Shown here: positions 1 to 51,085 of the stretch, piece after piece
Layout: each line of letters starts with the position of its first letter
Numbering within the stretch: position 1 is the first letter of the stretch
Source of the DNA: an uncultured Methanobrevibacter sp.
GTDB taxonomy: Archaea; Methanobacteriota; Methanobacteria; Methanobacteriales; Methanobacteriaceae
NCBI GenBank assembly: GCA_900314605.1
Contig: OMVX01000009.1
Coordinates: 35,877-86,961 of the forward strand
DNA: 51,085 nucleotides
Direction of reading: 5' to 3'
Position numbers and translations under genes: made by a program
The notes under the pieces: generated by a model
The model's database searches: none
The model's input: only the letters and a program-made list of their open reading frames with translations
Told to the model about the DNA's origin: nothing

Positions 1-52
1 TAAAAGCTCTATATTTATGTTTGAACTTTTTAAACCTTAATTTTTCTAAGGT

Positions 53-97
53 AAAAAAATGGAAATAAAAGTTATCACACAAGTTTTTGAAAGTGCC
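53..97. mobile_element. Right end of a transposon-like repeat (same family as the 42805-42944 element)
   Basis: These 45 bases are identical to 42900-42944, the right end of the complete 140-bp MITE in this window, including the terminal ...GAAAGTGCC. The sequence left of base 53 does not match that MITE, so this is either a longer relative (a full insertion sequence whose body lies left of the window) or a diverged copy. No transposase is visible in the 52 bases available. A short reading frame across the region (59-247) runs into the tRNA and is not a gene. Confidence 0.75.
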
Positions 98-150
98 ATT
101 TTATTTTTTATCCAAACATTTAAATATTATCATAAATATTATTATATTAT

Positions 151-172
151 ATTGTCAATTATATTTGACAAT
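151..172 (+). promoter_or_regulatory. Probable tRNA-Trp promoter: TATA flanked by an inverted repeat
   Basis: ATTGTCAA (151-158) and TTGACAAT (165-172) are perfect inverted repeats around an AT-rich TTATAT core that can serve as TATA box. The core is centred about 21-24 bases before the first base of the mature tRNA, which suits an archaeal promoter whose transcript starts at or close to the tRNA 5' end. The role of the flanking repeat is unknown and may be chance in AT-rich DNA. Confidence 0.45.
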
Positions 173-182
173 TTGAGTGTAA

Positions 183-339
183 GGGGTTATAGTGTAACCT
201 GGCATCATCTGGGACTCCAGTTGTCTTTGAAGAAAATTAACGCGTAGTCTGACAGTATTAATTGATACTATATGATGATCAATTGGAGTACTGAGACAAG
301 AGAAATCCCAGGATCGGGGTTCAAATCCCTGTGACCCCA
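183..339 (+). tRNA. tRNA-Trp(CCA) with an 84-nt intron
   Basis: The exons (183-220 and 305-339) fold into a tRNA. Acceptor stem 183-189 pairs with 332-338, discriminator A339. The T arm is CGGGG-TTCAAAT-CCCTG (315-331), and the anticodon stem is TGGGA (210-214) with TCCCA (306-310). The loop carries anticodon CCA at 217-219, so it reads UGG (Trp). CCA is not encoded at the 3' end. The intron (221-304) sits between positions 37 and 38, the usual archaeal site, and must be removed by the archaeal splicing endonuclease. The exact cut sites are inferred from the need to restore the anticodon stem. The intron also carries a box C/D guide (separate entry). Confidence 0.95.
221..304 (+). ncRNA. Box C/D guide RNA inside the tRNA-Trp intron
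   Basis: The intron has a terminal stem TTGTCT (221-226) with AGACAA (294-299), a degenerate box C (227-233), box D' CTGA (249-252), box C' ATGATGA (272-278) and box D CTGA (291-294). A short hairpin (AGTAT/ATACT) lies between D' and C'. The guide 280-289 pairs with 214-223 across the anticodon loop and 5' splice site (nine Watson-Crick pairs and one wobble). The base five before box D (G286) pairs with C217, the wobble base C34. This predicts 2'-O-methylation of C34 on unspliced precursor, as established for the Haloferax tRNA-Trp intron. Fibrillarin and Nop5, its expected partners, are encoded at 40580-42595. The D' guide (237-248) has no target that I can see in this tRNA. Confidence 0.85.
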
Positions 340-340
340 C

Positions 341-679
341 TTTTTTTAAACTTTATTTTTAAGAATAATTAGATGCTTTTTTTTAAAATTTCTATAATAA
401 TATTATTTGATTTTTACTCCATACTTAACTATTTTTATTCTAGATAAATATAAAAATCATTTTTTATCCTATCAAATTTCTTTAAAATCAGTAAATTTTA
501 ATGTATTAATCCTTAATCAGTTTATAATAAATTTTATTAATGTAATTAAAATTTTTAATATTTTATAAAAAAAGTTTATAATTTAGCTCGATTAATAAAT
601 AAATAATTTAAAAATAGGATTTCTAATTATCTAATTAAAAAAATTAGAATATTTTGATTAAATTTAATAATGCTTAAAT
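341..679. other. Intergenic, no gene seen
   Basis: About 340 bases of extreme AT-rich sequence between the tRNA and the 3' end of trkA. A T-run directly after the tRNA (341-347) may end its transcript. I see no open frame with a ribosome binding site and no convincing RNA structure. Confidence 0.6.
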
Positions 680-1327
680 TTATTCAAATTTCTTTTCTGT
701 TCTTTTTAGAGCATCCCTTTTTACAAGAATTGAAATTTTATCCCCTTTTCTTAAAAGGTCATCTTGTTTTGGAATTTCTAATTTTCCATCTTCATATCTT
801 GCAATAATTATATAATCATCATCTGGTGAGACTTCATATATTTGTTTTCCAATTACTTTATTATTGGTTATTATCATATCTAAAATCTCAGCATCCCCTT
901 CACCGAAGGCAGTTAAATCTGCAACATGTGGCCTTGAAATAATTTTTTCTAAATATCCTGCAGCAGTTCGCTCTGGGTTTATAACTTCATCAATTCCTAT
1001 TTTTTTAAATGCTTCTTCGTGATCGGGATTACTTACACGTGAAATAATTTTTGAAACACCATATTCTCTTACAAGAATACTAGTGAGTAAATTTGTCTCA
1101 TCATTACTGGTTGTTGCAACAAAGAAATCTGCATCTTGAATATTTGCTTCTTCTAAAATTTTAGTATCAGTACCACTACCACATATTACTAATGCATCTA
1201 ATTCTGCTGATGCATTATCAGCTAATATTTCATTATTTTCTAAAATTGTAATATCATATCCATCATCTATAAGTAAAGTTGCTAGTGGAAGACCTACTCG
1301 ACCTGCCCCCAAAATAATTACATACAT
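680..1327 (-). CDS. trkA: TrkA-type potassium uptake regulatory subunit (RCK domain)
   Basis: 215-residue cytoplasmic protein. It starts with a Rossmann fold whose GAGRVG dinucleotide-binding motif is at residues 6-11, followed by the TrkA-N pattern SGTDTKILEEANI...DADFFVATTSNDE. The last ~80 residues look like a TrkA-C ligand-binding domain. Proteins of this family bind NAD(H)/nucleotides and gate TrkH channels. The ATG at 1327 was chosen because AAGGTG lies six bases before it; an in-frame GTG three codons earlier is part of that Shine-Dalgarno sequence. Two trkH genes lie just upstream on the same strand, so this is the expected TrkA/TrkH pairing, but a 240-base gap separates trkA from the first trkH. 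Confidence 0.93.
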   Translation of the reverse strand: MYVIILGAGRVGLPLATLLIDDGYDITILENNEILADNASAELDALVICGSGTDTKILEEANIQDADFFVATTSNDETNLLTSILVREYGVSKIISRVSNPDHEEAFKKIGIDEVINPERTAAGYLEKIISRPHVADLTAFGEGDAEILDMIITNNKVIGKQIYEVSPDDDYIIIARYEDGKLEIPKQDDLLRKGDKISILVKRDALKRTEKKFE

Positions 1328-1560
1328 AATTAACACCTTAAAGAAAATTAATATAATTTTATAAAATATACAATATGTATTATAAGTTTTTATTTATAAA
1401 ATTTTTGAGTTATATAATTTATTAAATTTGAGAGTTGGACATCATTTTATCAAATTTATTATTTTTATATAAAAACAAAGTAATTTATAAACAATATTTA
1501 ATTTTATATTAAAATATATTAATTTTGCATATATAATTTTTTCTTATTATAGAATATGCC

Positions 1561-1579
1561 TTTTTTTTTAAAAAAAAAA
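1561..1579 (-). terminator. T-tract terminator after trkH (first copy)
   Basis: Read on the minus strand, ten T residues follow directly after the trkH stop codon, then nine A residues, so the tract is self-complementary. Oligo-T tracts are the standard archaeal termination signal. Hairpin formation is possible but not required. Confidence 0.5.
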
Positions 1580-3055
1580 TTACAATTTAGCTTTTATCCT
1601 TTTTAATTTATTTTTTTGGGATTTATTTAATTTTCCAAATTCAAACAAAGCTCTTATTAAAACTATAATTGGTATGATTTCAAGTTTTCCAAGTAACATA
1701 TCTATTATCATTGTAAGTTTTACAACTACAGGCATAGATAAGTTAACCATTCCTAAACTTAATCCATTATTACTTACAGCAGATATTATATCAAATAAAC
1801 TATAACAACTATCATATCCTTGAGATAAAAGCACTATCCAACTTACTATTATTAGCAGTATAAATATTAAAAAATATATACATGATTCTTTTATTGCTTT
1901 ATCTGATATGTTTTTGTTTTTAATTTTTGTTTTTATTATTCTTCCTTCAGGAGATACTATTTCTATAACATTTTTTTCAATAGCTTTAAGAATGGTTATA
2001 AAACGTATTATCTTTATACCTCCTACAGTAGATCCACTTGAACCACCTATTACCATAAGAATCATTAAGATAATAATTATGCCTGGTTTCCAACTTAACA
2101 TTATGTTAGGGTCTATACAATTTGCTCCTGTTGTTGTGATTGCAGCGATTATTGTAAATAACATTTCATTTGATATAAATTTATTTAAATATAAGATGAA
2201 TAGAGTACTTGCAATTATTAATATTATTATGGTTTGAAATTGAACATCTCTAAAGAGGGCTTTCCCTTTTGTTTTCATTATTTTATAATGGACTGGAAAA
2301 CTTACAGCACCCATTATCATCAATACCATACTAATAATATAAATTATATTATTATGGTAAAAAGCAATATTTTGGTTTTTAATACTCATTCCTCCAGTAC
2401 ATATCATGGAGAAACATAGGTTTACAGCATCAAATATGGGTAAGCCTGCAAGAATATATAGAACAATTCCAATTAATGTATAAACAATATATATTTCAAG
2501 GGTCTTATGCATAGTTTTTATAATACTGGGTTTTATACGCTCGTCTTTATCTTCTGATTTGTATATTTTCGCAGCAGATGTACCCGGTCTTAAAAGAATT
2601 GTAATTCCTATAATAACAATTCCAAGTCCTCCTAACCACCCTTCAAAACTTCTTAAAAATAGTATTGAGTGGGGAAGACTTTCAATATTAGTAAACAATG
2701 TAAATGCTGTTCCAGTCCATGTAGATGTATTTTCAAACATTCCATCTAAAAGGGGCAGGTGTAATATAATTGTCATAACGATTGCACCAAGAAAACTTGC
2801 CCATATCCATGCAATAGAGGATATAATCATACCATGTTTAAGATGAATGTTTAAGTTTTTAGGATTAATGTGATTTAATAATGTTCCAAGTACTAAAGAT
2901 ATTCCACTACTTATTATAAATCCTATTAAACAATTAAATTCCCTATAAAATATTGCTACAATTACTGGGACTAAAAAAGCAATTCCTGTTGCTTGCATTA
3001 TTCTTCCAAGATAATGACTTATAATCTTAACATCATTGATACTAATATATTTCAT
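1580..3055 (-). CDS. trkH: TrkH-family potassium transporter, copy 1
   Basis: 491-residue polytopic membrane protein of the TrkH/KtrB family, of normal family length. Four pore-loop signatures with filter glycines are visible in order: TWTGTAF, ICTGGMS, TTTGANC and SNNGLSL. It moves potassium inward, with a TrkA-type subunit such as the neighbouring gene as cytoplasmic gate. It is a clear paralog of the gene at 3258-4727 (shared segments include LMQATG-like/IMQATGIAFLVPVIVAI). There is no good Shine-Dalgarno before the ATG. Instead a TATATAAA box is centred about 26 bases upstream (3078-3085), so the mRNA may be leaderless. Confidence 0.92.
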   Translation of the reverse strand: MKYISINDVKIISHYLGRIMQATGIAFLVPVIVAIFYREFNCLIGFIISSGISLVLGTLLNHINPKNLNIHLKHGMIISSIAWIWASFLGAIVMTIILHLPLLDGMFENTSTWTGTAFTLFTNIESLPHSILFLRSFEGWLGGLGIVIIGITILLRPGTSAAKIYKSEDKDERIKPSIIKTMHKTLEIYIVYTLIGIVLYILAGLPIFDAVNLCFSMICTGGMSIKNQNIAFYHNNIIYIISMVLMIMGAVSFPVHYKIMKTKGKALFRDVQFQTIIILIIASTLFILYLNKFISNEMLFTIIAAITTTGANCIDPNIMLSWKPGIIIILMILMVIGGSSGSTVGGIKIIRFITILKAIEKNVIEIVSPEGRIIKTKIKNKNISDKAIKESCIYFLIFILLIIVSWIVLLSQGYDSCYSLFDIISAVSNNGLSLGMVNLSMPVVVKLTMIIDMLLGKLEIIPIIVLIRALFEFGKLNKSQKNKLKRIKAKL

Positions 3056-3112
3056 TAAATGAATTTACTTCTTTTAATTTTATATACTTTTTTATAATTT
3101 TTTTTTTAATTA

Positions 3113-3219
3113 GGGTGTTCGCCAAAATTATTTTTTTTAAATAATTTCTTTCTTTATTTTTAAAATAAAGGATTTTATTGAGATTTTAGAAACAGGTTTT
3201 TGACTTTTGGCGGACACTC
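3113..3219. mobile_element. 107-bp MITE between the trkH paralogs
   Basis: Terminal inverted repeats GGGTGTTCGCCAAAA (3113-3127) and TTTTGGCGGACACTC (3205-3219) match at 13 of 15 positions. The interior is AT-rich and partly palindromic, with no open frame. ATTA flanks both sides (3109-3112 and 3220-3223) and could be the target duplication, though four AT bases are weak evidence here. The GC-rich ends stand out against the surroundings. The parent insertion sequence is not in the window and I cannot name its family. Its ends differ from those of the 42805-42944 element. Confidence 0.8.
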
Positions 3220-3257
3220 ATTATCCTTTTTTGAATTTAATATAATATTTTTTTAAA

Positions 3258-4727
3258 TTATCTTTTTTTAGCTTTTTTCTTATGTTTTCTGTTAATTTTT
3301 ATAAAATCATAAAGACCATAGAAACTTACCAGTATAGGTATTATTTCAAGTCTTCCAACCCACATATCTAAGATTAATACAAGTTTCACTAAAATTGGTA
3401 AACCTGGATTTGTAAAACCTGAACTTAATCCATTATTACCTATTGCAGATATAACATCAAATAATGCATTAAAATCACTATAACCACATCCGATTATAAC
3501 TATCCAGCTTAATAATATAATCATCAAATATAAAATTATATATGATGCTGCTTCTCGTGTATCTTTATCTGTAATCTTTTTTCCTTGGATTTTAACTGGA
3601 AATTTTCGGCCTTCAGGAGATAAAATTCCTTCAACAGTTCGGCCAAATGATTTTATCACTGTTATAACACGGATAATTTTTACTCCTCCTACAGTAGATC
3701 CACTTGAAGCTCCAATAATCATAAGAATTAAGATTATTAAAATGTCTATCCTTGGCCAACTCATCATAACATTAGAAGGAACGGAATTTGCACCTGTAGT
3801 AGAGATAGTAGTAATAATTGCAAATAGGATATCAATATTAAATACTTTAGTTAATCCATAAATTATTATTAAACTTAATAATATTAATGCAATCATTGTT
3901 TTAAATTGTACATCTCTTAGCACTGATTTTCCTTTTGTAAAATATAGTTTATAATGAACAGGAAAGCTTATAGAACCAATAATCATTATTAACATACTGA
4001 TAATATAAATTATATTACTATGGTAAAATCCAATATTTTGGTTTTTTATACTCATTCCCCCTGTACATATCATTGCAAAACAGAGTGTTATAGAGTCAAA
4101 TAATGGCATTCCTGCAAGAACATATAATACTATTCCAATTATTGTATAAATTATATAAATTTCTATAGTTTTATTCATTGTATTTACAATACTGGGTTTT
4201 ATACGTTCGTCTCTTGCTTCTGACTTGTAAAGTTTACTTGCTGCAGTACCTGACCGGATAAGAATTCCAATAGCAATAATTACAATTCCAAGTCCCCCTA
4301 ACCATCCTTCAAAACTTCTTAAAAATAGTATAGATTTAGGGAGAGCTTCAATATCTAAAAATAAGGTTAATCCGGTCCCTGTCAACATTGACATATTTTC
4401 AAATAATCCATCTATCAGTGGGAATTTTATGACTATAAACATTAAAATACTACCTAAAATACTTGCCCATAACCATGCAAGTGAAGAAATGATCATCCCA
4501 TGTTTTAATCTCATTTGCGATGATTTTATGGAGATTTTGTTAAAAGCAGTTCCAAGTATAATAGATAATGCACTAACAAACAAAAATCCTAAAATTGTAT
4601 TAGTTTCATTGTAAATAATAGCAACAATTACAGGTACTAAAAAAGCAATTCCTGTTGCCTGCATTAATTTTCCTAGGTAATGCATTATGATTTTACAATC
4701 ATTAAGGTTAATATATTTCATTTTCAT
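3258..4727 (-). CDS. trkH: TrkH-family potassium transporter, copy 2
   Basis: 489-residue membrane protein of the TrkH family and close paralog of the copy at 1580-3055. Filter-loop motifs are MLTGTGL, ICTGGMS, STTGANS and GNNGLSS, so all four glycine positions are retained and the gene looks functional. Two in-frame ATG codons (4727 and 4721) are candidates and neither has a clear Shine-Dalgarno sequence. A TATA-like box at 4744-4749 is about 26 bases before 4721, which favours that codon in a leaderless transcript. The duplicate pair may differ in affinity or regulation, but nothing in the sequence shows how. The tail is strongly basic (KINRKHKKKAKKR). Confidence 0.92.
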   Translation of the reverse strand: MKMKYINLNDCKIIMHYLGKLMQATGIAFLVPVIVAIIYNETNTILGFLFVSALSIILGTAFNKISIKSSQMRLKHGMIISSLAWLWASILGSILMFIVIKFPLIDGLFENMSMLTGTGLTLFLDIEALPKSILFLRSFEGWLGGLGIVIIAIGILIRSGTAASKLYKSEARDERIKPSIVNTMNKTIEIYIIYTIIGIVLYVLAGMPLFDSITLCFAMICTGGMSIKNQNIGFYHSNIIYIISMLIMIIGSISFPVHYKLYFTKGKSVLRDVQFKTMIALILLSLIIIYGLTKVFNIDILFAIITTISTTGANSVPSNVMMSWPRIDILIILILMIIGASSGSTVGGVKIIRVITVIKSFGRTVEGILSPEGRKFPVKIQGKKITDKDTREAASYIILYLMIILLSWIVIIGCGYSDFNALFDVISAIGNNGLSSGFTNPGLPILVKLVLILDMWVGRLEIIPILVSFYGLYDFIKINRKHKKKAKKR

Positions 4728-5230
4728 CTTAATTATTAAAATTATATATGATATTATTTATATTTTACTTTTTTTTATACTTATCTAGATTCAACAAATA
4801 GAATTTTTTTTCTAGATTTTTAGTTATAAATTTATGAAGATAATTTAAATAGTATATTTATCCATTTAATGTTTATTGAATTAATATTTAAAATAACTTA
4901 GTATTTATTCTATAACTTCACTATCTATAAATAAATTTAAATGATTAAAAGTAATCTAAATATATTTAGGATACCAGTTAGTATACTGTATTTTTATATG
5001 TTTGTTCAAAATTTTAATATATGAGTAAATATTTATATTGATAATTATAAAATAAAATATAATTTTAAATTTTCAATATTTATCTTTTCGATTAAATTTT
5101 TATAATTTTTAATTTCACTGACTAATTATATTTGAATAGACTTTAAATTTATTATTTGTTTGAAATAGGTATTGTTTTCCAATATTTAGTTTTAATCGTT
5201 ATGATTATTATAATATTAAAAAGGTTTACT
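4728..5230. other. Divergent intergenic region, promoters only
   Basis: About 500 bases between the divergent trkH copy 2 and the flippase-like gene. It should hold both promoters; the best TATA candidate for trkH is at 4744-4749. The rest is low-complexity AT sequence in which I see no gene or convincing RNA. Confidence 0.5.
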
Positions 5231-6325
5231 ATGAAACATAAGACTATTATCTTTTTGCTTTTTGGGTTAATAATAATGGGTATAATGATATACTTTGTAG
5301 GTGTAGATAAGGTTGTATATGCCTTTCAGTATGCTAACCTTTATTATGTTTTAATTGCTATTTTAATTGAATTTGGTGTTTATGGACTATTTACATTAAG
5401 ATGGCAAATAATCAATAAATCTGTAGGGATTAAGGGTAATTTTAAAAAACTTTTCCCTATGATTATGTTAAGTTTAGCTGTTAACAATATCACTCCTAGT
5501 GGACGTGGAGGGGGAGAACCTGTTAGAGCATATGTTTTAACCAAAGACTCAGGTATTCCTTTTGAAGAAACTTTTGCTACAGTAATTCTCGATAGGACTT
5601 TGGATACATTACCTTTTATTATACTTGCATTTTTAACAATCCTTGGTCTTATAATGGAATCTACTCTTAGTTTAACAATCCTTGTATTACTTGTTATAGC
5701 TATTATTTTTGTTATACTAATAGTTGTTGCTTTAATTTATATGTCTGTTAATGAAAATTTTGGTCTTAAAGTTCAAAAAGGTTTAGTTTGGTTAATTTAT
5801 AAATTTTCTAAGAAAAATGCCCAAGAGAGAGAAGAAAGATTAGTTAAAGCTATTGTTGGATTTCAAGATACAATGCGTTTAATGTTAACTAATAAAAGCT
5901 TATTATACAAAGCTTTTCCGGTTTCATTTTTTATCTGGATTTTAGAAATTTCTCGTGTATGTGTAATATTTATGGCATTTGGTTTTACAGTATCTCCTAT
6001 TATGGTTGGTGAAGTATTTATTATATCTGTTCTTGTAGGTTTTATTCCAGTATTACCTGGTGGTATCGGTATTATTGATGGAACTATGATTTTATTCTTT
6101 GCATCAGCAGGTATACCATCTAATATTGGTACAGCAGCAACCCTTGTAGAAAGAATAATTTCATATTGGATGACAACAATTCTTGGTGTTCTTACAATAC
6201 CATATTATGGGGTAAATGTATTAGAAGGACGTAAAGATACAGATGATGATAATTCTAAGTTAGATGATCCTGACGATAAAAAGGAAGCTATTGATAAAAT
6301 AAAATCTCTAAATGAAAAGCTATAA
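5231..6325 (+). CDS. LPG-synthase-transmembrane (UPF0104) family membrane protein, flippase-like
   Basis: 364-residue protein with about eight membrane segments and an acidic, charged C-terminal tail. The segment NNITPSGRGGGEPVRAYVL, the stretch DRTLDTLPF and the late PVLPGGIGIIDGTM are hallmarks of PF03706 (lysylphosphatidylglycerol synthase transmembrane region). Relatives translocate or attach to lipid-linked substrates at the membrane; the archaeal substrate is unknown. An upstream TTG (5156) would add 25 residues, but AAAAAGGT sits five bases before the ATG at 5231, so that start is preferred. The gene stands alone between trkH and ftr. Confidence 0.85.
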   Translation: MKHKTIIFLLFGLIIMGIMIYFVGVDKVVYAFQYANLYYVLIAILIEFGVYGLFTLRWQIINKSVGIKGNFKKLFPMIMLSLAVNNITPSGRGGGEPVRAYVLTKDSGIPFEETFATVILDRTLDTLPFIILAFLTILGLIMESTLSLTILVLLVIAIIFVILIVVALIYMSVNENFGLKVQKGLVWLIYKFSKKNAQEREERLVKAIVGFQDTMRLMLTNKSLLYKAFPVSFFIWILEISRVCVIFMAFGFTVSPIMVGEVFIISVLVGFIPVLPGGIGIIDGTMILFFASAGIPSNIGTAATLVERIISYWMTTILGVLTIPYYGVNVLEGRKDTDDDNSKLDDPDDKKEAIDKIKSLNEKL

Positions 6326-6360
6326 TTTTATTGTTTAGACCTTTTTTATTTTTTTAATAC

Positions 6361-6480
6361 GTATTTTTTATTTTTTTAAGATTTCTTATTTTATTTAGGT
6401 ATATTATTTTAAAAGTTATGCTATTTTTATTTTTTTTAAGAATTCTTATTTTATTTAGGTATATTATTTTAAAAGCTAGC
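6361..6480. repeat. Two-copy tandem repeat, 60-bp unit
   Basis: Bases 6361-6420 and 6421-6480 are near-identical copies of a 60-base unit containing CTTATTTTATTTAGGTATAT. They differ mainly at the ends and in one central base. The repeat lies downstream of the flippase-like gene and upstream of the ftr promoter. It has no coding potential. The T-rich tracts may act in termination. Confidence 0.8.
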
Positions 6481-6652
6481 TATTTTTATTAATATTTGCT
6501 TATACACTAATTTTTAAATTTTTATTTTTACTTAAGCCCTTTTATGAAAAATTTTTAATTGGATCATAAATAAATAGAAAACTTTATTTTATTATTAAAA
6601 TATATTTAAATCATAAGATTATGTTTATAATCTAATTTAATTAGGTGAAATT

Positions 6653-7534
6653 ATGGAAAATAATGGTGTAGAAATCGAAGATACCTTTGCTGAAGGTTTC
6701 GGAATTAAAGTCTCTAGAATTATTATAACTGCTGCTACTAAACATTTAGCAGAAATTACAGCAACTGAAGCTACTGGTTATGGTTGTTCTGTTATTGGAT
6801 GCCCTGCAGAAGCAGGAATTGATACTTATGTACCTCCAACTGAAACTCCAGACGGTAGACCAGGTTATGCTATTATGATTTGTCACATGTCTAAAGATGA
6901 TTTAGACGAAGAAATCATGAACAGGATTGGTCAATGTGTTTTAACTGCTCCTACTGCAGCAGCTTTCAATGCTATTGAATCTGATGATGGATTTGCTACT
7001 GGAAGTAAACTTAAATTCTTCGGTGACGGATACCAAACTGAAAAAGATATGGATGGAAGAAAAATGCACGTTATTCCTATTATGTCTGGTGAATTCTTAG
7101 TAGAAGACACAATGGGATTTAAAGAGGGTGTTGCTGGAGGAAACTTCTTTATCATGGCGGATAGTCAACTTTCAGCAGTAGTAGCTGCTGAAGCAGCTGC
7201 AGATGCTATCAAAGCTGTTTCTGGTGTAATAACTCCTTTCCCTGGTGGAATGGTTGCTTCTGGTTCTAAAGTTGGTTCTAAATATAAATTCTTAAGTGCA
7301 TCTACCAATGAAAAAGAATGTGTAACTTTAAAAGATGTTGTTGATACTGAATTACCTGATGATGTTTTTGGTATGGTAGAAATTGTTATTGATGGTGTTG
7401 ACGAAGCATCTGTTAGAGCTGCAATGAAAGCAGGTATTGAAGCAGCATGTACTGCGCATGGTGTTTTAAAAATTGGTGCAGGAAACTATGGTGGAGATTT
7501 AGGTCCTTACCAAATCCACTTAAAAGATTTATAA
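6653..7534 (+). CDS. ftr: Formylmethanofuran:tetrahydromethanopterin formyltransferase
   Basis: 293-residue cytoplasmic enzyme that transfers the formyl group from formylmethanofuran to tetrahydromethanopterin, the second step of CO2 reduction and reversible in methyl oxidation. The length (family about 297) and conserved segments such as [10 protein letters not shown] near the N-terminus, [17 protein letters not shown] and the C-terminal [14 protein letters not shown] identify it. It is acidic, as is usual for Ftr. AGGTG lies six bases before the ATG. A TATA-like AAAATATATTTAAAT (about 6597-6611) is a plausible promoter giving a short leader. It is monocistronic and ends in a hairpin plus T-run. 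Confidence 0.97.
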
Positions 7535-7578
7535 TAGTTATATACTTTATAACTATTTTTCTTATTTTTTTTATATAT
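7534..7578 (+). terminator. Hairpin plus T-run after ftr
   Basis: A perfect 9-bp inverted repeat, ATAGTTATA (7534-7542) and TATAACTAT (7548-7556), overlaps the last base of the stop codon. TTTTTCTTATTTTTTTT follows. It resembles a bacterial intrinsic terminator, while the T-rich tract alone would suffice for archaeal termination. The same AGTTAT/ATAACT core recurs after argG. Confidence 0.65.
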
Positions 7579-7674
7579 TCTCAAATTTTCACTGTATAAC
7601 TTTTTTTTATTAAGTATTAATTTTAATTTATTATTATTTAGTTTGAATGGTTTTTTTAAATTAGTCAAATATCC

Positions 7675-8889
7675 TTATTCTTTATAGACCATTTTTTCCA
7701 TTCTTTCATTGTTTATTTTCATAATTTCTTCATTAGTTAAATTTACTCCATTTATAATATTATTTTCTTTTAGTTCTTTTATAGCTGCATTAAGAGCTTT
7801 AGAATTAGGTCCGCTTATTAAATGTGAGATTATTCCATTTGATATTTTTTCTATACGCTCTATTGCATCTTGAATTTTAGATTTTTCATGGGTTTTAAGA
7901 TATTCCAATAACTCCTTTTTAGTTTTAACCCCTACATCAATACTAAAAGGTTTTTCAATACCAGGAAAATGATATTCAATTGTTTCAATTGTACAATCAT
8001 GTTTTAAAAGAACTGATATTCCTTTTTCAATTTGTCCTGTTTTATCAGTATCTGTAATACGTATAAGATTTGGTTTTACTGCTGATAAGAATATATCTGT
8101 TCCTCCACTTGTTTCGGGGGATATTACTTTATCTGCACCTGCATTATATAATCTTTTAATATTCTCTTCTTTACTTGCCCTTGATACAATCCATGTATCT
8201 GGTGAAATATCTCGAATACTTAAAACAATAAATAGGTTAGTAACATCACTTCTAGTAGTTAGAATTAAAGCATTAGATTCCTTTATTTTAAATTTATTCA
8301 TATTGTTTTGGTCTGTTGCATCACCAACAATTGTTAGAATATTAGGATTCCTATCAATATTGTATTCCTCATTTAATTTTTCTATACGTTCTTTATCATT
8401 ATCAATAACTATTACTTTCTGTTTTCTTTTAATAAGTTCATTTAAAACTACACTACCTACACGACCATATCCACATATAATATAATGGTCGTTCATATTA
8501 TTCATTTTTTTATTCATCTTTACCTGCCTTCTTTTTGTTTTTATTTCATTAGAAACATTTTCAAAAATAGCACTGAATATATAAGCAATAATACCTATTC
8601 CTAAAAGGGATATACTTATAGAAAAGAGTTTTTGTATTGGTGTTAAAGGGTGGATATCCCCATATCCTACAGTAGCAATAGTTATAACTGTATAATATAA
8701 GGAATCAAGAATATTTAATTTCATTAAAATCATAGAACCTATAATCCCATAGATAAACACTATTAAGGTAAAGCCCAGTCCTATAATTATAATAATATTA
8801 TTTCTTATTTTGAGTTTTATATTATCTTTTTTTAAAGGCAATTTAACACCATATCTCATCAATTTTAGATTTAATAAAATAATAATCAT
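7675..8889 (-). CDS. MthK-like potassium channel with RCK domain
   Basis: 404-residue protein. Two membrane helices (about residues 30-55 and 85-110) enclose a pore loop with the perfect selectivity filter TVGYGD, so this is a two-helix potassium channel. A RCK/TrkA-N domain follows (CGYGRVGSVV nucleotide-fold motif, then a conserved VVGDAT-like IVGDATDQ), then a TrkA-C-like domain and a helical tail. MthK of Methanothermobacter, a calcium-gated channel, has this layout; the ligand here is not evident. The start is uncertain because no clear Shine-Dalgarno precedes 8889; a second Met eleven codons in (8859) is an alternative. With TrkA and two TrkH it makes this a potassium-handling region. 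Confidence 0.92.
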   Translation of the reverse strand: MIIILLNLKLMRYGVKLPLKKDNIKLKIRNNIIIIIGLGFTLIVFIYGIIGSMILMKLNILDSLYYTVITIATVGYGDIHPLTPIQKLFSISISLLGIGIIAYIFSAIFENVSNEIKTKRRQVKMNKKMNNMNDHYIICGYGRVGSVVLNELIKRKQKVIVIDNDKERIEKLNEEYNIDRNPNILTIVGDATDQNNMNKFKIKESNALILTTRSDVTNLFIVLSIRDISPDTWIVSRASKEENIKRLYNAGADKVISPETSGGTDIFLSAVKPNLIRITDTDKTGQIEKGISVLLKHDCTIETIEYHFPGIEKPFSIDVGVKTKKELLEYLKTHEKSKIQDAIERIEKISNGIISHLISGPNSKALNAAIKELKENNIINGVNLTNEEIMKINNERMEKMVYKE

Positions 8890-9209
8890 TTAGAAAATAA
8901 TAAATTTATAAAATTATTAATTAAATATTATATATTAATTATTTATAGTTTATATTATTTATTTATAAAATCAAATTTAATTTATTAATATATTAATTAT
9001 TTATTATTAAAAGATTTCAACTAATTATTTTTAAAATTATTTAATTAATAGAATTTTAAAGAAATTTTTAAATTTCTTAATTTAGAAGTTTAAGTATTTT
9101 TTAAAAACTCTTTATTTTTAAATTTTAAAATAAAAATTTTTATGTTTATATATTTAAATTTTTTAAACCATTTAAGTTTTAAAATCAGTGTTTAATTAAT
9201 GGTGATATA
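8890..9209. other. Divergent promoter region, no gene seen
   Basis: 320 bases of nearly pure AT between the divergent channel gene and nnr. TTTATAAA at 8905-8912 is a TATA candidate for the channel gene. The nnr ribosome binding site GGTGAT is at its right end. No other structure is supported. Confidence 0.5.
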
Positions 9210-10769
9210 ATGGATCCAATAGATATGGAAGCAACAGATTTAAATTGTGAATATTTAGGAATTAATAGAATTTGTCTAATGGAATCGGCAGGTAAATCAT
9301 TATCAGATGAGATTGCTAAAATAATAACCTATACTTATTCTTATCCTGTTAAAGTTTTACTTTTTGCAGGTTCTGGAGGTAATGGTGGGGATTGTTTTGT
9401 TGCAGCAAGATATTTATTAAATAGAGGATTTGAAGTTGAAATATATTCATTAAATAAAGTTGAAAATATTAAATCTGCTGATGCAAAAGCAAATTTAGAA
9501 GTTCTTCTTAATCTTGAACCTAGAATCTCATCTTTTAAAATTAATTATATTAATGACTTATCAGATTTTGATAATATTAATTTAGATGAAGAGTGTGTAA
9601 TTGTTGATGGAATACTTGGAACAGGTGTTAGGGGAAAATTAAGGGCAAAAGCACGAAAAGCAATAGAAACAATTAATAATGCAAAAGGAATTAAAATTGC
9701 AGTCGATGTTCCTTCAGGTCTTAATCCTTTAACTGGTGAAGTCTCAGATATATCCATTAAGGCAGATTATACTATTACCTTCCATAGAATAAAAACTGGC
9801 CTAAAAAGTGGAAGTGAAGATATTGTTGGAGGAATTGTAACCTGTGATATTGGAATACCTTTAGAAGCAGAAGTCTTTGTTGGTTATGGAGATTTAGTTA
9901 AAATAAAAAATAGGTCTTCTTTATCTTATAAAGGAACTAATGGTAAAATATTAATTGTTGGAGGTAGTAAAGATTATTCTGGAGCTCCTGCTATAGCAGG
10001 AATCTCAGCAATATCATCTGGTGCAGATTTAGTTTATGTTGCTTGCCCAAGCTCTGCAAGTTTACCAATTAAATCATCATCTCCAGATTTAATTGTTAAA
10101 GGATTAAATGGAGATTATCTTTCAAGTGAAAATTTAGAAGATATTTTAGAGCTTGCTGATAGTGTTGATGCTGTATTAATAGGTCCGGGTGCATCAGTTC
10201 AAAAACAAACAGCTGAATTATTTAATATGCTTGTTTATAAAATAAAAAAACCAATTGTTTTAGACGCAGATGCATTAAAACTCATTGATATTAATTTAAT
10301 TAAAAATCGTGAAGATATTATTATTACTCCTCATTTATTTGAATTTAAAACATTTTTTGAAAGTATAATTAAACAGAAAAATATTAATCCAGATAGTATT
10401 GAAACATTAAGTGAAGATTTAGATTATAATTTAATTAATGGACAAATAGAATCTATACAAAATATTACTAAATCTATTAAATCAACTGTAGTTTTAAAAG
10501 GTAAATATGATTTAGTTTTAAAATCAAATAAATTTAAAATCAATAAAACAGGTAATTCTGGTATGACAGTTGGAGGTACTGGAGATGCATTATCTGGTAT
10601 TGTTGTAAGTTTACTTTCACAAGGATTAAATACTTTTGATTCAGCATCAATTGGCCTTTACTTAAATGGTAGAGCAGGGGATTTAGCATTTAATAAACAA
10701 GGATATGGATTTTCTGCAACTGATTTAACTGAATATTTAGGAGGATTAATGGCAAATATAATTAAATAA
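9210..10769 (+). CDS. nnr: Bifunctional NAD(P)H-hydrate epimerase / ADP-dependent dehydratase
   Basis: 519-residue metabolite-repair enzyme. The N-terminal half (to about residue 215) is the YjeF_N epimerase, with MEATDLNCEYLGI, the GSGGNGGDCFVAAR nucleotide fold and VDVPSGLNPLTG. The C-terminal half is the ribokinase-like dehydratase, with ILIVGGSKDYSGAP, VLIGPGA and the catalytic GNSGMTVGGTGDALSGI. Together the two domains restore NADH and NADPH from their hydrated forms; the archaeal fusion is common. GGTGATATA precedes the ATG. sfsA follows after 17 bases, so the two are probably co-transcribed. Confidence 0.95.
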   Translation: MDPIDMEATDLNCEYLGINRICLMESAGKSLSDEIAKIITYTYSYPVKVLLFAGSGGNGGDCFVAARYLLNRGFEVEIYSLNKVENIKSADAKANLEVLLNLEPRISSFKINYINDLSDFDNINLDEECVIVDGILGTGVRGKLRAKARKAIETINNAKGIKIAVDVPSGLNPLTGEVSDISIKADYTITFHRIKTGLKSGSEDIVGGIVTCDIGIPLEAEVFVGYGDLVKIKNRSSLSYKGTNGKILIVGGSKDYSGAPAIAGISAISSGADLVYVACPSSASLPIKSSSPDLIVKGLNGDYLSSENLEDILELADSVDAVLIGPGASVQKQTAELFNMLVYKIKKPIVLDADALKLIDINLIKNREDIIITPHLFEFKTFFESIIKQKNINPDSIETLSEDLDYNLINGQIESIQNITKSIKSTVVLKGKYDLVLKSNKFKINKTGNSGMTVGGTGDALSGIVVSLLSQGLNTFDSASIGLYLNGRAGDLAFNKQGYGFSATDLTEYLGGLMANIIK

Positions 10770-10786
10770 AATTATTGAGTGATAAA

Positions 10787-11488
10787 ATGTCCAATTTTTT
10801 AAAAGCAATTTTTAAAAGTAGACCTAACCGTTTTATAGCGATTTGTGATATTGAAGGTGAAGAGGTTAAAGCTCATGTTCCAAATACTGGAAGATGTAAA
10901 GAACTGTTAATAGAAGGGGTAGAAGTATATCTTAAAAAAAGCAATAATCCTAAACGTAAAACCAAATATTCATTAATTTTTGTTGTAAATAAAGGGGTAT
11001 TAGTATCTTTATATTCTCAAGATGCAAATCGAGTAGTTTTTGAAGGAATAAAAGAAGGTAAAATAAAAGAACTACAAGGATATGATGAAGTTTTATCTGA
11101 AAAAACAATAGATAATTCTCGTATCGACATTTATCTTAAAAAAACATCTTCAAAGGAATTTGAAGATTGTTATTGTGAAGTTAAAGGAGTAACTTTAATA
11201 AAAGATGGTATTGCACAATTTCCAGATGCACCTACTGAAAGAGGGTCTAAACATTTAAGAGAACTTTTAAAACTTAAAAAAGAAGGACATAGGTCAGTTG
11301 TATTCTTTTTAATACAACATCCTGCAGGGGACTTTTTTAGGCCTAATTGGGAAAATGATCCTATATTTGCAGAAACATTAAAAGAAGTCTATGAGGAAGG
11401 TGTAGAAATATTAGTCTACAAATCTATTAACAGTTTAAATGAGGTTAAAATTGATAATCATTCTTTAAGTTTTAGTTTAGATAAATAA
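10787..11488 (+). CDS. sfsA: SfsA-family protein (sugar fermentation stimulation protein homolog)
   Basis: 233-residue protein of normal SfsA length. Recognised by HVPNTGRCKELL near the N-terminus, CYCEVKGVTL, the FPDAPTERGSKHL segment and HPAGDFFRPN. The family has an OB-like N-terminal domain and a PD-(D/E)XK-type fold; the EVKGVTL stretch would be the nuclease-like E-x-K. The cellular role in archaea is unknown. An upstream in-frame TTG (10775) was rejected because GAGTGAT lies just before the ATG at 10787. It follows nnr closely and converges with the sirtuin gene only nine bases away. Confidence 0.9.
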   Translation: MSNFLKAIFKSRPNRFIAICDIEGEEVKAHVPNTGRCKELLIEGVEVYLKKSNNPKRKTKYSLIFVVNKGVLVSLYSQDANRVVFEGIKEGKIKELQGYDEVLSEKTIDNSRIDIYLKKTSSKEFEDCYCEVKGVTLIKDGIAQFPDAPTERGSKHLRELLKLKKEGHRSVVFFLIQHPAGDFFRPNWENDPIFAETLKEVYEEGVEILVYKSINSLNEVKIDNHSLSFSLDK

Positions 11489-11497
11489 ATATTATTT

Positions 11498-12235
11498 TTA
11501 TATATTAAGAACTTTTGAAAAAATTTCTCCTATAGAATGATTAATTACTAGTTGGGCCATATAATCATATGGTGTTTCACTTTTATTAATTAAAATTAAA
11601 TTTTTTCCATTAAAAAATTGTATTAAACTACTTGCAGGATTAACAACAAGTGAAGTTCCACCAATTATTAAGGTTTCACAATTAGCAATATAACTGATTG
11701 AAGAGTTCATAATTTCTCCATTTAATGGTTCTTCATAAAGAACAACATCTGGTTTAATTATTCCACCACATTCACAACGAGGAATTCCTTCTCTGTCTAT
11801 GATTACTTTAATATTATAACTTTTACCACATTGAGTACAATAATTTCTATAAACATTTCCATGTAGTTCAAGTACATTTTCACTTCCTGCTTTTTGATGT
11901 AAACCATCAATATTTTGTGTAATAATTGCTTTTAATTTACCTTCATCTTCTAATTTTTTAAGTCCTATATGGCATTTGTTAGGTTCTGCATTTTCAAATA
12001 TAAAATTTTCCCTATAAAAACTGTAAAATTCCTCTGTATGATTCATAAAATATGTATGTGATACAATTTCTTCAGGTGAAAGAACATTTTTTGTTTTTTG
12101 ATTATATATTCCATCTGCACTTCTAAAATCAGGAATCCCACTTTCAGTTGAAACTCCAGCACCACCAAAAAATACAATATTGTCTGAATTTTCAATAATT
12201 TCTCCTAATTTATTTATTTTTTCATTTAAATCCAT
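11498..12235 (-). CDS. cobB: Sir2-family NAD-dependent protein deacylase
   Basis: 245-residue sirtuin. The NAD-binding GAGVSTESGIPDFRS is at about residues 25-39. TQNIDGLHQKAG contains the catalytic QNID and is followed by the LHGN histidine. Two Cys pairs (CTQC and CEC) form the structural zinc site. The late GTSLVVNPA and INKSETPYD-like segments complete the fold. It removes acyl groups from lysines, producing O-acyl-ADP-ribose; archaeal targets include chromatin proteins and acetyl-CoA synthetase in other organisms. AAAAGGGA precedes the ATG. It lies 129 bases downstream of argG on the same strand, but a strong terminator separates them. Confidence 0.94.
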   Translation of the reverse strand: MDLNEKINKLGEIIENSDNIVFFGGAGVSTESGIPDFRSADGIYNQKTKNVLSPEEIVSHTYFMNHTEEFYSFYRENFIFENAEPNKCHIGLKKLEDEGKLKAIITQNIDGLHQKAGSENVLELHGNVYRNYCTQCGKSYNIKVIIDREGIPRCECGGIIKPDVVLYEEPLNGEIMNSSISYIANCETLIIGGTSLVVNPASSLIQFFNGKNLILINKSETPYDYMAQLVINHSIGEIFSKVLNI

Positions 12236-12334
12236 AATATTCCCTTTTAAATTTTTAAAAATATTTATTAAGTTTAAATCAATTAGGCTTAAAAATAAGT
12301 TATGTAATTAATAATCATTAGTAAAAATCACTAA

Positions 12335-12368
12335 ATAATAAAAAAAAGAGTAGTTATAAAATAACTAC
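12335..12368 (-). terminator. Hairpin plus T-run after argG
   Basis: On the minus strand the argG stop codon lies inside GTAGTTAT-TTT-ATAACTAC (12368 down to 12350), an 8-bp hairpin with a three-base loop, and TCTTTTTTTTATT follows. It looks like an intrinsic terminator and shares its AGTTAT/ATAACT core with the ftr terminator. It suggests that sir2 downstream has its own promoter. Confidence 0.65.
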
Positions 12369-13540
12369 AAATTAAGTTTTTGATAGTTTGAACCTTGTAA
12401 GTTATGGTATTTAATCATACCTTCTACTTCTTTTTGATCGGTATCCTTATCTTCAAAGGTAATTTGTTCAACACTATGTAAGCTGAAAGGTGATTCTCTA
12501 GTTAATGGTTGCATAGATCCTTTAAATAATTTCATTACAACTTTACCAGAGACTCTTCTTTGCATTTGATCAATTGCTTGGTCAAGGTCATCTCTTAATG
12601 GTTCTTGCCACATTGCTCTATAGATTAAATCTGAATATAATGTACTTATATATTCAGCAAATCTTAACTCATCTACAGTTAAAACTAATTCTTCTAAAGC
12701 TTTATGTGCTGCAATTATTAATTTTGCACCTGGAACTTCATAATTTTCTCTGGATTTAAATCCTACTAATCTATTTTCAATAATGTCTACTCTACCAATT
12801 CCATTATCTCCTGCTATTTTATTTGCTTTCCAGATTAAATCTACCAGTGGCATCATTTCTCCATCAATTGCAATAGGAACTCCTTCTTCAAATTCAATTG
12901 TTACTTTTTGTGGACTATCATTAGCATCTTCAAGAGATTTAGTCCATTCATATATTTCTTCAGGAGGCTCATTTCTTGGATCTTCTAAAACATCCCCTTC
13001 AATACTTCTTCCCCAAATATTTATATCAATACTATATATTTTATCACTTGGAAGTGGAAGATTATGTTCTTTTGCATAGGCCATTTCTTCAGTTCTTGTT
13101 AAGTTTAATTCTCTAATTGGTGCAATAACTTTTAAATTACTCATTGAATTAATTATAGCTTCAAATCTAAATTGATCATTACCTTTTCCTGTACAACCAT
13201 GTGCAATTGCGGTTGCTCCTTCTTTCTCAGCTATTTCAATAATTTTCATTGCAATTAAAGGTCTTGCAAGTGCAGTACTTAATGGGTAACCTTCATATTC
13301 AGCATTTGCTTTAATTCCTCTTGTAATATATTCATTTGCAAATTCTTCTTTTGCATCAATAACATAATGGTTTCCAGGGTTTAAATTTTCTGCAGAATTT
13401 TGTGATTTTTTAATTTCTTCTTCAGGTTGACCAACATCAACACATGCTGTAATAACTTCATAATTATATTCTTCTTCTAATAATCTTACACATACACTAG
13501 TGTCTAATCCTCCACTAAATGCAAGAACTACTTTCTCCAT
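12365..13540 (-). CDS. argG: Argininosuccinate synthase
   Basis: 391-residue cytoplasmic enzyme that joins citrulline and aspartate with ATP to form argininosuccinate in arginine biosynthesis. The ATP-pyrophosphatase P-loop [11 protein letters not shown] is at residues 7-17, the GCTGKGNDQ motif near the middle of the ATP domain, and [17 protein letters not shown] is a family signature. Length and both ends are normal. AGGTGATTAA before the ATG is a good ribosome binding site. The gene is alone, transcribed leftward and closed by a hairpin terminator. Confidence 0.97.
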
Positions 13541-13926
13541 TTAATCACCTAATTATTAAATTTATAATGATTTAACTATAAAAACTGATTTTATAAAAAT
13601 AAGTTTCTTATAAATAATTATTAATATTATTCTATATATATAGTTTAATTTATTCAATTTAAATTTGACTTTTTCTATATTTAGATTTTATATTTTTTTT
13701 AATTTATTCTATAAATTTTTAAATTCTTTTTTTTATTTCTCTGTGATTCTTATTTAGAATAATTTAGATTAATTTAAATAATATATTTTAAAAATTTTAT
13801 TATGTTTTATAGATAAATTTTTTAAAAATTTCCAATTAATTTCAATGATTTAAGAAATTATTTGACTCATTTAAAAATTTAACCTTTTAATTATTAAATT
13901 ACCAAATTCTCTATGGAGTTTTTATT
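13541..13926. other. Divergent promoter region, no gene seen
   Basis: About 390 AT-rich bases between divergent argG and the deacylase gene. It must contain both promoters but I cannot single out a TATA box with confidence. GGAG before the deacylase start is visible at its right end. No open frame or RNA is supported. Confidence 0.5.
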
Positions 13927-14703
13927 ATGGATAGATATAATCTATTTAATCAAAATTTTAACAATCAAACATTCATTAATGATTTTGATATGCAGTTTAT
14001 AGACTCTTCTCAGTTTTCAGGAGCTTATATTTCTGCAAATAAAAGGTTATATAATCAAATTCCAAATAATAATATTTTTAAAGACATTTTAAAAGAGTCA
14101 ATTAAAGGAGTACCTTTAATAAAAATTGGTAATACAGGAAAAAAGCTTATTATAGTAAGTGGGGTTCATGGTAATGAATTACCTCCACAGCTTGCAAGTT
14201 TATATTTGATTAATTATTTATTGACAAATAAAATTAAAGATACTGTATATATAATCCCATTCGCATCACCTTATGCAACTATGAATAATTCAAGGTCTTT
14301 TAAGGGTATTGATTTAAATAGATCAACCTTTATTGAAGGATCTTTAACTAATAATATTTTTGAATTAATAAAATCCCAGAATATAAAAGCTGTTGGAGAT
14401 TTTCATTCTACTGGAATAAATAGTACTCCTGGTATTGAAGCAGTTTTTTCATCTTCAAATCCAACAATTGAAAGTTATAATATTGCTAAGTTTATCTCAA
14501 ATAAATTAGGGTGTAAATTGTTAAATTATCCTAAAGCAGGGGCTAATTATAAAGGTGCATTAGAAGATGAATGTAATCTTGAAGGAATTCCATCTGTAAC
14601 TTGTGAAGTCTTATCTCCTTTTTCATATATTAAAAAAGATTCTCATTTACGGTCACTCTATCAGATGTACAGTTTTTTATCTTATTTTAATGTTTTTAAA
14701 TAA
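13927..14703 (+). CDS. Succinylglutamate desuccinylase/aspartoacylase-family deacylase (M14-like)
   Basis: 258-residue protein with the zinc-hydrolase signatures of the AstE/AspA branch of the M14 fold: GVHGNELPPQ with H81 and E84 as zinc ligands, a DLNR-like segment (GIDLNRST), H160 in GDFHSTG as the third ligand and E227 in PSVTCEVLS as the likely catalytic base. The first 60 residues are Asn-rich and less conserved. It probably cleaves an amide bond in an acylated amino acid or similar small molecule; the substrate cannot be told from sequence. GGAG precedes the ATG. Neighbours give no pathway clue. Confidence 0.82.
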   Translation: MDRYNLFNQNFNNQTFINDFDMQFIDSSQFSGAYISANKRLYNQIPNNNIFKDILKESIKGVPLIKIGNTGKKLIIVSGVHGNELPPQLASLYLINYLLTNKIKDTVYIIPFASPYATMNNSRSFKGIDLNRSTFIEGSLTNNIFELIKSQNIKAVGDFHSTGINSTPGIEAVFSSSNPTIESYNIAKFISNKLGCKLLNYPKAGANYKGALEDECNLEGIPSVTCEVLSPFSYIKKDSHLRSLYQMYSFLSYFNVFK

Positions 14704-14900
14704 TTTTTCTATTTTTTTACATTTTCTACTTTTTTTCATGGATGATTTATATTTCCTTTGAATTTTAAATCATAATAATTATTATTTTTCATATGCTCTT
14801 GGATAAAGCATATTTAAATTTAATTTTAATATGATTATTTAGTGGTAATTCTCTTATTATTTTGTTATAAATAACTTTATATTTTATTTTAAGTGATTCT

Positions 14901-15677
14901 ATGTCTAATTATAAAATCCATAGTATTGTAGCATTACTTTTAGGATTTTTATTTTTCCAAAATCCTATAGCTATTGCATTAACATTAATTGGAGCTAATC
15001 TTCCAGATAATGACCATAAAATAAAAAAAGATAATGTTTATAGACTTATTATACTTGGACTTTTAATTTTTATAGCTTTATATATACTTAAATTACCATA
15101 TTATTTAGGTATTTTAATATGTCTTTTAGGTTTAATATTTTATTTTTCTTCTCATAGAGGATTTACTCATTCAATTTTTGGTATTTTATTAATATCTTTA
15201 ATATTATTTTTTATAATTAAATTAACATTTACTTTAATTTTAAAATTAAATTTCCTAACTTCTCTATCAAATATTAAACTAATATCAATTTCTATATCTA
15301 TAATTTTCATTAGTTTATTTTCACTTAATAAAAAATTAATAGGTCCATTTATAATTTTATTTTTATTGGTATTATTTTTCTATCATCCAATATTTAATGA
15401 GCTAATAATTTTCTTATCAATTTTTTTAGGATTATTATCCCATATATTAGTAGATTTATTTTCACCAGCAGGTGTTAAAGTTTTCTCTCCATTATCAGAT
15501 AAAATTTATCATAAAAAATTTGCCATAATACTAATAATACTTATTATTTTATTATTTATAGGATATTATACCCATTATCTTTTAATTTTTATAAATTTTT
15601 TAAAGTATTATTTATTTATAAAATTTTATAATCTTTTTAATAATTTATCATATTTCGTCACGATTCATTTATTTTAA
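14901..15677 (+). CDS. YdjM/DUF457-type membrane-bound metal-dependent hydrolase-like protein
   Basis: 258-residue polytopic protein, very rich in Ile, Leu and Phe, with about seven predicted membrane helices. Polar motifs typical of the YdjM family (PF04307) sit at the helix ends: IGANLPDNDH, SSHRGFTHS and LSHILVDLFSPAG followed by a conserved SDKIYH-like stretch. These His/Asp residues are thought to bind metal. The family is called LexA-binding or membrane-bound hydrolase in bacteria, but its reaction is not established. AAGTGAT precedes the ATG. The gene lies upstream of the ehb operon, with 239 bases between. Confidence 0.78.
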   Translation: MSNYKIHSIVALLLGFLFFQNPIAIALTLIGANLPDNDHKIKKDNVYRLIILGLLIFIALYILKLPYYLGILICLLGLIFYFSSHRGFTHSIFGILLISLILFFIIKLTFTLILKLNFLTSLSNIKLISISISIIFISLFSLNKKLIGPFIILFLLVLFFYHPIFNELIIFLSIFLGLLSHILVDLFSPAGVKVFSPLSDKIYHKKFAIILIILIILLFIGYYTHYLLIFINFLKYYLFIKFYNLFNNLSYFVTIHLF

Positions 15678-15805
15678 ACATTATATAATATTTTTATAAA
15701 TAATCCTATTTTTATTTAAATTTTATTTATTTTTAATAATATTTTTTTAAATTTTTGCAATTTTTCTAATCAAGGGCTATCAAAAAATAACAATTAAATC
15801 AAAAG

Positions 15806-15882
15806 ATTTATAATTAATAATCATGATATATTATTTTATATTCATGAAAAAGATAATTAATAGTATAATGAAAATTTCATGA
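15806..15882 (+). promoter_or_regulatory. Probable ehb operon promoter with three TCATGA palindromes
   Basis: TTTATAAT (15807-15814) is a reasonable TATA box for the ehb operon. The palindrome TCATGA occurs at 15821-15826, 15842-15847 and 15877-15882, that is 21 and 35 bases apart, in contexts AATCATGATA, ATTCATGAAA and TTTCATGATA. If transcription starts about 15833, the first two copies flank the start and could bind a repressor. TATA position and function are inferred. Confidence 0.45.
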
Positions 15883-15916
15883 TAATTTTATTACTCAATA
15901 TTTGGGGCTTTTTAAA

Positions 15917-16231
15917 ATGTTTTTGAAAAGAGTTGTTTATGGAATACTCTACATCTTAGTATTAATATTTGAAATTATTAAAGCAACAATAAATGTAGCT
16001 TTAAAAGTATTTAAAAAAGACAGTATTAATCCCGTTGTAGTAGAGGTTCATACAGATTTAAAACGTACTGTTTCTCAGACTATTTTGGCAAATAGTATTA
16101 CATTAACTCCCGGTACATTATCTGTAGATTTAGATCCGGAAAATCAAATTATAAAAGTAGCAATTATAGCTCCAAGAGACACTAAAGATATTATTCCATT
16201 TGAACCATATATTAAGCAAATGTTAGAATAA
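15917..16231 (+). CDS. ehbA: Energy-converting hydrogenase B subunit A (MrpE-like)
   Basis: 104-residue membrane-associated protein resembling MrpE of multisubunit Na+/H+ antiporters, with one N-terminal helix (RVVYGILYILVLIFEIIKA) and a soluble domain with the ITLTPGTLSVDLD segment typical of MrpE. First gene of the ehb operon. The ATG at 15917 gives the usual N-terminus; a TTG at 15902 would add five residues. GGGG about ten bases upstream is the only candidate ribosome binding site, so the start is a little uncertain. Confidence 0.88.
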   Translation: MFLKRVVYGILYILVLIFEIIKATINVALKVFKKDSINPVVVEVHTDLKRTVSQTILANSITLTPGTLSVDLDPENQIIKVAIIAPRDTKDIIPFEPYIKQMLE

Positions 16232-16269
16232 AATCTTTTTTTTAAACTCATTATTGATATGTGATAGTA

Positions 16270-16530
16270 ATGAATATACTAATAATTTCAGAAAATATTT
16301 TAGTTTTAGCTCTCTTATTTATGATGATTGTAGCTTTAAGATTAGCTCTTAGGGAAGGTATTTCTAATACAATAATAGGTTGTTCTGTTCTTAATTTAGT
16401 TTCCGCTATGCTACTAATTATTTTGGGAGATAAATTATCTATTGAATTTTGTAAAGACATAGCATGGGCATTAATATTTATAGGAGTTGTTGGTACTATA
16501 GGTTATGCAATTGTTTTAAGGAGGACATAA
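16270..16530 (+). CDS. ehbB: Energy-converting hydrogenase B subunit B (MrpF-like)
   Basis: 86-residue protein with three predicted membrane helices, similar in size and pattern (FMMIVALRLALREG, then a second and third hydrophobic block) to MrpF/MnhF. It forms part of the membrane arm that conducts ions. ATG 16270 was chosen over an upstream GTG (16261) because GTGATA there is the ribosome binding site. It is separated by one base from ehbC. Confidence 0.87.
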   Translation: MNILIISENILVLALLFMMIVALRLALREGISNTIIGCSVLNLVSAMLLIILGDKLSIEFCKDIAWALIFIGVVGTIGYAIVLRRT

Positions 16531-16531
16531 A

Positions 16532-16831
16532 ATGTCTTTTATAGTTGAAATCATTCAGGCTATTTTAATAATTATATCTGCTATTTTAATTATTATAGCT
16601 GCTATTGGTATAATTAGATTAGATAATCAGATGGACAATGTTTTTTATGCTAGGTTACATATTTTCGGTATTTTGGATGTTGCTTGTATCCTTGCAGCTA
16701 TTGGGCTTGGTCAATATTTAATAGCAGTTTTATATTTTATAATAACTCCATTTGTTGCTCATTCAATCTCTAATGCATATTTCTATAGTGAGGACAAAAT
16801 CAATAAACGTGAGGATAAGGAAAATGTATGA
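16532..16831 (+). CDS. ehbC: Energy-converting hydrogenase B subunit C (MrpG-like)
   Basis: 99-residue MrpG/MnhG-like membrane protein. Three helices with the family-type [19 protein letters not shown] segment after the first. AGGAGG seven bases before the ATG is one of the strongest ribosome binding sites in the window. The charged C-terminus overlaps the start of ehbD by eight bases, consistent with translational coupling. Confidence 0.88.
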
Positions 16832-17072
16832 GCTTATAATTCTTATCATAATTATTATTGTTACTTTGCTTTCTGCTATATTAGCACTTGTTAGAACAGA
16901 TTTGTTGGAAGTAGCAATCTTATCTGGTATTACAGGTCTTGGAATTGCACTTCTGTTCCAATTATTACTTGCTCCAGATGTGGCTTTAACTCAGGCAATT
17001 GTTGGAGCAGGTATAATTCCAGTATTTCTAGCTTTAGCTATTAAAAAAACTACAAGGGTTGATGATGGATGA
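16824..17072 (+). CDS. ehbD: Energy-converting hydrogenase B subunit D
   Basis: 82-residue protein with three hydrophobic segments; it resembles the small domain found in the C-terminal half of MrpA and in Mbh subunit D (DUF4040), with [20 protein letters not shown] and [16 protein letters not shown]. The ATG at 16824 has GAGGATAAGG before it. An in-frame upstream start at 16752 would overlap ehbC too far. It overlaps ehbC by eight bases and ehbE by four. Confidence 0.87.
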
Positions 17073-17458
17073 TATTATTAGATACACAATTATTAACTTT
17101 GTTCACTGCTGGAGCATTAATTGTTATTGGAATTTTTGCAGCTATTTATATTGATAATATTATTAAAAAGATTGTAGGACTTTCTTTTATTGAAGAAGGG
17201 GTAAATTTATTTATTATATCATTAGGTTATAAGTCAGGAGGAGTTATTCCTATTTTACTTCCGGGAATGAATATTAAATGGTTTGCAAATAATTCTGCTT
17301 ATCCACTACCTCAAGCATTAGTTTTAACAAGTATTGTTATCGGTGCAAGTACTTTAGCTGTAATGTTAGCTTTATCTATGGTATTATATAAAAAACATGG
17401 TAGTTTAAGTGCTAGTAAAATTTTAAATCATGAATCTGATATGGGGGATGAGTTATGA
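17069..17458 (+). CDS. ehbE: Energy-converting hydrogenase B subunit E (MrpC/NuoK-like)
   Basis: 129-residue membrane protein related to NuoK and MrpC: three helices with the conserved [17 protein letters not shown] segment, whose membrane glutamate takes part in ion translocation in homologs. The start overlaps the ehbD stop in ATGA, and its own stop overlaps the ehbF start in ATGA, so all three are probably translated in a coupled way. Confidence 0.88.
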
Positions 17459-18945
17459 ATATATCAATCCCTTTAATTGTAATTATTCCATTAATTGCAG
17501 CTTTATTTTTAAACTTATTTGCAGGGAAAAATAAAATCATTAAAGTTTTAGCTTTTATTGTTGGGCTTGGGCTACCAATATTGACTTTAACTACTAGTTA
17601 TGGATTACATTACTTTGGTGGTCATCAACCATTAGCATTATCAAATATTGCTAATCTTTCAACATATATTACTAATTCATCATTATATAATTTACATCCT
17701 GCAATTACCTATGCATACACTCCAATTGCAAAAGTATTTATTTTTGCTTTAGGGATTGTTGTATTTTTATCAATATTTTCATATTTAAATTCTGAAAATA
17801 AAGCTTCAGGACCATTTTTATTTATGGTATTTATGGCAACTGCATCTGTATCAGCATTACTCTTATCTGATGATCTTTTCAATATGTATGTTTTCTTTGA
17901 AATTGCAGCTTTAATACAGACAGGTATTATTATAGCATCTAGTGCAAAAGATAATTATGAAACTGCATTAAAATATATGATTTTAAGTTCAATTGGAGGT
18001 CCGATTTTACTTTTAGGAATTACAATCCTACTTGCAATTTGTGGTAGTGTAAATATTACAGATATTAGTTTAGCTATTAGTAATTTGGTTCATACACCAG
18101 AGGCCAGTGGCGTAGTATTATTTGCATTTAGTTTAATATTCTTCGGATGGTTATATGCATCAGGTTTACCTCCATTTAATGTTATAAAATCTTTAGTATA
18201 TAGTAAAGCTGAACCATATGGATCCAGTGTTCTTCAGGCAATGAGTTTAATTAGTTTAATTGCATTTATTATAGCAATGTTTAGAATATTCGGTACTCTA
18301 GATATATTTAAAGGAGTTATGATTTTCATATCTATCGCTTCTATGATATTAGGCGTATCTATGGCAGCAATGCAAACAGACTTTAGAAGAATGATAGCTT
18401 ACTTATCTGTTGGAGAGTTAGGTTTTGTAGGGCTTGGTTTCGGTATTGGGGGTAATTTTGCTATTACTGCTGGTTTATTCCAGGGTTTAAATGAAATGAT
18501 AGTTACTACATTATTATTTATTGGTCTTGGAACTGTAGTTTATTTAACAAATACTTCGGATACTAGAAAATTAGGAGGACTTATAGGTAAAAATACATTT
18601 ATGGCCATTATGATTTTACTAGGAGGTTTAGCAATGGCTGGAGTACCTCCATTTAATGGATTTAGAAGTAAACTTATGATTGTTGAAGCGGCTTTAAATA
18701 CTGGTTTTCCTGAAATAGCAGTAATTATTATACTTATAAGTATTGCAACATTCTTTGTATTTGTTAAAGCATTCCATTCCATATTCTTAAAACCTCAACC
18801 AAGGGATTTAACATTTATAAGAGATTCCATTCCTAAATCTATACTATTTACTGTTTTAGTATTACTTATTATTTGCTTAATATTAGGTTTGTATCCAGAA
18901 CTTGTTACTAATCCTATTTCACAATCTATAGGAGGATTATTATGA
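17455..18945 (+). CDS. ehbF: Energy-converting hydrogenase B subunit F (antiporter-like, NuoN/MrpD family)
   Basis: 496-residue protein with about fourteen membrane helices, the main ion-translocating subunit. It shows the Proton_antipo_M pattern: [20 protein letters not shown]-like stretch (about residues 120-145) with FFEIAAL, the KYMILSSIG region, the central [14 protein letters not shown] and [17 protein letters not shown], all typical of complex I antiporter subunits. Conserved charged residues (Glu in FFE, Lys in [12 protein letters not shown]) sit within the membrane domain. It is coupled to neighbours by four-base overlaps at both ends. Confidence 0.92.
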
Positions 18946-19262
18946 GTTTTTATGATTATTTCTTAAATTATTTTAAGAATAGATTTTCAAAAAATCAGAT
19001 TACAAATGAAAATGTTTCAGGTGCAATTTTAGCTGAATTAGTTATAATTTCTTCAACATTAATTGCTGCATTGCTCCTTAGACATATTAGTATAGTTTTA
19101 ACAGCAGTAGTTATATTAATTCTCCTTGTTTTAATTTTATCTAATTTACCAATTAGTATAAAATTTTTCCAGGAACAGGATGATTCAATAGAAAAAATGA
19201 CCTTTTATGCTATTCTATGTCTTGGAATAATAGTTAGTTTAGTTTATTGGGGGGGATTATAA
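18942..19262 (+). CDS. ehbG: Energy-converting hydrogenase B subunit G
   Basis: 106-residue membrane protein with about three helices after a polar 35-residue N-terminus. There is no catalytic motif and the function within the membrane arm is unknown; identification rests on its place between ehbF and ehbH. Its ATG overlaps the ehbF stop by four bases, and its stop overlaps the ehbH start by one base. Confidence 0.83.
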
Positions 19263-19546
19263 TGTCAAAATCAATTCGTAACATAATAGCATCTTTAGCA
19301 GCTATTTTATTTGCTGTAACTTTATTTGATGCTCTTTTTGATATAAAGCAAATAATCGACCCGGGTATTAGTAAAGTTTATTCAGCTTTAGGGCCTCAAA
19401 TAGAACCAAATATGGTAACTTTAGTTGTTTTTGATTGGAGAGGATATGATACTTTAGGAGAAGCTTTAATATTAGTTACTGCTGTAGTAATTGTCCTTCT
19501 AATCTTTGGTTATGGAAAAATAAAGGAGGGTAAAAATGAGCAGTGA
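19262..19546 (+). CDS. ehbH: Energy-converting hydrogenase B subunit H (MrpA C-terminal-like)
   Basis: 94-residue membrane protein resembling the C-terminal part of MrpA / Mbh subunit E: two hydrophobic segments joined by a loop with [20 protein letters not shown], a very characteristic Mrp signature. The run GGGGGGAT just before ATG 19262 serves as ribosome binding site, so five residues of a longer frame starting at 19247 were dropped. The last codons overlap ehbI by eleven bases. Confidence 0.87.
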
Positions 19547-20027
19547 AGATATTAGCCCTATTTTAAAGATTTTTGTATTACCGGTATCATTTATCTTTAT
19601 TGCTGTTGGAATTTTAACTGTTCTCGGGGGACATATTACTCCTGGTGGTGGTTTCCAAGGTGGTGCTACGATTGCAGCAGGTATAATATTGGTAATTTTA
19701 GTATTTGGCTTAAAAAATTCTCCTATTCAACTTTCACATAGATATATATCTATTATAGAAACTTTAGGTGCATTAGGATTTATCGGAATTGGTCTAGTAG
19801 GATTATTTTATGGTGGATCCTTTTTATATAATGTAGGGACCGATTTCTATTCAATTATACCTAAGTTTATAGTTAATATTTTCCATTATCCTGATGTAAC
19901 AAATGCAGGTGCGGTTCCATATTTTAATATTTTGGTTGGTCTTAAGGTATTTGTTGGATTAACGGCAGTCGTAATTGCATTTTTAGGTTTCAAATCTTTA
20001 AAAGAGGAGGAAGAGGAAGATGATTAG
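19536..20027 (+). CDS. ehbI: Energy-converting hydrogenase B subunit I (MrpB-like)
   Basis: 163-residue MnhB/MrpB-domain protein: four membrane segments with the family motif [14 protein letters not shown] at about residues 31-44. The C-terminus is an acidic run of nine Glu/Asp. AAAGGAGGG lies before the ATG inside the end of ehbH. It overlaps ehbJ by eight bases, the acid codons forming the ribosome binding site GAGGAGGAAGAGG of the next gene. Confidence 0.9.
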
Positions 20028-20277
20028 TTGGGGACCAATAATTTTTGGTTTTATTTTTGGATTAATTGTAGGATTTTCATTTAGAAAGACAGAATATTTT
20101 AATAATACTTCTCTTTTAGTTATTTTCATATTTCTAATTATTTTATCTTATTTAGAAGGTTCATTTCCATTTTACACTGACACGTCATTTTCATTAGGCG
20201 TTTTAGCTACATCATGTGGCCTTGTTATTGGAAAATTATTATTTGGGAGAAAAGATAACTCAAATATGGATTCATAA
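20020..20277 (+). CDS. ehbJ: Energy-converting hydrogenase B subunit J
   Basis: 85-residue membrane protein with about three short helices and a basic patch (FRKTEYF) after the first. There is no recognisable motif; the assignment is by position between ehbI and ehbK. Its start lies inside the purine-rich end of ehbI. The stop is 18 bases before ehbK. Confidence 0.8.
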
Positions 20278-20295
20278 TGTTTAGGAAGTTAAATC

Positions 20296-21717
20296 ATGTT
20301 TTTATCTACAAATAAATGCCAAGGTTTAGGAAAATGTATTAAAGAATGTCCTACAGAGGCTATACGATTAATAAATAATAAAGCATTTAGTTGTATAACT
20401 TGTGGAGTCTGTTATCGTGAATGTCCTAACCATGCTATTTATAAGAATAAGTATGGGGGATATGTTGTTGATAGGGCTAAATGTAATGGATGTGGTGTTT
20501 GTCAGTTTAATTGCCCTATTGGTAGTATTAAAATTAGTGAAGATGGTAGAGTAAAAGGAATTTGCTCTCGTTGTGGTAGATGTGTTGATTCTTGCGGTAT
20601 TAATGCCCGAGTCGATGGATTTGATTTAATTAAAGATAAACAATTAAATTATCTTAAATCTTTAGATGCTATCCTTCCAAGTTATAATACACACTGTCCA
20701 TCAAAAACAAAAGAGGTTTCCAGATTATCAGTTGTAACTAAATATGAAGATTGTACCTTATGTGGTAGATGCCAGTATTATTGTCCAACAGATGCTATTA
20801 AATTAAATGTTGATAAGGCAGGAAGTATTTGTAACCATTGTAATGTTTGTGAAGATGTATGTCCTACAGGAGCTATGAAGGATAGAATTATAAATTATGA
20901 TTACTGTTCATTATGTTTAAATTGTTTAAAATCCTGTCCAAATGATGCAATTTTCATTGATAATTATAAATTAACTATTAATCAATTAAATCAAAAAAAT
21001 GAGGGAAGTATAATATCTTGTATAAACTGCCAATTATGTGTCGATAAATCTAATACTGAATCATTTAAATTAATGGATAATAAATTAAGATATGATCCGC
21101 AAAAAGATATTGATACTTTTAAAAACTTTAATCAAGCAATAGAATCATGTCCAACTTCAAGTTTACATATTAACAATAATAGTATTGTAATAAATAATAT
21201 TCTTAAGGAAAATTTCCTTGAAGGTTACTGTACTATGTGTGGTAATTGTGTTAAAGTATGTCCAAATAAGGCACGAGTATATGAAACTGTTACTTGGAAT
21301 GGTAAAGCTAATGATAAATGTATTTCATGTGGAACATGTGTTGAAGTTTGTCCTAAAGATATTATAATCCTTAAAAAAGAAGGTATTGAAGTTAACTTAG
21401 ATGAATGTATATTGTGTGAAACTTGTGCTGTATATTGTCCTACAGATGCAATAAAGAAATCTACACTAGCTAAAAAAATAGTAATAGATGGATTTAATGA
21501 TGTTGATTCTAAATTATGTATATATTGTAAATTATGTTTAGATATTTGTAAGGAAGATGCTATTGTTGATAATGGTGATAGTGTAAGTGTAGATGATGAT
21601 AAATGTATTAAATGTGGAGCCTGTAAGAATATTTGTCCATCAAATGCATTTATATTTGATAGAAATTTTGTAAACAAAAATCAAACATTAGGGTGTTTAA
21701 ATGGAAAATCTAATTAG
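20296..21717 (+). CDS. ehbK: Energy-converting hydrogenase B subunit K, polyferredoxin
   Basis: 473-residue soluble iron-sulfur protein. I count thirteen Cys clusters of the CxxCxxCxxxC(P) kind. Eleven are complete. The first is altered (C8 with a longer gap, then CIKECP), and one near residues 243-285 has CINCQLC followed only distantly by ESCP. It can thus carry about twelve or more [4Fe-4S] clusters and act as an electron wire between the hydrogenase and ferredoxin or a partner enzyme. Codon use is like that of its neighbours. It overlaps ehbL by 17 bases. Confidence 0.93.
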   Translation: MFLSTNKCQGLGKCIKECPTEAIRLINNKAFSCITCGVCYRECPNHAIYKNKYGGYVVDRAKCNGCGVCQFNCPIGSIKISEDGRVKGICSRCGRCVDSCGINARVDGFDLIKDKQLNYLKSLDAILPSYNTHCPSKTKEVSRLSVVTKYEDCTLCGRCQYYCPTDAIKLNVDKAGSICNHCNVCEDVCPTGAMKDRIINYDYCSLCLNCLKSCPNDAIFIDNYKLTINQLNQKNEGSIISCINCQLCVDKSNTESFKLMDNKLRYDPQKDIDTFKNFNQAIESCPTSSLHINNNSIVINNILKENFLEGYCTMCGNCVKVCPNKARVYETVTWNGKANDKCISCGTCVEVCPKDIIILKKEGIEVNLDECILCETCAVYCPTDAIKKSTLAKKIVIDGFNDVDSKLCIYCKLCLDICKEDAIVDNGDSVSVDDDKCIKCGACKNICPSNAFIFDRNFVNKNQTLGCLNGKSN

Positions 21718-22198
21718 AATCATGTTAAATGGAGTTTATACTAACTTCAAAAGGATTTTATTCGCATCAGATAGAGTAACTGATATGGATTTAAGACGAG
21801 ATGTCTTAAATGGCAATATTCAGCCTGAAAAAAAAGTTGATACTGATGCTTGTATAGGTTGTGGAGGTTGTGCTAATGTATGTCCTACAGGTGCAGTTAC
21901 TATGAAAAAATTAGATCAAGCAGAATGGTTAGCAGACGGATGGGCTAAAACTGAAGTTCCAGAATTAGATAGTACTAAATGTGTTGTATGTTATTGGTGT
22001 CATGATTTCTGTCCAATTTATGCATTATTCACTGAACAAGCAACTATACATCCAAATGCAGTTGGTGAAATTGAGATATCTCCTAATAAATTACTTTCTA
22101 AACCATTTAAAATACCTCAAGATAAACTTGAATTTATTTCACAATATTTATCAGATAAAACTGTTATAAAAAATCAGGAGAAAAATAATTCAAATTAA
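21701..22198 (+). CDS. ehbL: Energy-converting hydrogenase B subunit L, 2[4Fe-4S] ferredoxin
   Basis: 165-residue protein with two [4Fe-4S] motifs, CIGCGGCANVCP from C51 and CVVCYWCHDFCP from C94, and a polar N-terminal extension with MLNGVYTNFKRILF, as in the NuoI-like subunits of energy-converting hydrogenases. It should pass electrons between the EhbM/EhbN module and the polyferredoxin. The start lies within the end of ehbK, and 44 bases separate it from ehbM. Confidence 0.9.
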   Translation: MENLIRIMLNGVYTNFKRILFASDRVTDMDLRRDVLNGNIQPEKKVDTDACIGCGGCANVCPTGAVTMKKLDQAEWLADGWAKTEVPELDSTKCVVCYWCHDFCPIYALFTEQATIHPNAVGEIEISPNKLLSKPFKIPQDKLEFISQYLSDKTVIKNQEKNNSN

Positions 22199-22242
22199 TT
22201 TAAATAAAAATTATCTATTCACAATTATTTAGGGAGGATGTT

Positions 22243-22689
22243 ATGAGTCTCAAATCATATTCAAGGCAACGGGCTATTCATGTAATGTTAGTATATACAG
22301 GTGGATGTAATGGCTGTGATATTGAAATAGTTAATGCAGTTCTTTCACCAAAAATTGATATTGAACAATATAAAGTATTTTTAACATGGAATCCTCGTGA
22401 AGCAGATGTATTAGTTGTAACTGGCCCCGTTACTTATCATAATAAAGAACCATTACTAAAAATTTATAATGACATACCTGATCCAAAGTTAGTTATTGCA
22501 GCAGGATCATGTGCATTAATGGGAGGGGTTTATAAAAACATTTATGGAGATATTCCTTCTGAAGAAATTGAAGGCCCTGTAGAAAATATTATTCCAGTTG
22601 ATGCAAAAGTTCCTGGATGTGCAGTCAGACCTCAAGATATACTGGCAGGTCTAATAAGTGTTTTACCAAATTTATTAAATTCAGATTAA
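22243..22689 (+). CDS. ehbM: Energy-converting hydrogenase B small subunit (NuoB-like)
   Basis: 148-residue [NiFe]-hydrogenase small subunit of the NuoB type. The four ligands of the proximal [4Fe-4S] cluster are C22 and C25 (GGCNGCDIE), C90 ([10 protein letters not shown]) and C126 (VPGCAVRP). It lacks the extra cluster domain and signal sequence of uptake hydrogenases, as expected for a cytoplasm-facing Ech-type enzyme. GGGAGGATG precedes the ATG. Confidence 0.94.
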
Positions 22690-22725
22690 AATTATTATTA
22701 AAAATTATTATATTGGGAGTAAAAA

Positions 22726-23862
22726 ATGATTGAAGAAAAAATACCTAATCCAAATGGAGAACTTATTGAAACTGAAATATCAATGGGTACAGTTCATCCA
22801 GCTGCTTTAGAACCTTATAGAGTCCGTTTTTTCGTAGAAGATGAAATTATTCAAGAAGCAGAGATAACTATTGGTGTTAATCATAGAGGTGTAGAAAGGA
22901 TTATGGAAGGGCTTCCAGTAGAAAAAGCAAATGCTTTAACTGAAAAAATATGTGGAATATGTTCAAATTCACATACATGGAATTCAGTTTTAACTGCTGA
23001 GAAGGGTTTAAATATTGATATCCCTGAAAGAGCTAATTATATTAGAGTTATTATGGGTGAACTTGAAAGATTACATAGTCATTTACTTTATCTTGCTCAT
23101 GGATGTGAGGTTTTAGGTCATGAAACTTTTTCAATGAGAATATTTTATATTAGAGAAACTGTTATGGATTTACTTCATATGATTGGTGGTAATAGGGTAC
23201 AGTATGGTGTTTCTATTATTGGGGGAGTTAGACCTAGATGTGAACTTAATGAAATGAGAATACAAAAAGTCGAAAGCGGATTAGATGAATTAGAAAAAAA
23301 CATTGTTAATTTTTCTGAAAGATTTACTTCTGATCCTATTGTGAACTCCAGAATAGAAGGGGTAGGATATTTACCTCCAAAACAAGCTAGAAAATTAGCG
23401 GTTACCGGTCCATCCCTTCGTGCATGTGGTTTTAATTATGATTTAAGAACTGAAATGCCTCAATATGATGATTTTGATTTTAATATTATTAGTTTAGATA
23501 CCTGTGATGTTAAAGCAAATCTATTAATGAGAGTACTTGAATCTTTTGAATCTATTAAAATAATTAGACAAGCAATTAAAAATCTTCCTAAAGGCCCTAT
23601 TGCAGATAGAAATTGGGAAATGTTTGATTGTGATTTTATAAAAAGTTATATTGAAGTTCCAAGAGGAATTTGTTATCATTCATTTGCATTAGAAGATGGT
23701 AGAGTTAGAGGGTCTGTTATTAGAACTCCGTCTATGGCGAATATTGCTGCTATGCAATATGCAGCTATTGGAAATCATATTACTGATGGTCAATTATGTA
23801 TTGTACAATGTGACCCTTGTTTTACATGTACAGATAGAGCTTTTGAAATTATTGAATTATAA
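22726..23862 (+). CDS. ehbN: Energy-converting hydrogenase B large subunit ([NiFe] site)
   Basis: 378-residue catalytic subunit. Both Ni-binding Cys pairs are intact: C76/C79 in [12 protein letters not shown] and C365/C368 in [20 protein letters not shown] is the first large-subunit signature. Only seven residues follow the Arg after the last Cys motif, so there is no long C-terminal peptide of the kind removed during maturation of standard [NiFe] hydrogenases. It oxidises H2 or reduces protons, coupled through EhbM/L/K to low-potential ferredoxin and through the membrane arm to an ion gradient. GGGAG precedes the ATG. Confidence 0.95.
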
Positions 23863-23879
23863 AATCATGAGGGATTATT

Positions 23880-24881
23880 ATGGTAAATATTACAATTTTA
23901 TATTCAATTATAATAGCAATTCTAACCTTACTTGTATGTTTTATTATTGGAATGTTCTTACCTGGTGTTGAAAAGAAATATGTACATGCGAGAATTCAAC
24001 AACGTATTGGGCCTCCTGTAACATCTGTAGGAATTATGGCCCCTATTAAATTTGCATTTAAAGAAAATTTGGATCCACGTTCACCTGCTCCAGGTTTATA
24101 CAAAGCATTACCTTTTATAAGTTTTCTTTGTATACTTTTGGTTTTATTATTTATTACTCCACAAATGTATTCAGTAGAATTACTTTCTAGTATAATTGCT
24201 ATTGTAGGATTATTAAAAGTTGAAGAAATAGCATATGTATTCATGGGAGCATTATCCAAATCTGTTATGTCACTTTCTATGAAATTTCCAGATTTGGTTA
24301 AAGGTGCAAGTCACACTGATACCATTAGGTCACATATAGAAGATATAAGCTCAAAACGTTCTCTTAGAATGATTTCATATGGGTCTTTTCCATTATATTT
24401 AGCCTTATTTGTACCTGTAGTTTGTTCTGGTAGTTTATATATTGGAGATATTATTAAATATCAACAAGTTCATGGTCCATTTATATTTACAACACAAGGT
24501 ATACTTGCTGCATTTGTATTTTTCATAGGTTATGTTATTTTATTAAACGAGTCTCCATTTAATATAATTGAAGCTGAATCAGATGTTATTCAAGGACCAT
24601 ATATGGAATATATGGCAAAATATAGATCTGTAATATACTTAACTAAAGGACTGTTAATGTTTACACTTTCTGCTTTATTCACTATATTCTTCCTTGGAAT
24701 TTCTTTAAACATCTTTTCATGGAATATATTAGTGTTTATTATTGTATCTTTATTATTTACTTTATTTATGGGTATTTTCAGTGCTTTTACACCGGTATTT
24801 ACAAATAGGCAATTTTTACCTGTTGTTTTATTAACAACTTTAATAGGAGTACTTGCAATTGTAATTGGAATTTTAATTTAA
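23880..24881 (+). CDS. ehbO: Energy-converting hydrogenase B subunit O (NuoH-like)
   Basis: 333-residue membrane protein of the NuoH/EchB family with about eight helices. It shows [15 protein letters not shown] near residues 40-54 (the quinone-site-like loop of complex I) and [20 protein letters not shown] in a later loop, both hallmarks of the family. It anchors the hydrogenase module to the antiporter-like arm. It starts 17 bases after ehbN and has GAGGGATT before the ATG. Confidence 0.93.
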
Positions 24882-24891
24882 AGGTGAAATA

Positions 24892-25152
24892 ATGAAATTT
24901 GTTGTAAGAAGTTATCATATCATAAGTTTAGGTGGATATATTGTAGAATGGGATTTTCCATATAGAAACCTAATTGTTGTCAATAAAACAAATGAACCTA
25001 TAAAAATCGAAATTCCTGTTTTTGATGAAGAATGGATTGAAGAAACTGAAAAACTCGGACTAGATGTTATACCAGTTAAAAATGAGGATAACTATCTAAT
25101 GATGTATAAAAAGGCTCATTCAGAATTAGATAAAATAAAATCTAACTTATAG
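24892..25152 (+). CDS. ehbP: Energy-converting hydrogenase B subunit P
   Basis: 86-residue soluble protein, last gene of the compact operon, ten bases after ehbO. No domain is recognised; it is acidic with the pattern [18 protein letters not shown]. The assignment rests on position and length. AAAGGTGAAATA precedes the ATG. A 14-base T-run follows the stop closely. Confidence 0.82.
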
Positions 25153-25196
25153 TTTATTTTTCTTTTATTCTTTTTTCTTTTATTTTTTTTTTTTTT
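25153..25196 (+). terminator. T-rich terminator after ehbP
   Basis: Pyrimidine-rich tract with runs of T, ending in fourteen consecutive T at 25183-25196, starting right after the ehbP stop. It is the strongest oligo-T signal in the window and very likely ends, or attenuates, the ehb transcript before the ACT-domain gene. Confidence 0.7.
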
Positions 25197-25257
25197 ATAA
25201 AATTTTTATATTATTATTATAAAATATAATATATTAGAAATATCAATAGTGATTAAG

Positions 25258-25920
25258 ATGTCTAATTATGCAATAAGTATCAAATCTGTTGAGAAAAAAG
25301 GAGTTTTAGAAGAGATAACTGAAATCATCACGGCTCATAATATTAATATAGCTTATCTTAATCTTTTCATTGAACGGGATTCTAAAGGTTCTATTAATCT
25401 TGAATTAGAAGATGTTGATGATATAGATTTATTAATTAAAGAGTTAAACAGTTTAGAAAGTGTTTATAGCGTAGAGATTCATCCTTCTCAAGAAGATGTT
25501 TTCGGTAAACGTGTAATTATTTATGGTGGAGGTTCTCAAGTATCTCAAGTTGCTTTAGGAGCAATCACAGAAGCAGATAGGCATAATATTAGAGGGGAAA
25601 GAATTAGTATAGATACATTACCTGTAGTTGGTGAAGAATCTATTGCTGAAGCAATCAATGCTTTAACAAGAATTCCAAGAGTTAGTGTACTCGTTCTTGC
25701 AGGTTCACTTATGGGTGGAGAAATTATAGAGGAGATAAAAAAAGTAAAAGAAGTTTATGATTTAACTGTTTTCAGTTTAAATATGCCTGGTGGAGTTACA
25801 GAGGTTTCCGATTTGGTCGTCACAGACCCAATTCAAGTAGGAGTTATGGCTGTAATGCAAGCAGCAAGTACTGCAGTTTTTGATTATCGTAAATTGAAAA
25901 AGTCTAATAGAAAATTTTAA
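25258..25920 (+). CDS. ACT-domain protein, possible EhbQ
   Basis: 220-residue protein: an N-terminal ACT domain ([24 protein letters not shown] pattern, residues 3-75) and a C-terminal DUF5612-like domain of about 140 residues with [15 protein letters not shown] and [14 protein letters not shown] domains bind small ligands, often amino acids, and this looks regulatory. In Methanothermobacter the gene after ehbP was counted as ehbQ, so this may be the same gene; I leave the symbol empty because membership in the complex is unproven. GTGAT and ATG 25258 define the start, three codons after an in-frame GTG. A T-run separates it from ehbP. Confidence 0.75.
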
Positions 25921-26067
25921 TATAATACTATTTTCTATTATCTCTTTTAAGCTTTAATTTTTTTATTTTTTTCTTTAATATCTGTGGGTTAATTTTTTTT
26001 TCATAACATATTCTAATTAATGATATTAGGCCAATTATTTTATTATAATTGATTAAGTTAGATTTTA

Positions 26068-26874
26068 TTAGTCTTCTAGACAAAGTCCTTTAAATTCACA
26101 TCTTTCACATTTTTTTTCATCATACTTTACACTAGGAATTTCTTTGTTTATTATTATTTGCCTTATCTGGTCAAGTATTCGAAATAAACTTTTTCTAAGA
26201 TTTACATCTATAATTACAGGTCTTCTTTCACTTAAATTCACATATTCTACAAATCCTACAAAAACTTCTGTATCAAATTCTTCTTCAATAAGAATAGAAT
26301 TAAATGCAATTTCAATGGAATCATTATCCCAAACACCTTTAACAGGGGGTGTTGAAGTTTTAAATGTTATAGGGAAATATTTTCCATTAATAATTTCGAT
26401 TTTATCAGCTATACCACTAATGTTTAATTGTGGGTCTCTAAGTAGGTAACTATACATACTTGTAGGATATATCATTTCTACAATTTTATTACCTTCATTT
26501 TGAGTTAGATTCATGTATCTTTTAGCCTTTAGTGCAAGTATTTTAATATTGTAACGTGTTTCATTACTTAAATCATTTTTATATTTTTCTAAATCATCGC
26601 TGTCATATTTTTCAGGGTCATATAATTCATTTATCCTGTTATTAATATAATAATTTACATTTTTAAATAGTTCTTTTTCTATTTCTTCAACTTTCATATT
26701 ATTTTTTGTCCTTTTCAGATTCCTTTGAATTATATCTTGAATTTCAATCCTAATTTCTTTAAGATTTTTTCCGAGTTCATATTGAATATTTTCCATATTT
26801 CCATGAATATTATATTGGTAATATAGTTGCATAGGACAGTACATATATGTTTTAATTTTCGTTAAACTAATCAT
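26068..26874 (-). CDS. Solo Cas4-like Fe-S protein of the PD-(D/E)XK superfamily, catalytic motif degenerate
   Basis: 268-residue protein with the Cas4 layout: C13 in MISLTKIKTYMYCP and a C-terminal cluster C256, C259, C265, the four ligands of the [4Fe-4S] cluster of Cas4/AddB-type nucleases. The nuclease core is recognisable (GIAD with D157, then the strand that should carry E-x-K), but it reads T170-F171-K172 instead of E-x-K, and the following Q-x-x-x-Y region is also altered (EIAFNSI). It may therefore bind DNA without cutting, or use another residue. There is no CRISPR array and no other cas gene in the window. GTGATATA precedes the ATG. Confidence 0.75.
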   Translation of the reverse strand: MISLTKIKTYMYCPMQLYYQYNIHGNMENIQYELGKNLKEIRIEIQDIIQRNLKRTKNNMKVEEIEKELFKNVNYYINNRINELYDPEKYDSDDLEKYKNDLSNETRYNIKILALKAKRYMNLTQNEGNKIVEMIYPTSMYSYLLRDPQLNISGIADKIEIINGKYFPITFKTSTPPVKGVWDNDSIEIAFNSILIEEEFDTEVFVGFVEYVNLSERRPVIIDVNLRKSLFRILDQIRQIIINKEIPSVKYDEKKCERCEFKGLCLED

Positions 26875-27452
26875 TATATCACTAAATATTTTTATTATTT
26901 AAAATATTCTTGTATAATGATATTCACTATCTTATATTTAAATATATAAGTTATAAACACTTATTTATTTTTTAAATCTGTAATTAATTATATTATATCT
27001 TTTATTTTTATAATTACCATATATTTTTAAGTATTAAATAGTTTTAGCATTTTTAATATTTTTCAAATTCATAAATATTTTTAATCTTACAATTATTCAA
27101 AATTGAATAGAATAATTTACAACAACAAGTTTCATTATTTAATTAAAAGTAGATGTTATATTTTCATCTGTAAAAATAGTTTTTTTAATAGATTACTCAT
27201 AATTTTCATTTAATGACAAATTATGTCGAATACCCATGTTTTAAAATTTTACATATACATATATACATATATATCATATCATTATGTAACAAATGTTTTA
27301 AATAAAAAATAGTTTAGGAAATTATTTTTGCATATTTATTAATAAAGATATAAAATAGATAATATATTTAAAAAAAGGGAAAATAAAATAAATTAGAATA
27401 AAATTTAATTAAATCTATTATGATAAGAGAGATATATATTTATTTTAATTGG
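26875..27452. other. Intergenic, AT-rich, no gene seen
   Basis: About 580 bases between two minus-strand genes. It contains alternating TA/CATA sequence at about 27251-27290 and presumably the promoter of the Cas4-like gene next to 26875. I see no open frame with a ribosome binding site and no clear fold. Confidence 0.5.
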
Positions 27453-28520
27453 CTAGCCTTCGAATTCTTTAAGTTTTATGTATTCTCCAATGGATTCTCT
27501 TGTTGAACCTACAAGTATTCTGTATATTGGTTCTTGATTATTAGTTACTACTTTTTCAACTTTTCCCCGTGCTATAACCCTTTCACCTTCTAGGACCTCC
27601 CCGGCATATGTATGGGTTAAGGATGCAAGTTGAGTAATTTCTTCTTTAATACCATCTAAATATTCAACATCAGAAATTTCATATACTGCAGGATTATCCA
27701 TTGATTTAAGATCACTTGTAATGGTACATTCTATTTCAGATATTCCTAAAGGGATATATCTGGTATCACCATATTCTCCTTCAACTTCATTCATATTTCT
27801 TGTACATAAAATATCAAATAGTGTTCCTCTTATAACGCCTCTATTAAATTTTCTAGATTCATACCAACAGAATTCCTCTTTTGTAAGACTATCATCTTTA
27901 ATTCTTTTTTCAAATAAATGTTGCCAGAATTCATTTTGTATAGGGTTTAAGATTATTTTTCTTTTATTTGAACCTTCTCCAACTTCTACTTCCCTATCAT
28001 GATATTTTTTAAAAGCATTTATTGCTTTTTTATGATTTTCAAGACCATATACAACAAAATCTAAATCTGATATTTCAGCTTTCTGAAGTCCTGGACAGGT
28101 AGAACCTGAAATACCTAAATGGTCGTAATCGATTCCTCCAATATAATAGAAAAAGTCAGATAAATCTATTAATTTTTCTCGAATATCATCTGAAATTTTA
28201 TTGTCCTTTCCTTCTCTTATTATTTTTAGTCTATCCTCTGGTCTTATAATCTCATCAACTTTGTCTATGGGAACTCCCATCATAGTAACATTAGCTACTT
28301 CTGAATGATATAAATATTCTGGATGATTTTCTTTTAAATAAGCAAAGGCTTCATCTGATCCTACTTTTGAATATCTTTGGCCATTTTTTTCTCTATCTCC
28401 ATTTTCATCTGGAATATATCTTAAAAAAGATATAATTCTATTATCTGGATGAAGGTAGTTTGTAGATGCAAAATACATATCATCTGTAGAGTGTATAAAA
28501 TCTCTTGTTCTAACTTCCAT
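27453..28520 (-). CDS. Predicted nucleotidyltransferase (COG1665-like)
   Basis: 355-residue protein with a minimal nucleotidyltransferase signature: GISGSTCPGL, whose G-S pair is at about 139-140, followed by ISDLDFVVYG, where D152 and D154 would bind metal. The N-terminal ~130 residues (RDFIHSTDDMYFAST...) and the C-terminal ~120 residues are conserved-looking but unassigned. Similar proteins occur in methanogens; the substrate is unknown. ATG 28520 was chosen because GTGGTAATA before it provides the ribosome binding site; an in-frame GTG lies three codons earlier. Neighbours do not suggest a pathway. Confidence 0.72.
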   Translation of the reverse strand: MEVRTRDFIHSTDDMYFASTNYLHPDNRIISFLRYIPDENGDREKNGQRYSKVGSDEAFAYLKENHPEYLYHSEVANVTMMGVPIDKVDEIIRPEDRLKIIREGKDNKISDDIREKLIDLSDFFYYIGGIDYDHLGISGSTCPGLQKAEISDLDFVVYGLENHKKAINAFKKYHDREVEVGEGSNKRKIILNPIQNEFWQHLFEKRIKDDSLTKEEFCWYESRKFNRGVIRGTLFDILCTRNMNEVEGEYGDTRYIPLGISEIECTITSDLKSMDNPAVYEISDVEYLDGIKEEITQLASLTHTYAGEVLEGERVIARGKVEKVVTNNQEPIYRILVGSTRESIGEYIKLKEFEG

Positions 28521-28756
28521 TATTACCACTTTAATTCATTCATTCCTAAATGTTATTATGATTATTAATAGTATATATTTATTAGATTATTTAATTATTA
28601 TATCCATTTTATTATAAATTATATTATAAATTTTATTATTTGAAATAATCTTTAAACGAGCTAATTTTTTAAATTTTAATAATCTTTGTAAAATATTATA
28701 ATTTATAATATGTTTAAAAATTAGTGCTTATATTCAAAAAAATGTATGATAAATTT

Positions 28757-28812
28757 TAGAAAAAAAAAAGAAATAAAAAAATTATAGAATAAAATAAAAT
28801 ATTTTATTTTAT
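28757..28812 (-). terminator. Palindrome plus T-run after the surface-protein gene
   Basis: On the minus strand the end of the gene runs into AAAATAAAATATTTTATTTT, a perfect 20-base palindrome, then T-rich sequence including runs of seven and ten T. It should terminate transcription of the large surface-protein gene. Confidence 0.55.
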
Positions 28813-31193
28813 CCTGAAACAACTCTAATTAACTTTGCACGTAAGTCAACAGTTTTATCATAACCGCATACTGCACAAAAGTCTGCATCACATCCTCCAG
28901 CATAATGGTCTTTACTTGTACCACTTCCACAGGTAATTTCACCTTCATATACATGTTTAGGATTCCAGGTTAATTTACCTATTTTTTCACAGAACGGACA
29001 CCAATTAACATAAGTTCTTGTATAATTTTTATAGACAAGTTTACCTTTTTCCATCTCATAATAACAATGTAAACATGAAGGTTTACCTGAGACTGTTATT
29101 GTTGGAAGGCCTAAAGCTTTGACTTCTGTTTTTGTTAATGTCATTCCAGATTTAAGTTCTATAACTTTAATTGTACTTTTTCCACTACTAGGCTTATATT
29201 CTCCTTCATCAGGGCTTTCAAATTTGAAAGAGATACTGTAAGATCCAGCTTTTAAATTCTTAGAGATAGCTAGACTTATCTGCCCATTATTATCTGTGGT
29301 TCTTATAGCATTTTTACCATTATATGTAATGGTAACATTCTTATTTGCAAGTCCTACATTATTTTTAGCATTAACAAGGCTAATAATAAAGTTTCCACTA
29401 TTACCTTTAAGTAAATATAATGCCTCTCCACTTATTTTTGTTCTAATTCTTGTATCTACATTAACAGTTAATTTACTTGAACCACTTGCAGATTTGTAAT
29501 ATTTGTCTGATGTGGATTTGTATGTAATTGTGTAATTACCAGGGTCTGTATTAACTTTAACTTTTGCAATCCCATTGGAATTGGTTTTTGCTGTTAAATT
29601 TAAATTATTTACATTAAATGTAACTGTTTTTCCAGATAGAGGGTTCTTATTTTTATCTGTTAATTTTACCTGATAATATTCATCATTATATTCTATAATA
29701 CTTGCATCCTTTCCTTCGATATTTGTTTTACCTTTATTAACTGTTACAGTTATATTTTTTTGGGCTGTTTTAAGATTTGCAGAGCCTTCATAATAAATCA
29801 TTGTCTTATAATTTCCAGGATCTAATTGGATATGTAATGCTATTTCTCCTGTATTATTAGTTACTTTTTTATAAGTTTTTTTATTAATTGTAGTATAAAG
29901 CACAGTATTTTTTATAGGCTGATTATTAGCATTATAAAACTTAATTTTTATTGCTGCTTTTGAAGGGCAACTAGTATTACTATTAGAAGCTTTAATATAT
30001 GTTTTACCTTTTATAACACTAATAACAGTATTTTTACTTGAACCGTAGTATTCATCTTCATTAAAAAATTTTATATATGTACTATATTTTCCAGTATTTT
30101 GGGCAATTTTAAATCTAGCGACTCCATTTTCATTTGTTTTAGATTTAATACGTTCGCCATTAATATAGAGATAAACATTTTTATTTGGAATTCCCACTCC
30201 TTTTTGGTTTAATAATCTCACTGTATAGTTTTGACCAAGTCCATATCTAAAACTTTCACTTTTAGCATGTAGGATAGTTTTTATTTTATAAACATAAACA
30301 TCAATACTTTTACTTACAGCTTTGTAATTATTTCCACCTTTATAGCTAATTTTTGTAGGATATTTTCCAAGTTTAAGCTTACTAACCCCTAAACTAACAT
30401 TACCCTTTTTATTTGTCTTTTTTTTATAAGTTTTACCATTAATTTTAATAAAAATATTTGTATTAACTAAAGGATTTCCATATTTATCTTCAAGTAATAT
30501 TATTAAATTTTTCCCAGATTTATACACTATTTTATTGTTGGATACAACAATTTCTGGTTTAGTTTTTAAAACATTAATTTTAGATCCTCCAAAACAACCA
30601 GTATAATTTTCATTTCCATAATATTGGTAAGTAATCCTATAGGTATCTACTGGTAAATTAATCAATAGTTTAGCTATTCCATTTTTATCAGTAGTTTGAT
30701 TATAGACCTTTTTATTAATTATAAAAGTAATATTCTGATTAACTAATGGATTTAGATTTTTATCTAATAATCTTACTTTATAATGAGTGCCGCTTTTATA
30801 ATTAAAATTAGTATCATTTCCTTCTATTTTTGTAGATATTTTTCCATCTTCATCCATTGCAGATTGTGATGGTATATTTGTAGGAGTTTTTGGAGAATTG
30901 TCAACAGACGGGGGTTCAATGTTTGAAGTTTTATCATTTAATAGGGGATTTGCATTTATTTCATTATTATCATTGTTTTCCCCTTTTAATGCAAAATTTT
31001 CATTATTCAATATATTATCAGCATTCGTTTCAATTTCACTAGATTGATATAAATTATTTTCATATTTTAAATTATCATCTTCCATATTTACAGTATTTAT
31101 ATTATTATCTGATGCATTAATCGTTGTTAAACTAAAACATAGTATAAAAATTGCTAATAGTGTTATAAACAATGTTTTTTTATAAATCTTAAT
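28809..31193 (-). CDS. Secreted Ig-repeat surface (adhesin-like) protein with Cys-rich C-terminal domain; ATT start proposed
   Basis: 794 residues if started at ATT 31193. The n-region KIYKKT followed by a hydrophobic stretch ending near TTINASD is a signal peptide. Next comes a 100-residue Asn/Asp/Ser-rich linker, then six Ig-like repeats of about 90 residues, each with a T-x-x-x-G turn (for example TTDKNGIAK, KTNENGVAR, KTNSNGIAK). The last ~100 residues hold eight Cys (CLHC, WCPFC, TCG, GCDADFCAVCGY) that look like two zinc ribbons. No ATG, GTG or TTG follows the Shine-Dalgarno GAGGTG at the expected distance; ATT does, five bases on. A TTG at 31172 lacks a ribosome binding site and would remove the basic n-region. 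Confidence 0.82.
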   Translation of the reverse strand: MKIYKKTLFITLLAIFILCFSLTTINASDNNINTVNMEDDNLKYENNLYQSSEIETNADNILNNENFALKGENNDNNEINANPLLNDKTSNIEPPSVDNSPKTPTNIPSQSAMDEDGKISTKIEGNDTNFNYKSGTHYKVRLLDKNLNPLVNQNITFIINKKVYNQTTDKNGIAKLLINLPVDTYRITYQYYGNENYTGCFGGSKINVLKTKPEIVVSNNKIVYKSGKNLIILLEDKYGNPLVNTNIFIKINGKTYKKKTNKKGNVSLGVSKLKLGKYPTKISYKGGNNYKAVSKSIDVYVYKIKTILHAKSESFRYGLGQNYTVRLLNQKGVGIPNKNVYLYINGERIKSKTNENGVARFKIAQNTGKYSTYIKFFNEDEYYGSSKNTVISVIKGKTYIKASNSNTSCPSKAAIKIKFYNANNQPIKNTVLYTTINKKTYKKVTNNTGEIALHIQLDPGNYKTMIYYEGSANLKTAQKNITVTVNKGKTNIEGKDASIIEYNDEYYQVKLTDKNKNPLSGKTVTFNVNNLNLTAKTNSNGIAKVKVNTDPGNYTITYKSTSDKYYKSASGSSKLTVNVDTRIRTKISGEALYLLKGNSGNFIISLVNAKNNVGLANKNVTITYNGKNAIRTTDNNGQISLAISKNLKAGSYSISFKFESPDEGEYKPSSGKSTIKVIELKSGMTLTKTEVKALGLPTITVSGKPSCLHCYYEMEKGKLVYKNYTRTYVNWCPFCEKIGKLTWNPKHVYEGEITCGSGTSKDHYAGGCDADFCAVCGYDKTVDLRAKLIRVVSG

Positions 31194-31931
31194 AATTACA
31201 CCTCAATTTTTTCCAATGATGTTTAAAATATTTTAAAATCACATTAATTAATTTGAATATAATTTTAAAATTATTTTTTTTTAAACATTTATTGATTTTT
31301 AAATATTTTTTCCTATTTTTTTTAATTTTTTAAATCCATAATTATTTTAATATGTAATTTTATATAAATGTTTTTAAATTCAAAATAATGGGTAATTTAG
31401 TCTTTTTTAATCATAAATTCTCATATTTATTATTTTTTTTTTAAATTAATAAAAAATTATCAATATTCAATTTAATTTTTCTTAATTTAATTATATAATC
31501 TATGTTTTTTATTTTTTTCTTATTTTTAACTATTCTCTTAAATATTTATATAATATCTTATTTAAGAGTAATAATATAATATTAAACTTATTTAAATAGA
31601 ATTAAACTATTTTATAATAATTTAGTCTTATTTAATCTTTATTTTATTAATTTTATCTATTATTCAGTTGATTTTTTTATCAGTTTATTTTTTCATAAAC
31701 ATATTTTATAAAATAGAAAATTTTATTTTATATATAAAATTTATATTTTTAAAAACAAGTTTTAGGTTAAAAATAATTTTAGAGTATTGGAATTTTTATA
31801 CTTTCTAAAAATAAAGAATAATTATATTTTCAAATCTAAACTAATATATTATATTAGATATAATAATTATATTTTTAAATATATTAAATTTTAAAATTAA
31901 TTTTTTATTTAGTAGTCTAATTGTGATTTTT
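31194..31931. other. Long divergent intergenic region, no gene seen
   Basis: About 740 bases, over 80 percent A and T, between the divergent surface-protein gene and DUF366. A perfect 17-base palindrome CTAATATATTATATTAG lies at 31841-31857, some 75 bases before the DUF366 start, and may be an operator or a chance AT palindrome. I see no coding frame with a ribosome binding site. Confidence 0.5.
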
Positions 31932-32531
31932 ATGTCAATAATCCATAAGCATATTAATGAGAAATTTCCATATGATGGAAGTCAAATAGACCCTTTATGG
32001 GCTTTTAGAGAATTTAATATTAAAGGATCTTCAATTATTTCTTGGAGAGGACCTATGAATATAAGTCCAGAGAATATTAAAGATTTTGCAGATATAGATA
32101 CTGAGATAAAATCAGATGAAATGTTTCATATAATATCTGAATTTTTTGATTGTCAACCGGCAAATATGGAAATTGCATATTTACGTCAAAGATTATTAAT
32201 ACTAATATTTTATGAAAAATTATCTAAATTAGGTGTTCTTATAAAGCGTGAAGGTGATGACATTTATATAGAAGATAGAAAATTAAGTGTTTGTATAGCA
32301 TCTTCTTCCATTAGTTCTATGAAAATCCATTTCGCACTAAATATACAGGATAAGGGAACTCCTTCTAATATTAAAACTATAGGTTTATTCGAAATTAATG
32401 ACTATCAAGGTAATCTTGTTTTTAATAATGATAATATATTGAATTTTTTCTTTGATTTAATTGAATCATATATTAACGAATTAGAAACCATACAGTTGGA
32501 TATTAGCAAAACAAAATTATTAGGATTTTAA
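31932..32531 (+). CDS. DUF366-family protein
   Basis: 199-residue cytoplasmic protein that matches my memory of the archaeal DUF366 family (COG2029), with FPYDGSQIDPLWAFREFNI near the N-terminus and ISWRGPMNI soon after. No catalytic motif is recognised and no function is known. The start is ATG 31932, with GTGAT before it; an in-frame GTG three codons earlier is that same Shine-Dalgarno sequence. It is upstream of queD, but 333 bases separate them, so there is no firm link with archaeosine synthesis. Confidence 0.72.
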   Translation: MSIIHKHINEKFPYDGSQIDPLWAFREFNIKGSSIISWRGPMNISPENIKDFADIDTEIKSDEMFHIISEFFDCQPANMEIAYLRQRLLILIFYEKLSKLGVLIKREGDDIYIEDRKLSVCIASSSISSMKIHFALNIQDKGTPSNIKTIGLFEINDYQGNLVFNNDNILNFFFDLIESYINELETIQLDISKTKLLGF

Positions 32532-32864
32532 TTTTTAAAGTTTAAATATTGTAATTATTATATAATGCATTTTTTAATATATATAGAATATTTAATATAA
32601 ATTATTATTGGATAAATTATTATTCCTTGTATACTTTAATTATATAGTTAAATTATTATAGTTATATTAATTATTTATATAACTCCAATATAATATTAGT
32701 TTAATATTATTAAATTATTATTAATTAGATGCTAATTGTTTGATTTATAAATATTAATTAGCATACTATATTCATATGCTTTAAGAGTGTTTACTTATTA
32801 ATTATTATTAACTGTTTTCTATAGCTAATTTTAATTATATTAATTTTTTTTAAAGGTGTAACTT
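32532..32864. other. Intergenic region with an inverted repeat upstream of queD
   Basis: About 330 bases. A perfect 9-bp inverted repeat, ATGCTAATT (32729-32737) and AATTAGCAT (32756-32764), is followed by GCATA...TATGC at 32761-32778. These could form alternative hairpins in a queD leader, or be operators; no known riboswitch class is recognised. Confidence 0.4.
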
Positions 32865-33377
32865 ATGAAAATATTGATAAATGGAATTAATGCAGGTTTA
32901 CGATTTTCCGCAGCACATATAATACCTGCTCATGAAACATGTGGATGTATTCATGGTCATTCTTATTTTGTAGATATTGAAATTAAGGGTGAAAAAGAAG
33001 GGGAATATAATTTTGTGGTGGATTTTAAAATAATTAAATCTATTGTAAAAGAATTATGTTATAGTTTAGATCATAGACTTTTAATACCTATATATAATGA
33101 TAAAATGGATTTTAAAGGTATGGATAAAGATGATTTATCTATTGAAAGTTTTCTTAAACATGATTCTATACAATTTAAAATTGAGGATAAAGTATATACT
33201 ATACCAAAAGATGATTGTGTTTTACTTCCTTTAAAATATAGTTCTGCAGAATCATTATCTGAATATTTTGTTGAAAAGTTGTATGATGCTCTTAAAAATC
33301 ATAAAAATATTAAATCAATCAGCGCATGTGTAAATGAAGGTATAGGGCAAGGTGCAATGTTTACCAAAAATTTATAA
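32865..33377 (+). CDS. queD: 6-carboxytetrahydropterin synthase-like protein (QueD/PTPS family)
   Basis: 170-residue enzyme of the PTPS fold. H18, H30 and H32 are the zinc ligands (SAAHII and CIHGHSY), with Cys 26/28 in CGC as the catalytic region. DHRLL and ESLSEYF are further family segments, and the last conserved Glu is in CVNEG. It should convert dihydroneopterin triphosphate or a related GTP product into 6-carboxytetrahydropterin, an early step to the 7-deazaguanine base of archaeosine in tRNA. AAAGGTGTAACTT precedes the ATG. queE follows after 63 bases. Confidence 0.9.
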   Translation: MKILINGINAGLRFSAAHIIPAHETCGCIHGHSYFVDIEIKGEKEGEYNFVVDFKIIKSIVKELCYSLDHRLLIPIYNDKMDFKGMDKDDLSIESFLKHDSIQFKIEDKVYTIPKDDCVLLPLKYSSAESLSEYFVEKLYDALKNHKNIKSISACVNEGIGQGAMFTKNL

Positions 33378-33440
33378 ATTATTTTCATCTTATTATTAAA
33401 TTTGATTATTTAAAAAATATTAAATCTTTATAGGAATATT

Positions 33441-34142
33441 ATGTTAGAAGCTCCAATTGTTGAAATATTCTCTAGTATTCAGGGAGAAGGTCTTTTCGTA
33501 GGTAGAAGACAAATTTTTGTAAGATTTGCTGGATGTAATCTTGATTGTAATTATTGTGATACTGGAAGTAGTAAATCAAAAGAAAACGGTATTTTAAATA
33601 CTGTAGATGATGTAGTTTGTAAAATTAATGAATTAAAAACAGATGATTTACATTCAGTATCTTTTACAGGTGGAGAACCTTTACTTTATGGGAATTTTAT
33701 AAAGGAAGTTATTGACAAAATAGATGTTCCTTCTTTCCTTGAAACTAATGGTACTTTACCTGTGGAGATTAATAAATTAGATAATTTAGATTATGTATCT
33801 TTGGATATTAAATTAGCTCAACATTTTGATTCTAATTATAGTGAAAAGATTTTAATTAATGAAATTAAATCAGTAAATATATTAATAAATAAATCTATAA
33901 AAGTATATTGTAAGATAGTTGTATTTCCAAATACAAGGTTAAGTACAATTGAAAAATTAGCAAAGACTTTAAAATATAATATTAATAATAGTCAAAATGT
34001 ATCTGTAGTCATTCAACCGGTAAGTCCTATGGAATTATGGAAAAATGATAAAACTCATTTATTTGAGATATCTCAAGTTATGGGTCAATATATGGATGTT
34101 TTAACTATTCCTCAATTACATAAGTTTATGAATATTGAATAA
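33441..34142 (+). CDS. queE: 7-carboxy-7-deazaguanine synthase, radical SAM
   Basis: 233-residue radical SAM enzyme. The cluster ligands are C32, C36 and C39 in GCNLDCNYCDT, preceded by the QueE signature EIFSSIQGEG. The SAM-binding FTGGEPLLY and LETNGTLP follow. It makes 7-carboxy-7-deazaguanine from the QueD product on the way to archaeosine. Short compared with full-length radical SAM proteins, as is normal for QueE. queC is not in this window. Confidence 0.93.
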   Translation: MLEAPIVEIFSSIQGEGLFVGRRQIFVRFAGCNLDCNYCDTGSSKSKENGILNTVDDVVCKINELKTDDLHSVSFTGGEPLLYGNFIKEVIDKIDVPSFLETNGTLPVEINKLDNLDYVSLDIKLAQHFDSNYSEKILINEIKSVNILINKSIKVYCKIVVFPNTRLSTIEKLAKTLKYNINNSQNVSVVIQPVSPMELWKNDKTHLFEISQVMGQYMDVLTIPQLHKFMNIE

Positions 34143-34187
34143 AATAATTATTATTTTAATTTTTTTTAAAAATATGAGGTGTGTTCT

Positions 34188-35135
34188 ATGAAAAATATAA
34201 ACTCAAAAAGCTTAAAAAGATCTAGAAATAGGGGATCTGTCGAACGTGAATCAAAACTATCTGAACATGATGGAGATGTTATGACTTTGGTAAAAAAAGA
34301 TGTTATATCAGTACCTCCAACTAAATCTATTAAAGACACTGCAAAAATAATGATAGAACACGAATTTAGAAGAATACCTGTTACTGACCCAGGTTCTGGC
34401 AAACTTTTAGGAATAGTAACAAGTATGGATATTTTAAACTTTTTAGGTGGTGGAGATAAATATAATATTATTAAATACAAATGTGATGATAATTATCTCT
34501 CTGCAATTAATGAACCTGTTAAAGAGATTATGACTCGTGGTTTAATCACTATGAATCATAAAGCTAATATCCGTGAAACTGTTAAAGCTATGGTAGATAA
34601 TCATGTAGGTGCAATGCCTATTGTAGATAAAGACAATAAATTAGTTGGTATTGTAACTGAAAGGGATTTTGCATTTGCATTAGGTGGTGTTTTAACTGAT
34701 GAATTGGTTCAAGACTTTATGACTACTGATGTTATTACAGTAACACCAGGTACATCTATTGATTATGTTACTAAATTTATGGTAAGAAATAGTTTTAGAA
34801 GATTACCTATTGTAAGTGAAGATGAGGAGATTCCTGATAAAACTCCTGAAAAATTAAGAGGAATCGTAACAAGTCATGATATTTTAAAATTCATCGTGGA
34901 TAAAAAAATATTTTCTCAAATGACTTCAATCAAGGCTAGTGAAATTTTAGACGATTTTAAAATTAGTGAAGTTATGTCTCAAGGTGCAAGAACTGTTGAA
35001 CCATTAACTAAACTTGGTGATTTTTCTAAATTACTTAAAGATGCTAATATTGGTGGTGTACCAGTAGTTGAAAATGAAGAACTTATTGGAATTATCACTG
35101 AAAGAGATATTTTAAAGGCAATTAACGGAAATTAA
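34188..35135 (+). CDS. Four-CBS-domain protein
   Basis: 315-residue protein made of four CBS domains (two Bateman modules) after a basic, polar 25-residue N-terminus. Each repeat shows the V(M/F)T...V...T...(A)...M pattern and closes with a GIVTxxDI-like stretch: GIVTSMDIL, GIVTERDFA, GIVTSHDIL, GIITERDIL. CBS pairs bind adenine nucleotides or SAM and act as sensors. The partner is unknown; no effector domain is fused. AGGTG and ATG 34188 set the start, after an in-frame GTG within the Shine-Dalgarno sequence. Confidence 0.9.
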   Translation: MKNINSKSLKRSRNRGSVERESKLSEHDGDVMTLVKKDVISVPPTKSIKDTAKIMIEHEFRRIPVTDPGSGKLLGIVTSMDILNFLGGGDKYNIIKYKCDDNYLSAINEPVKEIMTRGLITMNHKANIRETVKAMVDNHVGAMPIVDKDNKLVGIVTERDFAFALGGVLTDELVQDFMTTDVITVTPGTSIDYVTKFMVRNSFRRLPIVSEDEEIPDKTPEKLRGIVTSHDILKFIVDKKIFSQMTSIKASEILDDFKISEVMSQGARTVEPLTKLGDFSKLLKDANIGGVPVVENEELIGIITERDILKAINGN

Positions 35136-35253
35136 ATTTCTTTTTATTAGTTATTTAATTAATAATTAATTTTAATTTCTTTTTATTTCATTAATTTATA
35201 AAATTTAATTTTTTTTTTTAAAAAAATTTTATTATAAACTTGGGAGAGATTTT

Positions 35254-36075
35254 ATGCAAATTAAAAATATCATGACTGAAGATTTAATAACTATTAATAA
35301 GGATCAAAATATTTTAGATGCTTTAAAATTACTTAGAAAAAATAAAATATCTAGATTACCTGTAGTAAATACTAATCAAGATAATGAAAAAGAATTAGTA
35401 GGTATTGTTTCTGAAAGGGATATTGCAAATAAATTAGGTTCATCTAAAATTGATAAATTATCTCCATCTAATTTACACATATCTTCTGTTATGGTAAAAG
35501 ATATTATATCTGTAGATAAATCAATGGATTTAGTTGAAGTTGCTAATATTATGTTAGAAAATGGTATTGGTTCTGTTCCAGTTCAAGATGATGATATGAT
35601 GATAGGTATTGTATCTAAAGCAGATTTTGTTAGTTTATGTGTCAGTAAACCCTATGAAAAAATTACTGTTGGGGAAGTAATGACAAAAAATGTGATTTCT
35701 GTTTCAATGGATGATAGATTAATCCATGCAAGGCGTGTAATTATAGATAATAAAATAGGTAGGTTACTTGTAACTGCTGATGCAAATAATGAACTTGTTG
35801 GAATAATTACTTCAAAAGATATTATTAGAGTTTTACTAGACTTTAAAAAACATACTCCTGAAAAATATCAAAAATCACAAATTAAAAACTTATTTGTTGA
35901 TGATATAATGTCCGAAAATGTTTCAGCTGTTTCCAGTGAGGATACTATTGCTGATGTTGCAAATCAGATGATGGAAACAGGATTTAATGGATATCCTGTT
36001 ATAAATGATAATAATGAAGTAATTGGGATTATTACACAAACTGATTTACTTGCTCTTTGTGCAGATATAGAGTAA
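35254..36075 (+). CDS. Four-CBS-domain protein
   Basis: 273-residue protein consisting almost entirely of four CBS domains, starting at residue 1 with IKNIMTEDLITI. Repeats end in GIVSERDIA, GIVSKADFV, GIITSKDII and GIITQTDLL. A paralog of the preceding gene but without its basic N-terminal extension. Likely a nucleotide-responsive regulator of an unlinked target. GGGAGAG precedes the ATG; the gene ends 62 bases before pheA. Confidence 0.9.
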   Translation: MQIKNIMTEDLITINKDQNILDALKLLRKNKISRLPVVNTNQDNEKELVGIVSERDIANKLGSSKIDKLSPSNLHISSVMVKDIISVDKSMDLVEVANIMLENGIGSVPVQDDDMMIGIVSKADFVSLCVSKPYEKITVGEVMTKNVISVSMDDRLIHARRVIIDNKIGRLLVTADANNELVGIITSKDIIRVLLDFKKHTPEKYQKSQIKNLFVDDIMSENVSAVSSEDTIADVANQMMETGFNGYPVINDNNEVIGIITQTDLLALCADIE

Positions 36076-36137
36076 ATATAAAAATATTTTTTCAATATCT
36101 CTTTTTTTATTTTTTTTAAATTTTTGGAGGGTTTCTT

Positions 36138-36971
36138 ATTTTAAATATAGCTTTTTTAGGCCCTAAAGGCACTTTCACTCATGAAGCTACAAGTAAATTA
36201 GTATCAGTTATAGATGAGGACATTGATAATATTTGTTTAAAGGATTTTGATACTATTAATAATGTTATGGATGCAATTACTTCTGGTGATTGTATAAAAG
36301 GGGTTGTTCCTATTGAAAATTCACTTGGAGGACCTATAAACATTACATATGATTTACTTTCACATGATTATGATTTAAAGATTGAATCCGAAATTATAAT
36401 AAATATTAATCATAATTTATTAGCTCCAAAAGGAGTAAAAATAGAAGATATTACTGATGTTTATTCTCATTATCAGGCGTTAGTTCAATGTCATAATTAT
36501 CTTGAAAAAATGGGTTTTAAGATACATCCTACATCTAGTACTGCTTATGCTGCTAAAATTATTCAAAAATCTAAAAATGTTTCTGCAATAGGTACCTTAA
36601 AAGCTGCTGAATTATATGATCTTCATGTTTTAAAAAAAAATATTCAAGATGCTACAAACAACCAAACAAGGTTTATAGTATTGTCCAATAATGATAGTAA
36701 TAATAGGATAAATGTTAAAACAGCTATAGTTTTTTCTCTTTATGAAGATAACCCTGGAGGTTTATATGGTATTTTGGGTATTTTTGCCGAATTTAATATT
36801 AATTTAACTAAAATAGAATCTAGACCATCTAAAAAATATTTAGGAGATTATATTTTCTTCATAGACTTTGAAGGCCATAGAAAAGATGAAAACATCTCTA
36901 AAATCCTTACTTTAATTGAAAATAACACTTCCTTTTTTAAAGTTTTAGGTTCTTATTATTTAATAGAATAA
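36138..36971 (+). CDS. pheA: Prephenate dehydratase, ATT start proposed
   Basis: 277-residue enzyme that converts prephenate to phenylpyruvate in phenylalanine synthesis. Family features: the N-terminal IAFLGPKGTFTHEA, NSLGGPINITYD, the catalytic NQTRF, and a C-terminal ACT domain with ESRPSKKYLGDY for phenylalanine feedback. The first in-frame ATG (36267) lies after 43 codons and would delete the conserved first strand and GPKGTFTHEA. No ATG, GTG or TTG is available upstream, but ATT at 36138 sits six bases after the perfect Shine-Dalgarno GGAGGG (36126-36131) and at the exact place of the usual initiator. I therefore propose AUU initiation. Confidence 0.92.
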   Translation: MLNIAFLGPKGTFTHEATSKLVSVIDEDIDNICLKDFDTINNVMDAITSGDCIKGVVPIENSLGGPINITYDLLSHDYDLKIESEIIININHNLLAPKGVKIEDITDVYSHYQALVQCHNYLEKMGFKIHPTSSTAYAAKIIQKSKNVSAIGTLKAAELYDLHVLKKNIQDATNNQTRFIVLSNNDSNNRINVKTAIVFSLYEDNPGGLYGILGIFAEFNINLTKIESRPSKKYLGDYIFFIDFEGHRKDENISKILTLIENNTSFFKVLGSYYLIE

Positions 36972-37276
36972 TTTCTTATTATATTAATTCAACAATTTTT
37001 TTAATTATTTTATACTATATGGATAATTAATACTTGAAATCGCTTGTAAGGAATCCTATGATTAGTTTCTATACAAAAAATAACTTAAAGACTTAAAAAT
37101 GTTTATATAAACATACAGTTTTACTTTTTTAAATATTATTATTTTATAAAATTAATAATTTTACAAAATATTTATTTTTTTCATAATAGTTTTATATCTT
37201 AAAAGATATATATTAAATAAATAATATTTTATATTTAGAAATTTTTTTTCATTTAAAATTTATTTAGGTTGATGGT
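36972..37276. other. Intergenic, no gene seen
   Basis: About 305 AT-rich bases. A less AT-rich patch at about 37034-37070 does not fold convincingly by eye. An oligo-T tract near 37240 and AGGT at 37266-37269 precede the next gene. Confidence 0.4.
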
Positions 37277-37960
37277 ATTATTAATCCAGATAAAGAAAAA
37301 CTTATTAAGATTATGAAAGAACTTAAAGCTGATCATCAGGCAGGTAAAATTTCTGATGAAAAGTATAGACAGCTTTCTAGACAATATATGCTTAAATTAA
37401 AGAATATTGATGCATCTAGTAGAATTCGAACTATGCAAGGTAGACCAAATTCTTTTAATCAACCACATAATTATAGACCAGATAAGAGAGCTGCAGAATT
37501 AAGTAGAAGAGAAGATGAAAAATTAGTAAAAAAATATGTTGTTAATCCTAGAACAGGTAAAAGTAATAAATCTAAAAATAAAACATCTAATAAAGGTAAA
37601 TATGCTATTATTGCAACTATATTTTTAATTTTTGCGTTTACTACAGGGATTGGCTTTGGAATGGTAAACTTTGATTTCCAATCATCAAATACAAACTCTT
37701 CAGTACTCGTTGCAGATTCTGCATTTCCTATAGAATTAAATAATGTTTCTACTTTAAATTCAAGTACCACATCTCCTTCTGCAAAAACAGATAGTTCTTC
37801 AACTACATCTATTAGTCCTAAATCTTCATCTGGTTCATCAACTGATACTCCTATTAATCCAGATGATGATTCTGGTAAAGGTGGGGGTTCTGATTCTGGT
37901 AAAGGTGGAGGCTCTGATTCTGGTGGTGATGATGAGCATGATTCTAATAAAGTTAGTTGA
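37277..37960 (+). CDS. Single-pass membrane protein with short-helix N-terminal domain and Gly/Ser/Asp-rich tail; ATT start possible
   Basis: About 227 residues. The N-terminal 40 residues (PDKEKLIKIMKELKADHQAG then KISDEKYRQL) form a SHOCT-like helical domain. Basic linker, one membrane helix (about residues 110-130), then an outer Ser/Thr-rich region and an acidic Gly-Ser-Asp repeat tail. The first ATG is at 37313, inside the first helix and without a ribosome binding site. ATT at 37277 follows AGGT by seven bases and would give a complete helix (II/MI-NPDKEKL). The start is therefore uncertain. Function unknown; the next gene encodes another membrane-anchored protein and may be its partner. 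Confidence 0.7.
   Translation: MINPDKEKLIKIMKELKADHQAGKISDEKYRQLSRQYMLKLKNIDASSRIRTMQGRPNSFNQPHNYRPDKRAAELSRREDEKLVKKYVVNPRTGKSNKSKNKTSNKGKYAIIATIFLIFAFTTGIGFGMVNFDFQSSNTNSSVLVADSAFPIELNNVSTLNSSTTSPSAKTDSSSTTSISPKSSSGSSTDTPINPDDDSGKGGGSDSGKGGGSDSGGDDEHDSNKVS
37868..37930 (+). repeat. 24-bp coding tandem repeat (DSGKGGGS)
   Basis: Two full copies of a 24-base unit encoding DSGKGGGS (37868-37891 and 37892-37915), followed by a partial third copy. It forms the flexible tail of the membrane protein. Its GC content is clearly above that of the surroundings, and repeat number may vary between strains. Confidence 0.85.
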
Positions 37961-38018
37961 ATTAGAGTTAATTAATGAATTTTTTATTAATTATTAATTA
38001 TTTTATTATGGTGAGCTT

Positions 38019-38579
38019 ATGAGAAAATCTGTTTTATTTATTGGCCTAGTTATAATAATTTTATTAGTTTTTGTAGCTATTGGTTTATCTAATTTTGAAA
38101 AAAGTCAAACAGACACTAATCAAACTGAAATACAAACAGTATCTCAAAATGGTGTTGTAATTAAATTTCCTTCAGATTGGGTTGTTGCTCAGGCTATGAG
38201 CAATGATAGTGTTATTGCAATTACAGATTTAAAATCTATTGATAACAGTTCAAAGATGGGTAGTGTAAATGTCAATATTGAATGTAGGCAATTAAATGGA
38301 AGTTCAGTGGATACACTTTTTAATAAAACCTATTCTACCTTACTTGCAAATGATTCAAATCAAATAATTTCCTTAGGTAATTCATCATCATTTTCCAATG
38401 AAAATTCTCTTGAAGCTGATTATATAAGTGATCTTGATTCAGAACCTAAACAGCATAAAGCGATTTGGGTTGAAAAACAAGACCAAGTATATGTGATTTT
38501 ATTCACTGCCCCTGTAAATAAGTATAATAGTGAAGAAAAATACTTTGATTTTATCTTATCAAATATTAAAATTAATTAA
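38019..38579 (+). CDS. Membrane-anchored PsbP-like protein
   Basis: 186 residues: an N-terminal hydrophobic anchor (VLFIGLVIIILLVFVAIGL, residues 5-23) that looks uncleaved, then an extracellular domain with NGVVIKFPSDWVVA, a start typical of PsbP-like/DUF proteins found in Methanobacteriales, and a matching end KYFDFILSNIKI. Several N-glycosylation-type sequons (NSS, NGS, NKT, NDS) occur. Function unknown. GGTGAG precedes the ATG; it follows the previous membrane-protein gene by 58 bases. Confidence 0.7.
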   Translation: MRKSVLFIGLVIIILLVFVAIGLSNFEKSQTDTNQTEIQTVSQNGVVIKFPSDWVVAQAMSNDSVIAITDLKSIDNSSKMGSVNVNIECRQLNGSSVDTLFNKTYSTLLANDSNQIISLGNSSSFSNENSLEADYISDLDSEPKQHKAIWVEKQDQVYVILFTAPVNKYNSEEKYFDFILSNIKIN

Positions 38580-38647
38580 CAATTCAAATATAATTATATT
38601 TAATAAGTTTATAATCCCTTATTCATTAATAATGGAGGATTAAAATC

Positions 38648-39154
38648 ATGATAATATTATGTGTTACAGGTAGTATTGCAGCTACTAAATGTGTACAACT
38701 CGCTAGAGATTTAAGAAGAAATGATATTGAAGTTAAATGTTTTATGAGTGATGCAGCTTGTGATATAATTCATCCAAATTCTATGGAATTTGCAACTGGC
38801 CAAGAAGTTATAACTAAATTAACTGGGGATATTGAACATGTCAAATACTCTCAAGAGGATTTGATTTTAGTTGCACCAGCTACAGCTAATGTAATCAGTA
38901 AATTTGCATATAAAATATCTGATAATCCTATTAATACATTACTTATTACAGCATATGGTCATAATACTCCTATATTAATGGTTCCTTCAATGCATGATTC
39001 AATGTTTTCAGCAATTAGTGAAAATCTTGAAAAATGTAAAAAAGAAGGTATTCACTTTTTAGACCCTAAAATGGATGAGGGTAAAGCTAAATTTCCAGAT
39101 ATTGAAAATATAGTCTTAGAATCATTAAGATTAATTAATTTAAATAAAGATTAG
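38648..39154 (+). CDS. coaC: Phosphopantothenoylcysteine decarboxylase (CoaC), stand-alone
   Basis: 168-residue flavoprotein. VTGSIAATKC is at residues 6-15, the catalytic-type H64 in DIEHVKYS, APATANVISKFA binds FMN, and the VPSMHDSM segment replaces the usual PxMN substrate clamp. It decarboxylates 4'-phosphopantothenoylcysteine in CoA synthesis. In many archaea CoaC and CoaB are one protein (CoaBC); here a stop is followed 12 bases later by coaB with its own ribosome binding site. Both parts look complete, so this is a gene split rather than a frameshift. Confidence 0.88.
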   Translation: MIILCVTGSIAATKCVQLARDLRRNDIEVKCFMSDAACDIIHPNSMEFATGQEVITKLTGDIEHVKYSQEDLILVAPATANVISKFAYKISDNPINTLLITAYGHNTPILMVPSMHDSMFSAISENLEKCKKEGIHFLDPKMDEGKAKFPDIENIVLESLRLINLNKD

Positions 39155-39166
39155 AAGAAGGTTTCT

Positions 39167-39832
39167 ATGTCTAAATCACTTGTAGGTAAGAAAGTTTTAA
39201 TCAACTTAGGTGGAACATATGAGCCTATAGATCCTATAAGAGGTATATCAAATAAATCTTCAGGTAAAATGGGTTTAGCACTTGCAAAAGAGGCATATAT
39301 TAGAGGTGCTGATTTAACATTAGTAGTTGCTAATGTGGATATTAAAATTCCATCTATTTTTAATCAAATTCATCTTGAAACAACATCAGAGATGATTGAA
39401 TGTATTAAAAAATTAATTCCTGACTATGATATTTTTATTGCGACTGCAGCAATCAGTGATTTTGAACCTATTGAAATGGAGGAAACTAAGATTTCTTCTT
39501 CCCACTCATTATTTTTAGAATTTAAGCCTGTAGAAAAGATTATCAGACAAATTAAAAAAATTAATAAAGATGTTTATTTAGTAGGGTTTAAAGCTAAATA
39601 TAATATAAGCGAAAAGGAATTAATTGACGATGCAAAATCACAAATTGAAATGGCAGGTTCTAATCTTGTTGTTGCAAATGATTTAGCACATACAGGTTGT
39701 GGTTTCGGTTCAGAAACCAATGAAATAATTTTATTTAAAAACAATGGACAGTTTAGAAAAGTCCCATTATCATCTAAAAATGTTTTAGCATCATTAATCT
39801 TTGATGAAATAGAAAAAGACTTAGAATTTTAA
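39167..39832 (+). CDS. coaB: Phosphopantothenate-cysteine ligase (CoaB), stand-alone
   Basis: 221-residue ligase joining phosphopantothenate and cysteine. VLINLGGTYEPIDPIRGISNKSSGKMG (positions 10-36) is the CoaB nucleotide-binding signature, AAISDFEP the acidic motif, LVGFKAKYN the substrate region and NLVVANDL the last family block. AGAAGAAGG lies six bases before the ATG. It belongs to one transcription unit with coaC. Downstream is a long convergent intergenic region. Confidence 0.9.
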   Translation: MSKSLVGKKVLINLGGTYEPIDPIRGISNKSSGKMGLALAKEAYIRGADLTLVVANVDIKIPSIFNQIHLETTSEMIECIKKLIPDYDIFIATAAISDFEPIEMEETKISSSHSLFLEFKPVEKIIRQIKKINKDVYLVGFKAKYNISEKELIDDAKSQIEMAGSNLVVANDLAHTGCGFGSETNEIILFKNNGQFRKVPLSSKNVLASLIFDEIEKDLEF

Positions 39833-40579
39833 TAAGTAATCATTAATTTTGCTCTTTATTATATTCTTATATTTTTATCTTCTTATTTTAGTTTTTTAGC
39901 TTTTTATAATATTTTTTTTTATTAATTTTAATTTTTTTTTAAAGAATTTTTTTACAATTATTATATGATTTTTATATAAATTATTTTTTTAAACTTGTAA
40001 TTTTGATGATTTATCCATAAAATGATTAAAAAATTAGTAATACTTTTTCATGTTTATTTATAGTCTAAATTTTTTTCATATATAATAATTTTTTTTAAAA
40101 TAAGATAAATTAAAGAGTTAAAAATAGTGTATTTTTAAAAATAAGTTCAATCCTCTAGATATTAAGTGATAGTATTTCCCGTTGAGTGAATTTTATCTAG
40201 AGGCGGTCTTTCGAACTAATCTTTATATTGCATTAGCAAATTATATTATAATTTTAATACTATAAAAAGGTATCAATAGTAATACTTTTTTCATTTTTTT
40301 AGCTTAATTTTATTTTAGATATAATAGTTTAATTTTCCATATACCATTATATTTATTTTTCAATAAATTTTTTAGTATAGTAATAAATTATTTTTTTTTC
40401 TACACTTAATTTCTACACAAGTATTTTTTATATAAAATATTAATTTAATTATAATAATTAGATTATATTAATTTATTTTTTAAAATTTCATGTTTTTCAA
40501 AGTTTTTCTTTTAAAATTTTTTTAAAACTATATTTTTTTATATTATTATTAAAAAAATATTTTTAATTTATATTTTATT
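39833..40579. other. Long convergent intergenic region
   Basis: 747 bases between the 3' ends of coaB and flpA, unusually long for a convergent pair since neither needs a promoter here. Most is T-rich. It holds one GC-richer structured element at 40144-40217 (own entry). No open frame with a ribosome binding site is seen. Confidence 0.6.
40144..40217. ncRNA. Candidate structured RNA of unknown class
   Basis: A perfect 9-bp stem, CCTCTAGAT (40152-40160) with ATCTAGAGG (40195-40203), extendable by one A-T pair, closes a 34-base loop with GTGATAGTATTTCCCGTTGA. It is itself enclosed by AGTTC (40144-40148) and GAACT (40213-40217), leaving an asymmetric internal loop of 3 and 9 bases. The GC content is far above the flanks, the usual mark of RNA genes in such AT-rich genomes. 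The strand is undecided. I considered H/ACA RNA but found no ANA box at the right distance, and it has no box C/D. It could also be a mobile-element relic. Confidence 0.5.
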
Positions 40580-41230
40580 TTAAAAAGACTTTTTAACAAT
40601 TAAACAAATATGATCTTTTTCATAAGGTTCTAATTTAATTTTTTCAATAATAGAATATCCATTACTTTTTAATATTTTTTCTTGTTCTTTAAAAACGGTT
40701 TTAGGTTTAATATTAACATTAATACTTCTAGATTTTATCATGAATATTCCTTGACCATCATCTTTTAAAAAAAGATTCATATTATCAATAAATAATTTTG
40801 TTTGACTTGCTTGTGCTACATCACAGTAAACAAGATCTACTTTTTCAATATTATTTAAATATTCTTTAGGTTTAGTCGCATCATTTAAAAGTGCTACAAT
40901 ATTATTTCTTATTTGGGATAAACGTGAAAGTTTTCTCATACTTACAGGTGAAAATTCAACAGCATAAATTATTCCATTTTTTACTAAGTCAGATATGTGG
41001 GATACAGTTGTTCCAGTTGATGCCCCAAGATATAAAATTTTTGAATTTTTATCTAAGTTTATTTTACTTAAACCATTATGTAGTGCTGCTGATAGTTTAG
41101 ACCTGTTAGGATTCCATATTCTATATTCAATACTTGATTCTTCATCAATTATGAGTTTTTCACCATATACTCTTTTAGACGGAATGCTATTTATTGTAGC
41201 TATTTCATCATCAATTTTAAATATATCCAT
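40580..41230 (-). CDS. flpA: Fibrillarin-like rRNA/tRNA 2'-O-methyltransferase
   Basis: 216-residue archaeal fibrillarin. YRIWNPNRSKLSAAL (about residues 36-50) is the family signature, YLGASTGTTVSH (67-78) the SAM-binding motif, AVEFSPVSMRKL the next strand, and VDLVYCDVAQASQ the catalytic Asp region. It methylates ribose at sites chosen by box C/D guides together with Nop5 and L7Ae; the tRNA-Trp intron guide at 221-304 is one likely client. AAGGGAT precedes the ATG. It lies 141 bases downstream of nop5. Confidence 0.95.
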   Translation of the reverse strand: MDIFKIDDEIATINSIPSKRVYGEKLIIDEESSIEYRIWNPNRSKLSAALHNGLSKINLDKNSKILYLGASTGTTVSHISDLVKNGIIYAVEFSPVSMRKLSRLSQIRNNIVALLNDATKPKEYLNNIEKVDLVYCDVAQASQTKLFIDNMNLFLKDDGQGIFMIKSRSINVNIKPKTVFKEQEKILKSNGYSIIEKIKLEPYEKDHICLIVKKSF

Positions 41231-41371
41231 CGTATCCCTTTTATTTCATTTTTTTTTTAATAAATTTTATCATTTAATATTTTTAAACTTTAATCTATTT
41301 TTTAATTATTATTTACTTGTATTTCATGTTTTTAAAAATTTACTCTTTAATAAGTATTTATTTTTAATTTA

Positions 41372-42595
41372 CTATTTTCTATGTTTTCTACTGCGTCTTT
41401 GTTTTTTAGTTTTTTTATGATATTTGTCTTTTCTAGATTTCTTTTTAGATTTTGTTTTATTTTTTGATTTTGTTTTTTGATTTTTTGTTTTCGGAAATGG
41501 ATTATCCTTATTGATTTTTTCAAGTTCCTTTTCAAAATCTTCCTTTAATGTAGTATCAATCTCTTTTGTGTAAACATCTTTTCTAACAGCAAATGTAATT
41601 TTTAGTGAAAGTTTTCTTGCAACTTTTCCCCGTATCCAATAATTGCTTCCTCTAACATATGGACTTTGATAAATTAACCCATGTTTTGGAGGATTTTCAC
41701 CAGTTTTTAAATGTCTAAACATTGCCTTTTCTGCACCTATAATCTGTATAGTACTTGCAGATAATGTAGAAAGTCTTTTAAGACTTCCAATATGTGAGAT
41801 TAATTTTGCACCTAAACTTGCACCTATAAGATTTTTAAGATTCGGTGCTAATGTAGTCATTTTACTATCAATATATTTTTCAATATTTACTCTTGAGGAT
41901 TGAAGTGATTTTAAAGATTTTGCAAAATCATTTAAAATTAATATGTCCTCTTGTTTTAAATCTGCACCATTACTTGTTAATATATCCTTAAATATATCCG
42001 GATTATCTTTAATTGCTTCTTCACGACTGGAATAATCTGATATTAGTTTTATATAACTTTCATTATTGTGTATGGTTTCAATTTCTGGAAAGTAAATTGT
42101 TTCCCATTGACGAATTCTTTCAATTAATTGTGAAATACTTTCATCAATTTCATCTATGGAATTTATTGCCTGGATTAATAGTTTATCTTCTTCTTGTGAA
42201 GCTTCTTTCATCTTTAAAATTGAAAGTTCATTATGTATATTGACTATTTTTTCTCTATAGTCTTCATAATTTTCAATATAATTTATTTCTTTTAGTATAT
42301 TTTCCATATTCTCTCTTAAATATTCTCCACCTTTACTTGGAATTTGAATATGGATTTTTTCATAATTTTTTAAGTCTTTATAATCTGAAAGTCTTTTATT
42401 TGTCTCAATTATAATTTTATCACATTCTGGTGCATTTTCAATAATATTAATTTCTTCATCATTTAGAAGGTTATTCATATTATTATAAATTTTTGAGACA
42501 ATCTCATTTTCATTATATAGAACATAATCATTTAATTTCAAATCAGAATCAAATGATAAAAAACCACCAATACAATTTGTTATATAAATTTCCAT
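41372..42595 (-). CDS. nop5: Nop5/Nop56-like box C/D RNP scaffold protein
   Basis: 407 residues. N-terminal fibrillarin-binding domain (EIYITNCIGGFLSF), long coiled coil (about residues 110-220), then the Nop domain with NLIGASLGAKLISHIGSL and IQIIGAEKAMFRHLKTG...PKHGLIYQSP, which contacts L7Ae and guide RNA. The tail of about 35 residues is almost all Lys/Arg/Asn/Gln/Ser (KKSRKDKYHKKTKKQRR), as in eukaryotic Nop56/58 tails. There is no Shine-Dalgarno; a TTTATAAT box centred 26-27 bases before the ATG predicts a leaderless mRNA. Confidence 0.95.
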   Translation of the reverse strand: MEIYITNCIGGFLSFDSDLKLNDYVLYNENEIVSKIYNNMNNLLNDEEINIIENAPECDKIIIETNKRLSDYKDLKNYEKIHIQIPSKGGEYLRENMENILKEINYIENYEDYREKIVNIHNELSILKMKEASQEEDKLLIQAINSIDEIDESISQLIERIRQWETIYFPEIETIHNNESYIKLISDYSSREEAIKDNPDIFKDILTSNGADLKQEDILILNDFAKSLKSLQSSRVNIEKYIDSKMTTLAPNLKNLIGASLGAKLISHIGSLKRLSTLSASTIQIIGAEKAMFRHLKTGENPPKHGLIYQSPYVRGSNYWIRGKVARKLSLKITFAVRKDVYTKEIDTTLKEDFEKELEKINKDNPFPKTKNQKTKSKNKTKSKKKSRKDKYHKKTKKQRRSRKHRK

Positions 42596-42617
42596 AATAA
42601 TATTTTAAATATACATT

Positions 42618-42625
42618 ATTATAAA
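42618..42625 (-). promoter_or_regulatory. TATA box of nop5, leaderless spacing
   Basis: TTTATAAT on the minus strand, centred about 26.5 bases before the A of the nop5 ATG (42595). Archaeal transcription starts about that far from the TATA centre, so the transcript should begin at the start codon. Confidence 0.55.
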
Positions 42626-42804
42626 TTTTACATAAATTCATATTTTAGAATTATATCTTAAACAATATAATTTTATATTTATTTTATATTTTTACATCAT
42701 TTAGAATTTTATAGTAATATAATTTTTTGATAAATTTTTCAATTATTAGATTTATTATTAATTACTTTTTAACTATAAGTTTTAGATAAATTTCTTAGAT
42801 TATT

Positions 42805-42944
42805 GGCACTTTCAAAAACTTATGTGATTTTAATTTTTACAAGTTACACAACCCAAAAATTATCCATCGATTTATGATTTATTTTTAATTTAAAAATTTA
42901 AAAAAATGGAAATAAAAGTTATCACACAAGTTTTTGAAAGTGCC
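42805..42944. mobile_element. 140-bp MITE with 24-bp inverted repeats and 8-bp target duplication
   Basis: Left end GGCACTTTCAAAAACTTATG (42805 on) and right end, reverse complemented, GGCACTTTCAAAAACTTGTG agree at 23 of the first 24 positions. Perfect 8-base direct repeats AGATTATT flank it (42797-42804 and 42945-42952), proving transposition. No coding capacity. GGCACT ends with 8-bp duplications are typical of IS6/IS240-type elements, so that family is the probable source of transposase. Its right 45 bases recur at 53-97. It lies in the divergent gap between nop5 and pyrD. Confidence 0.92.
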
Positions 42945-43046
42945 AGATTATTACATAATTATAAATTAAATAGTATCTATAATTATTAATGTTTAGTATT
43001 ATTCTAAATAAAATTATTATATTATCAATATTTTAGGTAGTTAATC

Positions 43047-43958
43047 ATGTTAGAATGTGAAATTTGCCAAGTAAAACTTAAAAATCCATTAATGTTAGCT
43101 GCTGGTATTATGGGAAGTAATGCTAGTAGTCTAAATTGGATTTTACGTTCAGGTGCAGGAGCAGTTATTTGTAAATCTTTTTCAAAAGAAGCAAATCCTG
43201 GTTATCATAACCCTACTACAGTTGAAGTTACAGGGGGAATATTAAATGCAATAGGATTATCTTCTCCAGGTGTAGATGTTTTTAAACAGGAGCTTGAACA
43301 GGTAGAGCCACTTCCAGACCAGGCTTCCATTGCATCTATATATGGAGCAACTCCTGAAGAATTTTCTTCCCTTGCAATGGATGTAGAAGATTTAGTTAGT
43401 ATGATAGAGTTAAATGTTTCATGTCCTCATGCAATGGAAGGTTATGGTGCATCAATAGGAGAAGATCCAGTTTTAACAAGTAAGGTTGTAAGTGCAGTTT
43501 GTGAAAGTGTAGATATTCCTGTGATTGTAAAGTTAACTCCTAATGTTACAGATATAAGGGTAATTGCAAAATCAGCAGAAGAAGCAGGTGCAGATTGTTT
43601 AAGTTTAATTAACTCTTTAGGTCCTGGGATGAAAATTGATATTGTAACGGGTAGACCTATATTAAAAAATCAATTTGGTGGTATGAGTGGTCCTGCAATT
43701 AAACCAATTGCAGTTAGATGTGTTTATGATGTTTATCAGACTGTTGATATTCCTGTAATTGGTGTTGGAGGAATATCTAATTATGAAGATGTTGTTGAAT
43801 TTTTATATGCTGGAGCATCTGCAGTTCAAATTGGAACTTCTATAATGAATGAGGGTGTAGAAATATTTACTAAAATATCTGAAGGATTAGAAGCTTTCAT
43901 GAATGAATATAATTTTAATTCCATTAGTGAAATGGTAGGATATGGACATAAAGATTAA
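43047..43958 (+). CDS. pyrD: Dihydroorotate dehydrogenase B, catalytic subunit
   Basis: 303-residue FMN enzyme of class 1B that oxidises dihydroorotate to orotate in pyrimidine synthesis. NPLMLAAGIMGSN at the N-terminus, ELNVSCPHAMEGYG with the class-1 catalytic Cys, VIVKLTPNV and the FMN-phosphate loop GVGGISNYEDVVEFLYAGASAVQ region identify it. AGGTAG precedes the ATG. pyrK follows after nine bases, and the two form the heterotetramer that passes electrons to NAD+. Confidence 0.96.
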   Translation: MLECEICQVKLKNPLMLAAGIMGSNASSLNWILRSGAGAVICKSFSKEANPGYHNPTTVEVTGGILNAIGLSSPGVDVFKQELEQVEPLPDQASIASIYGATPEEFSSLAMDVEDLVSMIELNVSCPHAMEGYGASIGEDPVLTSKVVSAVCESVDIPVIVKLTPNVTDIRVIAKSAEEAGADCLSLINSLGPGMKIDIVTGRPILKNQFGGMSGPAIKPIAVRCVYDVYQTVDIPVIGVGGISNYEDVVEFLYAGASAVQIGTSIMNEGVEIFTKISEGLEAFMNEYNFNSISEMVGYGHKD

Positions 43959-43967
43959 GGTGATTAG

Positions 43968-44762
43968 ATGAATGTTCCGAAGGTTTTAAAAATTAAAAGA
44001 ATAGTTACACAAACACCTACAATTAAAAGTTTTTATTTTGATTGGGATATGGATGAGGATCTTCCATCTCCAGGGCAATTTTTAATGGTATGGAATTTTA
44101 ATGATGAAAAACCAATGTCTATATCATCTATTGATTTGGAAAATAGTGAAATAGGTATAACTGTTAAAAATATTGGTCAATTTACTGGTGAAGTTCATAA
44201 TTTAAATGTTGGTGGTTATTTAGGTTTAAGAGGGCCATATGGTCATGGGTTTAATATTCCTAATAATAAAAAAATATTAGCTATTGGTGGAGGAGTAGGA
44301 ATGGCTCCAATAGCAGCATTTACAGATGCTGCACTTGAAAATAATAAGGTTGATGTTGTATGTGCTGCAGTTACTAAAAATGAACTATTATTTGAAGATA
44401 GATTAATTGAATCAGGTGCAGATGTATATAATGTTACAGATGATGGTTCATCAGGATATAAAGGATTTGCAACAAATAGAACAACAGATTTACTAGAGTC
44501 TAATACATACGATTTTGCAGTTGTATGCGGTCCAGAGGTTATGATGAAACCAATATATGATATTCTAGAAGAAAATAATATTACTTCAGATTATTCTCTT
44601 GAAAGATATATGAAATGTGCTATAGGTATATGTGGTCAATGTTGTGTAGATAAAACTGGCTGGAGAATCTGTAAGGAAGGACCAGTTTTTAATGATAAGG
44701 ATATAAAATTTATTACAGAGTTTGCCAATTATCGCAGAGCTCCTACAGGAGAGAGGATTTAA
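43968..44762 (+). CDS. pyrK: Dihydroorotate dehydrogenase B, electron transfer subunit
   Basis: 264-residue iron-sulfur flavoprotein. EKPMSISSID is the FAD-binding motif (RPxS type with Lys for Arg), LAIGGGVGMAPI the NAD-binding one, and C217, C222, C225 and C235 in CAIGICGQC...RIC bind the [2Fe-2S] cluster. It moves electrons from PyrD to NAD+. AAGGTGATTAG before the ATG overlaps the pyrD stop region, so translation is probably coupled. Confidence 0.95.
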   Translation: MNVPKVLKIKRIVTQTPTIKSFYFDWDMDEDLPSPGQFLMVWNFNDEKPMSISSIDLENSEIGITVKNIGQFTGEVHNLNVGGYLGLRGPYGHGFNIPNNKKILAIGGGVGMAPIAAFTDAALENNKVDVVCAAVTKNELLFEDRLIESGADVYNVTDDGSSGYKGFATNRTTDLLESNTYDFAVVCGPEVMMKPIYDILEENNITSDYSLERYMKCAIGICGQCCVDKTGWRICKEGPVFNDKDIKFITEFANYRRAPTGERI

Positions 44763-44786
44763 AATTTTATTTTTTTAAGTGATAAA

Positions 44787-45830
44787 ATGAGTATTAATAT
44801 TCAGGATAAACTTTCTATACCTATATTGATAATTATATTTTTTATAATTGTATCAATATTTATTTTAACACCTATTTTAAATATGGTTGTTTTAAGTATT
44901 ATTTTAGCATTACCAGTTAAACATCTTGCAAAAAAAATCGAAAGGAAAGTAAACTCCCCTACATTTTCAAATATTGTAGGAATGTTTTTAATAGTGATTC
45001 CAGTACTTTTAGTTCTTTTCTTTTTACTTTATCAAACTGTAGATATAATTTCATCATTTTTAATTAATACTGGTGGTATTTCATCATTTAATCTGAATAG
45101 TTTAAATAATATTATTTTTTCCCATTTACCTTCTCAATATAATGGTTTAAGTCAGACAATATCAAATATTATTTTAAATTCATCTAACACTCTTTTAAAA
45201 GGTGTATTAAATTATATCGTTAGTTTTTTAAAAAATATTCCAGATATTTCAGTACAAATTTTAATCCTTATATTTTCAACATTTTACTTTGCTCGTGATG
45301 GAGATAGGTGCTGGGATTATATTTTTGTATTTATTCCGGAAGATAAACATGGATTTTTTGATCATATGTTTAATCAAATAAAAGAGGTTTTAAAAAGTAT
45401 ATTCTATGGTCATTTCTTAACAAGTGTAATTATAGGTATTATAGCATTTATTGGATATGGTCTATTAGGTTATCCTTATCCTATTTTTTTAGGAATTTTA
45501 ACTGGTTTATTCCAATTAATTCCTGTTATTGGTCCTTGGCCTATTTATTGGACTTTAGCTATATGTGATTTATATAATGGTAATTATCCAAGGGTTGTAT
45601 TAGTATTTATGGTTGGTGCCGTTTTATCTTTAAGTGATATGTATATTCGTCCAGCTATTGCAGGTAAATATGCTGAAATACATCCTTTAATTTTACTTTT
45701 AGGTTTTGTCGCAGGTCCTTTAGTATTAGGAATAGTAGGTTTTATTTTAGGACCTTTAATTTTAGGAGTAGCATTTGCAGTTATAAAAACATATAAAGAA
45801 GAAAAGGAATCAAACTTAATCACTGATTAA
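44787..45830 (+). CDS. AI-2E-family (PF01594) membrane transporter
   Basis: 347-residue membrane protein with about seven to eight helices: two at the N-terminus, a large loop (about residues 90-150), then LILIFSTFYFARDG and the C-terminal block with LGYPYPIFLGILTGLFQLIPVIGP, all typical of the AI-2E/UPF0118 family. Members have been linked to export of autoinducer-2 or to Na+/H+ exchange; the substrate here is unknown. It follows pyrK by 24 bases and precedes polB1 by 18, so it lies in a pyrDK-transporter-polB1 run. Confidence 0.85.
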   Translation: MSINIQDKLSIPILIIIFFIIVSIFILTPILNMVVLSIILALPVKHLAKKIERKVNSPTFSNIVGMFLIVIPVLLVLFFLLYQTVDIISSFLINTGGISSFNLNSLNNIIFSHLPSQYNGLSQTISNIILNSSNTLLKGVLNYIVSFLKNIPDISVQILILIFSTFYFARDGDRCWDYIFVFIPEDKHGFFDHMFNQIKEVLKSIFYGHFLTSVIIGIIAFIGYGLLGYPYPIFLGILTGLFQLIPVIGPWPIYWTLAICDLYNGNYPRVVLVFMVGAVLSLSDMYIRPAIAGKYAEIHPLILLLGFVAGPLVLGIVGFILGPLILGVAFAVIKTYKEEKESNLITD

Positions 45831-45848
45831 TAAGCTTAAGTTGGTATT

Positions 45849-47687
45849 ATGATTAAAAGAAATATTGTCATATTAGATATTGATTATATTACAGAGGATG
45901 AAAAACCTGTAATACGTTTACTTGCAAGAGAAGTAAATAAAGAGAATCCTAAAAAAATTATTGCATTAGATTATAATTTCACTCCTTATTTCTACATTGA
46001 ACCAAATGACATTAATCAATGTTTAAAAGATTTAGAAGAGTATGAAACAGAGGAAGTAAAAGTTGTAGATAAAAAGGATTTTAAAATACCTAAAAAATTT
46101 ATTAAAATAACTTTTACTCATCCTCAGGAAGTTCCGAAATATAGGAGCCAAATCAAGGATTTAGACTCTGTAATCAATATTCGTGAACACGATATTCCAT
46201 TTTACAGACGTTATTTAATGGATAATGATGTTGTTCCAATGACTATTGTAGAAATTCAAGGTGAAATAATCCAAAACCATGATTCTGTTAAAAACACCTA
46301 TGAAAATTTAGAGATTATTAAACTTAACAGTCATCCTCAAAGGTTAGATGAACATTATTTCAATGATTTCAATATATTAAGTTTTGATTTAGAGGTTTAT
46401 AATCCTAGAGGATTACCAAATTCTGAAATTGATGAAATCATTATGATAGGTATTACCAGTAATTTTGGTATTAAAAAAGTATTATCAACAAAAAATAAAG
46501 TTGGGCAGACAGATAATTCATTTATTGAAACACTACCCTCTGAGAAGGAAATGATTAAAAGATTTGATGAGATTATAAAGACTAATCAGGTAGATATTAT
46601 AGTAGGTTATAATTCTGATAATTTTGATTTTCCATATCTTAAAGATCGTGCAGAAATTCACGGAATTGAATTAAATTGGAGTATCGATGGATCAGATTTA
46701 AAATTTATAAAAAGAGGATTTAGTGAGGCAGCATCATTTAAAGGACTTATTCATGTTGATTTATATTTAGTTATGAGAAGATATATGACCTTAGATAGAT
46801 ACACATTGGAAAGAGTATATTTAGAGTTATTTGGAGAGGAAAAAATCGATGTTCCTGGTGAATTTATTTATGAGTACTGGGATAGTGATGGAGAGGATTT
46901 GGACAGATTATTTGATTATTCTCTTGATGATGTAGTATCAACTTTAATGATAGCAGAGCAAACATTACCATTAAACTTAGAGCTGACACGTATTGTTGGT
47001 CAACCTTTCTTTGATATTACACGTATGACTACAGGTCAACAGGCAGAATGGTATTTAGTAAAAGAAGCATATAAGATTGATGAAGTTATTCCAAATAAAC
47101 CGGAAGCAGGTGATACCTCAAGAGTTCATGATCAAAATGAGGGGGGATTTGTAAAAGAACCTGTACCAGGTTTACATGAAAATCTTATACAATTCGATTT
47201 TAGAAGTTTGTATCCAAGTATTATTATATCAAAAAATATATGTCCTGATGTTTTAGTAATCGATGATAATAATCCTTTAGATAATACTGATTCTACACTT
47301 AATGATGATGAAAGGTATTTTATATCACCAGAACACAATTATAAATTTTTACAAAACCCTAAAGGTTTTATTCCATCTGTCATTGGTAATATTTTAAATC
47401 AAAGATTAAAAATTAAAAAACAGATGAAAGAATCTACTAATCCTACAGAAAAGAAAATCTTAGATATTCAACAATTAGCTATTAAAAGATTAATCAATAC
47501 TATGTATGGTGTTTATGGATATGGAAGATTTAGATGGTATTCTTTTGAATGTGCTCAAGCAATTACTGCATGGGGTAGGGAATATATTCTTTATACTATT
47601 GAAAATGCTAAAAAATATGGTTTCCATACAATATATGCCGATACTGATGGTTTTTATGCAGAATATCGTGATGAAAACCAAAATTAA
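45849..47687 (+). CDS. polB1: Family-B DNA polymerase, large part of a split enzyme (PolB1)
   Basis: 612 residues holding the N-terminal, 3'-5' exonuclease, palm and fingers parts. Exo I has D180/E182 (SFDLEVY), Exo II D260 (YNSDNFDF), Exo III Y357-D361 (YSLDD). Polymerase motif A is DFRSLYPSII (from D450), motif B KRLINTMYGVYGY, motif C YADTDG with D598/D600. It stops only 12 residues after motif C, so the thumb is missing. In Methanothermobacter PolB is made of two polypeptides split in this way, so this is natural, and a small polB2 should lie elsewhere. It overlaps the convergent regulator gene by four bases. Confidence 0.93.
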   Translation: MIKRNIVILDIDYITEDEKPVIRLLAREVNKENPKKIIALDYNFTPYFYIEPNDINQCLKDLEEYETEEVKVVDKKDFKIPKKFIKITFTHPQEVPKYRSQIKDLDSVINIREHDIPFYRRYLMDNDVVPMTIVEIQGEIIQNHDSVKNTYENLEIIKLNSHPQRLDEHYFNDFNILSFDLEVYNPRGLPNSEIDEIIMIGITSNFGIKKVLSTKNKVGQTDNSFIETLPSEKEMIKRFDEIIKTNQVDIIVGYNSDNFDFPYLKDRAEIHGIELNWSIDGSDLKFIKRGFSEAASFKGLIHVDLYLVMRRYMTLDRYTLERVYLELFGEEKIDVPGEFIYEYWDSDGEDLDRLFDYSLDDVVSTLMIAEQTLPLNLELTRIVGQPFFDITRMTTGQQAEWYLVKEAYKIDEVIPNKPEAGDTSRVHDQNEGGFVKEPVPGLHENLIQFDFRSLYPSIIISKNICPDVLVIDDNNPLDNTDSTLNDDERYFISPEHNYKFLQNPKGFIPSVIGNILNQRLKIKKQMKESTNPTEKKILDIQQLAIKRLINTMYGVYGYGRFRWYSFECAQAITAWGREYILYTIENAKKYGFHTIYADTDGFYAEYRDENQN

Positions 47688-48481
47688 TTTATATTCTTTT
47701 TATTTGCTTTATCAAATGCTTTATTAAATCTTTCATCATAGTTTTTACTTATATCTTCATATTGATTCCACATAGCTATTGAAGTATTTTTAAGAGGTAT
47801 TCTTTTATCTTTACTAAATTTACTATACATATGAAGCATTTCTTTTCCATCTCTTATCATCATTTTAACAAATGGTATATTAGCATTTTTTATTTTAATA
47901 TTTGGACTATCTATTTCATCTTTAATATTTATTGTATTACCATTTATTATACAATTAGCTGATGCGAGAATTTTTATTTTAATATTATTTTTTGATGCTT
48001 TATGTAAGGCTTTTTTTAAACTTTCTAATTCATCTTCAAATAAAAATCCTATTCTCATTTTTAATTCTTTTCTAGTTTTTTCTATAAGTTCAATTTCTTT
48101 ATTAATTATTTTTTGTTCTTCTCTAATAAGCCACATTGGAGCAGGAACTTTAGATATTTGATTTTCATAATTATAGATTAATTCATTTTGAGAGTTGTTT
48201 AATTTTTCAATTAATTTATCTTTTTCATTTTTAAAGATTATAGATGGATTAACAGCCCTATAAATATTTGGATGTCCAAATTGGGTTTCAATGTATCCTT
48301 TTTTTGTAAGTTCTTTTAATACACTATAAATCTTTGTTCTAGGTATATTTGATTTATTACTTATTTCTGTAGCTTTTGCTTCAATCATTGAGTTTAAAGT
48401 ATAATATGCTATTGCTTCATATGAACTTAAACCTAATACTTTTAATGATCCAATTATATCTTTATCTATTACATTTTCCAT
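47684..48481 (-). CDS. TrmB-family transcriptional regulator
   Basis: 265 residues. An N-terminal winged helix (residues 8-80: LKVLGLSSYEAIAYYTLNS, IPRTKIYSVLKELTKKGYIE) is typical of TrmB. A helical linker follows and a C-terminal domain with EIELIEKTRKELKMRIGF and KILAS, which resembles the effector domain of TrmB proteins, though short for sugar-binding members. It is divergent from hcp with 286 bases between, so hcp and itself are the probable targets. Its leader carries tandem copies of its own ribosome binding site and start (see 48482-48610). AAGGGATAAA precedes the ATG. Confidence 0.87.
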   Translation of the reverse strand: MENVIDKDIIGSLKVLGLSSYEAIAYYTLNSMIEAKATEISNKSNIPRTKIYSVLKELTKKGYIETQFGHPNIYRAVNPSIIFKNEKDKLIEKLNNSQNELIYNYENQISKVPAPMWLIREEQKIINKEIELIEKTRKELKMRIGFLFEDELESLKKALHKASKNNIKIKILASANCIINGNTINIKDEIDSPNIKIKNANIPFVKMMIRDGKEMLHMYSKFSKDKRIPLKNTSIAMWNQYEDISKNYDERFNKAFDKANKKNIN

Positions 48482-48610
48482 TTTATCCCTTACTACTAAT
48501 TATTTTCTAAATTATCTATTAATAATAATTATTTTCCATTTACCCCTTACTACTAATTATTTTCTAAATTATCTATTAATAATAATTATTTTCCATTTTA
48601 TCCCTTAATA
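48482..48610 (-). repeat. Tandem 57-58 bp repeat duplicating the RBS and start codon of the TrmB-like gene
   Basis: On the minus strand the block AAGGG-(G/A)TAAA-ATGGAAAAT plus about 40 bases occurs twice upstream, and its first part a third time as the real gene start. In each upstream copy the ATG opens a frame of six codons, MENNYY, ended by TAA: 48576-48596 and 48519-48539. The true gene shares MEN and then diverges. The leader thus presents three ribosome binding sites and three ATGs in series, spaced 57 and 58 bases. Confidence 0.85.
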
Positions 48611-48681
48611 ATAATTATTCTCATATTATGGGCTGTTTTTTAGTAAAATTACTTATTTATTTATATTTCTTTTATTATTTA

Positions 48682-48724
48682 ATTGTAACTTTTAACCCAT
48701 GTTTAGTTACAATATATTTATAAG
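48682..48724 (+). promoter_or_regulatory. hcp promoter with inverted-repeat operator
   Basis: ATTGTAACT (48682-48690) and AGTTACAAT (48705-48713) are a perfect 9-bp inverted repeat with a 14-base spacer (half-sites 23 bases apart, about two helical turns). The right half directly abuts the TATA box TTTATAAG (48717-48724), where the BRE would be. Transcription should start near 48747. A dimeric regulator such as the divergent TrmB-like protein could bind here. Confidence 0.65.
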
Positions 48725-48767
48725 CATTCTTAGACTATCAATTAATTAAGTTAAGGAGGTCATAAAA

Positions 48768-50090
48768 ATGATGAAAGATTTACCTAAAGAAAGATTAGAT
48801 ATGTTCTGTTATCAATGTTCACAAACAGTAGCAGGTAATGGATGTTTTATGAAAGGAATGTGTGGTAAAGAACCTACAGTTGCAAGATTACAAGATAATT
48901 TAATTTTTACAATTAAAGGTATTGCTGCATATAATTATCAGGCTAATAAACTTTTTGCTCGAGATGAAGAAGTAGATGAATTTGTAACTAAAGGAATGTA
49001 CACTACCCTTACAAATGTAAATTTCGATACAAATGATTTAGTTCAACTTGGTCTTGATGCAGGAGAAGCAAGTGTAAAAGTTATGAGATTACTTAAAAAT
49101 GCTCATATTGAAGCATATGGAGAACCAACACCTGTTGAAGTTAATGTTGGTGCTCAAGAAGGTCCTGCAATTATTGTAACAGGACATGACTTAAAAGCAC
49201 TTGAAGAACTATTAAAACAATGTGAAGGTACAGGAGTAAATGTTTATACTCATGGTGAAATGTTACCTGCACATGGTTATCCAGGCCTTAGAAAATATTC
49301 TTCCCTAAAAGGTCAATTAGGGGGACCATGGTTTGATCAAAAAGAAACATTTTCTAAATATAATGCAGTTATTTTAGCAACAAGTAATTGTGTACTACTT
49401 CCTAAAGATGATTACAAAGACAGAATTTATACAAGTGGTGTAGCTAAATTACCAGGAGTTTCTCAAATTAATGATTATGATTTTGCTCCTCTTATTAATC
49501 AAGCAAAAGAATTAGGTTCACTAGAAGCTGAGGAACTTAAAACATTTACTACAGGTTTTGGTGTAAGTACTATTTTATCTCTTGCAGATAAAATTAAAGA
49601 ATTAGTAGAAGGAGGAAAAATTAAAAGATTCTTCTTAGTAGGTGGTTGTGATGCACCAATGAAGACTAATAATTATTATAGGGAATTTGTCAAAAATTTA
49701 CCTGAAGATACAGTTGTCTTAACATTAGCATGTGGTAAGTATAAATTCAATGATTTAGATTTAGGTGATATTGAAGGTGTACCTAGATTAATAGATATGG
49801 GTCAATGTAATGATGCAATTGCTGCTGTTGATGTAGCTTTAGCATTATGTGATTTATTTGAATGTGAATTAAATGATTTACCTCTTACTATTGTATTAAG
49901 TTGGATGGAACAAAAAGCTGCAGCTGTTCTTTGGGCTTTATTCTATCTTGGTAAAAAAGACATGTTAATTGGACCAATATTACCTGCATGGGCTAATGAT
50001 GATATTGTTAAAGTTTTAGTGGATACTTATAATTTAACACCTATTAGTGATGATCCAAAAGAAGATATTGCACGTATAATGGGGCAATAA
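48768..50090 (+). CDS. hcp: Hydroxylamine reductase / hybrid cluster protein
   Basis: 440-residue hybrid-cluster protein of the short (archaeal, class III-like) type lacking part of the helical second domain. C14, C17, C26 and C32 (MFCYQCSQ and GCFMKGMC) bind the N-terminal cubane. NCVLLP, GGCDAP, LACGKY and the SWMEQKA segment provide hybrid-cluster ligands. It reduces hydroxylamine or nitric oxide and is usually induced by nitrosative or oxidative stress. AAGGAGGT before the ATG is the strongest kind of ribosome binding site; an ATG one codon later is possible. Confidence 0.95.
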
Positions 50091-50662
50091 TTAAATTATT
50101 AGTTTTAACTTTTTATTTAACTCTCAATTATTTATTTAATTCCATTTTCTTTTTTATTTTTTTTTTTAAATTTTTTATAATTATTTTTATAATTTATAAT
50201 TTTATTTCTTGATTATTTTTAGAAATGTTTATTATTTGGTTTTTTTTTGTTTACTATTTTTTTTATATTATTGTGTAAACTATTTTTTTTCATGTTTTAA
50301 TGATTTAATATTCTTAATAGATTTAGCGACTTGGATTTATTTTAAATAATTGGTATTTTTTTTATAGGTCATTTATTTTTTTGAGAATTTTCAATTTATT
50401 TTTTATAAATTTTATAAAAAAAATAATGTTAATTATGTGTTTTTTAGAAATAACTGTTAAGGATTTAATTTTTTTTAGGAGATTAATCTTATCACTGGTT
50501 TTAATTTAAAAAAACATTTTTATGACGATTTAGTTGAGTTTTGAAAATTTTTGTCTACTAAAATTTTTGTGGTATGTTCCGATACATTTATATATTTAAA
50601 CATGCTATCATGTTTTAACTTAAAAAATATTAAGTGTGTTAAAATATTATATGAGGTGTTAT
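50091..50662. other. Intergenic: hcp terminator and promoter of the last gene
   Basis: 570 bases. T-rich terminator-like sequence follows hcp, notably TTTTTTATTTTTTTTTTT at about 50150-50168. The middle is low-complexity T-rich sequence without a gene. The right end holds the promoter of the surface-protein gene (50587-50615). Confidence 0.55.
50587..50615 (+). promoter_or_regulatory. Promoter of surface-protein gene with inverted repeat
   Basis: TTTATATA (50587-50594) is a good TATA box, predicting a start near 50617. AAACATG-CTAT-CATGTTT (50598-50615), a perfect 7-bp inverted repeat, lies between TATA and the predicted start, a classic place for an archaeal repressor site. Confidence 0.5.
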
Positions 50663-51085
50663 ATGAAAAAAATATATTTACTTTTAGTATCTTTTATTAT
50701 TTGTATTTTTAGTATTGCATCAATAAGTGCGGCTGAAAATGCTGTAAATGAAGGGATGATTAATAATGAGAATACTCAACAAAATGTAGAAACAGATATT
50801 TATTATGATGATGTTTCTGCTAGTGCTGAGAATGTTGAACTTAATTTGGAAGATAATGATGATAAAGAAGATGTATCTGTAACAGATGAAACTACAACAG
50901 ACAATGATGATGAGTTATCTTTTACAGATTTAAATACAATTATTAATGATAATTCTAATTCTACAATCTACTTAACTAACAACGGATACTACAAATATGA
51001 TAATACTTCAGACGAAAAATTAACAAATGGAATTATTATAAACAGAGATTTAATAATTTATGGAAATGGAGCAACAATAAATGGT
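50663..51085 (+). CDS. Secreted surface (adhesin-like) protein, N-terminal part; runs off the window
   Basis: The 141 residues visible begin with a signal peptide (MKKIYLLLVSFIICIFSI, then ASISAAEN with a likely cut after SAA). An acidic Asp/Glu/Asn/Thr-rich linker follows. The last part, FTDLNTIINDNSNSTIYLTN...IINRDLIIYGNGATING, is the start of a parallel beta-helix/pectate-lyase-like repeat typical of methanobacterial adhesin-like proteins. GAGGTG lies four bases before ATG 50663; an in-frame ATG at 50651 contains that Shine-Dalgarno and is less likely. The 3' end is outside the window. Confidence 0.88.
   Translation, partial: MKKIYLLLVSFIICIFSIASISAAENAVNEGMINNENTQQNVETDIYYDDVSASAENVELNLEDNDDKEDVSVTDETTTDNDDELSFTDLNTIINDNSNSTIYLTNNGYYKYDNTSDEKLTNGIIINRDLIIYGNGATING

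Follow-up and report, generated by a model that had tools for sequence, protein, structure and literature searches.

At the pheA locus of an uncultured Methanobrevibacter sp. (contig OMVX01000009.1), the first ATG of the reading frame lies well inside the conserved protein, and the question is at which codon translation begins. The locus was analysed in a window, meaning the whole 51,085-nucleotide stretch of DNA, from a genome assembly of 2.37 Mb in 103 contigs (GC 25.6% in the sampled stretches). Four species of its genus were compared. The features of the locus are as follows.

35254..36075, + strand: gene for a four-CBS-domain protein, with a canonical ATG, upstream of pheA.
36117..36119, + strand: in-frame TAA stop just 5' of the pheA start region, read from the sequence.
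36126..36131, + strand: Shine-Dalgarno (SD) motif GGAGGG, its first G 12 nt before the ATT, the distance most common among canonical starts of the genome.
36138..36140, + strand: ATT assigned as the pheA start codon; the same alignment column is ATT in 4/4 species of the genus.
36138..36971, + strand: pheA, prephenate dehydratase (PDT domain PF00800 and ACT domain PF01842), 277 aa.
36267..36269, + strand: first in-frame ATG of pheA; a start there loses residues 1-43, including FLGPKGTFT.

The pheA frame is open from 36120 to 36971 and contains no in-frame ATG, GTG or TTG before ATG 36267, which is codon 44 of the conserved protein. GGAGGG is followed by six bases (TTTCTT) and then by the ATT at 36138, after which the codons TTA AAT ATA GCT TTT TTA GGC CCT AAA GGC ACT carry the sequence NIAFLGPKGT. 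The product is complete as a prephenate dehydratase, its PDT catalytic domain being followed by the ACT regulatory domain (PF01842, residues 201-256). PF00800 matched residues 4-186 with 196-197 bits, residue 4 aligning to profile position 1, and NF008865 matched with 285 bits (cutoff 219). In the sampled part of the window genome, the spacing from the first G of GGAGG to a canonical start peaked at 12 nt (62/109), and GGAGGG has its first G at exactly this distance from ATT 36138. The CBS-domain gene and pheA are separated by a T-rich spacer (36076-36125), present in many g5 species too, which may act as a transcription terminator ahead of pheA.

The original prediction had been that pheA lacks a canonical start before its conserved N-terminus and that an ATT occupies the initiator position six bases after GGAGGG; both statements were confirmed. 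AUU as the initiator is supported by homology, by SD spacing and by conservation, the last of these from the comparison of related strains that had been proposed (ATT in the four species of the genus, ATT or ATA in 60/110 family genes). The prediction had also counted two further genes of this kind in the window, and the number was right (37277 on the + strand and 31193 on the - strand). Translation of pheA very probably begins at AUU 36138, behind a strong SD, with a tolerated third-base mismatch to Met-tRNAi; such a start would be ancient and held in pheA, and would serve other genes as well.

Starts were assigned by reading 110 pheA genes of the family and comprised ATT (42), ATA (18), ATG (47) and TTG (1), with two unclear; the SD helped to place about 15 of the 60 ATT/ATA positions. 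In-frame ATG, GTG and TTG were absent in 40 of these 60 genes, 22 of them in g5 and the others in g1, g2, g4, g7, g8, g9, g10 and g16. In the remaining 20, such a codon exists and is most often a GTG inside the SD; a few, for example G022, G109 and G119, have an in-frame ATG 16, 8-10 or 2 codons upstream of the conserved F. An in-frame stop lies directly 5' of the ATT/ATA in six genes (G006, G031, G042, G047, G057 and G112). The same pheA column can hold ATG in one g4 sister (G038) and ATT in the other (G031). One further locus, G040:C69:32062-32852, has pheA in pieces with in-frame stops, and is probably a pseudogene or an assembly fault.

On the PheA protein tree, eight changes between ATH and ATG suffice. 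ATT/ATA predominates in a clade with g1, g2, g4, g5, g7, g9, g10 and g16, within which most of g10 and scattered other members have ATG. Apart from g10, ATG starts 8/68 pheA genes of this clade, with G at about 8% of fourfold sites. The third base of the start was T in 42 genes, A in 18, G in 8 and C in none, and silent sites had T.48, A.32, C.12 and G.08. The AUU/AUA start of pheA appears to be ancient in the family and to have been held across many genera.

Other genes were surveyed in 36% of the window genome and in stretches of three relatives. Where an in-frame codon stood at the 12-nt SD spacing and the canonical start was at least 8 codons further, that codon was ATT, ATA or ATC in 14/30 cases (four genomes pooled), compared to a background of 15.7% (binomial P 7e-5) and to 10/86 at control spacings (Fisher P 1.4e-4). 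Ortholog pairs whose two members both had an SD at exactly 12 nt comprised 56 ATG/ATG, 9 TTG/TTG and 9 ATG/TTG pairs; 9 pairs were ATH/ATH (three genes: pheA, gatB and the surface protein at 31193 of the window) and one was ATG/ATH. The two other genes in the window are as follows.

37277..37960, + strand: second ATT-start gene, beginning at ATT 37277 or 37280 after AGGTTGATGG.
28809..31193, - strand: third ATT-start gene, encoding an Ig-like-domain surface protein with a signal peptide; ATT 31193, GAGGTG at 12-nt spacing.

The arrangement at 37277 is identical in G003 and in G028, which belongs to another genus, and no Pfam or NCBIfam family matched the product. The ATT of the 31193 gene is kept in the nearest species (G002). 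The frame at 31845 (+) was rejected as a further ATT gene, since it opens with a normal ATG near 31932, behind GTGAT at a 13-nt spacing in both G000 and G002.

Beyond the window, mfnE has ATT, ATC or ATA at the SD-spaced position across genera, and 15/26 loci, including those of G023 and G027, have no in-frame canonical start. These loci (L091:18026-18685 in G003, and L234-L259) encode a methanofuran-pathway kinase, with an NCBIfam MfnE match of 147 bits, below the cutoff of 300. In four genomes gatB has ATT or ATC at 12-nt SD spacing (L079:13009(-), L266:2532(+), L084:7968(-) and L126:12856(+)), and its first ATG lies 6-12 nt beyond, at a distance that varies between genomes; gatB probably starts at the ATT/ATC, the nearby ATG being a possible start too. 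In three genomes, proteins of surface or adhesin-like type that carry signal peptides start at ATT/ATA after a strong SD (L142:4950(-), L148:6122(+), L083:6118(+), L094:12326(+) and L128:18825(-)). Several of the ATT/ATA/ATC codons at 12-nt spacing open textbook signal peptides, for example at the first two of these loci. A CoaB-like frame in G023 (L124:11264(-)) begins at an ATC behind GAGGTG; its relative in G028 is longer, and the frame corresponds to the C-terminal part of that relative. Taken at sequence level, these cases indicate that a small number of other genes in the lineage also start at AUU, AUA or, occasionally, AUC.

In pheA, the predicted SD pairing is much stronger in front of ATT/ATA than in front of ATG. 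Pattern searches for the 16S 3' end gave no hit even in single-contig genomes, presumably owing to masking. With anti-SD pairing therefore assumed, the median SD duplex energy was -10.2 kcal/mol in ATH pheA genes (n=60) and -3.1 kcal/mol in ATG pheA genes (n=47) (Mann-Whitney P 3e-17, ignoring relatedness); it was -5.4 kcal/mol in the ATG-first ORFs of the window genome. Nearly all of five independent contrasts went in the direction expected of SD compensation, a trend that is confounded by phylogeny (sign-test P 0.125). The pheA of G023 starts at ATG and has no recognisable SD.

The best-supported mechanism, as far as can be told from the genomes, is that a very strong SD offsets the third-base mismatch. 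GGAGGG at optimal spacing would position the pheA mRNA and bring AUU into the P site, where the ordinary Met-tRNAi(CAU) would pair with the A and U of AUU and the mismatch at the third base would be tolerated, so that PheA would begin with Met despite its AUU codon. The sampled stretches yielded only one tRNA-Met(CAT), which is uninformative on an odd initiator tRNA. With reconstituted E. coli factors, CAU can read AUU, and IF3 reduces this reading (PMC10158994). A strong SD with a weak codon and a weak SD with AUG may be alternative routes to one modest initiation rate. The position of the start follows from homology, conservation, SD spacing and the other genes; Met, the ordinary Met-tRNAi and the modest rate are inferred.

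Starts of this kind are known from a few bacterial genes. The infC gene, encoding IF3, starts at AUU or AUC and is autoregulated, and E. coli pcnB starts at AUU. The pheA start resembles that of infC in its near-cognate AUU at a proper SD, its wide conservation and its mismatch at the third base only; it differs in that infC is bacterial and its product is a fidelity factor, whereas pheA encodes an archaeal biosynthetic enzyme and aIF1 starts at ATG. The pcnB gene is likewise a single metabolic or processing gene on AUU, but a bacterial one. In Streptomyces, sigR starts at GTC with the SD AGGAGGTG in 32/34 species (PMC5472188). It is not an initiation-factor gene, has an unusually strong SD and a conserved odd third base, and is misannotated in public genomes (PMC5472188), all as in pheA; however, it is actinobacterial, its codons are GUC/GUU and its repression by IF3 was shown by experiment, whereas the AUU/AUA starts here are archaeal and predicted from sequence. 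The pheA start would work like those of infC, pcnB and above all sigR, and differs in being archaeal and in being spread over unrelated genes. Archaeal GUG and UUG starts share non-AUG initiation on leadered, SD-bearing mRNA (review PMC7531240), but their mismatch is at the first base, and that of AUU, AUA and AUC at the third. A term search of that review turned up AUG, GUG and UUG as the only start codons named, and no mention of AUU, near-cognate or non-AUG. We found no earlier report of AUU/AUA starts for Methanobrevibacter or archaea in open-access papers, a restriction that makes this weak evidence of novelty.

The alternative that survives best concerns not the position of the start but its purpose. 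The original prediction had linked AUU to regulation through initiation factors, and this link was left unsupported: its models, infC and pcnB, are bacterial, whereas the host belongs to the archaeal Methanobrevibacter group, to which a reading built on bacterial IF3/infC is not transferable. The product here is PheA and not a start-codon fidelity factor, and aIF1, the closest archaeal factor with that role, itself starts at ATG in 24/24 family genomes checked, which rules out infC-like autoregulation of aIF1. SUI1 (aIF1) is present in the same number of genomes (24/24), ruling out lax initiation caused by loss of aIF1. The broadest form of a regulatory reading is that the whole family has come to accept AUN, with any third base, as a start and that pheA, mfnE, gatB and the surface proteins are held on AUU, AUA or AUC as an archaeal control of the infC/sigR kind, acting through aIF1/aIF2 fidelity; we regard this as doubtful. 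It is also unlikely that pheA carries its AUU/AUA as a dedicated regulatory device like infC or sigR, with initiation following growth state or how active a fidelity factor (aIF1, aIF1A or aIF2) is. Such a device would fit the long conservation in pheA and mfnE with few changes on the pheA tree, the excess of ATH/ATH over ATG/ATH ortholog pairs, and the combination of a strong SD with an odd codon, which is the architecture of sigR (PMC5472188). However, the third base of the pheA start varies with a make-up close to that of silent sites, save for the absence of C, so there is no clear selection against AUG, and this argues for tolerance with a strong SD over a dedicated switch. Moreover, many relatives, including G023 and G027, start pheA at ATG, and the AUU/AUA/AUC genes (mfnE, probably gatB, and surface proteins) have no common function or regulatory theme. 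The pattern looks more like two interchangeable means of reaching one initiation rate than like a switch, and we infer that dedicated regulation is absent.

Initiation at a neighbouring codon (CTT 36135 or TTA 36141) or at another near-cognate codon, instead of ATT 36138, is very unlikely. Several codons can in principle serve for non-AUG initiation, and relative to the PheA protein the ATH lies one codon earlier in g2, g7 and some g5 species. However, the column of ATT 36138 is the sole one that is always AT[T/A/G] across g1, g4, g9 and most of g5, while the column of CTT 36135 varies across relatives (ATT, AAA, AGT, CGC etc.) and in g4 a stop codon lies directly 5' of the ATT.

Translation from ATG 36267 with the upstream part untranslated is barely credible. 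This ATG is the first canonical start of pheA and the one that a standard gene finder would pick, but starting there would cut 43 residues of a PDT domain whose model aligns from residue 4 at profile position 1, residues that ATG-starting relatives encode. The 43 codons between ATT 36138 and ATG 36267 differ from those of the nearest species at 7/3/15 sites by codon position, with 11 synonymous and 10 non-synonymous codons (protein identity 77%). They evolve as coding sequence, which indicates that they are translated. For ATG 36267, no SD match of 4 bases was reported within the accepted spacing. A frameshift into pheA from a different frame that starts further upstream was ruled out, as no such frame is open: from the stop of the upstream gene to 36267, no ATG, GTG or TTG in the other frames opens more than 16 codons.

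A sequencing or assembly error in place of a true G, which the prediction itself had raised as a way to overturn it and which an assembly of 103 contigs might suggest, has practically no chance of being correct and is excluded by the conservation of ATT across species, with ATT/ATA in the four species of the genus and in dozens of other assemblies, including the single-contig G028 and G051.

Initiation codons mismatched at the third base are very rare; a single AUG-to-AUU change was reconstructed among 61,358 ancestral AUG starts in one survey (PMC5622118). Gene callers limited to ATG, GTG and TTG will truncate PheA and MfnE in these genomes and misplace the signal peptides of surface proteins. 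The persistence of AUU/AUA in one gene through many gut-methanogen genera, together with such starts in other genes, offers an archaeal system for testing how far aIF1 and aIF2 tolerate a mismatch at the third base.
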